Shown here piece by piece: positions 1 to 64,000 of a stretch of 64,000 bases of DNA (position 1 is its first letter; each line of letters opens with the position of its first letter). Position numbers and translations under genes: made by a program. The notes beneath the pieces are model-generated. The model did no database searches, was not told the origin of the DNA, and was given only the letters and a program-made list of their open reading frames with translations. The DNA is from Tomocerus qinae (lineage: Eukaryota; Arthropoda; Collembola; Entomobryomorpha; Tomoceridae). Location: NCBI GenBank assembly GCA_020055645.1, contig CM034547.1:50718909-50782908 (forward strand), written 5' to 3'.

Positions 1-2662
1 AGAAACACGTACAGAGTAGGCAGAGCAGAGAGACACGCTTCTTTGACTTTCACCTTGTAAGCTTTCTTACATAACTCCTTATATAGCCTCCTTATAAGCC
101 TCCTTATATAACTTTTAGCATGCCAAGAAAGTTTTTGTTCAAGTTTCAAAAGAAATGCTTCATTTACATGGAGGAACGCTCTGTAATCGAACTCTGTGTG
201 TACGAAACGGTACATCATATAAAAATGTGCAGCTACAAAGCTACATACGTATTCAACATGTTTTAACTTTATAATTTATCCACTTTGATGTTGACGCACC
301 CATAAATACAACAATAAGTGTGCAGTACGGTATGTATGTACCCATAATAGTACAGGATGACTTCAAATGAAGCCATCTTTGTTTTTAAATGTTTGAAGTT
401 TGAGCTCAAGAATAGCTCTTGAAGGAGTGGCTTATTTTTTACGATATTTGGATCATTCGAAACAAAGTGGAACAAACAATACGAATGCAATACAAAACGT
501 TTTAACATGTTTCCTAAATACTCGTAGTTAGACAGCATTGTCTTAAGTGTCTGTAGCTTTGTCAAGGAAAAAAGTTTTGGTAGTAAAGATGTATTAATAT
601 TTTGACGTACGAATTATCATGGGAAGATCTTAATTCAAAGTAGATTATACTATTATACATCAGTCGGTGGAAGACAATCATATGTATCAAGTCGCTGTAA
701 ATCCGTTGTGTGAGGTAGCCATGCGGTCATATTTTTAGTTAACTCCAACAACGCAAAGGTATTAAAATGCCGTAAAACTACAATGGAAGTGTAAATTACA
801 AAGCAGTCTTTTCCAACTAACTTATCCATTCCCCACCTAGAGGTTTTGTAGTTTGAAAAGATTATGATCATTGAATGTTACTTAACTTACTGCCTTTTCC
901 GTGAACTTGTATTGAATATGTATTTCGTTCCAACCAAATTTTAACATTATAAAACTTTTAACTTACTACTTCTATTGACTTTAATTCTGGGGAAAATGGT
1001 GCGTAAGTTAAGTAAAAGTTTCATTTTACGAGAAAAGTTTAAAACAATTCTGTGTGTTTTTATGCTACAAAAGTGATGAAACTCAATTTTGAAATGAAGG
1101 TTGCGTTGAAGAGTTACTTGTACACTGAAATTGTAAGGAAACATTCATTCTCTACATGATTTTAAGCCAAGTACTTGCAAGTGGTTGAATTTTAATTTAA
1201 TGCATAACTTTCTTTGTTCTGTAATAAACAGATGTTTCAAGAGCAAGTGAAACATCGAGTTAACCATTGAGAAATGAGGTTGTTGTATTATAAACACGGA
1301 AAACTTACTTATTTTGGAAGTTTTCTCATTCTTTCCATGGTTAACAAAATCAATTGGAACCAAGACGGTTATTTTCACAATTCATATTTCAAAGGTATGT
1401 TTGTACACATACATCTTTACATCAAGTCAAAAGACAGATGTATACATAAGAGAAAGGAAATATTAAAGCGGAGATATATGCAACGTAAGTTACACCGTGT
1501 ACGATTCAAAAGGTAGTTGACCTGAATTTCACTTCCCTTGCGCCAAATACATATGAAACTTTCACTTGCATATTAGCCAACATTTTAGTCCATTTCTAAT
1601 TTAGATTCGCTCTACTATCATTTGAATCGCACAGTGACATTTAAAGTGGCAGCTGAGCAGTTTAGGTGGCGATAACCAGTGTAAAAGCAGACTGAACACT
1701 CTCTTTACATTCTTGGAGTGAAATACAGCTTATAATTAAGGAAAGCTTTCCACCTTTGCTTGTGCTGAGAAGAGCCCACAGGGTCAATTTACTAATTTGA
1801 GACAAATATGAAAGAGAGATTCCATTGTTAGGTTTTAGCATGGCTGAGTTTTGAAAAGTGTATGAAATAATTTTTGAATTTTCTATCTGAAAAAGGCATC
1901 CATTTACCCTAGTACGTTCTGAGGGCTCTCAAATACGCTCTTCATGTATTTGCAAGCTAATCTACTTATCTCATCACTGGAAGATGTTCCTGCTCAAATA
2001 CGTAGTCGTTCAGTTCTGCGTGGTCTCATTTCTGGCAAACAACGCAACGCTCAGTGGGTAGAGTATGTAAGGGTTTCAGAGAAGGTTACTTTTTACATTA
2101 CACGCAACTGACTAGTATAGACATTCTGTCAAGCTTAGGGTTTAAAAGATGGGTATAAAATAGATGGTAAATATATGAGGAATAGGGGAAAGTGAGATGA
2201 ATTCATACAATTCCATGTTGTGAAAATATAGATGAAAAGCAATTCTAAATTATGTAATTAGATAGTACACGCAGTTGCAAACATCAAAGATATTTGCTTT
2301 CCGGAATTCATTTCTATATTGACTTCTCGACAACATTGTTGTCAAACGATCAACACAAATCTTGTCTTTTAATCTTCTCTGAGGTTTAGAGAAATGAGTA
2401 ACTCTGATTCCAGCAAGATCGCTAGGATGTCATTTCATTTGTATACTGAGCTATGTATCTTTACTCTACATAAACATAAAGTGGGACATGCGCATGGAAT
2501 TCTTTCACTATTCTTGTATAAAGGTTTGTATAGGTATATGTCCGTAATATTTTACAACTAATGAGCAAGGACTAGACTATCAGTACTGAGTCCAATCAAC
2601 GGCCTATGAAATTCGGGCCAATGCGCGCGCAGTTGCTAGAAATTAACTGATTTCAAAATTTT
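1..2662. other. Upstream non-coding DNA
   Basis: AT-rich sequence with only short random open frames; no exon, RNA gene or transposon end could be supported. Confidence 0.5.
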
Positions 2663-2683
2663 CTAGCACACTTTATGTGCTAG
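2663..2683. repeat. Small perfect hairpin
   Basis: Arms CTAGCACA (2663-2670) and TGTGCTAG (2676-2683) with a 5-nt loop, just left of dispersed repeat A. A related TGTGCTAG motif recurs near the right end of both repeat A copies, so it may belong to the element's terminal structure. Confidence 0.4.
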
Positions 2684-2717
2684 GATTCAACTAGTCTCTA
2701 TATATAATCGCAGACTT

Positions 2718-2739
2718 GATAAATTTACCTGTCTATATA

Positions 2740-2774
<35 letters not shown>

Positions 2775-3659
2775 GTGGTAGGGAGAACCTAGGGAACCTG
2801 CATATATTACGTAAAGCAAAACCCCCTCCCACATGTGTAACGCAAGTGCTGACTGCAACACTTTTGGGTATCCCCTCCTCCCATCAACTGCACACGGAAT
2901 ATATGCAGACTCCTTAAAAGCAAAAAAAGTAAAATGCGCAAGCCCAATTCCTGTAAACCAACGAAATGAGTCGTTTCATATTATTGTTATAACATCTAAT
3001 TAATAATAGTTTACATATAAGAAGGTTGAATGGTGACTATAGATCGAATGGAAATGATTGGAACATTTCATAATGATCGTAATGTGCGTATTAAATAGCA
3101 TTTCAAAACTTCTAACCCAAATTGGTTCTGCTATAATATCGAAAAACTTATTCAACATTTTTTAATAGAGCTAGGTTTACTTTTTACTATCCTCTTAATT
3201 CCTTTGTGCCTTGTGCCAGTTGGGATATCTTTTTGTAGAATTAAATAACAGCACTGGGTAATTAACTATTCTTTAAAAATATTTATTCGTAAGTTGTACT
3301 CATGGGATTTGAACGTTTTTCCAAAATCCTAGAGGGAATCTTATTTTTTCGATTTTAAAAGTTTTGGTAACTTTGTGGGAGTTTTTTCGGAAATAGTCTT
3401 TCATTGTTCCCTATATTTGATGCTACTATCTACAGTTATTATTTTGGTGTAGGAAATTCCTTTTTATCAGGAAGTTGGGGCTGCAGCTAATTTTTCCAAC
3501 CACTGTATAAAATAAAGGTGTATTAATTTAAATGTACTTTGTATTTACAAAGTTAACAACCTAATGGGATTCTTTCGAAATTGTTTTTATTACTGTGATG
3601 GGTGGCCTGCTGAATTTCTCTTGAGTGCTAGATTTGCCCCCTTAGCTGGGTTCACTAGT
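2718..3659 (+). repeat. Dispersed repeat A, copy 1
   Basis: Shares extended homology with 27432-28822. Common landmarks in the same order: ATAAATTTACC plus microsatellite, a GGTAGG-x-GA...CTAGG/TTAGG block, TACGTAA...AAACCCCCTCCC, CCTCCTCCC...AACTRCACAC, a CGAAATGAGT-TGTTTCAT-like block, AGCATTTCAAAACTTCTAA, AGAATTAAATAA, and a common right end CCCCCTTAGCTGGGTTCACTAGT. No coding capacity; type unknown (degenerate non-autonomous transposon is likely). Confidence 0.7.
2733..2770. repeat. (TA)n microsatellite
   Basis: Nearly pure TA dinucleotides within repeat A copy 1; copy 2 carries CTAT/GTAT repeats at the same place. Confidence 0.85.
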
Positions 3660-6189
3660 ATAATATATTATTAGACATCTAAAATTTTGGAAAAGCTCTT
3701 AAGTAAATAGATCCCATAACGTTAGGTCTTGTTACAGACGACATAACTTCTGAATTATTAATGCTATCTCTCTGTACATGATTCTATTACAATTACCAGC
3801 TTTTCCAATGTCGCAGTTGAAAATAAATTGCTAATTTTACCACTACTTTCGAATACACCATAAACAATTTCTGAAATCAGACTAGATATTTATATATTTA
3901 TTGAGCAGTTTGTAAAAGATTTAGTACTGTACTTTACACAGTACAAATACAAAATAACAGGAGTTGGTTAAATATCCTCAAAATGCAACGACTACCACTG
4001 CCACATATTGCCTAGTCAATCATTTGCATGCTCACATCAGAGAAAGCTGTTGGAGAAAGTAAACTCATATCATTGTAGATGTCATGAACAGCATTTGCCT
4101 TTCTCTAACGCATAACCGTAGCCATGTCTTATGATACATATGCTATTGTAATTACCTCATGATAGATGCTTCTTTGACTATGATTCTCTATAATAATATT
4201 TTGCATGTGGAAGATACTGATACTGATTAACCATTAATTTGATTTGGCATGTAAATAGTAAATAATTATATTATCAAAATAAAAATAACAATCTAAAATT
4301 ATAAAATATTTATTTTTTGCTTATTAGTTAGTACTTTCTCTTTTCTTGTACTAATTCAATATAAAACTTTTACTGGAATGAAAGGTGGGGAAAAGTGATA
4401 TTTATGTGTAACAAGAGAAGCAAAGTGTATCATATGGTTTTTAGATATCTCTGTAATTGTGTATGTGTTGTTTGCTGTTCTTATAAAAAGAATCGAAGTA
4501 CTTCGACTACAGTAAAGTTGACTAATATTGAATCAATGTTGTACATATATTTGCAATAAATAAAGAGCAGAAATAAATAGAACTAGAACGGATAGTGATT
4601 ATACACAAATTAATTATTATTATTTTTTCCTTTTCTCAAAATCTTACCTCAGTGAGTGCTTTCAACAGTTTCAACATATTTATGATCTGTCTGTCCTGCC
4701 ATTTAGTTTTTTGCAATAAAATATTTTTTCGCTTTCTTCGCGTGTGAAATAGCCATTGAGTCTAGTAAAACTCAAGTAATTTCCTCGCTTCTTTGCTATT
4801 TTTCGCAGAGAATAAAACGATCTTTATGTTACGCTCTGAAGCATTTTTAACCTTTTGTGCAGTCCTTTCTAACAAATATAAAATGTTACATAAATGTTGA
4901 TCTTCATTCTTCTTCATAACCATAACTATCTATGGCTCATTTTGTAAAAACATTATAAATGTAAAGTTAGCCGCAAGTACTTTCCTTATATCTAATCCTT
5001 GCTAACATGAATATTTCTACAAAATGAGCCATATAGCTCAAAATTTTAACGTCAATTAATTATAATCGTAGACTGAGAACACCTACTTAGTTTTCCAACA
5101 TAAGCAGATTTGCCCAATACTTTTCCTTTGGTGAAATCTGTCTCTGTAGTCAACAAGAGATTCCTGGGGGGTAATTAAGAGATTCCACAGCAGAGAGAGT
5201 GGCCAAAATATTTGAGTAAATGCATCGTAGCAAGAGTAAAAGGGTGTTATGGTTAGGTTGTGATCATACTGAAAGGCTTAGTAAAAGCTGTATCAAGTAA
5301 CAGACAATAATATTCCCTCCCACTCATGTTGTACATCGATTTTAAAGGTAGTTAAAATTGATCGCCGTAAATATCTAGTGTGGATCTATTCACTATTCAA
5401 TATTCATGTACCCTTATTACCCTACCCATTAAACTTATCTATATATGAAAAATAATTCCTTTAAATACCTCGGAGCTCCAATTTTGATAATGTTATTAGA
5501 AAATCTATTTATCACAAAGAATGCTTATAATACTTGATATTTTCGTCCGCTACTCACATGTTTTATTTGATCATTACGAAATTTTCAGATGTCATAATAC
5601 ACGTCCTTCTTAAGTGATTCATTCAAAATAACTGATCCTACCCTTCTTTCTTTTCACTTTATTTTATTTAAAGTTTGCGAAAGTTTCATGTGTACCAATC
5701 AATGTAAAAATGTTTCTTCATTTCCCAAACTTTCCCCACAACTTTCCCAACACAGAAAACATATACCAACATAGAAAATCGTAATAGAAATAGAAAGGTA
5801 ATAGAAAGAAAAGCACTGGTAGACGAAACTGTAATGGATTATCGCTATTAAAACCGGCAATTAAATTAACTATGTTTTAATTTAATCATAATTTTTATTA
5901 TTATACTAATTTTTGGATATACTGAGAATATATTTGACCAGTAGTAACTTCATTCTTGGTGGTATGGTCAACAAAAAGGTGAACATGATAGAGATATTTT
6001 ATTACAATATTAGTTAGAAAACCAAAACATTTGCCATTACAAGTAGTTATGTTTTCGTGTAAATAGCAAATTATGTTGTATTAATAGAATTTGCAATTTA
6101 TGAAATAATACGTTTTGCAAATTGCCAGTATTAGTTGTAGTCAGACACACACGCATGGACTTGTATAACATTTTGTTTGATTTTTCCAG
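3660..6189. other. Upstream non-coding DNA
   Basis: Apart from the inverted repeat at 4931-5033 nothing could be supported here. Confidence 0.5.
4931..5033. repeat. 16-bp perfect inverted repeat, 71-bp loop
   Basis: TATGGCTCATTTTGTA (4931-4946) is the exact reverse complement of 5018-5033, and similarity continues imperfectly for about 10 nt on the inner side. It could be a degenerate MITE or simply a palindrome. Confidence 0.5.
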
Positions 6190-6291
6190 GAAGATGCTTT
6201 ATCCCAACCGAGGAAGGATGCCCAATTGGAGCCTGTAGTGCGGCAGCTAGAATTTGCAAATTCCGAACATATTGTCCAGAAGATGATTGTG
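6190..6291 (+). CDS. Orphan candidate exon, six-cysteine module (LDLa-like spacing)
   Basis: An open segment is framed by acceptor TTTTTCCAG|GA and donor TGT G|GTGAGT, phase 1 on both sides (102 nt). The peptide begins RCFIPTEEGCPIGACSAAAR and ends in YCPEDDCG. Cysteine spacing C-x7-C-x4-C-x6-C-x5-C-x4-C matches the first five cysteines of an LDLa module (this window's true LDLa is x6-x4-x6-x5-x9), with a shortened last loop and no clear calcium motif. It sits 4.1 kb upstream of Alk exon 1 on the same strand. It cannot be joined to that exon in frame directly, so it may be the end of an upstream gene, an alternative 5' exon or a chance open frame. I do not recognise a specific family. Confidence 0.4.
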
Positions 6292-9200
6292 GTGAGTTTC
6301 TACATCAGTTATCGATAAACTTCATTCGAGGGCATCGTGAGAACATGTTGTGCATGGAAAACGTATATTCCACCACTTTCGCTAAATCCTACCACCGGTT
6401 CTGCAAAAATCGGATTTGTTGTTAACAGTGAGTGTGAGTTGAGTTATTTCGAATAGGAGCTTTTTGGCAGCTTAAAAAATATTCCTGGTAAAAGATTTAC
6501 ACTTTTTACATTCACTTTATAAAATCCAATTTTTGGAAAATGTTTGGTATAGCATTCGATGAAAAATTGAGACCTGTACACGAAAGGTTGTAATGCTTTG
6601 CACTGAGTGCTGTGAGATGGTGAGATTGTCCATCGTCACATCACACTTCCTTTAAGCAATTAATTACTAATGCGAGCTAATACTACTGTAATATGTTTAA
6701 TACCCCCATTGGAACCTGGTATCTTTTACTTAAAGTAGGCATATATTAAAATAAGCTTGTATCTTGCATATACGTATTTAATTTCGTAACGTTCCACTTT
6801 GCAATGATTGATTAAGTTGGTGCTTCTTATTTGCACAAAGAAACCCACTTGTGATGTCAATCAATAAGTAAAATATGCATGAGTGTGATATATACATCAG
6901 CACAATTAATGATCCTGATACAGACACTTTAGAAAACTATTAGGATAATAAATCACTTGTAAGTAAGCTCAGATGGATTGAATCCTCGATATGATTACTT
7001 GAATACTTGATTCAGGTGCTTCACTGCCTAGTATTTACTTTGTTAAAGAAACGCAGTACTAAAGCTGTCAATTCCCAAGTTTTCCATACTGACACTGGAG
7101 ATTCTAGGGCTTGTATACGTAGTAGTACTATAATGCAATTGTAGGTGCATCAGCTTTCCTCCATCCACTGTCTGCATAGCCTACATTCTTTTTCAAACCA
7201 TTAGCCTAATACTACACATCGTTTATTTTATACGAAGCAATAAAAGGAACAAATAACATATCATCCGCGGTAAAGAAATATTGGTAGAGAATCCTTCAAC
7301 CAATTCCTCTTTTACTACAGTTTACACATTATTTATTAACTTTTATTAGAATGATAATAAACTGTGAAAACACAGATTTAGAGCAGAAATCGGATGAGAA
7401 CGTTCACAAAAAGGTCGAACTGCAACAAACGAGGTCAAAAAATGTATAGAAGTCAAAAAGAAATGGTAAGAAGTGAAAAAAGTGGTAAGAAGTCAAATGA
7501 AGTAGTTAGAAGCCAAAATAAAAAGCCTAAAACACGATCGAACACTTAAACATTATGTAGTTGGCTGTCCTCTTTAGAAAGAGCTATTACACGACTTTCT
7601 ACGATATACAGAACCAAAGTTACCCACTTTCTCAAACGAGTGGTTGGACACCGATTTGACCCATTAACGAACTTAACCTGTGTTATGACCGAAATTAGTA
7701 GATAGATAGATTGATAGATAAACCCATTTCCAGACAGACAGACAAAGTACTTCCATACAGTAAACTACCGATTCATGAATAATAGTGTAGCTGAATTTAT
7801 GTCATTATGAGATAAACAAGTTAGCTGAACACGTTAGCTGAACAATTACCTCTAGTGTTCACATTTAAGCAGTTCTATTAGTGAAAAATCTATGGCTAAA
7901 AAAGATTTTGGCTAAATAAGAGTTGTCTTTTAGATTCCATCAGATATGGGATAAGTTAAGCCTAGCCTAGTTTATCGCGTAGATGTCGCAAAATTGTCAT
8001 GGAAGAACAACATTATCTTGCATTTAAGGTTGACAACCTGGAAGTATAGCTCTCCATCTTATCCATGTAACGTCTAATGGGTCCTTGAAATGGGGTACCT
8101 ACTACTTAAAAATGCCAGTTTGTTTCATAACAAGTACATGAAACCCATACACTAAATTAGGCATTAACGATGAGTTAATTAATGGGTCAAGTGATGGGTC
8201 CTCATGTTTCATCTGCTTTAGTCTAGATAACTATTTTATTGCAGCAACTTCTAGTAGTAGTTAGCGTTATCCAAAACTAAAAAATTTTGCAAAACGTAGG
8301 TGGGTAATGTACATGTATATAGGGCACTCAAAAACGCGATAAGTAGTGGTGGTATTATTGGTATTAGTAGTACAAGAATCGCATTGGAGTGGTTAGAACA
8401 GCCTTGGAGTACCTACATACTACTACATAATAATATATTGCATATTTAGTCGGCAAGAGTAGGTAGTAGTAGTATGTAGTACGTACAATTAGGGTCTAAT
8501 GCATGGAAGGAGAGTGTGGGCAGACTGAGTATGTATAAGTATTGAGTATTCAGTGCACATGCCATAGATACATAAGGAAAGGAGCTCGGAAGGAGAAGGA
8601 AAGGGAGCTGAACTGAGCTGTGCCGGTTCTTCTGTTCCTGACTCTGCTGTGTCTCTCTGTCGTAGTAGTGAGTAAATAGTGGCATACTACTCCTGTATGT
8701 AGTTGAGGCACATAATACCAAAAATGTAGGAAGGCGGGTGAACTGGAGTTGGCCTGACTTGGAATCCGCCGAAGTAACGGGAGGAAAGTAGTGCACGTTC
8801 TCTTACTACTATTCCATCTGTACTTATACGTCTGGTAATCTAATAGAAGGCTATACTTTCTCTAGTGGGTTCTTAGGTGTACTTATAGGAGGTTGCTGCT
8901 GATGTGTTTGCATGGTTCTTTCTCGTAGGCTGCATAAGTATCGTAACAAGTATTAGGAGTCTACCGAGTTGGTTTGGTTAGGTTCGGGTTTGTTTGGTAT
9001 GTCTATCTATATGTATGTATATGAGCTTATATAGTAGGTAGTATAATGTAATGGTATATAAGTGTAGTAAGCGAGGACGGAACTGAACTGAAAATCCGAA
9101 TCCCACCCTCCTTCAGGCCTAGCCAAGCCAGCATCCCCGCATCTTCCTCGCTTTGGCTCCACTCTCCGTTCTGTAGTGCAGTTTGCTTGTGAAGTGATCC

Positions 9201-10270
9201 CAGCGAGCATCGTCATCATCAACCTCCGCAGCCTGTATTTCACATTGCAATTCTACTACCTACTACTACCGCTATATAATATATATCTGTCTCTATTATT
9301 CATAGTAGTCTTAGTAGACTATGTATTTCCACCTCCTACTACATAGGGTATAGGTAGTATAATAAATAGGCATAGCTACCTACAAGTATGTAGTGGTATG
9401 TCTATGCATAAACTTTTATGTATCTGTGTGACTTACTTATGTAAGGATTATCGTATGTAAGTGTCACTTGATTGTTTACATAATAATACGGACAACAAAG
9501 GAAAACTGTTTACGTTTAATAAAACATCATCGGAAGATTTCAGTTTTACTACTCGTACCCAGCAACTGATTTCTTACATGCCGATACTCGTGTAACTGCA
9601 GCTGTGTAGACTCTGGTCACAAAGGGATTCCTAAGGATAGAATGACCGGTCTCTAGAAAGAGATTTATTTTTAACAACACAGTGCAAATCTAATAACAGT
9701 TTTCTCGTGCACAGTTGAAAGAGATTTTCTAATTCTAATGTACCATATGAAAAGGAATTGAAGTGGGCGTCTGGAGTAAGACACTTGAGAGTGTAGTGCT
9801 AGAGGTGTCTATAGTATAATATTAGCTCCATATGCACTCCTTAGTCTAGCTTGCTTGACTAACAATAAATTGTGTACAATTGTGAGTTTTAAGAGCTATG
9901 ACGGCATGAGACGGAGTGAAGAGCTCTAATTTGTAGCTGCGTCAAGTCTGTTAAAGGCATTTCACTTCTCATAACGTGTTACTGATCTGATCCAAGGACA
10001 ATAGCAAACTATGCTTGAGAAACACCACCACGTTACTCCACTCAGTCTCAGCTCAATCCACACTCACTACTACCAACGAGAGAAAATCTCATTGACGTAG
10101 ACAGTTTCTTTAAACACGTTGAAAATCACTTGTTTGGTTCGGGTCCTAGTCCTTTCCCAACACCCATTATACCACCATGTGCTGAATAAATATCTCTCCG
10201 TATGGGTAACAAAAGAAAAGACTGGATAAAACCCACCCAATAATTTTCCTGACATTTCTTACACCATTCT
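6292..10270. other. DNA upstream of Alk exon 1, possible promoter region
   Basis: About 8280-9420 is full of TAGTAG/TACTAC-type trinucleotide runs. A GC-richer patch at about 9090-9240 (C/T-rich on this strand) stands out from the AT-rich surroundings and could be a promoter or non-coding first exon, but no TATA/Inr arrangement can be claimed. Open frames in this patch have no recognisable homology. Confidence 0.3.
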
Positions 10271-10284
10271 TTTACCTTTTGTAG
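10271..10284 (+). promoter_or_regulatory. Candidate splice acceptor in 5' UTR
   Basis: Pyrimidine-rich tract ending in TTTTGTAG 30 nt upstream of the Alk ATG. It suggests a non-coding upstream exon or a spliced-leader site; neither a partner exon nor a leader can be identified here. Confidence 0.4.
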
Positions 10285-10732
10285 CCACTTGCTAATTATT
10301 TAATTGTTTCTGAGATGGAGACCGTAGAGCAGAGTCAGTCTAATGAAACAACCATGGACACCAAAGAGACTCTTTTCTGTCGTAGTCGACGAGTTAAAAG
10401 AAATAAGGCTATTGTTGCGAACACCGGCTTTTTAGTACTCTTACTGTTTACATGTCTTGTCGGTGATAGTGCCACTGCTCTAGATTCAAGTAGAAATAGA
10501 AACAATGGAAAAGCAAAGTTGAAAGAATGTTCCCATTCTAATCAAAGTGAACCTGTACCAGGGATTTTCTGCAACTTTGAAACCCAGTGTGATTGGACAT
10601 GGCAACAACCTCCGGGACATAAACCTGGATTCCACATTACTACTGGGAAAAAGGTCAATGACAAACTTTTGGCGTTGGGAGACATTTATGCTGCTACTGG
10701 ACCGGTTGAAGACGCTCTCAATCAAACTACAG
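10285..10732 (+). CDS. Alk: Alk exon 1: signal segment and first part of MAM1
   Basis: The ATG at 10315 opens 139 codons plus one base up to donor AG|GTATGT at 10732/10733 (phase 1). Residues 23-31 are rich in Arg/Lys and are followed by a hydrophobic run (about 36-50, TGFLVLLLFTCLVG), which fits a signal peptide with a long basic n-region; cleavage after the ATA near residue 55 is plausible. MAM1 starts at Cys86 (CNFETQCDWTW) and reaches the typical GP-x-D segment (TGPVEDALNQTT). A second Met at residue 14 could be the real start. A strong AG acceptor with a pyrimidine-rich tract ends at 10284, and the frame is open from there to the ATG with an in-frame TAG just before it. The 30 nt 10285-10314 are therefore taken as 5' UTR of a spliced (or trans-spliced) leader exon. 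Confidence 0.85.
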
Positions 10733-13700
10733 GTATGTATCAACTACTTTTATTCTAGCTAGAATCTCTACAAAGTAAGTCTTGAAATAATTACCCAAAT
10801 ACTCTTACATTCTTCGACGAAAACAATTGCAAAAACTGTGAATTGCTTATAATATTAGGATTGACAAGTTGGCTAGGATTTTGCTGGCTCATTCAGAGGT
10901 AGTAAACCATTATCATTTAATTGTTTACCCACTTAATCCTTGAGTACATATTGGAATTCATTTCTTGCACCGATTCTCAAAGTTCAATCGGCTTTGTTTA
11001 TTTTTGGTCCTATGTATTTACACTTTAAGCAATATGAATTAAGCATGATCAGCAAGCATTTCTGCAACCCTTATTTGCACATTTGCACGTTGACTGGGAG
11101 TATAATATAGCTTAAATACTATCGGTAACGGTTTAGTATCAAGGTTATAGGTTATAGTACAACCGTACATAAAGATAGGCATACTACATACCCGTGTCAT
11201 ACTATTAACATTACTACAATAATATAGGTAATATGACACGACATCAGAGTACGATAATACTCGAAGACTCTCTAACCGATAGAGATAGAGAACTAGTGAC
11301 TAGTGTATTGTGTGTACTGATAAGACAGATATATTAAATCGTTTTAGATCAGAAATTGAGTTAATTAATTTTTTTCTTGCGTCCCAAGTAAATGAAAATG
11401 GGAAAAAGAAAGCTAAATTGTTGACTCTCCAATTTAACAATGTGATTTGTGACTTTGTGACCTATGAAGTAAGCCCTATCGACTGACTGGAGACAATTGA
11501 GCTTCAGATGGTCTTAAACCTTTTTACGGGTCGGGTGGCTCAACAAGATAATTCATTTTGTCTATCAAGGAATGATGTTAAAGATAAATTGAGTACTGCT
11601 ACGTGTGTAGTATTGGCTACGTAGTAGGATTACCTTTTGCCAATAAAATAGTTGTAATAAGTACTAGTATAGCAGTAATATTTACTTTACTATAAAGATT
11701 GGCATTTTTAAATTCACTACTGTCCTTGTGGAGTGCACTCGGTAATTACAGCTTTATATTATTATGTACTAAAAGGTAATGGTATAGAATTATGTCATGA
11801 AATCCTTGTATGGGTTAGAAGGGAGGGGTAATGGAGTTGTGCTATCTCTCTATGTGGTATCTCAAGTGGCGTACCTGGTCTCTCAATACGACTTAGTTTA
11901 TGGATGCTTAAAATCTCTGCTTCACCAGCACAACCTTTCTCATTTCACTATCGGAAGACTTGATCTTTGCTTGGGTCGCGTCCTCCTGAAATACGGCTTT
12001 TCTTTTCTGTCCTCTTAAGTAGACGATATTATGTGACTTGATCATATTAAATATGATAGAAAAGCAAGCGAAGCCAAAGGTATAGAAGCGAAGGATGTAT
12101 CTGCAGTAGAGTTGGGCAGAATGAAAAGATTTCCAAGCGCTACGGACTACGACTCCAATCTTCAAAATGTACTATTATATTAATCGATGCTATCTACATA
12201 GTAGTCTAGTGAAATAGTTTGGACTAAATTATTTCTTGAAACTTTTGACCATTGGACCTTGGACCTGTAAAGCTCCATCGGGTTAAATATCTTGTAGAAG
12301 AACATTAGGGCTTGTGGAATAGCTATTCTGTGAATGTTCCTGTAAACAGCACACTTTGCATAGCGAATGAAAACTGCTTTCTGTAAATTGTTAATGAAAC
12401 AGAATACTCAAGTGGTACACTTCAGATCTATCGATTTTTGCTTCAATTAGTAAATGTTGAGTGGGTGCTGATACTAATGAATCAATGTTGAATACTCAGT
12501 GGCTACAGAAAACAATTTACATATTATATGAGCTGGGTGGAATTTCAATCTGTTTTGGCAAAGGTGAAAATGCCACTAGTAGAGTCAATGGTCTTATAAT
12601 TATTTTCCCAGCACTAGCAATTTAATTTTAACCTTCTTCGTCCGGCGTTTCCCAGCTGGACCTGGATTCTTGGAGATGCTTTTCATTTTTGATTTAAATA
12701 AATACAAATACATGTGCACTGTATAGAAGAAATGAGAAATGATTCTCATTGTTAGTAGTCTTAACAGTGAATTGTAAGGTCAGTAACTAAAAAATAGCCT
12801 TACAGTTAATGATAGACATTTTCGCTAGACTGTGCGTGGAATGGCCATTTAGTTTTTGAATTCAAATTAAAATATGTAATTTTGAAACGAGCTTTATGTA
12901 TGAACTTGTCCCTGGTCGTTCTGTCTGTGTGTATACCAGGGTCGAGAATAAGTAGTTAAACTTTTTCAAACAATACGACGGTTATGATTGCTTTCCTTGC
13001 TGATAGCGTAACCAACTGATAATGCCAGCATAATGCTTTTGAGTTATCTTGAACTCTACATAAAGGCTATTCAGAGAAGAAGTGTTCTAGGAATGCACAT
13101 AAATTCTAACGAAGGTACCGAAACCCAAAATTATAAGAGTGTATGCATGACAGAAGCGAATACTGGTTAACACAGAATAGAAAATTATTTCTCATGTAGT
13201 ACCTCAAGTGAAACTTGTTTTCAGATGAAACGAAGCAGGTAAACGATTTGAATATCCAAGAACATTTTATTTCTCTGGGTTCCAAGTTCCAAGGCTATTT
13301 ATAAAATATAGAATTGAGCATTAAGAAACGATCGAGGTGATATAAAACTTTCATCCCAATCTTATGATGTGAAATGTACTAGGAGAAGATAGAAAAAGTG
13401 GCCATCTAGATGTATACTTAAGCATTTACTTGGTGCTATATATTCATTATAGTTAATAATAGTATGTTTCTAAATACATACATGAATTTTGTCTAAATTG
13501 GAGTAGAGCAGAATAGGAAACTCTTTGAAAAGGAGAATAAAAGTTCACCAATGATTAGTGGTCACCATTATTTACTTATGTTAACTATTCGTATGGTTAA
13601 AGGGTCGTTTTCGTTATGGGAAAACTTTTAAGACCAGGATTATAATGGGGAATTTATAAATATAATTGAAATGAGTTGAGACTGTTATGCATAGTTGGAG

Positions 13701-16700
13701 ATTGGTGCGGAAGAGTGTGCCATTATTCTGCGGAGGGTCTCTGTGTGGAAAATAATAGCAAGTACTTTATGGAAATGAGTATTCACATTGTGAAAAGGAT
13801 TCTTAGCATTTTGCAGGGAATGAGACATCTTTTAAGAGGATAAATTAAAGGGAAAATGATAGGGACTCGTTTAGAAGAGCAGACACTAATGTTGCGAGGC
13901 AAAGAATAAAATTGGTCTAACGAGGAGCATTTTTCAAGCGTGAATATTCATCGTATTGATTTCTTTTGTACGAGGAAAAGTAGCAACTCTTTGTTATATC
14001 AACATGGAAAACTGCGGATTGTACCTTGAGGAGTGGATCTTTGCAAAATTCTTTCTCTTGGAGAATTTTTTGTGGGAAAACGTGTAGCGTTGAGAAGATC
14101 AAATGAAATCACTTCTCACCACGCTCAGACAGCCTCAAATCCCACGATCCATTTCACCACCACAAACTATTCTCCAGGCCGACCAGCAACTCAGGGCCGG
14201 CAAGAGCCAGAGTTACTACAGCTAGACAATATAACTTTATTCGATAATCCTGTAGACCGTGGCTTTCACAAATTCAGAGAACAAGTAGGAACCAACTAGC
14301 TTTATTTGTTTGTACGAATAGTCTCTTCCACACTGCGTAGGAACTATATGGATGATCTACAGTAAACTCTTCCGCCATTGGTTTGGCACATATGACGTAT
14401 TATTCAGTAGGTGTCTTCCAAATGATATAGTATGTTGGTGAGCTGAACAACTTTCACTGTCCCTCAGTGTGTGTCTACCGCTCAGATATATTTTGAAGAG
14501 AGAGAAAGCTTGAAATGTGATTCTACTTATGCATGACAACATGGTTTGTCAATCTACAATAATACGCGTGAAGGTTGTTGGAAAAATCCCTAGTTTCTTC
14601 GTGTCTTTACTTTGTGTCAAAATAGAAGACTCGCCAGAATTCCCATTTTTTTGTCCTTAAGGTTTACCTCGAGGACCCCTGTTCTTATATACTGCGGGGC
14701 CACAACTAGGATATCATACAGAAGTAAACGTAAACGCCAGCAAAATTCTACGAGTAGTTGGAGAATGACATAACTATCCGTCAAAAAGCTTTCCGATCTT
14801 GGAAAAAAAGGAGATGTGCAGGGAAAAAAAGAAAAATCGAATGCTTTTCCTTGGTTTAGCTTCCCTCACTCACCCAGACATGCAATACAGATAAAGAGAG
14901 CCGGACGGAAAACGGAGAGATGCCTAAATAGGCTGCATTAGAGCAACTGAAGTTGTCTGATGGGATTTGATGTGAAGCTCACATCCCATTCTGCATCACA
15001 CTGGCACAAGCCCATTTTCGCTAACATTCCTATGGGTTTCGACAAATTCTCAGCCGTTTATCCTTTGCATACACATAGAAAGGCACAACAGTCTGTTAAG
15101 CCTTTTTACGATTTTATATCGCTTTTCCATTGAATAAAATTCAATTCGCACAGAATTGGAGTGTGTTGGGATTTTACATTTCACGTGCACCTAAAAGCAA
15201 TACTATCCTCCGTGTATCTCCATGTACTACATAACGATAATGCATAATAGCCACACACATCCTCCAATAACAATACAAAATTCACCAGAATTGAAAGTCC
15301 AGTGCTGAGTCTGCCATTCCTAACATATTTAAGTGCATCAAAAGTTCTCAAATGCGATGTAGTACATTCTTTTCATTGGTATGTCTTGAAAAATATATTC
15401 AAGATAACAGAAGCTCTTCTAGGTAGAAATATCTCTGACTCTTAACAGTGGAGTATTTCCTGGAAAAGTGTACCAATTACAATGATCAAAATGAATGATA
15501 AAAATTTCCAGCAAATTCTTTTGTGGTCGATTTGAAAAGCTAACCCACGAAATTCAGAAATAGGTAAAGGTATCCACAAAATTTATATGACCTACCCTAT
15601 CTGTAATGTAAGGGTAATGATAATGATATAGTAAGATATTTTGAAAAATACAAGTTGACCAAGGACGGATTCTATGTTTGGATAGGAAGAGAGTCTGATT
15701 GATCGATTTTGGGAGTCTGAAAGCAAGGAAGGCAATATATGTACTGCAAACCAGATTTTAATGTCCCCAAGTGGTGAAATAATGTCGAAATTGCCTCAGG
15801 AGAAAGGCACAGAAGAAACACCATTTGTTACGTTGTTCTACCCGATGTGTTGATGCTGTGTAGTAAGAGATGTAGTAATAGTTGTATAAAAATGGCCATA
15901 AAGTAGTAGTTACCTATAAGGCTTAACAGTTATGGGAGATGATTTGGTATTCCCGGAGAGAAAAATAAGCCAGTGATACTGGAGTTTATTTATGGGGTAA
16001 CTGATGCTGGGAGGAATAAGTGTGGAGAATATTAGAGGGCTAACTTCGTGACTGTGAAAACAGTTGTGTTAAAATGCAATTGTGACAGAGTACGTGGGTT
16101 TGGGAGATAGGGATTGTCGTGATGTAGTCGTCATTCATTTAGATCGCGAAGGAGAAAAGGGAATTGATGTTTTGTCAAAACGCATGACATAGTATTATGC
16201 AGAAGAAGATGAGAGAGACATAGATTGGGACACTTCAAAAGATACAGGGCTACCTACTAGGGCATGGGGACTACTGTGCTCTGTTTACCACAAACAAATA
16301 GGAATGTCTCATTTGATGTAGTACGTGTGGCATCGGAGGCGACGCGAGGGTCTGAAGGCGGCTGATATGTGTGATACCAGAAAATGTGCATTGGAGGAGG
16401 AAACTGGAAGGCAAAGGAAAAGTCATGCCAAACTGAAGGAAAGGAAATCAGCGAGTGTAACGAAAATGAAGTTAAGGAAGAAACATTTTCACACTGAACT
16501 GTATCACCGTTGCGTTGTTGCTCCTGCCTTCAGAGGCAGAAATATGAGCTGGAGATCAGCATGTGGCCGCGTAAAATTAAGTCGTTATGAGATATTGATA
16601 TTCCTGTCAAATCTCACAAGATGAAGCACTCCTTCAACTTTCTTTGCATTACTCCCAGTTTAGACAACGTTCTCCAGCAACCACGGAACTTATGCAATGA

Positions 16701-19700
16701 AAAAGAAAGAGCTTCGTTAACGTTTCGTTTGGGTTAGGTTATGAAGCCAAATTATTATTGCGTACATCTACTACCACTCCTTACTTATAGTCTACAGCAT
16801 AGAAATCATAGCGGGATATACATATTATTTCATAAGTATGCCTAAGCACTTCACGAGAATTTTCCTCTCCTCCAGACCTAGGCAATGTCAGCAATTGCGG
16901 TTACTATTTCTTCTCAGTTATAGTTATGCTGAAGAAATGCTTTCAAGTTTTTGTCAATTTCCCCATTCCTAGAAACCTTTTTAGTAAGCTAGGATTTAAG
17001 AGATTCAATTTGATTCTCAAAAGCTTTCATTTCATTACTCCGTCTTCTAAAGTTTCAAATAGGACCCTTCTCAAAGTATTACCATTCCAATATTTATGAT
17101 TCTATTCCCGAATTTTTTATTTTCTCCGGCCATTCTCTTCATTTTCCTCAGCCCCAGCAAACGAACATTAAAATAATTCACTAATTCTTCTCCCTTTGTT
17201 GTTCATTTTTATGTCATCAGCGTAGTTTTTCATCACGTTAGCTCAACATAGTTTCTACGAATTCGAACATCTTAGAAACTTATTCTTAACTCTTCAAGAA
17301 ACTAGCACGCAAGTATATTGGTAAATGAAAAGGAGCTGGAGTCTACTGGAAAATGATTATGGCATTCTATTTCTATCTACGCTACAGCAGATGTTCAGGA
17401 AAAACTATTTTCTTACACATAGAAACTAACACAATTGAAAGAAGATGGAAATAAACTCATGTCAGTTATTATCCACAGAAGAATTTCTTTACAAAATGCG
17501 CATTTGTTTATTATTAATTATATTATATAGAATATGAAAATATATGATCACATATGATGTGTCTCAAGTTTTGCTTGTGGTATGAGTTACAGAGTGTCAT
17601 TATGACTGTCAAATGCGACAGTTTCTAGTATTGAGAGTTGAGATACTCACGCAAATGTTAAAGAGCTTGAGACAGGTTCGAGTCCAAGTTGAAAGTGCTC
17701 ACTTGTGTTATATTGGTCCATTCATCTCGACTTGGAGTTTGTATGTATTGAATGCGTGATTTAGTAGACAGACATGAAAGAGTGTGCTTTATGGGGCTGT
17801 TAAGCCATGCTGCCCACGTCGAATGAACAAAACAGACCAGAGACCACTTGTGACTTGAGTTTATGAGTTTATTTATTTATAATCTACATAGCAGGCACTT
17901 CAGTTCAATTCAGACATCACCGAACGTCAGCTTATCCTGTATTTCAGCATTCCACCAACAACACTCCATTGTAGACTCAATTAGCTGAATTTCACTGTTT
18001 CTATCCAAAGCCTGTCTTTTCATCTCTCCTTCGATTTATAAACGACGCCACGGCATGTGTGTAGCCTAATTATAAATTTATGAACAAATGTACGTAATTT
18101 GAAAGCACAGTCTAAAGCTGGAGTGCTTTTCATTTACAGATGCATAAAGGCAAACCTCGCATTACGAAACTAAACTTCTATTGTATCTATAACTCTATAC
18201 TTTTATTTCGTACAAAAAGGCTTGCAGACTCAACTCATTCATTAAACCTTGTATATCTCTTCTTACAATTACGTCGCTCGTACTAATGCCCACAGATGTA
18301 CACGTAGAACAAATACATGATGATACATAATATTTATTACGCTTCGGAAGTTCTTACAACTCCAAAATGTTTAACTTGCTCTTCCACATCACCTAAAGGT
18401 GTAATGTGACTAGAAATGTATCACCTATGAAAAACACTTTGGTAACTAATGTCAAACATGAACTTAACCAATAATGTGATGCTTGACATACCATTATACA
18501 GTATGCCAATGTTTCTAACATTGGTCTAAGGGCATTGTGGCGTATCGTGCTAAAAGACGGAGGGGTATGACATTCTGACCACTGCGCACTGCTCAACATG
18601 TTGTTAGTGCACAGTATTACCATACATAATTCCCATTGCAAATACACCCACGCAAACCCAGAGTGCACTAACGTATTCGATCAAAAATATAAGCAAATGA
18701 AATTGGCGGTGGGTTCAGATAACTTCAACGGATGTTGCAGTAGTAACTTGAGACATTGTAGAGATTTAGTTGAAAGGTAGAAATTGAGTGAATTCCTTAG
18801 AGGTTGGTGAGACAGGGTATAAATTGTTGTGCGAATGAATTATAAGAGACTAATGGAGTAGAAATAGTGGAAATAGTCCATGAAAAGGAGTCGGTAGGTA
18901 AAGCCACAGTTCCAGTTAAGTTGATTTGATAGCGGAAGTTAGGAAAACCAAATGGTAGTCGGAGGGTCCAATTAACTGCTCAGATGTTGCTCTTTTGAAG
19001 TGGTTACTAGTAACCGACCTATTAGCTGTAATAGTATCCATTAGAAAGCCAAGGGCTTTACATGCGTGGGTGAGCACTGTTAATGTCCATAATGAAACGG
19101 TATATTTATATGCAAAATTCATATCGTCCATATTATAACTAGGCAGTATGTATATAGATAGAAATAAGCTTTGAATCTAGCAGTAATTATACTTCTAAGA
19201 AAAGAGTAAGACAAGAAAGAGAAAGTTGAAGGAAATCAGAAACATTCTGCAACGACAGTGTCCAAAGTACGACGAAATAGTTTGTGAGATTTTGTAATGT
19301 TCGTGAAGAGTTTCTATTGTGTGTCATTTGATATTTGGTGAATGGAGAGTGTGATAGAATTGCTTGGGAATATTTTAGTTAATCTTACGTCTAGTTGTTT
19401 CTATATTAAATGGTAAATTGAAATGGTTGACTGTTAGCCTGCGGATACATTAGGCAGAGAGAGGTTCTCGTTAACTGTTTTCCTTGGAGAACAAGACTGG
19501 AGAGGTCCGTCTGACAAGTAAAGGAGCGTTGGGAACATTTTCCGGACAAGGAAAGGTAATGTAAGGGTAGAAGGGAAATTTCTTTGTTGTTTGGTAGCTC
19601 GGGGCAGTGTCATAATAGATATTAGGCACTGTCAAATGCACAAGTCCTTGGCATGGACATGGACGTCCACCCGTGGGCCGTAAGTAGACTTGACTTGACT

Positions 19701-22700
19701 CGTGGAAAACACTAACAACTAGTATAATGTGCGGGAGAAGCCAAGAAAGTTTACTTTTCGTTTTCAATAAACAAAAGATAAATGAAGAGTTGAGCATAGA
19801 GAAAGAATGGTAGGAAAGAAAATGGCAAAGGTCCATCCGAGAAGTTCAATAAATGGGATTTGGGGGAAAATGCCGAGAAAGGAAGAGCTAGGTATAATGC
19901 ATATCTGCCTTACTATGGGCCTGGAGTTTTGCTTTGTACTAGCATTACCTCGTAACTGCTACTTCTGCTTCCTCTACCTCCTCCACATAATATATCCCGA
20001 AGAAAGTGCAAAAGCTCACTATCTCTTACTACATATTGTACACACATACACGGAGAATACTACGACTACTCACTCCACACTCGTATGTACTTCGTTAGAA
20101 CAGAACAGAAGAGAAACTGGTGAAATTTCTGGTCCTGCGCTGCGTGCCATGACTTGAGTCTAATGCTGATGCTCTGTTACTTTCTCTTTTCTCCGCTTTC
20201 TCCCTGGCCCTTAGGTACTTTATCTCTATATCTATACAACTATCCTACTACAAACGATAATGTAGCTAGCTAGCAATAGGAACTGAGATCATCGTCAGCA
20301 ATAAGTCTACCGGCTACCTACACGTCCTGTCCTACTACTACTACTGGAGAAAGTACAGGATGTATTATTTGTACTTGAAACGGTAGGTATATATACAAAG
20401 TCACTTTCTTCCTATACTACTGTTATGTTTTCCAATGTTGGAATAAAGTATTCCACTTTAGTCCTGGTTTATTATTATTACTTTACTCGGGATGGATTTC
20501 CATGGATCTTCTTTGGATTCTCTATCCGGAACTGAAAATCTAGCCAATTTGACCTGGCACCAACTAGACATACGATATATACACACACACACTTATAATC
20601 ACGATGTTGACTAGAAAGGTTTTCCACAATAGCACCACCGCCAGCCAATCAGCCAACACAACTTCCTAGAGGTGTGATACAAGCATTTCCCTTTAGTTCT
20701 TAGTTTAACTGTAGGCTGTAGTCGTAGTAAAATTCTTTGCCTTTGCAGATGAGGATGAATGTAAAGGGCATGGGAGGGCAGGCAGGGAAAGGAAAGTACT
20801 ACGGAATGTGAACAGGTTACGACTAGAGTTCAGTTCACTTAAACTAACCAAGTACTTATTACATACATTATCCCGTCAGCTCGGAGAGCTCTTCACGTTT
20901 AGTTGGCTCTAGTTTACAGTTAGGGAGATAGTTGCATTTATGTCCTCTGAACTAACAGTCTAAATTGTGGAGTGGATGATCAAAGGAAAGTGCACAGTGT
21001 GTATCCGCATGTTGAAAAAGTTGCTATCACTGCTATTGTAAGGACACTAATGTAATGTTACTATACTTACTTTCAATATCAGAGCTGGAGTAAACGAAAC
21101 CACAAATACAGTTGATTCGACTGCTGGGGACAAGTGGAAAATGTAATGACATTTGACTGGTTGATGTTTTGCTATTCTCCCAGCTTTCTCTTTCCTAAGT
21201 GCATGCTGTTTACAAAACATTGCTAAATTGTGAGCATTTCCCTATTTCTATAATGGAAGGCTGTCGGTGTATTTAGATGTTCGTGTAAAGCCAAAGCCAC
21301 GTCAAATTACAGTCACAGTCGTAAAGCTAACTGTGTAACAAAGTATTTGGAAGAGGAGTGAGGCGACGCGTTGAGTTTAGCTTATCATTACTTAACGTGC
21401 TAACATGAGAACTCCTCATCTCAGCTTTGTTCCTATCAATGTCTCAGGATGCTCTGTCTTCTTCCCACAAAAACATTCCTCTCGGCGAAAGTTGGAGAAA
21501 GTGCTTTAGTAGAGCAGGAGAGCACAACTATCACTATCTAGACATCCTGCCTTACCAGTTACTTACCATGCTCTGCCATTTTCCTCTTTGTCCTTATACA
21601 AAATTCAGAGCTCTATTCCATGTTGGTGGGAGTTGAAGGCTTCTCCCATCTGCTGTCTTAGTCATTTCAAGGTGTAAGCCTTCTAATGTAAATGGCTTTC
21701 TATACACCACAAATCCCTGGTTTGTTTTGTCTGTTTTATCGCTTTCGAGTCCTGTTTTTGTCACTAAAACTGCCACTGGTGTCTCTTCCTAACTGCTATT
21801 TATCAGTAGGCACTCCACGGACTTTTATGCACAATGTTCTTACATCCTACCAAATCTAGATAGAGAATACATCTTTTCAAAAGTCACCAAGAAAAGGAAA
21901 TGACAATGATGAGCCTGATAGGGCGCAGCCAGCTGGAAGAAGACATCCATTTATTCCCTTTTCTCCAACTAATCTCTAACTCACACATCTCCTCTGGCTT
22001 TAAATTATAAACCTCCGCACTACTCACTTTCTTCAATCTTGAGAGAGAATCAAAAGAAAGTCAACTCTGTCCTCCTCTCAAACTACGTACTGGAAAAGAA
22101 AAAAGCGGATTTGATGCAATCAACATTTAATGCTATCCACGTATCTCTCCACAATCATAATATACAGATTAACTTTTGCTTTCGTTGGTGGGTATCAGTT
22201 ACCAACTACCGTATGATTAGAAAATTAGTCTGCATCCTATTTTCTCTCTCCATATGGTAACTCCATATAAAACTTACACTAACACTAAAATTTCAATTAT
22301 TAATTTTTATTTAATCCCGTTTTCAAAAACTTTCAAAATCTTAAAGACGTGTTTTCAAAAATGTATTGTTATGTTTGAAAGCAGTAGTTACACGAAAATA
22401 TAATGTCTTTTGCGGATCAAACTGTTTTAATTCTGGATAGCCATTAATATAAGCATGGTCCAGAAAGTTTGCACTGCAAATTCAGTCTAATTCAGTCTAA
22501 CAATTAAAGTGAATCAATTCACATATTTTCAGAAAGCGTTGAAAGTTAAAATGAAAATTGACCAAGTGTGTACGTAATCCTCTACCGTTCTTCGAGACAT
22601 TATCAATTCAACAATTTCTGCAGGCGCAAGGTATGCATAATTCTCGTGAGTCAAATATTAAATAACTGCTGTGTTCAAACGAAAAAGTCTCTGTGGGGAA

Positions 22701-25700
22701 TGAACGTATCTATTATGCAACTTCTCTGCAATGTAAATAAATATCTAATAGAGCAGTGACGGCAGTAGTCAGTCCTACAGTTTTATTAAAGATTTAATAC
22801 TTACACATACAAAATGATCTCTGCTTTTTACTTTATATGTCGACATTAAATGTGGTAACCGTTCCAGCTCGCGCGGGGCAACGTATGAAGGCTAGCTTAT
22901 GGATTCACATTTCTGTCCGTATTAGCAATGATTTAGTTTTTCAACGCGCTGAAGAAATGAATTAGTATTTTCAAGCTGTATTGTATAAGCCAATCAAAAA
23001 GTGTTTTAATGGTGTTTATTAAATCACTAGCTTAATATTACCTCTGAAGATTTAATTTGGCACTGGTAATAGGAAAAAGTTGACTTGCACATTGTATTAA
23101 ACTATACGTCCAAGCCTACATTCCTCATAGAACAGCAGATTATAGTCATTGTTATTGTTAATTTCGTTATTTTCCAACCTATTTAAAGGATTGACGTAGT
23201 GATTTTAAAATGTACAGTGTATACCTATGCAGCATTTCCATTCCCCCGGCGAGCTTTTTGTTACGGCTTGTCTGTAGGTTATATTATAGCTTGCAATATC
23301 ATTCTGATTTACTACCTCTCAGTTGTACAAGTTGTGCTGCAAAGAAAAGGGGTAGACAGTAGACCTGTAGCTTGAAATCTCAACAACTGCATGAAAATTG
23401 AACATGCAGAGGGTCAGAGAGAGAATTCTTTGCTCATCATCACTACGGAACCCCAACCCAACACAACTGCTGGTTTCATTTACTTTGTACTCCTAGACAA
23501 ATGAAATGAAAACAGGAATTTTAATTTGGAGAGTTAACACATTTTGAGGCCGAATGTAATACCCTAGTAGAAATATTTGTCGGTATTGCATCCAATCTCT
23601 TATGGATGCACTATACTATAATGTAGTTAGGTAGAATGTCAAAGTAGATTATGCACCTCGCAAATGAGTTTTGTGTATAGTATATCTTTGTGAATATATT
23701 CGTTTGTATTAGGCATATATTATTTAGGTGAGGTAAGTGATTAGGTGTGCAATTGCGTAGACCTGCAAGTTGCAAGCTTTGATCTATTTAATCCAATCCT
23801 ATTCTGCTCGTCTACCTCCCAGATAGAGAATGGTAAAGTAGTACTTTATAAGTGTAAGCGGATTCCATCAAAACGTAGCGTATTTAATCAGTACTCAATC
23901 CGGTATCTCATGGATTTAGAGTATTTCTCTGCTCTCCTCGAGTCCTCAACGCAATGGGAATTGTTACTTTGTATAGTTACCTACAGGAACTAACAAATTA
24001 TATCAGGAATCGAGTTTAATTGATTCCCATTAGTTGTTAGTCAGAGTCAGAGTCAAATTCACAGTAAATGAATTCCAATCACTCAGGTATATATAGTAGT
24101 TATTTGAGATGATATTCCAATTTGATACCCAGAGATTGGAGGTCTGGAGTTAATGAGATCAGCTGACAAGGCTTCCAGATATTATGGTCCCAAGCAATCT
24201 TTTTTTCTATTCAATTGGAAGAACAATGAATCATATGGTACTACACAAAAGGCTTGCTTCGACCAGAACTCGAAGCCGAGAACTGTACTATGAGACTACC
24301 ACACTGCGGGTACCATTTCATACGCGAAGCCCACTACTATTTGCCGACTGATGAATAGTATGTACTTAACATATTGCGCTGAGTGCAAATGATGTAATGA
24401 CTGAATAGCCGAATGTGATGACTGTATACTGTACTCGTAAATTTTTAAATTTAATCGTAAATTTTGGAAATTAATCGTAAATTTTTGAATTTACTCGTAC
24501 ATTTTTGAATTTAGTCGTAAATTTTGGAATTTAATCGTAAATTTTTGAATTTACTCGTACATTTAGCATTCATCGGTCGGCAAATCGTAACGTGCTTCGG
24601 ATATGAAATCGTACCCGCAGAGTTGTAGTGTAGTTGGACCTCACACGTTGTTTTTATCGGCTTCGAGTTCTGGTCGAAGCAAGCCTTTTGTGTAGTACCA
24701 TATGATTCATTGTTCTTCCAATTGAATAGAAAAAAAGATTGCTTGGGACCATAATACATGACTGCGTTAGATGAACTTTTTCTGTTTCCACTTAGAAAAA
24801 GATCCCAATTTAGTTGCTTTCGTCATGTGGTGAGGAGATGAGAGCGTAAAAGAAATGGGAATTCGAGTAGTTCACGGTGTTCACGATCAGTTATTCCTTA
24901 GGTGTCCTCCAACCACTCCTCCTCCTCATCAAGCCTTTTGAGATTTTCTTGTTTTCTTCCAGTCAGTTGCTCGACAACAGTAAGCAACTAAGTACACACA
25001 CAATACGTCAATGTGCTGCAATACAATACACTACTGCTTCATGTTCTGAGTAGTAGTAGGAGTCACTAGTGTATCTGTATCATCCCTCTCTACTGAAAGA
25101 GTAAGTATGTATAGCATTAGTGGTCTTAGCAAAAGCTTCAGGGTGTCAGCTTAAGCTCAAGACGGGGAAAGTAGGATTGGACAAATATATACATTCCATA
25201 TATACAGAGTCTTGTATATGTTCTTGAGACAAGAGATGAGATGGAAGATTTTCGGGAGAGAAAACAGAATTGCTAGTGAAGTGACTGAGATGTAGCCGAG
25301 TCACAAACACAACTCAAGCCCACCCTTCTCAGTTTCATTTAATAATATCGATCTGCTGGAGCGGAGCTAACTCTCTGTCTCTTACTCTCTTCTTCATTGT
25401 CTCTTTTCCAGGATTCTTCCAGCACAGTTTAAAATGCCTCGGTATAGGATGACACAGTCAATATGTACTTGCATGACATTCCCATTTGTACTCTTTATTG
25501 CATAATGTACTAACACATATTCCGAATATTCGCCCAGGAGCAGAAACTAACATATCAACTTGTTATGCAACTTACAAAATTGTCCACTCCATTTTTTCAC
25601 TTAAATGCACTTTCTCCCGAGACAAGAACTACGAACATGAATCCACTTAACTAGGTACCTCCAAAATAAAAACATACTTCAGGAAACTAGCTTCTATAAA

Positions 25701-28700
25701 CATCATTTTAGATCTTGTTATTTTTGTAAACAAAGTAGTTTAGGATTCTATGCTGCATTTGACTTACAATATATATGAATAGATATACAGGATTACTACA
25801 GGGAAGTGATTCTGTACTTTTCTTTTTAAGCGGATTAGTACCGTATACTAAGCTTGGCTATTAATACTGCCTACTTTTAGTTACCAATTTGGGTATTATG
25901 TCTCTGGAGTTTACTAGGTTTATTTCTCTCCCAGAGTAAGAAAGCACCTGTGTTCGGCCATTCGTCGTGAGTGTTAGTGCCTTTCTACTTAGGAGATTGT
26001 GGACCACTCTTATGATTTGCTCATGCTTAGGAACATATATTTGTAATTGAAACCTTAGTAGACATTGTATTCATTTTGAAGAGTACAGAAAGAAATCTAT
26101 GGATTTTCCTTTGAGAGATTCAAGACTCTTGGCTACATTCAAGTCCATCTCGTTTTCTTCACAACTTTCCAAGAATAGTGGATCTCCACCTCCTCACTCC
26201 AGTTAAAGTTTTAGGTAGCTTTCTTCAACTTAACTCAACTCAAGTGAACCGAGGCAAAAAGAGTAAGTGAAAAAGCAACCAAGCGCACCAATTGATCTTA
26301 TTGTAGGGGACGTACTACAATGCAATGTAATAGCAATACAAGCTATCAAAATAATATGCTCTCCTCTGTTCATGGACTCCATTCTACTACTGCATAGACC
26401 TAAAAGAAGTAGCATAGGGATAATGTACTTTTCTACTTATAAGGAAATAGATCTGTCTGTAGAGCAGAATTCGGAATAAAGATTCTTTTATTTCTTGTAT
26501 TTATAACTCGCACAACTAGGCACTACAGACATGTACACTTACAAGACGTTCAGGATTGAATTGGTATCTACCACCTGCAGTCATCTGAGCGTTCTTCTCA
26601 ATTCGCCAGGTCTGTCACAAATGGCCTTTCAAGGATTAGCAATACTTTCCAGCCTTTTCATGGTTTCCAACATCTTTCTCCATATAGTACTACGTATTCA
26701 CTATAAACAGTGTTGACATTCAAGACAACATGGGTTTTCTCTACTATCTCCACCCTCCCAAAGTTAACATTCCAATCTTAATACCTACCGATTGTTCTTT
26801 TTATAACGCTTCAAATGGAGTTTGCGATGCACCCGGTTTTGTTGTACCCTCAGACATAACAGGTACATGATATCTTACCAGGTACATACATAATTCCCTG
26901 GTATAATTTCTTATTAGTTCACAATTTTATTGTTTACTAAAATTAGAGCTGTCAGGAAATATCAAAAAATACGGATGATCGAAACCTTTTTTTTTCTTAT
27001 GGGCTTGAAAACATGGTCCAGCTGTCGCATGCCACTGTTCATGTAGCTGAAAGTCAATAAGCCTCCTCGGCGCCGACAGTGGACGGTGGACCATGGCGTA
27101 ATGTCACTTTACAACTTTGTTTCCTTCCTGTTGACTAGAACTCACACTAGCTTTCATTCTCTATTCAATGTACGTGCTACATATTGCCATCAAACACATT
27201 TTCTATTTTGGCAATTTACTCTTTTATTCTCTTTGGGTTCCTGCATTGATATGGCTGACATCTGCAGCTCAACAAGAATTCCGTTTTTTATCTACATACC
27301 CATGCTGCTACTACTGTTGCTGTGATTTATTTGACCATCATTATCTGTTTCATTGCTTATTAATCCTAATGTTTTTGATATGGGCATTACCATTCGGAAA
27401 TCTCTTATATTATAAACACAGAAAAGAGATAAAGCAATAAATTTACCAATCTATCTATGTATGTATGTCTGGTAGGAGAGCTTAGGAAACTTGCATACAC
27501 GGAAAAAAATATTTTAGTACGCAGATGTATTAAAACGCGTTTTAAAAGGGATATACTATCATTTAGTACTAGTACGGAAATGTGCGTATTCTTTTTTAAA
27601 GGATAGTACGTATTTAAGGTCATTTTAGGTCAGATTTACTGACTCTAAATACTACAAGTATAGTACCTTAATACTTTGGCATACTTAGAAAATATTAAAT
27701 ACGTTCATACTTATATTCAGTACGTATAAATTGGCTCAATACGCATACGTAATTAAGTTTAATGTATATGCACTACGATCTTTTGATGGGCATGTAGTTA
27801 ACTTAAGTACTGGTACTAAAAGGCAGGTATTTAATTTTAATACTAGTCCATATTAAAATTAAATACAGTGGATAGCGAATTTCAGTACATTCCCTTTAAC
27901 AAGATTAAAGAAGGACTAGTACAACCAAAACAGGTCCCTTATCACTATAGGTCTAAGGTAGTGATGTGGTAAGTAGGTGGAATAGTAGTAATGAATGATG
28001 TTGGGAGTTCGATTCTCTGACAAGGTTGTTTTTTTTGTACATTCGTACATAATCTCAGTACGGATGCGTACTAAGAGTTGTATTATTATGTACTTGACTT
28101 GAGTACGTTTGCGCTTACGTCAAATACGTAAATTTATATCAATAAAGTGGGAATGTAGCGATATTATTCAATATGCATGCTGTACTCAATGTAAATGGGG
28201 AATGCACTAGTCCCAAAATTAAATACATACGTATTCACTATTGAATACATTCGTACAAGAAACTAGTACGCATTTTTTTCCGTGTACATTACGTAATGCT
28301 AAACCCCCTCCCCAATTTGTAACGAAAGTAACTTTTGGATTCCACCTCCTCCTCCCCCAACAACTACACACGTAATATATTATGCAGGTTCCTTTAAACC
28401 AAAATGCGCATGCTCACTTCCTCTAACCACCGAAATGAGTTGTTTCATAAATTATTATGACATCAAAACAATAATATATATGGGGACATGGGGACATTTT
28501 GTAATGATTGTAATGTGTGTACTGTATTAATTAGCATTTCAAAACTTCTAATGCAAATTAGTTCTGCTAAATCGACAAATTATTTTATATTTTTAGCATT
28601 TTTAGTAAAGTTGCTGTTACTTTTTAATGCCCCATTGATTTCTTTGTGCCATAGTTTGCACACCTTTTTTTAGAATTAAATAAAAATATGTAGTACTGGT

Positions 28701-31700
28701 TAACATAAAAACCTTAGTGAAGTACCGATGATTTTTGGAATTGTTTTTGTTACTGTGATGGGTGGCCTAAAGAAATTCACTTGTGTGCTAGATTCCACCC
28801 CCTTAGCTGGGTTCACTAGTTAACAAATATTCACAGTATTTGCTCAAATAATACGTACTGCACGTTTTTCTCAGCCATTTCTCTATGCTCAAATCTATAT
28901 CGTGTTTTTGTTTAGTAATCAGCAACACAAAATACAACGTAATAAAATATTATTTCAAACGTTAGCAGTAGTAGCACGTTTGATATTGTGCAGTACTAAC
29001 TTTATAATAGTTTATCATGTCCTTCACATAATAAGCTTAACAAGGTTAAATTTGTCTCCAAGGTCTTTAGGCCATTACCACGTATTAGAAGAGTAGACTA
29101 TATAGGACTAGAAGGTATACTTCCTTAAGCCAGGTTGCTATAATATTATTATGACCATTGATATCAGGGAATTAACATTTTAGATTAATTCACATGCTCT
29201 AAGCATTAAGTACTTGTGCTGATTTATTACTCAAGTACACTGATAATTATTTTGATAATTATTATTATTGCTATACATTAGAAACAGTGTGCTAAATTAT
29301 GCTAACCCCAAAAGTTTAAAACCAAAACATACAATTAACCATTCTGACATGTCACTACCCCCTGTAGTGTAACTACTGTAATCAGTATGTTTCATCTTTT
29401 TCATACATTTTCCTTTCATGTACGGAGAAATGCCTGAAGCAGAATTTCACATGAATAACAACTTTTAGGGTATAGATTAATACTAATAAATAATTAATAC
29501 TAAAACAAACATTAATATAAAAACAAGTACAACAAAAAGGTTATAAAACCTAACGTACTATGCTATACTTATGCATACTTAGTGGATGCCTATAGTAGTG
29601 CTATTATATATTTCTATCGGATGGATTGAATGGATTTTAACATGATATCTGTTCTAATTATATACTCTATAAATAATCCACCAAAGTATTTTAGATCTAC
29701 GGTTGACGGTTATAAGCAGATTTTCGAAATTCGAAATAGTTTTTCCATCTGCTTCAATTTAGCATTTTTGGTTATTTTGTATTTTTCACATGAACCTATT
29801 TTTTAGAGTATGTAGAAATTATGTTTACACTTATTGTGGGCGTAATTTATGGCGAGTCAAGCAACTGTCATCGTACTTTAGTTATAATCACAATTTATTC
29901 CTTTCCAGGCTTCATGTGCTCTGTAGTACTGTGTAGTGTGTGTAGTGATTGTAAGAAACTACATCCATAAGAATTATGTAGGAGGGATATCTCTGCATGT
30001 GCACTGTATGTGTCGACTCTAAGACATTGCGTGCCTACTACTCAAGAGCTATTTTTACCCAGAAAGTTTGGCATAATGGCCAAGGTAACTGCACAAATGA
30101 TGAAAGAAAAAGCTTCTTTCGTGAGATGAAAATTGGCAGCAACCATACTGAGTTACACTTTGCACTACGGGAAACTCATTAGCTCATGCGATATAGCTAA
30201 TAATGAATATTAAGACTAAAGCATGCCTTTGGTTTCAAATACAGCAAACCTTATTGTACTACGACACAGTAACCGTAGGTCGTAACTTTTTAATCCATAC
30301 AAATACATAGTATGTCAATGTGTATGTTTTTATCATGACTGCGTTATGCTTAAATATGCCATAAGAATCCTTTTACTACGAGTATTGGTTCCTAAACGCA
30401 CTTGATTCGTATTTACAATTTTGAACACATAAATACACCTTAGCACATCGAGTTAACAAATAACCTAGTGAAATGGTAAGCAAGGGATCCTACTCCTGTT
30501 TATTATTCATGCCTAAAAGGCATAAAAGATGTTCTAGCACTAGACACCTTTCCAGAAGGGAAACAAACAAACTTCATAATTAAAACATTAAAAAACAAAT
30601 AGATACCATTGCTATTTAGCTTGCTAAGAAAATTTAAAAAAATTCCTTTGCCCAAGTACCTATGAAAGTGCAACTGGCAACACTAATTGTGAGTTTTAAT
30701 TTGAGAAAACCTTGAGGTACATCACGCTAGAAAAGACATCTTAAAACAAATTAACATGCGGACGTATAATATAATAGTATATGTATCATGAATGACCATT
30801 TTCCAATTTTCCACTGGCTGAATTTAATCATGCTTTGCGTCACAAGTTGAACTTTGAGCTGGTTTAATTGGTTTAAATTCTATTACCAGAACATCTTGAA
30901 GATTAAAATATTCATGAAAAAGACTCCATCTCAATTTCAGTAACTAATATCAAAGATCCTCGGTTCTAGAGATAAATTGTCATCATATCCATTCAATAAG
31001 AATGAGTTTCAGAGGATGTTCGCAACCTTGATGTCAGTAATTGAGCATCCTGAAATACATCGACTTTTCTCAGAATTGCGATGTACACGGACAAAAATAA
31101 ATTCTGCCAATTCTCCACAATACTAATTTTCGAGGAAGCAGATAAGTCAGTGAAAGAGATTCTATTTATATCAAACCATTTCTACTTTCCAAGAAAATAA
31201 ATATCATACGTAAACGGAGGAATGGTAGCTCTTGTTAAGACGTCAGCAATAGTAAATTATATAATGCTCTCAAAACTTACTTTTTCTGTCGGAACTTCAG
31301 TCAGTCATCAGACCTTCTCCATTACTATTTACCATTTACGTACCTATAGATGATATAACGAAGGAATCGGTTTTCATTCCAATCCCTCATTAACCGTTTC
31401 GTTTGTAGGGAACCTCCAATTATTTTGATATATGAAATTTTTTTACTTTTTATTTCATGTTTTCCACTTTAGTAACATATTGTATACTTTTATTTCTTCC
31501 TGGAAATACATGTATCAATAAAATAATCTTATTGCCTTTTAATAATTTGATTTGCATATCTGAATGTTGTATAACTTGTGCTTACTTTTCATCACATATC
31601 GAATACTCGAGTGTACATACACTCATACACCAAGCGAGAATAGTATATCTTAATCGTATAAGAATATTGATGTTTATACTGGTTTAAAAAAATTAATTTA

Positions 31701-34700
31701 ATAGCTACTCGCAATAAAATTAATCTGGTACTTACTTAACGTACCCTGCAATTTTAAATAAAGATATGCATTATAATTAGTGTTAATATCAGATATAAAC
31801 TTATAGGACGAATTTTAATTCGCATAGCAAAAAAATGAACAAATGTATTTCGAAGGAAACTACACAAATGCGGAAAACTGTTTCCATTATCATTACTTCG
31901 TTAACTTGTTCGCACATTGGAATTTTGTATCTTGTCGGTTTATTTTTTGGAAGCAGTAAGGTGTGAGATATAACATCCTAACCTTAACTCTCTATGGGTT
32001 CAGTTTAAAAAGGAAGCCAAGCGTCATTTATGCTTCATACATATGAGACAACACAATAGGGGCAATACATATACTAGGGTATCCCATCCAATGAAAAATA
32101 AATGATTATGTGATGAAATACAAATTCGTATAGCACGGCTAGATAGAACAAAGAATCAGTAAGGAACTGCTAAATAAATAAACTGTGCAGTCTGAGAATG
32201 CAGTCTCAAAGGCGACTCAGCAGGTCTGCCGCAGATAATGTAAAGCAGAGCAATGGGAAAAATCAAGTTTGGTTTATGATGGTGCGGCAGTGTTGTATGT
32301 TACATTTACAGTGACAATTTTATTATCGCTTACTGTTTATGCACCATTTTGCTCTTTTCTGTCTTATAAAGCACATGGTTTAATTAAAATTCTTCTTTCG
32401 CTTACTACTTTTTTGCTGCCTGATAGATTGCTTCTAATTCTTTTTCCATTTTGTATTACTAGCGCTGGTGTTGACTGACTCTAGTTGTGCTTTGTACCAT
32501 GTACTTCATTGTGCATGAATTTCTATACACGGTGTTTGTAAGGAAACTATAGAGCATTAGCAATACTAATGATGGAAATTTGCACATTGTCAGTGGATCC
32601 TGTCTGAAGCATGTTTGCATGCAATTTAAATTCTCATTTTAGCATCTCAATTTACTTTATTCTAATAATTTTCAGCAAGGATACTACAGATAAATTGAAA
32701 TGGAAAAGTAGCACGAGTCAACTCCAACAGGTTTACAATGCAAATGATTAGGGCGCTATCTTTCAGAAGAGAATATGAATAAGGTAGTAAATCCTTTATT
32801 AATAGCCAGTCAAACCTTGATCAACTTCATTAACGCCAGGAACTACAAACTAGAAAAGAGATACTTGAATATTTTAAGATTGGTCCTCAAGGTGAAATTC
32901 TCAGAAGGGAGAAAGTGATAACGTAATATCGAAAATTCAAGCTATGTATTCGATACCATTGTAGCACATTTTCATGCTATTTATTATTACAACTGAGATC
33001 AAATATTTTTTTCAAAACAAATTTTACTACATACATAAGGAAATCAAATATCAAAAGAGCATGATGAAGGAGAGAATGAGAGAAGGAAATTGGAAGTAAA
33101 TAACGTCAACAGAGTAAAGGAATCCAATTTTACTTTCTCTTGTGTCAGGAAGACTGTCAAGTGAGAAGTCGTTTCTTCCTCATGTCGTTGTTCGTGTTTT
33201 AGTTTGACAGTGGTGTCAACTGCCGTGCCAGGCCTTCGTTGGCACCCGAGTGATATATTGCAGTTGAATTGTGGATCTCTTAAAGCTAGTTAAGGGTGGG
33301 CGTTACACTTTACACGTTACACAAGTTACGAGAAAGTGACGGCTAACTCTAATCATCGTTATAATGAATGTTTAAGAATTGATGTACTTAGTACTGTTAG
33401 TACTAAACCATGTACTATAAGTTTGCATGAATTACTTTTATAAAGTACCTGCACGTGACAAATACTACTTACAGCTATTGACGTGTGCCACTTAGCCTAT
33501 GTATCTTCTCAAGATGGTTTATATTAGCAATCATAAGCTAACAAATCCATTACAAGCTGCAATGTTTAATATCCCTAAAATTAATTTCCGATATATTTCA
33601 AAGATCTGTTAAAACTCCTTTTAGTGTAATTGCCTTCTTTTCTCTGAAATTACTAATTAAAGTGCTAGTGGAAGTTTTTATTTTATATGGTTAATCTAGA
33701 GTTGAAAGATTTACTCTATATGACATTGTGTGTGGGCGAATAGCAGAGAAGTCTGTTTAGATGCTATGCAATTAAGTTTGTAGACAATCAGGTACCAGGT
33801 TTCAATTTCTTCTAGCAGATTTCTAGGAGCTTTCACTAGTTCGATTTCCAAGAAGTTATACAAACAAATCTGATTCTATAGTGAAAAGCAGCTTGGAGTT
33901 TATATAACTCAAATATTTATATTGCATACTTCCTGTCGTTGTGTATGCATAGTAAACGTTATTAGGTAGATAAGGTACTGTTCCGGTGATTTCCTTCGCT
34001 AAGCAAACATCCGGATTGTTAGAACTTTTGATAAACACAGCTTAATAAGTTTGCAGACATTACCTCTGTAATTCATACTACTGAGAATATTAGTGCCTAC
34101 CATTGGGATGATAGCCATAATCTCTGGAATATCTGTATCTAATTTATTTTGTGATAAAAAATGGAAAGCAAAGGGAAAGTTAAGGTTTGAAATCGTAAAT
34201 GTGTGGGCAATGGATTTGTGTACATAGTTTAGAAATTCTAAGAAGTATAGTTTGTTTCAACATCTCCAGTAAATGGTGAAGTATTGTGATTGCGAGTGTT
34301 TGGTGAAAACCAATGTAAAACTCCTATAGGGTGTAATATGTCCTACAATCGTCCTTTTTGTCACGATGTGTGCTAAATGTGTTTATATTAAACTAGTGTT
34401 TGTATAGTAGTAGTTGATACTAACTAAGTATACGCATGTAGGATCCACGTACATAAAGTGGCTGACAACACTTTATTGAGATGTAAAAAATGTGAACTAG
34501 ACTCAAGTGTACGTTCGAATTTGGGTTTAAACTCGTAAAACGTCGTGAGTGGGGAGACACTGGTATAATGCACACAGAAGACAAGTGCTTGCACAAAAGA
34601 ATATTTTTGAGTCTGGGCTGAGTGGCTAAACTAAAAAATGAGAGGGCTCTTCTGGAGCAGTTGAGCCACAGAGTGTGCAAAAAGAGGCTTCTTGTGGATG

Positions 34701-37700
34701 GGTTGGCATGTCTTTCGTGCCAAGCGTATGTAGGCATGAATTCAGATCCATGTAGCCTCCATTCCTACTAGATTACATAGAAGGAGCACTTTACAGTTTA
34801 CTATCTACAATATTTAAGTAATAATGTATTCTTTGCACGAAAGATGAATCAACATCCCATCGCTTCGCAAACATTTCTTCTTCATGGTCTTTGAGCCAGT
34901 CCAGTAGCTCGGCAACGTCTCTTCATAGTCTTTATATGGTACATAAAACAGGCGGGTAGTACACAGAATGTGAAAACTAGCGTTTATTACGAGAGTAAGA
35001 GGATTTCCCTAGTAATCTCTTTATTTTCTTCATATACTCACATGGGATATTGTTGGATGTATTATGTGTGCATTTAGCTCGCCATTACTACAATGCTTTT
35101 CTCTTTACTCTCGAGAATTTCATTATTGCAGCCAGGTCTGACGAAGTTTAAATGAGTACTCTCACTTTTGTTCTGCGAGAGCGACGCAAAGCAGACAACC
35201 CAGTTCCAGACAAATCTACAAGACCTGTCTTAAACTGTCGAATATCTTCGTTTGTTCCTAGCTATAGAGCTATAGCCGTACTATGCGTATCTAATATATA
35301 CTTAGATTGTTCAAGGCAAAATTCCATCATTCTATACACCAGTCTCTTACAAGGGAGCATTATGCACGAAAACATCTCAGCGTCACGGTGGGCACAATTG
35401 CCTATTAAAAATTCAACAAAACACTCTGGATTTTTTTTTTGAATTCTTGACGAATGTACATGCTACAAACTTCAGACACAACAGAATTAATGCTCCACAG
35501 GAAATATGGCACATAGCACACACACTTGGCTCTATTCGCACAAAGCGTTACGTTACTTTTGTGATGTAATTAGATCTATTGTGTAGGTGTATGAAATGTT
35601 TTCACGAAATTAGCAACTCGTTAGCACTATATTTCCTTTCTATTATACCACCGTTTTAAACACGTACGCCTATTTTATAGTTTTCAGAAAGTTAGAGTGA
35701 AGTAAAAGTGAAAATATTCACTTTTGAATAGTTTGGGTTTTACGAAGTTATTATGACGTTAGAATGAGGTTCTTCATTTTCCAAGTTATTGAAATATTTC
35801 TGTGATCCAAGGATGAAAATTTTCTTTCGTCTTCATTTTCAACTTTGTTTTAACTCAATGGTCCTTCCATGATAACATTGAGTTATAAACTGGGTATTGA
35901 AATCAAATACTTGATGAAAAAATTCTTGACTTATGGATGCATAGTACAATATAATATAACTGTATAAAAGTGTTAAATGGGTAGGCAGTTTAAAAGGTTT
36001 GTATTCTGATTGCCGTTGCAAATGTGTAGGTAAATATGCAAATTATATGTAATTACCATAATTGGAACAATATTATTTGCAATACATTGAACATTATTTT
36101 AGGGTGATTAAAAACTACACTTCGGAGCAAAATGGTGTGCATAATGCCTGAATTTACTTATTTCCGTTAACACAGGCGAAAAAATTTTCATTTAATATCA
36201 TCGAGTTTGAAAAACTAAGGAAAAGTTAGTTAATAGTTGTAATAATGGAATAAACATTTAATACGAGATGATGTATGAAGATGTTACCTGTTACGGATAT
36301 TTAATACTAGCGGGTCACAGGACCTAGGCCCTGATATAAATAAAGCTAATGTGTATTCCGGGGGCAATATTGTACGATGAGAAGAAAGTATTTCAGTCAG
36401 ATGCATAGATTTTTCTAATTGAACTTTTCATGGTTTCTCATTGCTGGAAATTTTTGCATACAGAACGCATGAACTACTTTGTTATTAAATATACGGATTT
36501 GTTGGAATTTACCACATTTAGGTAACGTTTAAGATTGAGGTCTGCTTAGCTGCGTTATCAGAGCGGCAAATTAACACACGATGATATAAACAAACATACC
36601 TACGGAATTTTCACTGCGCAACTCGAACAGCACGATTATACTATAGAGTAATGTTATTGTAATTTACATGTTATTAGTAAGATTTTGTGTGGTTACTTAT
36701 CATAATAACATATCAGAAGCCTAAGATAGTCTCTTTGTGAATGGGATCAATGCAATGTCTCTTTTACTCACTTAGTGTTTGTTTCGCTTAAATTCTTTGA
36801 AGTTATTTTACAGAATTGACAAAAGGATATCAAAGACCCATTGTTCCAGCATGCTAATAACTCAAAGCAATATGCCTATAGGGTACGCTGAACTACGCCT
36901 TTGCCAGTTCTTTTATGTCGGTTGCCTTTGTGATGATTCGGATCTTGCGATAAGTACTATATGCAAAAGTACCAGATACCGGTTTCATCTTTGTCAATAA
37001 GATCTTGATACAAGTACACACATAATATAGGTAGTTACTAATAACAAAGTTCTTTGAAAATCATAAGTCCTTAAAAATTTTGCTAGATGAATGAATCATT
37101 CATCAAGATTCAATAATAATGTGAAGAGGCAGTCTGACTGACACAAATACGTAGGTGTCTACAGTGAGTCACAAACTATTTTCTTTGATTCACCCTTTGA
37201 AGTCTGTGAGATTCCATAACAAAATATTTTGCGTCTACTTTGAACACACATAAAAACCGTATCAAATGTCACTTTTTCTCGCAAGACCAACTCAGTGCAA
37301 TGCAATAGTATCTTACGGTTTCAGAAGTAAGATATAGTTAGTTTACATATAGTTTTATTGCTGAATTGAATGTTTGGAGGAGAACTAAGCTCTGCCTACT
37401 AGCCTCTGCCTACTAACCTGTGTCAAGTCATAAGGACATCAAAGATTATAGATCATTATCTATATACATGACAAAACTAGCAAAAACAACCTTTCATAAG
37501 CTAAAATTCAGACAGCATTCAATTATGCGTCTTTTGTCCAATTTTCCTGTCTAGTTAAGCCCTATTATCATCTAATATGCTTGCTAATCATAAAAATCAT
37601 CTTTACAAGTCGAATCTCATCTATTGTTCCTTAATAAGCACCTACAGCACATCAAAATATTTTGTTCGTATCTTATATAAATTCCATTACTACTGCAGTA

Positions 37701-40700
37701 AATTGACTTCGTTTTCGTAATAGTATTTTCATACATAGTAGTACCTTATCAATCTACGCCTACGTCGCATTATTATTATGTCCTTGTAGAAAAGTTTTTG
37801 CTTCATATCGTTTTCACAAAGCACAATTTTCAGTCGAAATTGTATTCAAGGTTTTAGCAACGTTTCACAAATCTGATGTTAACAAGTGGTCTACAATTTT
37901 CGCTTATGAAAGTCAATAAAACAGAATTACAAAACTGTCATTTCACAGTATTATAAGTACAGAGTATGCACAAATTATAAACTTATTATTTACTCCTACT
38001 TTCAATTCATAGTTCCACACTACTTGTGTGCACATAGTCCTTTCAGGATCACAAAATGATTATTTATAACAATTTCATTGCACAACTTACAAATTAAATT
38101 ACTCTTAGTGTTCAATCAATATTATTGTTCAAAATATTTTCTTCGTTTTTGTTTGCTTTATTGATATGACTAGCAGCGCAATAATGAATTTTTAATTACC
38201 AAGTTTGTAATAAGTAATAGGACAGGTGATTTCCGCATTTGGTAGAGCCAACGATACTAGACCCATTTGCTGAAGCAATTGGGTATAGACTCTAAACAAG
38301 TCATCGTACACCAGAAGCGATGGTAAATAACGTTTAAAAGTAGCTAATTACATTTATTTTCTCAGGTTTTGGTAAACGTTGCCATGTTTAGCCTAATATG
38401 CGTTTACATTTGCGACTGAGCGTCTATATTACTTACCAGGGAATGTTTATTTGCTATATGGATAACTTTTTCGTAGGTATAATATAAGTAGATAACATTT
38501 GTGTACTGTAACGTGGTGAAAATACGTACTTGAATTTAGACAGACAGGATAGCATTATGATCAGCGTGAGGTAAACGTGGTTACCACTTTTCATGCTTAA
38601 TCTGTTGGTAATTCTAAAAAAAATTTAGTCTTATAGAATTGAGTGAGAGATAAAGCATCGAATTTCAATTAAGCTTAATTTCTTGCATTTCCAGTGGCAG
38701 TATTCACTGAAGGATTTTGAAAGAAATAAATGGAAACACTGATTAAGGTTGTGGTAGAAGGATGAGCTTGTGGTAGAATGTCGAATTTGTTCTCGGATGA
38801 AGTAGTTGATAAGATGAGATAAGATCCTTCGTGCTTTCAGCCACTATGAAATGAAATGGGCGTGAAAACGGAGAACGTGTTTGACGTAGCGAATTCTTCG
38901 CAGACATATTCAGCAAATAGTTGACTAGTTTGGCGGAGACGATAGACAAAGGTAAAATCAACTTGGTATCTATCCAGGAACTGCGTAGTTGTACGTTTCT
39001 TGTAGTAGTTGCTTTGGTGCCTACAGTTGTGTATAAAGCAGTAGTAAGACTTCCTTTGTAGTACTTTCATAAAAAGCGTAGATGATTACGATATGCAGTG
39101 GTGAAGGAGTGGAAAAATAGAAGGAGTCTCTCTCTTCTACTGAAAGATAAATAAATGAGATTTTTTGGGTTTTCACGAGCGTGAGGAAGTTGAAGTATCT
39201 GGAGTAAAAGTTCCTATAATATAGTAGGGGTAATAATAATGATGGAAGTGTGTTTCCATTGCTTTTGCTTAGTGACTCTATAAAGCCATATATTATGTAC
39301 AGTGTGTCCAAGATAGTTGAGGTTGGTTGGGTAAAGTCAAGTGAGTGCTATTAGGACGTATACTAAAAGAGTGTGCGGGTGAAAGTAACGATGTCTAATC
39401 GTAAGTATGTTGCTTTTCCTTATGATAAATTTAGGACATTTCCTGCTCCTCTCGATAGAAGAAAGTGTGAACCAATCGGTCGTTTATCATTTGGAAAGCC
39501 CTTGGTATCAACAGTCGGACGAATCCTGCTACATGGAGGCCAAATACCATATGTACAATATGGACGATGCTTCCTTCAAACTGGTGCTCAAGACTCAGAA
39601 TCACTCTACATGGGTCCCAATGTCCATCCTTGGAAACAAGCGAAATACGTAAGAAATTCTTCATTTTTATTGCATTTCTTCTCTCGCTGGTGCTAAAGAC
39701 GTGTCATTAATGTACATAAAATCCTATGAACGAAAGTTCGCTCTGTCAACCTCAACCTCACTGTCATGTCATTTCCTTCGATGGATGCGTTTCCGAATGG
39801 CCTCGCTGACATTAAGCACATGCACTGGAATCTGGCCTCGATGGAAATTTCCTAAGTGCACCACATACATAATGCATTGTATTACATTGTTACGGGACTT
39901 GCTCAGCAAAGTTGGGGAAGATCACAACTAGCACAAGAGTCGTGATACGGCTTGATTTCCCTCCCTCCCACTCTTTTACCAGTTTTCTCGTTTTCCGGCC
40001 TGTCATTTTACAAATTGAATTACCGATATGCATGTCAATGTCCGGAGGAAAATTGTATTTTCACAACTGTATTGTTATCCCTTTCTTGCGCTACGGATAC
40101 CAACAATACAGAATGAATTTCTTTTTACCGGGTTACTATCTATTTATGTATAGACTTTTAAACCCCACGCCCAGGTTAATTTGGATTTTTGATGAATTTC
40201 TTTCATCGCCTCCCGTATCCGAGGCGGATCATATTTAAATGTGAAAGTTGGATCTTTTGACAAAAATTTAGAGACAACCCGCAACATAGTAGGTAGGGTT
40301 ATGCTATAGTATGCTAATGTGGCATAGAATTTGGCATCTCTGATGCTTTTGTCCTCCTCATGAGAATACGATTGAAAAGGGAAAGTTTTCCAGAAAGTTC
40401 AAACATTAAATGATCCGTGGAAGGAAAAGTCTAAATCCAGACTTTCACTGGCTTTCACTTTAAAAACCTTTGTGACTGACTTGACTACTATTGAAGTTTA
40501 GCTTTTAAAGATGTAGAGCAACTGTCTCCGTCTCCTTCACATTCCTTCTTTGTTGGCGGTAGCCAATTGATTTATTCAATAACAAGATCCTAGTCAAATC
40601 GTATTTCACCCATCCAATCTCCTGTCTTCTGTCACAAATGGCCAAAAAAGTGCACGTGTCAGCTATTTCCCAATTTTATTTCACAGCACATCACTACCCC

Positions 40701-43700
40701 GCGTTCTAATGTCCTATGACTTTCCATTTTGAAAGGTATCACCATTTGATTTTAGGTATAAAATGTATTTTTCATTCTACTCCCTAATAAATCATTTATC
40801 ATACGTAGGATTCTATTAAAGTCAGATCGAGTTAAGCCGTGGACTTCACTTGTCATGAATGCTGCACAGGCCAAAAAGCATGCTTTAATGGAGAAAATAT
40901 AATTTATTATGTTCTAGATGGGAAAACTTAAAGCAGAATATCGGCAAGTCCAGACAACGGTTTCAAATCATCTTGGAAATTTCCTCGAGATGGAAAAATC
41001 CGTCGCATTTTGCTATTGATGACATCCGTCTTGTTGACTGCTTTCCAAGTAAGTTATCAATATTTAACCTGTTCTTTGCCAAATCAGTAGCTTTACAAAA
41101 ATATCACGCACTGATCTGAAGCTTTGCCCCTTGCTGGCTCCCGGAATAAATTAAGAATAAATAAATTAACCTTATCTTAAAGGCAGGAAAGATACAACTA
41201 GAGAAATTATTCGTTCAGAAAAAAAATCTGTGTTTGCACATGATTCCATTATTTGGTAATAAATCTCGGGAGCGTTTTAGATTAGATTCCCTGTAGCCTC
41301 CACTCTTAAATATTGAGTTACAAGAAAACGGATACTTTCTTTAACTACAGATACTTTGTTATTATCACACCATCCAGGAAAACACTCTCAACTTACACGA
41401 AGGTATCCAAACTAAAGAAAAGCGTCGTTTCAGCATTTTCCCAAAATACTTGCAAGTTGCAACATTTTCCATAACTGTTTTACTTTACTTCTGTATCTAT
41501 TGAGCAATAAGCATTACAAGCTGTGCAAACTTACAGATATTTCAGATATACCGAGAAAGGAGGAAACATATAAGGCTGTAATGTTATCAATACTAAATCT
41601 TAAGTTTAGGTACATATACCAAGATTATCTGAGCATTGTCATATACTGGAGATACAGGACTTACCACATCACATCACACAGCAGTATCTTTTGACTTGCT
41701 TAAGGTTCGCTGTGAATACCTGATCACATCTCTAAGCGTCTCACGACCCTCTCACGGTAATAAAACCAATCCCACGAAATCTCATTCATCTTCTGTTTCG
41801 CTTTGTACGACAAAACTTGGCTGGAATACTGTAATCCAGCGGCAGATCCAATTCAATCCGGGTAGACTAAGACCAACACTAAAATCACTCCGGTATAGCC
41901 ATCATAGGAAAACAGGAGAGCATAAGACGCTTAGGTCTTAACTCAATCTTCTCACATTGCTTATTTATTTTCTTTACAAAAGTCTAAGTCTACCTAGCGC
42001 TGTAGGTATATTTCATCTTTGAACTTACATTCCTTCTCTCATGTACTATGATTTTGCTTTGACACATCCAAATGGAATTGAAGGTCAATTCACCCAGTCT
42101 CATATTCATACCTTGTTCTCTAATGGATTTTAAAGGTCCCGAGTCATGCAACAAAACGTGTTCCAGCGACGAATTTCAGTGCAGTAACAACATGTGTATC
42201 AAACGTAACCAACTGTGTGACTTCAACAAAGATTGTCTGCATGGAGAGGACGAGCAGCAGAATTGTGGTAAGAAAACCGCATTTTCCATTTCAATGAGTT
42301 ACTACTAACAATGTCTGTGTCTCATTTTCGGATTGTATATCTATTTCACTGGACTGGTGTAAAATTAAACAATTAAACGAACACATGATGTTCGATTGTA
42401 ATTCTATGAGGACGACTTATGGGAAGGGGTTATATTATATTACTAAGTAGTAGACCTCTACTTTCCGCGATAGACCACACTATTTCAAAGAAAGAAAAGA
42501 CGCGCCATTGCGCTTCCAATACAGCCTCTATCCACTCTAAAACGCCATTAATTTCAAAGATGCTTGCATGAAAAAAGGGGTTGTATTTCTTTTTTGTTTA
42601 AAAAAATACTTTTTGATGGGCAGGGTGGGTATAACCCCTTCCCATAAGTCGTCCTCATAGAATTACAATCGAACATCATGTGTTCGTTTAATTGTTTAAT
42701 TCTATTTCGGACGACTTATGGTCGGGGTTATATTATATTACTAAGTAGATGTTCAAATAACATGCAAACAATATTACACGAGTTCCAAAATGGTAGCATT
42801 AAGTTTTGTATATTATTCTATGAATGTTATACTTGACATGAGCTATACAGTAACACCGATTGAGCAAAGTCTGTATTGTAGGCTATAGGCCGATTGTAGA
42901 ACTTTGCGAACACCATTGAAGTCATTCAGTCTTTCGAATGACTTTCAAATCTATGCCGTTGATGAACTTGACAATGACTCAATCATTATTCTGGCACTAT
43001 CGATAGGAACTTGTTTCCTTATAAATGCTTGTAGGATAACTTCGCTGCCACCAGGGAAAGTTGGTCCGCTATTCGATGTCTTGTGCTAAATGGAGACAAC
43101 AAAAGATTGTCACTTGGTGAAAATTTTAACCATTTGTCTTTTGCTAACTTAGCAAAAAGAGGGTACCAATGCTGTGATGGCCAATGGGGTACCACTACAA
43201 TCCCTTCAGCTTTGTCATCGACAATCTTTTTCAAGGTTCTGCCTACCATATTAAATGGTGGAAAAGCATAAAAGTTTCTCTCATTCCAATTTATTGTAAA
43301 GGCATCTATTGCCTCCGAACTAGGATTTGGTTTCCATGAAACGAAACTTTTACATTTATTGTTGATTGAACTGGCAAAAAGATCTATTTCCGGTTCACCA
43401 AAACAATCAACAATTTTTTCAAAAGCGAATGGGTTTAATTCCCATTCATATTCTTGGTCCCGACTTCGAGACTCTCTGTCTGCTACCGTGTTTTCTTTTG
43501 AAGGAATATATGAGGCAAATACCCATATATTCCTGAATTCACAGAATTGCCAAAAGGCTCTGGACACGGAATTAAGGTTTGAAAATTTTGGACCTCCCAT
43601 TTTATTTATATAGGCGACAGCAGTGGTGTTGTCAATCCTAAAAAGCAATTGACAATTACTAAGATCTTTAGCATAAGATTTGAGAGCATATAGAGCTGCT

Positions 43701-46700
43701 ATTAATTCCAGCTCATTAATATGTAACTGTCTTTGCTTTTCCGACCATAGGCCTCGAGTTGTGATGCCATTACAAACAGCTCCCCATCCGGAACGCGAAG
43801 CATCCGTAAAAATTACCCTATGAAAACAGTCGTTTCTAATAGGGCCGATACCAAATTCCAATTTCTTTTGCCACCACAATAAATCCAACTTAGATTGGCC
43901 ACTTAATTTCATGACAGTGTCGAAATCGTTATCAGACTTTCGCAAGGCATCGCATTTTTCTTTCTCAAAAATTTTTGTATACAATATACAAAAAGAAAAA
44001 GCATAGCGGACTGAAATTAGTTGACCTATCAGTTGCGCAAAATCTCTTATTATGCAACATGTGCTATTAATAAAACGTTCTACGTTCTTCGCAATCTTTT
44101 TCCTTTTTTCTGTGGTGATACTGATCTCGTAGCATTTAGAATTAATTACGTAACCGAGATATTCCACCATTTGGGAGGGAACAATTTTTGATTTCTCCCA
44201 ATGAATTAGAAAACCAAGGCGTTGTAAAAACCCTATGGTAAAATTAACATTATATTGGCACTCAGTTTCAGTTGGCTCTATGCAGAAAATGTCATCTAAA
44301 TAGTCAACAGATGACAATTTTTGATTCCTCAAGTAGGTCATAGCCACTTTCATAATTTTTGTAAATAAGTATGGAGCTATATTTAGACCAAAAGGGATGC
44401 AAGTAAACTGGTAAAGTTTTCCTTTCCACTGGAAACGGAAATACTTCCTATGTTTTTTGTATAAGGGGATTAAAAAATAGGCATCTTGAAGGTCAATAGT
44501 TGCCATATAGCTATCCCTTCTCACCAGTTGTATTGCGGATCGAACATCTGTCAACTTGAAGTGAGGAGGATCAATGAAATTATTAAGATTTTTTAGGTTT
44601 ATTACAAACCTAGAGTTTCCGTTTTTCTTGGGAACAAGAAAGTAGGAAGAAATAAATTCATTGTTTGCATGAGAGCATAATTCAATAGCGCCTTTTGTGA
44701 GAAGCTCATTGATAGACGCTTGCATCTTCGTCGTTTCTGTAGGACTTAATTCTGGCTCACCAGGGACATAAACTTGTTTAGGCTGACTGTTAAAAGGCAC
44801 CCTGTACCCTTGTAACCAACCTAAAACTACTGGAGCAGCCTTAATGTTTTGCCATTCCGAAAGGAAAAATTTTAATCTTCCTGCAATTATTACCTGGTCT
44901 GAAGTTATTTCCGATTGCTTGTTTTCTTCTGCCCGCCGTACTGACGATAGGGTTTTGTCAGTGACGGGCGTTCGGAGTTTAAAGACTCCTTGGAATTTCC
45001 TTTTGTGGATGTGCGAGAATTTTTCGATCCACTTTTGTTGCTTGTTCTGGTGTTAGGTTTAGATTTCTCCTGTAAATCCAAAGCCGACTTTTCGATCTCT
45101 TTTGCTGTTTTTATACGTTGAGTAAGATCAGCTCCAAAGAGATACTCATCTACTAGCCCAGATTCCGCTGCTTTTCTCATACCTTGCTTTAAGCTAGGTA
45201 ACAAAGCTGAACGTCGCTTAAAGGACAAATTGTGATGTAGGTCACAAAGTAAACGTCCTGAATCGCCCAAGGAGCGATAAATGTCTTTAAAATCCTTTTG
45301 ATTTTGTAGGGCTAGCATTAAATTCAGACCAGAACCCAAAGCTGAAACCGCTGTTGAGACTTGTGAATGAATGTTGACCATTTGATCATCCTTCTTCTTG
45401 GAATCGTTTTGCAGAAAGCCATCAAACTCTATGTTTAGCTTTGGTACGGAGAGAAATTTCGAGTTCTCCGGGACCGGATATTTCTTGGAAATATTGGTAC
45501 GGTCATCGGCCATTAGGCCGTCCTCAACAATCGGTTTCCAACGAGATAAGATCTCGGAATGCATTGGAGGGCCGTACTCTATTTTCTTCTCTGGAGCACT
45601 TCCCAATGATTCCAATATGTCGTCATCCACAGGAATATGCATCTCCAGACTATCATTGTCGATAGCAGATTTGTCGGTAGCAGAAACACCGTGTCGCGAA
45701 GCGATACTGTGTAATGACGAATCGTCAGATTCGGTACTGCTTGCTCTGTCTCTCGTCACAGTAACCTTGTCCGTCTCGAAGAGATGGACAGGCTTTGAAT
45801 TCGACTCGACGAGTTGAATTCGTTTTTTGGTCTCCAGTTTTTCCAGTCTACTGAGTATTTCCCTATAAATATCAGTGGACGAGGATTCACTTCTTGAATA
45901 GAGTGACCGGTGACGAGACCGACTTCGAGTAGGGCTCCTGTTATGAGATCGTCGAGTAGAGCGCGATGAGCGATCAGTTTCGGAATGACGATCTCGATGA
46001 CGACGGTTATGACTTGTTTCTTCATAATGACGATGTTTTCTATCCCGATGTCTTCCGCTCATGTCTGTAAGGATTCTAATAAATGTCAATATTAAATTCT
46101 GATGAATGACAAAATATCCTTACCACTACCAGGTGTAATATCAATATTATTTACAAGAGTGAAGGATAATACAAATATCACATTTTCATACAATTGCAAA
46201 TATTTATGAGAAAAACATACCACCCCACCGAATTTACCGATATATCTTCGTTAAAATTGAAAACTGAAGATTTTTCAGGAGGGATAATTAGGCTGCGTGT
46301 GGTTGCTATCGCACAAAGAGAAGTAATGGCGTTTTAGAGTGGATAGAGGCTGTATTGGAAGCGCAATGGCGCGTCTTTTCTTTCTTTGAAATAGTGTGGT
46401 CTATCGCGGAAAGTAGAGGTCTACTACTTAGTAATATAATATAACCCCGACCATAAGTCGTCCGAAATAGAATTACGTTCTTGTTATTCCTATGAAGTAT
46501 ATGATAATTATACGCTTTCTCCCAAATAACTTACTTTTGCTCAAAGGACAAAGTAAAGTTGCTCTCATCGGCGAACTACAGTAATTAATACCACTAAATA
46601 AAGTTTTCTGTCCCTAGTCTTTTATATGTAGTAATCTAATGCACGTAATTTCGATTAGTAATGCATTAGTTTTGTTAGGAAAAACTTTAACATTAGAGCA

Positions 46701-49700
46701 GTGATAATAATTTTGCTCTTTAATTCGATAACTGGGGCAGAAGCCCCCTCCCTCAAAATCCAAGAAAACGGCATATTTTTCAGTTATCGTGCGATTGCTT
46801 CGCCAAATGTTCTACTATTTCATTTTTCCGTAACACTGAAATTTCAAATATGTTTCTTTAGAGGGACTATAACTAAAATGTTTAGCAATATAGAAATAGA
46901 TGCAAAGCAATTAGAAGTCTAATGGCGATTATACTCACAGGTGTAAGGAAACTTCTCCATATGCTTCGAATATTTATTGGTACTATTGTAAGATGCGAAT
47001 TATTACAAGTAGCTAAGATATTTCTTACGTAACCTCAAAAGTGGATTAGCTATATATACAATATGGTTTTGATGATGAATTGATAGAATAAATGCGGTCA
47101 TGAGACAAACCGATAAATTGGTAACAGTGTGGGGCTGGTCTCGGTGCTGCACGTAACTGGTTGAGAATTGGATTAAGTTTACGCTATTCGCAGGGACTTA
47201 GGAGCAATACATATATTTCCCGACTGATCGTAAGCTGTGCAACTTCTAGCGAATTAGATTATTTACGAACTCTATAACAGCATGTAGTAATTTTTGTGAA
47301 GAAACTACTCTCCATTAACTCTGTAACGCTTCCGCCACGGAGCACCATAGTAAGACACATATTCGTCTACGTACATTATTGAGAACTTAATGGGATATTA
47401 GTTCCATAAATTTAGCGAAATAGCTTATATGAGAATACAGACATATTTAGTTTTCCATCTGTAGCTGTCATGTCGAGGTTTTAATATTTTATGATGTTGG
47501 AAGCGGAATTGAGCTTTAAGGGAGTTGTTAAGAATTATGAAGGAACATGATAATGCTTTTCCTCTTTATCCTCCACAGTTACAGCAAATAGAATGTCCTC
47601 ATATATGTTACTTTCTCTCTGTGCAATAAACTTAAGCAGAATGAAGCACTAAAGAGAAATACACGAGCTAACGTAACAAATGTTAAAATGTACTACCGAC
47701 TGCACATATGTGTATTTACCAGAACAGAGGACGGAACTTCATAGACACTTTACATAGGGTGATCATGCACCATTTTGTTGAAATTCTTATAACGTAATAG
47801 ATGTACCTTCATTTAAAAAGATGGGTTATCTGAACATACTTGTTACGTGCCACAAGACCATTTTCAGAGATTCTATTGTAGCACTGCGTTTATTATACTA
47901 GACTAGACAATGTTATGCGTATGGGAACTAGTAACTTTTCAGTTCACTCATACCCGTCACCGTTCCATTGCTTCTAAAAGACTAACATGACATGAGATGA
48001 GCACACAGCGGATCGGAGCCTGAAAATATGTTCATAATAATATCAAACATGGTTGCTCTCAGGCATGGAAAAAAGATAAAATTCAAAATTTTACATTTGG
48101 AGAGTAGGAAATTTTAAAAAATATCTCAAATCCACTATTATTAACCTTTTTTCTTACCAGGATTCCACGATTTACTACTTTCACAATATAAAATTATTTT
48201 AGTTTTTGCGTGTCACCTGTTTTAGAACAAAATAGAACTTTGGCTATGGGGAAAGTAGTAAGGTGAAAGTGAAAGGTGTCAATTATGTGATGGGAAAAGT
48301 CTGAAAACAAGTTTTATAGGCATTTTACTCGTGGAAAGAGAAATATTCGCATGGTGAAAGTGATGTCGTTGGATTTCTATACACATTTTATAAGGCCTCA
48401 TAAGAGTGTTCATGTTCTACCAATATTCCCATTTTAAATCCCTTCGTGAAAATTCCAAACTCACCATGCCGAAAGAGGGTTCCGCGTTCCCAAATTTTTT
48501 CATTGCCCGATTGCTCTCAACTGCACAGATAACAGTAGTATGTTGTGGTTTTATCGCACATAGTATCTGTCAGTTTGCTATGACAGTTCGGTTTAACTTC
48601 CGTAGAATTGTGAGTGCAATGTGCCGCATCAAGTGGCAATGACTATTCTAGTCCTCTACAGTGCTCCTAAAAAGCGATGTACCACATCACCTTTTGAATC
48701 CATATGCTCACAGTAGTTTTAAGCTAAAAATTTAAAAAGAAGGATTTTCAGCTACTTATATTAAGTATGCGGATTATTCGGATTAGATCCGTACAAGATA
48801 CTACTATAGTAAAACTACTAAAAACTCATGCCACTTTTGTAGCACGTCCTACGTTGAACAAGAAAAAGGCTTGTTTCCGTCTTTTTACTTATTTCCTGGA
48901 AAATCCTTGAGATTTAGACTACATTATGTTTCGGTAATTTTGGCGGAAAATTTATTTATTTAGTAATATTAAGATGTCTCCTACGAAAGGAGGAAACGGG
49001 GATTACACAGTTTCTAAAACTTACGTAGGTTTGAATGTTGTTGGAAAATACTGTACTATCTTTGTATAATCACAGAGAAAGCATTTGGAATTGGTACTGT
49101 TTGTATGGAAAAACAAACAGTGGGGAAAGGGCTGGGAGGCATGTGTCTGCATGAATAGGATGTAGGTATGTATGTTTGTATGGTGTATAATAGGATGCGA
49201 CATTATCCAGAATGGTTAGTTGGAATAAAAGAGCAGTAGTATAACTAATGTATATTACACGTAGATATTTATGCGTTATGGGAAAGCTGTTTGGCTGGAA
49301 ACGGTGGTATGAAAAATCAGTATTCATGGCTTGATCAGTTCCATTACCGTTTCCTAGCACATTTGGCTGGAGCGCTGATTTAGGTCTCTAGACTTTGCCT
49401 TAGCTATTAGTCTAGCTAGCTTTTCTTTAGTTAAAGAGAGTCAGTTAGATTAACCTTAATAATAGCTTTCATGCAGATTTGACAGTAAAGAGTTCATGGA
49501 GATGTAAGTTGAGTAAAGTAGCAGTCAAATTCCCAGAGTAAAGAAAGACATGGGATGGGAACTCCATTAGAAGTCTGAGTACATAAAGATTCGAACTAAA
49601 CTGAAATACTTATTTTATACTTATGTATGTGCATATGCTAAAGGAGGTATATGCAGGTTCTAGGGATTGAATTGTGCCATACTCTGCTCCCTGTCATGAG

Positions 49701-52700
49701 TTAATGTAGGAAGTCAGTGAGAGCCAAATGAGTAGTTTCGTCCATAAAATAGTAATGAGCTGCTAATTTACATTTCCTAGCATTTCTTCTCCTCGCTAGA
49801 AGTCACTGCCTAACATATGTACAACTTTAATAGTATTAGTACTACTATCGGGCTATATATATAAATTTTATATCTATATTACATAATGCAGAATTGGAGA
49901 ACTTGATAAAGTTGTTATTTATTCACGAGTAAAATGTTATGTATTCAGAATGCTTGCATCTCATTACATATGTATTTGACTTAAGTACATTCTACATACT
50001 TAAGTTAACGTACCTTTAAACATATTCTTCTACATAAGTGGGCTAGGTACGAGTATACAAGCAAATATCTAACCATTCATTTCATAGTGCCAAATGAACC
50101 ATAGATCCAGTGTATTAAACGAGAAACAAAGCAGTCTAGTGTGCAAGTGTTTCACCCGCGGCCTTGCGCATTTGTATTCCCTGTGGGCGACTTCTTTTAC
50201 AACTTTGGTTTCCTTCTACAATATTTCAATGATGTGTGTATGTACCTTCCTCACTCGTGGTGCATGAAAATACATAGAAATTCAAAGATTGTACCAACTG
50301 TGAGAGTGCAGAGATGATAAATCAGCTTGGTTTCCTCTTTCCTTTGATTAAACTAAATTCTCTATTCACTTTCCGGCATAAAGGGCAATAATGGTACATC
50401 GCTACCTCCTCTTTCTGCGGTTTGATTTCTCTCTTTGCTTATGTTTTTCTCTTATTTTTACTAACTACCAACTACTGCATGCAAGTGGTGAAAGTGTAAA
50501 GGTTGTTTTACTATATCTGCCGTGGCACACCCACCCGAATCACTTTCTGACTTTTTAATGTATGGCATGTCTTGTTATCTAAGGATTTACACATTCTAAA
50601 CTTTCCTTTCCCACGAGAAGGCGTATCCTTCTTAAAGTTTATTTCTTGTAATTACAATTTCCAAAGTGCAGAAAGAATCATCATGAAATGAAACCAGCAC
50701 ATATCAAAGACTCGCCGCACATAGAGATATCCTTATGTAGACGCTATAGACGTTTGTTTAACTGCATTAGCTTGAATAATACGGATAGTCAGTATAAATT
50801 GTAATCAACCTACCAAATTCACCATATTTATACTATAGGCACATTATACAATATCTGCATGGACAGTTAATTTAAAGTACTATAAATTATATCTAAAAGT
50901 ACATTATTAAGTATTCAAATGCTTAGTTATCCCCCTATGTAGATAAATAAAACTCAAGACAAGACTCAGACCTCCTAGGAGTTTAAATAAAAGATAGTTT
51001 CATTCATTTTACAGTATCTTCCACATCTTTCGCGTTTCGCCATTGATGAAGTAAAAAATGTGCAAACATAAATTCTTTCCTGTGCGTTTTAAAATTTTAG
51101 TGAATTTTTCGAACTTTCTTTAGCTTTATATACTACAAAAGGTCAATAGCTCTTAGAGTCGAATGGTCATTCGTTTCGGACGATGTACCCCACTTTAATT
51201 TAATTTGGATGTTACTTTCGGTTTTTCAGATACATGCATGTGGATGTGGGAACATTGTATATTTATGACACACACCATGTATAATTCAGCATTTCTCTTT
51301 GACCAAGGCTTTTCAGTGAGAATGTTAATTTGCCTCCAAAAATAACTATAGAGAGAAGTGGACAATACGAATTTAGCTTGAAAGGAATAATTTACTTTCA
51401 CTGCTCGCATTTAGCCTATTTACAGAAGGATCAAAACGAAAACATTACATACGTTGCTAAACACACATTCAAGCTTTGTTGTATTATAGTACTTATGGCC
51501 CAATTGTAATACCTTTAACATGTAGCACTGTAATTCCAGGAAAGAAATACGCTGGTAAAGCTTTGGACTTACCAATATGCAACATAAAATAAATACAGAT
51601 ATGCTAGTTGAAAAGAGTTTCATGACTACCTTACCCTTATGTATACTTCAATACAATCATACAACGGTTATTTATAAGTAAATAGTTTTTTCTTGATGGA
51701 CCCCACTTATAGAATTCAGTGAATTGCATTGGCTGTCATTGCTCTTGCCATCTTTCTGTATGGACGACTTTCTAATGGAATAGTACTTAGAGTCTAAAGG
51801 GAAAGTCGTACCATTTGTTTTCAATTAATGTCTCATGAATCTTCATGGAATCTCAATCTTAGAAATCACATGCTGCCTTGTACACTCCATATGCCGATAA
51901 AGTAAGGCGGAGAAAGTCTTTCTAGAACAGACTAGCAGTGGAGCTATGCAATGAAGAAGCCAAAGTCAGAAAGTTTTAGTTGAGAAAAACTTGTATAACT
52001 AACGGATTCGAAGGTTGCGTGAACTGACTCGGAGACTAAATTCAACGTAAGGTAGACATTCGTTATTCTAACTGCTTACTTAGAAAGTTTCGACTAGAGA
52101 TGTTGGACACGATGTCCGTATACACTATTCTGTGCACACTAAAGTCACTGACTAAAATAAAATAACTAACTAATCGTAAGAGTTCCGCAGTTCCACTAGA
52201 GGTTGACTGTTCTCTTCCGAATGTCAGTCGGTTCTTATACATTATTATTATGGTAGATGTTCTAATAAAGTTTCAACCCTCAAGAACTGTTGAGAATTTG
52301 CGCTAGAAGGTAAAAAAGTCGTGTGCCCTTTATAACAGGTACCGTTATAGTGTAATAGTACTATATATCTACTAACTTGTACAAAACAGAATAAAGTTAC
52401 TGTAGTTTTGTTCGTGATGAGCACAACATTTGCAAAATGGTTCTTACGAGTGGCGCTTACAATCATGCTGCACTGGTTTTGTCTCTAAACTTTTTTGTAA
52501 CCTGTTTCGGTTATTAAGGTTGTAGTATATAGCATTTTCCAGAAATTTTTATGTAAGAATTCAGGTTAATTTTTTTTAATCAAACGAAATGAATCATACT
52601 GTAGATCGAGTCCCAGAGAACACAACTTGCAACTTTGAGTCAGGCTGGTGTGGATGGACCAATATTAGTAAGGACAACATCACTTGGGAACTTCGCAATT

Positions 52701-55700
52701 CTCCATCAACATCGGCATACACTGGTCCCCAATTTGATCACACCTATGAGAATTCTTCAGGTAAAGATTGACGGATCGACTGGAAAATTACTGAAAATTA
52801 TTTTGAAAACTCCTGCCAACTTTTATAGCACTGGTGAAATAAGGCGCGAATTTATTCTTGGTTACAACTAAATATATTTTATTTTATTATGCAGGGCATT
52901 ACCTTATGGTAGACATGAAAAAGAAGGACCAAATGTTGACCAGGGCTGTTCTTCTCAGCCCAATTTTTGCTCCACCTCCTAATTACCATCGGAATGTTAG
53001 CTCTCCATACTTTAGTAGCTGTCAGGTATGAATCTCATCTAAATTAAATTACTAATGAAAAGATTTTGGAACTAATACATTTTAGTTTGGTTCCAGCAAA
53101 CAATTACTTTTGTTGGACTTACGGACATACAGTTCCTAATTATTATAACACTTTTCATTGTCCTCTAACTCAAAACAATGAATTACACGTTTGAGAGAGA
53201 GGGTAATGTATTGTAAAATTGTAATTATAATTATAAACTTTCTGTTTTTAATGATTTCAGCTTCGATTCTTTTACCACATGTACGGACACCACATAGGAT
53301 CGTTGGACGTGGAAGTGATTCTTGTTAAGCCAACAAAATCAAAGCCTACCAGGTTTTGGGAAATTAGTAACAGCCAGGGGAATAAATGGAATCGTGTCTC
53401 AAGTTCTCTTCCTAAAATCGATAGCAAGTAGGTTGGAAATTCATCACCATTGTTTCCTTTATTACATGGCCTTTGTTTCCTGTTTATATTGCCGTTGTAA
53501 AACATATATTAACATTAACAGAAACATATTCCGAGGACAATAGTACAGCACACTATATAAAATCATAATGGCTCACGTAGAACTTTCTCCCCACTTCTCC
53601 AGCGATGTGAAATTTCAGAGACATATTAATGTATAGCTAATGCATAACGAAACGAAGTTGTAGTCGGATAGATAGAATGACAAGATAAAAGGCAGCGACC
53701 AGATTAACTTTCTCTGTGGAAATATCATTGTGGCGAAGTTCATCGGATGGTGGAACAGTGTTTACTTTTACACAGATATGATATACGTCCCCTGACTAAG
53801 GCCAAACATTCCTTCCCCTTCCCTGTTAGTTCATGTAAATTGTTGTCTGGTGATAAATTAGTCGTTTTGTATTAAAGTCTTTTGTCCTCAATGTTTATTA
53901 GATATCGTCTCCAGATCACTGCCAGTCGTGCTATTCGTGGTGCGGCCGGTGACATTGCCATAGATGACATTTCCCTCAGCCCTGAGTGTTCTAACAATGG
54001 TAACAAACACTTCACTGTTTGTAATTTATTATCAGCATTTGCTATTAGCTTTTCCAATTCATTTTCTTTATTTACATATTCAAATAATCTACATTCATTA
54101 TGTCATCCTCTATGGGTTAAACATAGTATTGTTACGTTACAATACAACTACGCGCTGTGATAGTATAATTATTATATTAGCCTGGGGATGCAATGGTGCT
54201 CGTTGACTTCCTATTATTATGTTTGCCATTTTGCAGTCTATTCTACTTATTTTCTTTCGTTTGTACGAGTGCTGTGTTAATGCTTAAAAGAGAAAGTTCA
54301 TCCTTATCCGGTAAATGCATTATGCATGCCTAATGAAATTAAGCTTTATTATATATTATTAAACTGTTATAATATAGCTATAAACTATAACATGCATTTA
54401 TAGACTTTCACTAACATTTATGTTTATATTTGTGACCCTTTTCACAGTTTATTTAATTATTTTATGCTTTTAACATGCTAATTGCGTTCTCTTAACATAT
54501 ATGTATTTAGACTTGCATCAAATTCATTCAAATTGATAGATTGCCCAGATAGTTTGGAAAACAAAAGTATTTCAATTCAATAAAATAGGTGTATCCCCGA
54601 TTTGCAGTATAACCTAAAATCATAGTGTTTGATCGCTTTTTTTGTATGCCGAAATTAAATATTTTTTATCACAATGAATGATTGGGATGAATAATATAGT
54701 TTATTTATTCTTGTATTACTATTATAGTCTACTTCCGTTGGCGTGATATTTATTTGTATTTATTTCTGCGATTCTAGGAATTGGAATTTACGAAAAGGGT
54801 TACAACTGGACAGCACTGCTCGAAGCTCCTGGTAGGTTTCTTCAATTTTTGTGTATTTATAGTCTATATACCTGTCTTAATTGAAACATTAAGACTGGTA
54901 TACTTTTACAATGATTGACATAACAGCATTGCATTGTGGCAAAAGAAGGGGTGGATATATTAAGGCTTCCGTCAAAATAATTTGCTTAATGTTTAAAGAC
55001 CTTTCTTAAACCTTATCCTATATTGAAAAGCTTAAAGACATTGTTTTGTATGATGTATATCAAAAGAATAAAAATCACCACAAATCCCCGTATCACCATC
55101 TGAGACTTTCTTCGCCTCTCTATGCTATCATCAAATCTATCTTAAAATTACAGTAAGGACAAAGGAAGAGTAAATACCAAACTTCAATTGAAGATTTCTA
55201 TTTAGTTTAGATTGAATTTAAAATCACTTTATTGCCGTTTGTATTTGCAGTCTGAAGAGTTGTGACTTTAAGTAGGGTTTAGAGAGTTTTTGCTACGTAA
55301 TATGTTATTAAGTAGTAGTCTTATTATTTTTATAGTGAATAAGAACATTTTGATTCTGCTTTATTACAGATCCTCCGGATAATGATACCCAGAATATCAC
55401 CAGTAAGTCATTTTAATTTACAATTTACTTCTAATGGTCGTTTTAGGTTTGAGGAAAAATTTGTGCTATGTATTGTTCGCTCGTATAATTGATTATGTTC
55501 TTCGAATCACGTACCTTGATAATAATTGAATTATAATATTATTAATATTCATTGGATGGTAGGGTTTAGCAGATATAATATAGTTTTAAAAAAGCAATTG
55601 ATGTGAGTATTTATTTAGACTGCCACTATACAGCTACATAACACATACATTACGTAGACAGATATATTTATTTGGTCCTTTTTTCATGAAGAAGTGGACA

Positions 55701-58700
55701 GGCATTGCAGAACTAGAAACGAAGTTCGTTTGTTCCTCATTGCTCGCTTTTGTGTTTGATAATTAGTTTTGCAATTTGTTAAAGTCAAAAAATAGAATTA
55801 GAATCTTCAATCAAGCAGCCAAGCACGAGGCTAGGATCTGACTCTGGAGATTTCGTGCTCTTCATCACGAAGCACAAGGTTCCACAACAAAATTCTTTAT
55901 TGCGTCGTGTTCATATCCGAGCAAGTTCTGTAAGTAAGATGCTAGGAATTTCTATTTTGTACAGAACGGAACTGGGAGTAATTCCATAATAGCTGGGAGA
56001 TAGTTTCTGTTGTGTGCTCGTCGACTGAGTTTTGTAGTTCTAGTTCTGTAGAAACTTGTCTTGTACTTTAAGTCAGTTGAAATTTAGTGTCGCCTATTGG
56101 TCTATTGAATGGCATAAATTTTGTCATGCACAATGAAAAGAGAAATTCGATTCAACTGGAAATTCCAAGTCAAAGACTGCAAATTGAGGTACACTACGAG
56201 AAATTCCTTTAACAATTAGTTGAATGATAAATAAATATTCCGTGCTCCGGTTCTACGATTTCTTACTCTGCAGCAAGCAATGGTATTGGTCGATATAATT
56301 AAATTGCATGCGGTTCAACAAAAGTTGGGAAAGAAACTTAGGATTTCTAATGAATGAGACACTTCCGTGATAATTAATGGAGTTTAATTTATTTCTTATA
56401 CTTACAAGAAGCCAACAATGGCGAACAGGAAAAGTCAAATCTAAGCACCGGGGCTGGTATAAAAATTAAATGTAAAAGAACAATAATAATGAGGATCATA
56501 ACTATAACTATTTTACACAAGTAATCGCCATCCCGAGACCCGAGGTTATTGTGTTGTAACATATAGAATAAAAACGAAATATCAAAGTAGTAGTTGAAAT
56601 GTACTGAGATTATTACAAGTTTAATATAGCTTATAGGTAAGAATGAAGAATGAGACTGAGAATTAATTAATACTTTGTTCGATGATACTATGAGAAAGGC
56701 TTGTGTACTATTTCGATTTTTTAAGCAGAAAACTAGATACAAACCATTACTTACAGATTTATTTGATGCTTTTAGAGTACACATTTACAACTTGCAACAA
56801 TACCGGAAGATATGGTCCCACTCAAGAGCAATGTGTGGCAGCTTATAACGGTTCTTCTCTGTTTTCATCCGTGACCATAGATTCCCAAATCCCAGGCGTA
56901 CAAATTTGGAACATTCCGCAGACAAATCATTACACGTAAGTTATTTTATTTCTGCTTATGTAATCACCACTAACCGTAGTAGTAATACAAAGTTTAATAT
57001 TTTCATAGCCAACGTTTTTTTCATGAACATTTTTGTGTGAGTGTGTGTACAAACAAACATGACTTGAGTTGTGCACCTACAGCCTGTCACGCTGTCATGT
57101 ACTCGTATATACTCACAAAACTATTAGTAGTACCGATGATTGGAATTATGTTAATAAACAGCCTAAAATCAGCTTTTCAGTAAACTTTACGTATAATTAG
57201 GTAAATTTGTGCTGCCGGCCGGTCATAAAACTAATATTTAGTCATTATTTATTTGTTCAAGATTTAATGATTAATCCGTGGATGTATTTAGGTAGTCTGT
57301 TTTTCTAATTTTTTTAACGCAAACTCCAAGCATAAATGTTAGAAAAACAAACCTGAGTTCGAGTAGGGTGATGCACAACTAAATGTCACTTCTGTATAAT
57401 AGGAATGAACCGTTGCTAAAGGTCCATTTGTATTCTTTGAGTTTCGTAGATAAAACCAAACTTTTTCAATAGAACCATCTGATTGAAAGACTGAATCAGG
57501 CAGATGGACGGGCTTCTTTCATCATGTCTTCTTTCCCTAGACTTCATTTCATTTTAAGGCAATTAGTAATTGATTAGTAGTCAGGAATGATGGAAAGGAA
57601 AGTCAAAATATAAAGTAGGGAGAGACTTTGATAACACAGAATCAAATGTCCTCTGAAGTTCTAAAGAATCATCACATCATTCTTCTTTCCATTATATTGT
57701 TGTGTAAATACTTACCCCTCTTCTAGAGCACCTCAAATAACTAGCGTCGTAACTATTGTGAAATGAAAATGGATCCATTCTCATACCATGTGGGATGCGA
57801 ATCGAAAGGAAAAACATTCTAATTTTCAGAGCTCAATGTAGAACAAATATAACAAGACTATCTTTATTTATTTGCCGACAAACTCTAGTGAAAGTCATTG
57901 ATGAGTGAAAAGTAAATGAAAGGAATGAATTGTTTGAGAATGGGTTGGATCGGAATGTTGACGTTCTTTCCATTGTACTCTGTTCTGTACTTTGTTTTGG
58001 GTTACAGTTTGTTCACGACTTCCCTTCCAGGTTATTTCAGTTTGACTTTCGTTCACTAGCAGTGGATACATAAGTGAAGGCAATCAAAAGATTTGTAGTA
58101 CGTTTATAGTTTTGTAAAGTAAATATCTGGTGCTCGGTGCTCTCATCAAGTGGAGAAAGCCAATAAATGTGACATGGATGTGTAAATTTTGAAATGTAAT
58201 AATTCTTACCCTGCAAATGCTCATAGAACATGAATTCAAATAAATCTGTGCGAAGATTTCAATTGCAACTTTCAACTCTGTCTGTTGAAAATTTGTCAAC
58301 TTAATACATTAGGTTAAGAATTGCTATTTGATCCATAAATATGTACTTGGATTATCAGATTTCAGACTACTAGTTAGTATCCGTTTCGTTATTTTGCTAA
58401 ACAATGTGTTTATACAATCTACAGCTTAAAGTTTTTCATTTACCTTAGGGGCTCAAAGATGGGATTGTGACAAAGTTGTGCTTGCTAGTCTTGTTATTTA
58501 GGTCTTAAGATTTGGAAAGATTTGCAGAAAGTTATAAAATGCAGTACTAGAATGCAAAATTGCAAACCTTTTATATAAATCCATGCTTTACTACTGAATG
58601 ATATGCAGTCGTAGTAAAGAATACTCTTACTCTTAGTTAGTACCACTTGCGATTCTTTACTTTTCTTCCTTGTTCCATATTTATATTGAGTTTTAGAGAA

Positions 58701-61700
58701 TCCCTCAGGATGTAACACTAACAGTCCTTGAACAAACATTTCTGCTGATCATTATGTTATTATATACCAGGAAACTCATCTTAAGACATCGTAAAGCCAT
58801 GAAATTCATTAAGATGGGGTTTTCATCCTTTATATAAGTGTCTAATTTTTTACGTTGTGAAGTAACAGTATAGGCTTGCGGAATCATATTTTCGGAACAG
58901 AATTGTGAATTTGAATTAGTAACCTCCGGTTGTAGTCTCAAGAGAAGCTTTCCGTAGAGTGTGACCTCCTATAAACATAAATTTAGAGATGTAGTATAAT
59001 AAAAGTAATCTGCATATAAAAGATATCTTCGCAATTCCGCAGAGTTTGTAAATCTCTGTAGGATGTAGACCTTAGACATAGGCATAAAATGTTCTCTTCT
59101 CTTCGTCAACTGCTATTGTATTCATTTTCATCATTCACGGAATTCTTGGCATTTGCATTTACTTGACTTCACTAACACACATATAGATGCGAATCCGAAC
59201 ATGCATTCAAACAGATAGATACATAGATTTCTTTGCGAGTACAATAGATGAAATTTACATAGGTACCTATGTGTATGGATGTGCGCAATAAGCTATATTA
59301 TATGTACTACTAACACTATATACTAGCAGACTAACATAAGTACATTTGTGTTTGCGTGAACTAAGATATAACTTTTTGAGTTCCTTGTGTTGTTGCTGTT
59401 TGCTTTCTGTGTTGATGTTGCAATGTAGGGAGATGATCAGCACACGTTTTCAGTGAATCCAACGACGTAGTAGAGTTATGCAAGCAGAATACTTAAAAAT
59501 GGATGTAGAAGGGATCCGTAGTTATAGAAGTAGTAGACTTACATTTGGTGCTATCTGTTTGTGCCTGAATAATAATACTTTCTGATCCTTCCTGGCATAG
59601 GTGCTTTCACTCTATCTGTCTCTCTGCTTTCTATTCTTCACATTTCGTCTCTTCCGTGAAAATTGGAATTGAGGCCAACACAGTCGACAAAAGGAGAATC
59701 GAAATGAAAAGATCCCTCTCCTGTCATTACAAAGGAAGCAAGTATAAGTATGGTTCTTGCTGGCCATGTCTGCAGGGAAAGATGAAAGCTTGAACCTATT
59801 TAACTTTTCTATGAACCTCTGTATATTGGGGAAATACGGGAATGGAGACGCGTTAGAGAACGATATGCTCATTTCATACCTTTCATACAGCAACATAAAT
59901 GGAGAAAACGTTTTATGTACGGAGACATAATGTTTACTGCCTCCGTAACTTGTAATATAGTAGCACTGCCCTGCAATATAGCTGGTAGAAAAGAAAGCAT
60001 TTGCAAGTAAAGAGACTTAAGATGTATTTATGTGAGACTTACTATTTCTTTACAAAAAACATTCTTATTCAGAGAGTCAGCAGTCAGCACTAAATTTCTC
60101 TTTCCAAGATGATGGACAAAAGGCTTGCCAATACAAGATAATAGCGTCTATATCTATTGTAGGCTTAAGCTGCGAAAGTCTGACCAACCGTGAGGTAAAA
60201 GGCTAGACAATACACAATACGGGGAATGTACAAACATAATAGGTAATGTGTAGAGATGTAATAAGTGTTGAGCTGAGCGGATCACATTCAACTTCGGGTT
60301 GTCACAATTCAATACTTACCTAAAAGCTTTCCCAAAACAATTAATACCTATATTTAGACAATATTAGCAGTGCGGAGAAGGCAAATATGTGTAGGAGAAA
60401 CAGACAGACCATCTGTTTTGAAATAATGTCATTATACACGTAAAGACCTGTGTTCCTAGTATCAGGTTCTTGTGGAGGCGGAGGCTACAATTGTATGACT
60501 TCCTCCTTCTCAAGTTTTGGAAGTACATAGAGGTACAAAACCTTTTTATGGCATCTATTGACTCTGTCTGTTATGTAATATGCTGTCTGACGTAGCGAAA
60601 TCAAAACACATATTATTGTTTTAGATATGGGATTTTGTTCAATGAAAAGATACCTGCGCCACGACTCATTACTTCTGCTTGGCTTTTGTTCTATGTTGCG
60701 AAAAGTGTCTTTTATCCACCCACTTTCACCTACTTCAATAAGATTGTACGTTCGAAGTCATTGTTTGACTACCTACGTACTTATGTGGGGAAGTTTGTTC
60801 ATGTCCATAGGTGCTTACTATTGCAGAAAGTCTTTCGAAAGAGAGATTCTATTTTGTACTATTTTACTTTGAAACCAAAGATTTGGGACAACAAAGAACC
60901 TCTATAACCTTAAGTAATAAGCTCTGTCTAAAGTTATTAAGTTGACACTTCAATGAAAGTACAAAGGAAAATACCAAATAGTAGACTCAATGTGATAACA
61001 TTTTCCCTGAATTTTTTATACGATTACTTCAGAGAAGTCTTTGTTCGTTTAGGTTTATAAGAATAATATCAAATTGATCTCTACCAACGCGTAGGTGATA
61101 ATTCTGAACACCTTTCGACATGTCTTTTCTTTTGCAGTCAAACTAAGCTAATGGGATGGTCTTTTTGCAATCCGGTATATAAAACAGAAGATAACTTTCA
61201 TCTTTAGGAATTACCATTAGTCCTAAGTAACTGCAGTGTTGTAAACTTCATTCTTCATACTTGCTTGCGCAAGTAGTGGTTATAACCATAGCTGAGGTTG
61301 ACGTAATCGTGAATGCTGTTATACCTATATAGTGAAAGTATCTGAAGCATATAACGCTTTGTAGCGTTTTTTCAATTTACAAAAAACTATTAAGACAAGT
61401 GCAAAGTTTCGTCTATTTATCTTTCGAAATAGAAAGCAATGCTAAAAAGAAGTTGACTTGTTTAACAATAGGTATATTGTGTCGTAGAGTGGCATCTGGA
61501 ACTTGAATTTTAAGACATATATAGAATATATCTAGGGATCTTTTGAATCTAACAATGGGAATCAGGTGTGGCTGACGTGATAGCTTGTGGCATTTTGTCA
61601 TTGTCACAGCCAGTTCCTTGGTGGGCTTGATTTTTTATTCATTTAACAATGCAATAAGAGAAAAGTGGTTTTTTCTTTGTCTGAAGATGTTCTATAGTTC

Positions 61701-63627
61701 CAGCTAAAAGCTTTTGATGCCCAAAATAATATAGAGTAAAGTTGTTTTTCTTAAAATGGCAATAATTTTAAATTAGTCTAATATCATAGAAAGTATCACA
61801 CCAAACAGACTGTTGTGTAAAGGGATATATAAATGTTGAATTTTCTCTAGAAAGATTTTCGTGGTTTATTTTTAACTTTTATCTGAAAATGTAGAAATAT
61901 CATATTCTGTGAATTTTATGGCATGTTCGGAGATACTCAGTTTTTAGCCATACAAAGATTGCGTATGCTTTGCATCCAGTAAAGAAAGTCGTCGCTCCGA
62001 ATCTAGTTTTGTATTTAGTGAAAGTCTGATTACATACTGCAGAACTTTAGTATTTAAGCGTTATGATTGTCATTTATTTAACGAAGACAAGAAAATAAAT
62101 TGATGTAATATTTCAATTTTATAATACAACTGGCTACGTTGTGCCATTCCTTTGTTTTCCGTGTGAATGCACTAAAACTTCAATTTAGCATAACAAATCT
62201 TCACGGTGAATTGTGAATCCTTGGTATCATCTGTTGACAATTAGTTGCTTTAACACTAGAAATTCAAACCGCATTTATAGCTGAAGAACACCAGTCACAG
62301 TCTGAAAGCAATTACTCACTTATACTATGTGAAAGTTTGTTCTGTCTGCTTTAATAACTAGTACCAATGAATCTTTGTCTTTTGTAATTAATTGAACAAC
62401 AGCAACTTTCAAATGTGTTTCATAACCGTTTTTCTACTATGCTAAATTGGGGGTTCAAGATGAATTGATTCCATATATACGGATATAGATAATACGACTA
62501 TATAAAATTCTTACCGCTAATTTTATTTCAGAAGTTGATTTAATATTAATTTGAATTCAATAATAAATCACTACAATTGTCTGTATTGATAATTTTTAGG
62601 CTGATTGCAAAAGGTGCAAGAGGAGGAAGAGGAGCTATAATTAACGAAAGGACTTCTCATGGCGCTATTGTAAAAGTGACTTTATTTTTAAGAAAAGGGG
62701 AAAAACTATACATACTTGTGGGTCAAGAGGGAACTGGAGCTTCTGTTTGCGAACCGGTATTTACCCAAACGCTGCATGCTCACCTTTGTGCTAAAACTTT
62801 CTCTTCTGCTCTAAGAGTTTATAAAAACATTTAATTGCCCGAAGAATATGTTGTCTTTTTGTATTAAAATTCTTCAAATGTTGAAGTTTTACTGGTTTTT
62901 TTCTTGGCTGTTATTAAATGTAAGGAAATCTGCTTTGTTTATGCATGAAAAGGTTTAGAAATTACTCAAGTAAATTTCCATCGCCATTAAATTGATATGT
63001 AACAGGAATGGTGTTGAAAGTTCCTGTAACCCACTTTTCTTATATACTCTTCTATTAGATATTGCTTATGTCTAGAAACTTTAAATCGTTTTTAGTTACC
63101 TAGTTTTTCTCAATTTTCTGAGAAAAATCTATCAACTGTAGTGTAACATCTTGGTGAAAGTCGATTTTAAAATTAAACCTTCCAATCTTTGCCTATTGAT
63201 GACTATTTGGAATTTTTGGGAAAGATTTTGTTATCTAATTAATAGACTATTTCTTCTGCTTTAAAGCTATTTAAATTTATTGCAGTAAAAAATACTGACA
63301 AAAGGGCCTTAGTACGCTGTATCTATTTTCACGAAAGTCAACTTTTAGCCAAGATTTTCCTCCCTGTAAGTGTTGCTAGCAGTGTGATAAATGTAACTTT
63401 GTAATGAAACTTAATTTTATTTCTTGGAAATGTTTTATTTTTAGAGTCAAAACTCAACTCTGAATGGAAGTCGAAAATGTTTCCGAAAATCTCCGACTAG
63501 CTCACTACTGCCTGACAGAGGAAGAGCGGTTCGAGCTCCCAACAAAAATATAATAAGCGAGCTGAGCAAGATAAACAAATTAGGTGGTGGGGGAGGTGGC
63601 GGGGGAGGTGCTACATTCGTGTACAAA
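10315..63627 (+). CDS. Alk: Alk/LTK-family receptor tyrosine kinase, ectodomain part (13 exons, 3' incomplete)
   Basis: Thirteen exons, each with a GT donor and AG acceptor except the outer ends, join without a stop into 1998 nt (666 codons). Exon sizes are 418, 214, 95, 132, 156, 131, 167, 98, 54, 33, 160, 157 and 183 nt. Domains in order: basic stretch plus hydrophobic segment (residues about 36-50), MAM1 (about 86-241), LDLa (about 246-286), MAM2 (about 295-468), a short linker, then the glycine-rich domain from about 500, with nine consecutive glycines near 652-660. MAM-LDLa-MAM-glycine-rich is the known ALK order; vertebrate LTK lacks the first three modules. In the family this ectodomain binds secreted peptide ligands at the cell surface and activates an intracellular tyrosine kinase. 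EGF-like part, membrane span and kinase must lie beyond 64000. Splice sites are inferred by phase and domain continuity, not from transcripts. Confidence 0.9.
24180..24756. mobile_element. Foldback element with long inverted repeats
   Basis: Left arm 24180-24366 and right arm about 24560-24756 are inverted copies. The outer roughly 97 bp are almost identical; the inner parts are diverged but alignable (TGCGGGTAC-ATTTCATA, GAAGC, ATTTGCCGAC-GATGAAT). Tandem repeats fill the centre. No transposase; it resembles a foldback/MITE-type non-autonomous DNA transposon. Target-site duplication not evident. An 82-codon minus-strand open frame in the right arm is not considered a gene. Confidence 0.75.
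24436..24564. repeat. 20-bp tandem repeat, about 6.5 copies
   Basis: Units of the form CGTAAATTTTTGAATTTAAT with small variations, in the centre of the foldback element. Variants alternate between TTTTTGAATTTACT and TTTTGGAATTTAAT types, suggesting a higher-order 40-bp pattern. Confidence 0.85.
27432..28822 (+). repeat. Dispersed repeat A, copy 2 (interrupted)
   Basis: Same orientation and landmark order as 2718-3659, ending in the same CCCCCTTAGCTGGGTTCACTAGT. It is interrupted at 27498 by a 787-bp TA-flanked element. It also lacks about 300 bp corresponding to roughly 3260-3570 of copy 1. Confidence 0.7.
27498..28284. mobile_element. 787-bp MITE with 13-bp TIRs and TA target duplication
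   Basis: Terminal inverted repeats CACGGAAAAAAAT (27498-27510) and its exact complement (28272-28284) are flanked by TA on both sides (27496-27497 and 28285-28286). The equivalent uninterrupted position is visible in repeat A copy 1 near 2802-2812. TA duplication is typical of Tc1/mariner-type MITEs. No transposase frame; the interior is rich in TACGTA-like words. Around 28004-28036 a tRNA B-box-like GAGTTCGATTCTC is followed by a T run. Confidence 0.75.
39435..39648 (+). CDS. Alk: Alk exon 2: middle of MAM1
   Basis: Acceptor AAATTTAG|GA at 39434 (phase 1) and donor AC|GTAAGA after 39648 (phase 2). Joined to exon 1 the reading continues ...NQTTGHFLLLSIEES..., and then gives the MAM landmarks HLESPW, SCYMEAKYHMY (the sheet-forming C-x-x-x-F/Y-x-Y-H-M pattern), FKLVLKTQNHSTWVP and the LGN preceding the W-x-x-x motif. 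The fit across a 28.7 kb intron is shown by phase agreement and by uninterrupted MAM homology, with no residues missing. Other frames through this stretch are shadows. Confidence 0.9.
39649..40953 (+). other. Alk intron 2
   Basis: 1.3 kb; nothing else recognised. Confidence 0.7.
40954..41048 (+). CDS. Alk: Alk exon 3: end of MAM1
   Basis: Reads T-QRFQIILEISSRW...HFAIDDIRLVDCFP, matching the MAM C-terminal pattern F-x-I-x-x-E ... A-I-D-D-I-x-L-x-x-C. The last Cys pairs in MAM folds with the first half of the domain. Acceptor choice AAGTCCAG|A (phase 2) is dictated by frame: the nearby upstream AG (AAAGCAG) would give phase 0 and break the frame with exon 2. The tract before the acceptor is purine-rich and weak, so this boundary is the least certain of the gene. 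Donor CCA A|GTAAGT (phase 1) is near consensus. Confidence 0.8.
41049..42135 (+). other. Alk intron 3
   Basis: 1.1 kb; nothing else recognised. The 101-codon open frame around 41636-41941 lacks any domain signature. Confidence 0.7.
42136..42267 (+). CDS. Alk: Alk exon 4: LDL-receptor class A module
   Basis: A single exon encodes the whole LDLa module between the two MAM domains, as in ALK receptors. Cysteine pattern is C-x6-C-x4-C-x6-C-x5-C-x9-C, with EFQC, MCI, CDFNKDC and the acidic GEDEQQNC end that normally coordinates calcium. In the family's usual C-D-G-x-x-D-C-x-D-G-S-D-E the first acidic ligand positions are present (D of CDF, D of KDC) and E-D-E replaces S-D-E. Acceptor TTTTAAAG|GT, donor TGT G|GTAAGA; both boundaries are phase 1, so the 132-nt exon can be skipped without changing frame. 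The donor lies only about 95 bp from the left end of an inserted DIRS element. Confidence 0.92.
42363..42550. repeat. DIRS inverted terminal repeat, left copy
   Basis: 42426-42550 is identical, base for base in inverted orientation, to 46324-46448 (125/125). The outer part (42363-42425) differs from the right outer end but shares GGACGACTTATG. It is fully complementary to the first half of the internal region at 42630-42748. Confidence 0.93.
42630..42748. repeat. DIRS internal complementary region (circle-junction template)
   Basis: The first part is the exact complement of the left outer end (42363-42431 region). Starting at the AATTCTATTTCGG junction, the second part is the complement of the right outer end, running into the terminal repeat up to CTAAGTAG. 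In DIRS-1 this region is proposed to align the two cDNA ends for circularisation. It contains inverted 12-mers CATAAGTCGTCC (42643-42654) and GGACGACTTATG (42709-42720) around a 54-bp centre, a candidate recombinase core. Confidence 0.9.
42749..42950 (-). other. DIRS region between recombinase remnant and internal complementary region
   Basis: About 200 bp that in a complete element would be preceded by roughly 1 kb of recombinase sequence. All three minus frames contain stops and no R-H-R-Y recombinase motifs are visible. Confidence 0.6.
42951..43085 (-). pseudogene. Truncated tyrosine recombinase ORF of the DIRS element
   Basis: In the -1 frame relative to the RT ORF, 45 codons are open between a TAG at 43086-43088 and a TAG at 42951-42953. 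The peptide contains GPTFPGGSEVILQAFIRKQV and ends ARIMIESLSSSSTA. The F-P-G-G-x-E-V-I-x-x-A-F ... P-x-x-x-x-x-I-M-x-x-S-L-S-x-x-T pattern is how DIRS recombinase ORFs typically begin, just before the core-binding domain. Everything after it, including the catalytic Arg-His-Arg-Tyr domain, is absent. The overlap with the RT ORF end is 67 nt. Confidence 0.7.
43019..44983 (-). CDS. DIRS reverse transcriptase / RNase H / methyltransferase-like polyprotein
   Basis: The frame is open from 45052 to the TAA at 43019. No ATG occurs before TTKMQAS, although conserved DIRS RT sequence (AGRLKFFLSEW, VVLGWLQGYRVPF) lies upstream of that, so translation by frameshift at 44983 (654 residues) is preferred. 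Numbering residues from 44800: RT core with RFVINLKNLN (65-74), TIDLQDAYF (101-109), PFGLNIAPYLF (136-146) and catalytic YLDD (167-170). RNase H has D333 (FTDAS), E365 (NELELIA), D390 (IDNTTAVAY) and D441 (VADRES). The C-terminus has EIDLFASSIN, FVSWKPNP, DAFTINW, FYAFPPF and VVVPHWPSQHWYP, the methyltransferase-like block specific to DIRS elements. No internal stop or frameshift. It copies the element RNA into cDNA. Confidence 0.93.
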   Translation of the reverse strand, partial: FKLRTPVTDKTLSSVRRAEENKQSEITSDQVIIAGRLKFFLSEWQNIKAAPVVLGWLQGYRVPFNSQPKQVYVPGEPELSPTETTKMQASINELLTKGAIELCSHANNEFISSYFLVPKKNGNSRFVINLKNLNNFIDPPHFKLTDVRSAIQLVRRDSYMATIDLQDAYFLIPLYKKHRKYFRFQWKGKLYQFTCIPFGLNIAPYLFTKIMKVAMTYLRNQKLSSVDYLDDIFCIEPTETECQYNVNFTIGFLQRLGFLIHWEKSKIVPSQMVEYLGYVINSKCYEISITTEKRKKIAKNVERFINSTCCIIRDFAQLIGQLISVRYAFSFCILYTKIFEKEKCDALRKSDNDFDTVMKLSGQSKLDLLWWQKKLEFGIGPIRNDCFHRVIFTDASRSGWGAVCNGITTRGLWSEKQRQLHINELELIAALYALKSYAKDLSNCQLLFRIDNTTAVAYINKMGGPKFSNLNSVSRAFWQFCEFRNIWVFASYIPSKENTVADRESRSRDQEYEWELNPFAFEKIVDCFGEPEIDLFASSINNKCKSFVSWKPNPSSEAIDAFTINWNERNFYAFPPFNMVGRTLKKIVDDKAEGIVVVPHWPSQHWYPLFAKLAKDKWLKFSPSDNLLLSPFSTRHRIADQLSLVAAKLSYKHL
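44905..46089 (-). CDS. DIRS gag-like protein
   Basis: 394 codons, first Met at 46089; a second Met ten codons in (MSGRHRDRKHRHYEE) may be the real start. The N-terminal roughly 75 residues are an Arg/Ser/His-rich tract (SRSRHRS-type repeats) resembling RNA-binding SR tails, followed by an acidic Ser-rich region. A central globular part begins around the MHSEILSRWKPIVEDGL segment, and a basic Lys/Ser/Asn C-terminus follows. No zinc knuckle. Position before RT, length and the W-x-P-I-x-x-x-G-L segment agree with DIRS gag proteins, which package RNA. The last 25 codons overlap the RT frame beyond the frameshift site. Confidence 0.88.
   Translation of the reverse strand: MTFIRILTDMSGRHRDRKHRHYEETSHNRRHRDRHSETDRSSRSTRRSHNRSPTRSRSRHRSLYSRSESSSTDIYREILSRLEKLETKKRIQLVESNSKPVHLFETDKVTVTRDRASSTESDDSSLHSIASRHGVSATDKSAIDNDSLEMHIPVDDDILESLGSAPEKKIEYGPPMHSEILSRWKPIVEDGLMADDRTNISKKYPVPENSKFLSVPKLNIEFDGFLQNDSKKKDDQMVNIHSQVSTAVSALGSGLNLMLALQNQKDFKDIYRSLGDSGRLLCDLHHNLSFKRRSALLPSLKQGMRKAAESGLVDEYLFGADLTQRIKTAKEIEKSALDLQEKSKPNTRTSNKSGSKNSRTSTKGNSKESLNSERPSLTKPYRQYGGQKKTSNRK
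44931..44983 (-). promoter_or_regulatory. Predicted -1 programmed ribosomal frameshift signal (gag to RT)
   Basis: On the minus strand the heptamer TTTAAAC (44983-44977) is phased T TTA AAC with respect to gag, so a -1 slip re-pairs as TTT AAA and enters the RT frame exactly. A 7-nt spacer (44976-44970) is followed by a hairpin. GCCCG (44969-44965) pairs with CGGGC (44935-44931) and ACTGAC (44962-44957) pairs with GTCAGT (44945-44940), separated by a small internal loop (2/4 nt) and closed by an 11-nt loop. Confidence 0.82.
46090..46323 (-). other. DIRS 5' untranslated region
   Basis: 234 bp between the terminal repeat and the gag start; no feature recognised beyond likely transcription start in or near the terminal repeat, as in other DIRS elements. 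Confidence 0.5.
46324..46475. repeat. DIRS inverted terminal repeat, right copy
   Basis: Inner 125 bp identical to the left copy. The outer 27 bp are complementary to the second half of the internal complementary region. The element's 5' end on its own coding strand. Confidence 0.93.
52605..52760 (+). CDS. Alk: Alk exon 5: start of MAM2
   Basis: Acceptor CATACTGTAG|AT (phase 1) and donor TCA G|GTAAAG (phase 1). Encodes D-RVPENTTCNFESGWCGW..., the canonical MAM opening (C-x-F-E-x-x-x-C-x-W), then WELRNSPSTSAYTGPQFDHTYENSSG, the W-x-x-x...T-G-P-x-x-D-H-T signature. Several N-x-S/T sequons are present (NTT, NIS, NIT, NSS). The frame is open upstream to an ATG at 52589, but that stretch lies before the acceptor and an earlier AG at 52564 would lead straight into a stop. 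Confidence 0.92.
52895..53025 (+). CDS. Alk: Alk exon 6: MAM2 continued
   Basis: Acceptor TTATTATGCAG|GG (phase 1), donor TGT CAG|GTATGA (phase 0). Reads G-HYLMVDMKKKDQ..., the G-x-Y-L/M motif following the MAM D-H-T segment, then AVLLSPIFAPPPN and SPYFSSCQ ending in the third conserved MAM cysteine. The short preceding intron (134 bp) contrasts with the very long introns 1, 4 and 11. Confidence 0.9.
53261..53427 (+). CDS. Alk: Alk exon 7: MAM2 continued
   Basis: Acceptor ATGATTTCAG|CTT (phase 0), donor GC AA|GTAGGT (phase 2). Encodes LRFFYHMYGHHIGSLDVEVI, the MAM beta-strand motif F-x-Y-H-M-x-G...G-x-L-x-V, then RFWEISNSQGNKWNRV, the L/F-W-x-x-x-x-x-Q-G-x-x-W motif. Both are conserved and in the expected order and spacing. 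Confidence 0.92.
53428..53901 (+). other. Alk intron 7
   Basis: 474 bp, nothing recognised. Confidence 0.7.
53902..53999 (+). CDS. Alk: Alk exon 8: end of MAM2
   Basis: Acceptor TTTATTAG|A (phase 2), donor AAT G|GTAACA (phase 1). Reads K-YRLQITASRAIRGAAGDIAIDD..., matching the MAM end pattern: strand F/Y-x-L-x-I, then G-x-x-G-D-I-A-I-D-D-I-x-L and the closing Cys (SPEC). It completes MAM2. Confidence 0.92.
54000..54777 (+). other. Alk intron 8
   Basis: 778 bp, nothing recognised. Confidence 0.7.
54778..54831 (+). CDS. Alk: Alk exon 9: linker after MAM2
   Basis: A 54-nt exon between GCGATTCTAG|GA and CCT G|GTAGGT, phase 1 on both sides. Encodes GIGIYEKGYNWTALLEAP, a short linker with an NWT glycosylation sequon. 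No domain is recognised. It is accepted because both splice sites are good and phases match the flanking exons. Confidence 0.75.
54832..55369 (+). other. Alk intron 9
   Basis: 538 bp, nothing recognised. Confidence 0.65.
55370..55402 (+). CDS. Alk: Alk exon 10: 33-nt micro-exon in the linker
   Basis: Acceptor CTTTATTACAG|AT and donor ACC A|GTAAGT are both near consensus and both phase 1. It adds 11 residues (PPDNDTQNIT region, with NDT and NIT sequons) between MAM2 and the glycine-rich domain. If skipped, exon 9 still joins exon 11 in frame, so it may be alternative. Confidence 0.7.
55403..56775 (+). other. Alk intron 10
   Basis: 1.4 kb. A minus-strand open frame of 131 codons at its right end is hydrophobic, low-complexity and overlaps exon 11; not supported as a gene. 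Confidence 0.65.
56776..56935 (+). CDS. Alk: Alk exon 11: start of glycine-rich domain
   Basis: Acceptor ATGCTTTTAG|AG (phase 1; the nearby CTTACAG|AT acceptor would be out of frame) and donor AC|GTAAGT (phase 2). The peptide contains FTTCNNTGRYGPTQEQC, AAYNGSSLFSSVT and PGVQIWNIPQTNHYT. The T-C-x-x-x-G-x-x-G-P-T-Q-x-Q-C-x-x-A-Y block followed by G-x-Q-x-W-x-x-P is the recognisable entry to the ALK/LTK glycine-rich domain, found in no other receptor family I know. Confidence 0.93.
56936..62599 (+). other. Alk intron 11 (5.7 kb)
   Basis: Separates two parts of the glycine-rich domain. No exon, RNA gene or transposon end recognised. Confidence 0.65.
62600..62756 (+). CDS. Alk: Alk exon 12: glycine-rich domain continued
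   Basis: Acceptor AATTTTTAG|G (phase 2), donor CCG|GTATTT (phase 0). Encodes LIAKGARGGRGAIINERTSH, then VTLFLRKGEKLYILVGQEGTGASVCEP. The G-A-x-G-G-x-G pattern, the S-H-G-A segment and L-Y-I-L-V-G-Q-x-G are strongly conserved in ALK and LTK glycine-rich domains. The open frame past 62756 is read-through into intron. Confidence 0.92.
62757..63444 (+). other. Alk intron 12
   Basis: 688 bp, nothing recognised. Confidence 0.7.
63445..63627 (+). CDS. Alk: Alk exon 13: poly-glycine stretch of the glycine-rich domain
   Basis: Acceptor TTTATTTTTAG|AGT and donor TAC AAA|GTAAGT, phase 0 on both sides, 61 codons. After a Ser/Lys/Arg-rich stretch it reads NKLGGGGGGGGGATFVYK: nine glycines followed by A-T-x-x-x-K, exactly the motif placed here in ALK/LTK. 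In this family glycine runs form polyglycine helices of the ligand-binding domain, and glycine substitutions in fly Alk abolish function (established knowledge). The gene continues off the window. Confidence 0.93.
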
Positions 63628-64000
63628 GTAAGTATAATAATTGTTCAAGAGTACCAAGTTAGCATTTAGTATCCCCATTTCATTAATTTCTTTTGTTCCT
63701 GGGGTTCAACATTTAAAGAGGTAAGTGGGAGATAGCTAGCACGAACTAGATGAGATAGATGCTAATTAAATCCTCTCCATTATTGCTTTGTACGGGATCA
63801 CAATGCAAGAAATAATCGCGTGAACTTGGCTTCCAGTAGATACTTACACTGCATACTAGACATTTCTCTACTAATCCTACACTTTTGCCCGTAGTCTTTC
63901 TAATAATTCATTTGCACTTTAACTCACGAGGTCGGCTTTACCCCGTAAATATTACGATTTCTCTTTTATACCACTTATTTCGCTAAGTGTTGAACGAACA
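63628..64000 (+). other. Start of Alk intron 13
   Basis: Follows a consensus donor AAA|GTAAGT; no further exon before the window ends. Confidence 0.7.

Follow-up and report, generated by a model that had tools for sequence, protein, structure and literature searches.

In the 64-kb window analysed here (a single stretch of 64,000 nucleotides from Tomocerus qinae), the gag/pol overlap of a DIRS1-like retrotransposon carries the heptamer TTTAAAC followed, after 7 nt, by a stable predicted hairpin, an arrangement that is almost certainly the programmed −1 frameshift signal of this element. The original prediction, made from one copy of the element, correctly described the heptamer, spacer, hairpin and phase, and this observation is confirmed. 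It did not note that the window copy has no usable recombinase gene, nor that the slip site appears to serve the recombinase in addition to pol. Our overall explanation, to which we give a probability of roughly 0.76, is that this −1 signal would yield Gag-Pol, and that a spliced route would additionally yield a fusion of Gag with the tyrosine recombinase (YR). Ribosomes translating gag would reach T TTA AAC and be held there by the hairpin 7 nt downstream, with a fraction presumably slipping back by one base into the pol frame to give Gag-Pol. In the second route, pol would be removed as an optional intron, from a phase-0 GT just past the gag stop to a YAG, also in phase 0, where YR begins. 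Either RNA would yield Gag, as the donor lies downstream of the gag stop; the spliced RNA would retain gag, its stop and the slip site, so that the same −1 shift would carry ribosomes via a short leader into YR and produce Gag-YR. The level of both enzymes relative to Gag would then depend on a single signal, with splicing picking the enzyme. From the sequence comparisons below it is likely that YR is reached by splicing out pol, and probable that Gag-YR is made through the same slip site.

The element lies on the minus strand, from approximately 46475 to 42360, and consists of the following features, listed from its 5′ end (window coordinates; a slash marks a predicted splice point).

46321..46475, minus strand: left inverted terminal repeat
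44905..46062, minus strand: gag-like open reading frame, ATG at 46062, stop TAA at 44907-44905, no Pfam match
43019..45052, minus strand: pol open frame, −1 relative to gag, 677 codons, with a reverse transcriptase (RT) match and weak matches to RNase H and a Dam-like methylase; first ATG at 44725
44977..44983, minus strand: slippery heptamer TTTAAAC, T TTA AAC in the gag frame
44970..44976, minus strand: 7-nt spacer TCCGAAC
44931..44969, minus strand: putative stimulatory hairpin of 13 bp, with an 11-nt loop and a 2-nt bulge
44892..44893, minus strand: donor-like GT, CAG/GTAATA, in phase 0 relative to pol, at a distance of 14 nt from the first base of the gag stop
43086..43087, minus strand: acceptor-like AG, TTGTCTCCATTTAG/CAC, CCATTTAG/, with a pyrimidine-rich tract upstream
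42951..43085, minus strand: N-terminal remnant of the tyrosine recombinase, 44 codons and then a stop, catalytic part missing
42630..42748, minus strand: internal complementary regions, able to pair with the left and right termini (pairs I2 and I3)
42360..42553, minus strand: right inverted terminal repeat and its extension

Assignment to the DIRS1-like group is supported by the inverted terminal repeats and the internal complementary regions that pair with both termini (pairs I1-I3), and by the domains of pol, an RT (RVT_1, 1.1e-23) and an RNase H whose match lies below its curated cut-off. The Dam-like methyltransferase match at the end of pol is weak in the window (E 0.012) and reaches 3e-6 in a relative, L012 (27.4 bits, against a cut-off of 28.1). 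Described DIRS1-like elements (PMC3266345) likewise have inverted terminal repeats, internal complementary regions, gag, RT-RH-MT and a YR frame overlapping the end of pol; the parts of that paper covered here describe neither a frameshift signal nor an intron, and the window copy differs in lacking the catalytic part of YR. Three other copies in the genome (L009, L010 and L011) share this layout and are 99.76-99.83% identical to the window copy over the full element; as each match stops at the element's termini or only a few bases from them, these are copies at different sites. We infer that this YR-deficient derivative spread recently, YR presumably being supplied by other elements; the window copy, which lacks most of YR, would if mobile need the recombinase in trans.

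In the window copy the gag and pol frames overlap by 148 nt, across which TTTAAAC is, as had been proposed, the sole phased X XXY YYZ heptamer; it is read TCT TTA AAC in gag and GTC TTT AAA CTC in pol. The 7-nt spacer (44976-44970) is as originally described, whilst the two-part stem that follows it is present but, at 13 bp, slightly longer than the 11 bp first given. Its arms are GCCCGUC/GGCGGGC and ACUGAC/GUCAGU, with the 2-nt bulge on the 3′ side, and its minimum free energy (MFE) of −20.5 kcal/mol compares with a shuffled mean of −10.8 (z −4.24; 0/200 shuffles as good). A phased slippery heptamer within the overlap and a structure 5-9 nt downstream (7 nt in the window) are the arrangement looked for in a −1 site. 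Dinucleotide shuffling of the overlap generates a phased TTTAAAC in 0.27% of cases and any phased XXXYYYZ (Y = A/T, Z not G) in 46%; given these frequencies, the window copy alone is suggestive rather than proof, and it is the comparison across elements that decides.

For this comparison, the 334-Mb host genome was searched with the pol protein and 66 of 621 candidates were scored; the 67 matches listed correspond to 65 elements including the window copy (junctions L009-L032, L033-L072 and the window), so that all loci derive from one genome. Loss of the heptamer from related copies had been named in the original prediction as the observation that would speak against a frameshift, and the reading survives: among the matches listed, TTTAAAC is present at the junction in 64/65 elements. 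The exception (L058) is a decayed copy with TTTAACC and stops in pol, and its near-identical locus L087 has TTTAAAC. Both gag and pol frames are open across the heptamer in 54 of the 65 elements listed, pol being −1 relative to gag in 54/54; the frames of the remaining 11 are interrupted, and 10 of these still keep the heptamer. TTTAAAC also occurs in two copies found via DNA similarity (L077, L078) and in six extra junctions picked from deeper matches (L085-L090). The 72 heptamer-bearing junctions were grouped at 80% identity around the site into 39 lineages, after dropping L073-L076 (duplicates of the window copy and L009-L011); L058, having no heptamer at the junction, lies outside the 39. 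Because TTTAAAC served as the anchor for the 39 representatives, its presence in all of them follows from how they were chosen, and 64/65 is the informative count.

The relatives are well diverged, with pol identities to the window copy of 39-52% in 11 aligned lineages. In the alignment of 12 pol proteins the Phe-Lys (FK) pair encoded by the heptamer is invariant; the next residue to be fully conserved is W67, and L26, A57, G58 and L60 come close to it. The base after the heptamer is T in 38 of the 39 representatives, and the other flanking bases vary. One explanation of this pattern dispenses with frameshifting, TTTAAAC being kept for Leu-Asn in gag and Phe-Lys in pol, and pol being translated by internal or non-AUG initiation. 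Since Leu-Asn in one frame and Phe-Lys in the other force TTTAAA by the genetic code, the hexamer alone cannot separate the two readings. The peptides around the site are, however, variable in both frames; under a −1 shift, moreover, the FK codons are never read, so their conservation would then have no protein reason. The pol frame is also closed immediately upstream in six elements (L032, L039, L049, L055, L065 and L067), where it opens at the heptamer itself.

Initiation codons bear on the same question. In the window, as noted from the outset, RT-frame ATGs are missing ahead of the RT motif: the first pol-frame ATG (44725) lies 86 codons past the heptamer, 53 past the AGRL motif, and also downstream of a GY motif common to most relatives. 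The claim holds less generally across the family: of the 37 lineages that could be assessed (L087 and L088 are too short, and the motif of L024 and L059 was placed by eye), 29 lack a pol-frame ATG ahead of the AGRL-like motif and the other eight have one. Seven of these have the ATG between heptamer and motif (L023, L029, L055, L056, L059, L062 and L067), and L066 has it upstream of the heptamer. Such an ATG could start most of pol, in keeping with internal initiation; all eight lineages keep TTTAAAC too.

Structure downstream of the heptamer is a general property of the junctions. With starts 4-10 nt downstream tested, the best stem averages −15.5 kcal/mol, against −3.4 for shuffled sequences, and it beats shuffles in 36 of the 39 lineages (no more than 3 of 60 shuffles as good), starting 4-9 nt downstream; in the other three, L029, L059 and L069, the stem does not outperform shuffled sequence. 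Mean MFE z-scores are −2.60 at the site, −0.04 upstream and −0.30 downstream, and values below −2 are found in 29/39, 2/37 and 5/37 cases, respectively (both sets include one wrong row of the 39, L027). Two types of stem are apparent: one built on GCCCG...CGGGC, mostly with long loops, and the other compact, with unrelated arms and loops of a few bases. A pseudoknot, which had been raised for the window hairpin, was also considered and has weak support, pairing between loop and downstream sequence being −7.5 versus −6.6 kcal/mol shuffled (better in 24/37). A search of known RNA families gave none above its gathering score and one match far below its score.

In 22/22 lineages of the GCCCG type the spacer is exactly 7 nt. 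Their five core pairs (GCCCG/CGGGC) never vary and so provide no covariation; they also form codons in two frames. Evidence for pairing comes from the next four pairs, in which 15 cells are changed on both sides (shuffled mean 5.2; 0/500 as high), falling to 1-5 when the pairing partner is slid. The paired percentage and the covariation score also exceed every shuffle, and two of five covariation measures are not above shuffles (pairs changed on both sides, 62/500; pair types, 163/500). The proposed comparison of other copies, carried out on the 39 junction lineages of the same genome, thus finds both a kept spacing and two-sided changes in stem pairs, that is, conservation beyond the protein sequence, within limits set by the invariant stem core and the code-forced hexamer. 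Genome-wide, the pattern of heptamer, 7 nt and GCCCG...CGGGC has 71 matches, and its reversed counterpart has 0. Two places (G000 C3:15427687-15427740 and C3:27580600-27580653 (minus)), which account for four of the 71 rows, look unrelated; there TTTAAAC is followed by a very GC-rich hairpin unlike the DIRS junctions.

Relatives with a fused frame provide a natural control. Four loci (L081-L084; G000 C2:24591800-24592100, C1:104414180-104414480, C2:9022150-9022450 and C5:19106640-19106940) were chosen for an open frame of 718-1043 codons at the pol match, and 301 nt of each was read; a gag-like tail runs into pol in a single open frame, no shift is needed, and 0/4 have TTTAAAC. The invariant FK amid variable flanks, the missing ATGs, the diverged hairpins at near-fixed spacing and this absence from fused frames argue that TTTAAAC is kept as a signal and not as mere codons, and make expression of pol without frameshifting extremely improbable. 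By eye, each of the four fused loci also has a donor-like GT near the gag/pol border, in phase 1 (G/GT of a Gly codon) in 4/4, a hint that these elements may reach their recombinase through splicing and need no shift. A further DIRS-like pol match (G000 C1:102942794-102943048, minus) lies in an open frame of 2108 codons, the longest among the matches listed, which is possibly a full gag-pol-YR frame or a host fusion.

The third frame, YR, is 334-347 codons long in complete relatives, with a Phage_integrase domain in 3/3 scanned (L012, L018 and L032). It is −1 relative to pol in 16/16 elements of 11 lineages (the L011 row is not YR). This phase would suit another −1 shift where pol and YR overlap, of the kind found in two-shift viruses, and isolated phased heptamers occur in L018/L019, L027 and L032. 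These heptamers differ, though (TTTTTTT, TTTAAAT and AAAAAAT), and the other listed YR elements have none, such that a second shift is very unlikely.

The start of YR instead resembles a splice acceptor. In 14/14 readable lineages a pyrimidine-rich stretch with YAG at its end marks the start of the frame, always at one column of pol (L026, without a readable 3′ end, is outside this count; L020 and L031 were checked by eye and agree). Acceptors were assigned by homology of position, since a crude acceptor score did not always place the homologous YAG at the top; the acceptor of L028 is GATAG/ATTCC. The upstream tract is 0.74 pyrimidine, compared with a background of 0.48 (one wrong row of 12, L028, is included in the mean). 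The acceptor AG is kept whether the pol residue is Arg (AGA/AGG) or Ser (AGC in the window, AGT in L032).

At the other end of the putative intron, 37/38 lineages have a phase-0 GT at a distance of 5-26 nt from the first base of the gag stop; L087 has no such GT in its short piece, and L088, in which the gag frame stops just past the heptamer, was left out. Where several phase-0 GTs were present the best one was taken. As a phase-0 GT is found in 47% of 5584 same-size windows of the pol body, its presence alone is weak evidence, and we place the weight on two other properties. The donor reads GTRAGT in 18 of 37 lineages, as against 0 of the 5584 windows, and it is preceded by G at −1 in 29/37 (absent in eight), as against 114/646 (18%) before Val codons in pol bodies. 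The top donor score is at least 3 in 26 lineages and falls in phase 0 in 24 of these, using weights that approximate vertebrate frequencies; L030 has a GT in phase 1 that scores slightly better, and for L055 and L069 the highest-scoring site is a phase-1 one.

Joining donor to acceptor leaves the leader-YR frame open for 362-373 codons in 11/11 lineages, with a leader of 26-36 codons before YR; the implied intron measures 1805-1820 nt and is 2 mod 3 in 10/10 measured. Conserved donors and acceptors in compatible phase, as expected of an intron, are thus present, with donors that are weak in about half of the lineages.

An alternative account keeps the frameshift and treats the GT and AG as codon coincidences, with YR made in another way, such as coupled, internal or non-AUG initiation. 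In its favour, the residues encoded at the donor (Val) and the acceptor (Arg) are semi-conserved, GTRAGT is missing in 19/37 lineages, and none of the 69 genomic matches recovered for the 11 joined lineages spans the splice join as a copy of a spliced RNA would. The first YR-frame ATG lies 22-208 codons in, within 22-52 codons in some lineages (L023, L012, L015 and L021), but past codon 100 in 6/11. Coincidence also fits poorly with the retention of AG at Ser codons, the enrichment of GTRAGT and of G at −1, the pyrimidine bias upstream of the acceptor and the agreement of phases in all 11 joined lineages. We consider this account unlikely, and pol as an optional intron the better explanation of how YR is reached.

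More broadly, we favour, on balance, a model in which a single −1 signal upstream of an optional intron controls two enzymes as Gag fusions entering the particle at a dose fixed by the slip, splicing sets their ratio, and the arrangement is conserved in the sampled DIRS lineages of this genome, other lineages having a fused gag-pol frame in its place.

Each part of this layout has parallels. U_UUA_AAC is listed among the most shift-prone heptamers in a review of frameshifting (PMC5009743, parts covered). Coronavirus-type −1 signals share the heptamer, a similar spacing and a strong downstream structure with the site described here; they differ in that a simple hairpin seems enough in this case, pseudoknot pairing being weak, and in that the host is a tyrosine-recombinase retrotransposon. 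In animal LTR retrotransposons and retroviruses pol is likewise −1 to gag, with a slip site near the gag end, and the same review, as far as covered, counts pol in the −1 frame in 28 of 51 surveyed animal elements. DIRS elements, unlike these, have inverted repeats and a recombinase in place of LTRs and integrase, and here the recombinase also appears to depend on the same slip site via splicing.

Retroviruses translate gag-pol from unspliced RNA and env from spliced RNA. The proposed route is similar in that pol is spliced out to reach the 3′ gene; it would differ in the position of the donor, which lies past both the frameshift site and the gag stop, so that the spliced message would encode a fusion to Gag and would depend on the shift as well.

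For DIRS elements themselves, long frame overlaps are reported in half of 28 elements (PMC3266345) and YR is called 'frameshifted' relative to the other frames (PMC3783388), in the portions of these papers covered; within such portions, the literature describes the frame overlaps and not how the second and third frames are expressed. No slippery site is described for DIRS elements in the parts covered of PMC3783388, PMC6681497, PMC3266345, PMC9004415, PMC1224870, PMC9210276, PMC2685390, PMC5633606, PMC8547959 and PMC4157794, nor an intron in those of PMC3266345, PMC5633606 and PMC8547959, and DIRS is not mentioned in the first 300,000 characters of PMC5009743. The suggestion that a −1 signal had not been described for DIRS elements accordingly holds for the open-access literature searched, subscription DIRS papers being outside that search.

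A conserved −1 signal would explain the expression of pol, and pol as an intron that of the recombinase, with exact protein and RNA junctions predicted for both. If correct, tyrosine-recombinase retrotransposons would join the groups that set the ratio of Gag to enzyme by frameshifting, and the layout, in which one recoding site serves two alternative messages, would apparently be new. The many naturally diverged hairpins around a fixed heptamer also offer material for a study of stimulator design.

Contig scans of viral and prokaryote collections gave no confirmed relatives, and tblastn of the window pol against phages gave no match. A reverse transcriptase on a small Wolbachia plasmid (NZ_CP087956.1:1656-2102) shows weak similarity to the pol of the window copy, at 27% identity across 22% of the query (5e-8). 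Separately, one of the loci retrieved (L079:1501-2841; G000 C1:36670928-36672268) contains a nearly complete copy of mitochondrial COX1 (family positions 1-436) within a chromosome-size contig, which reads open under the invertebrate mitochondrial code.
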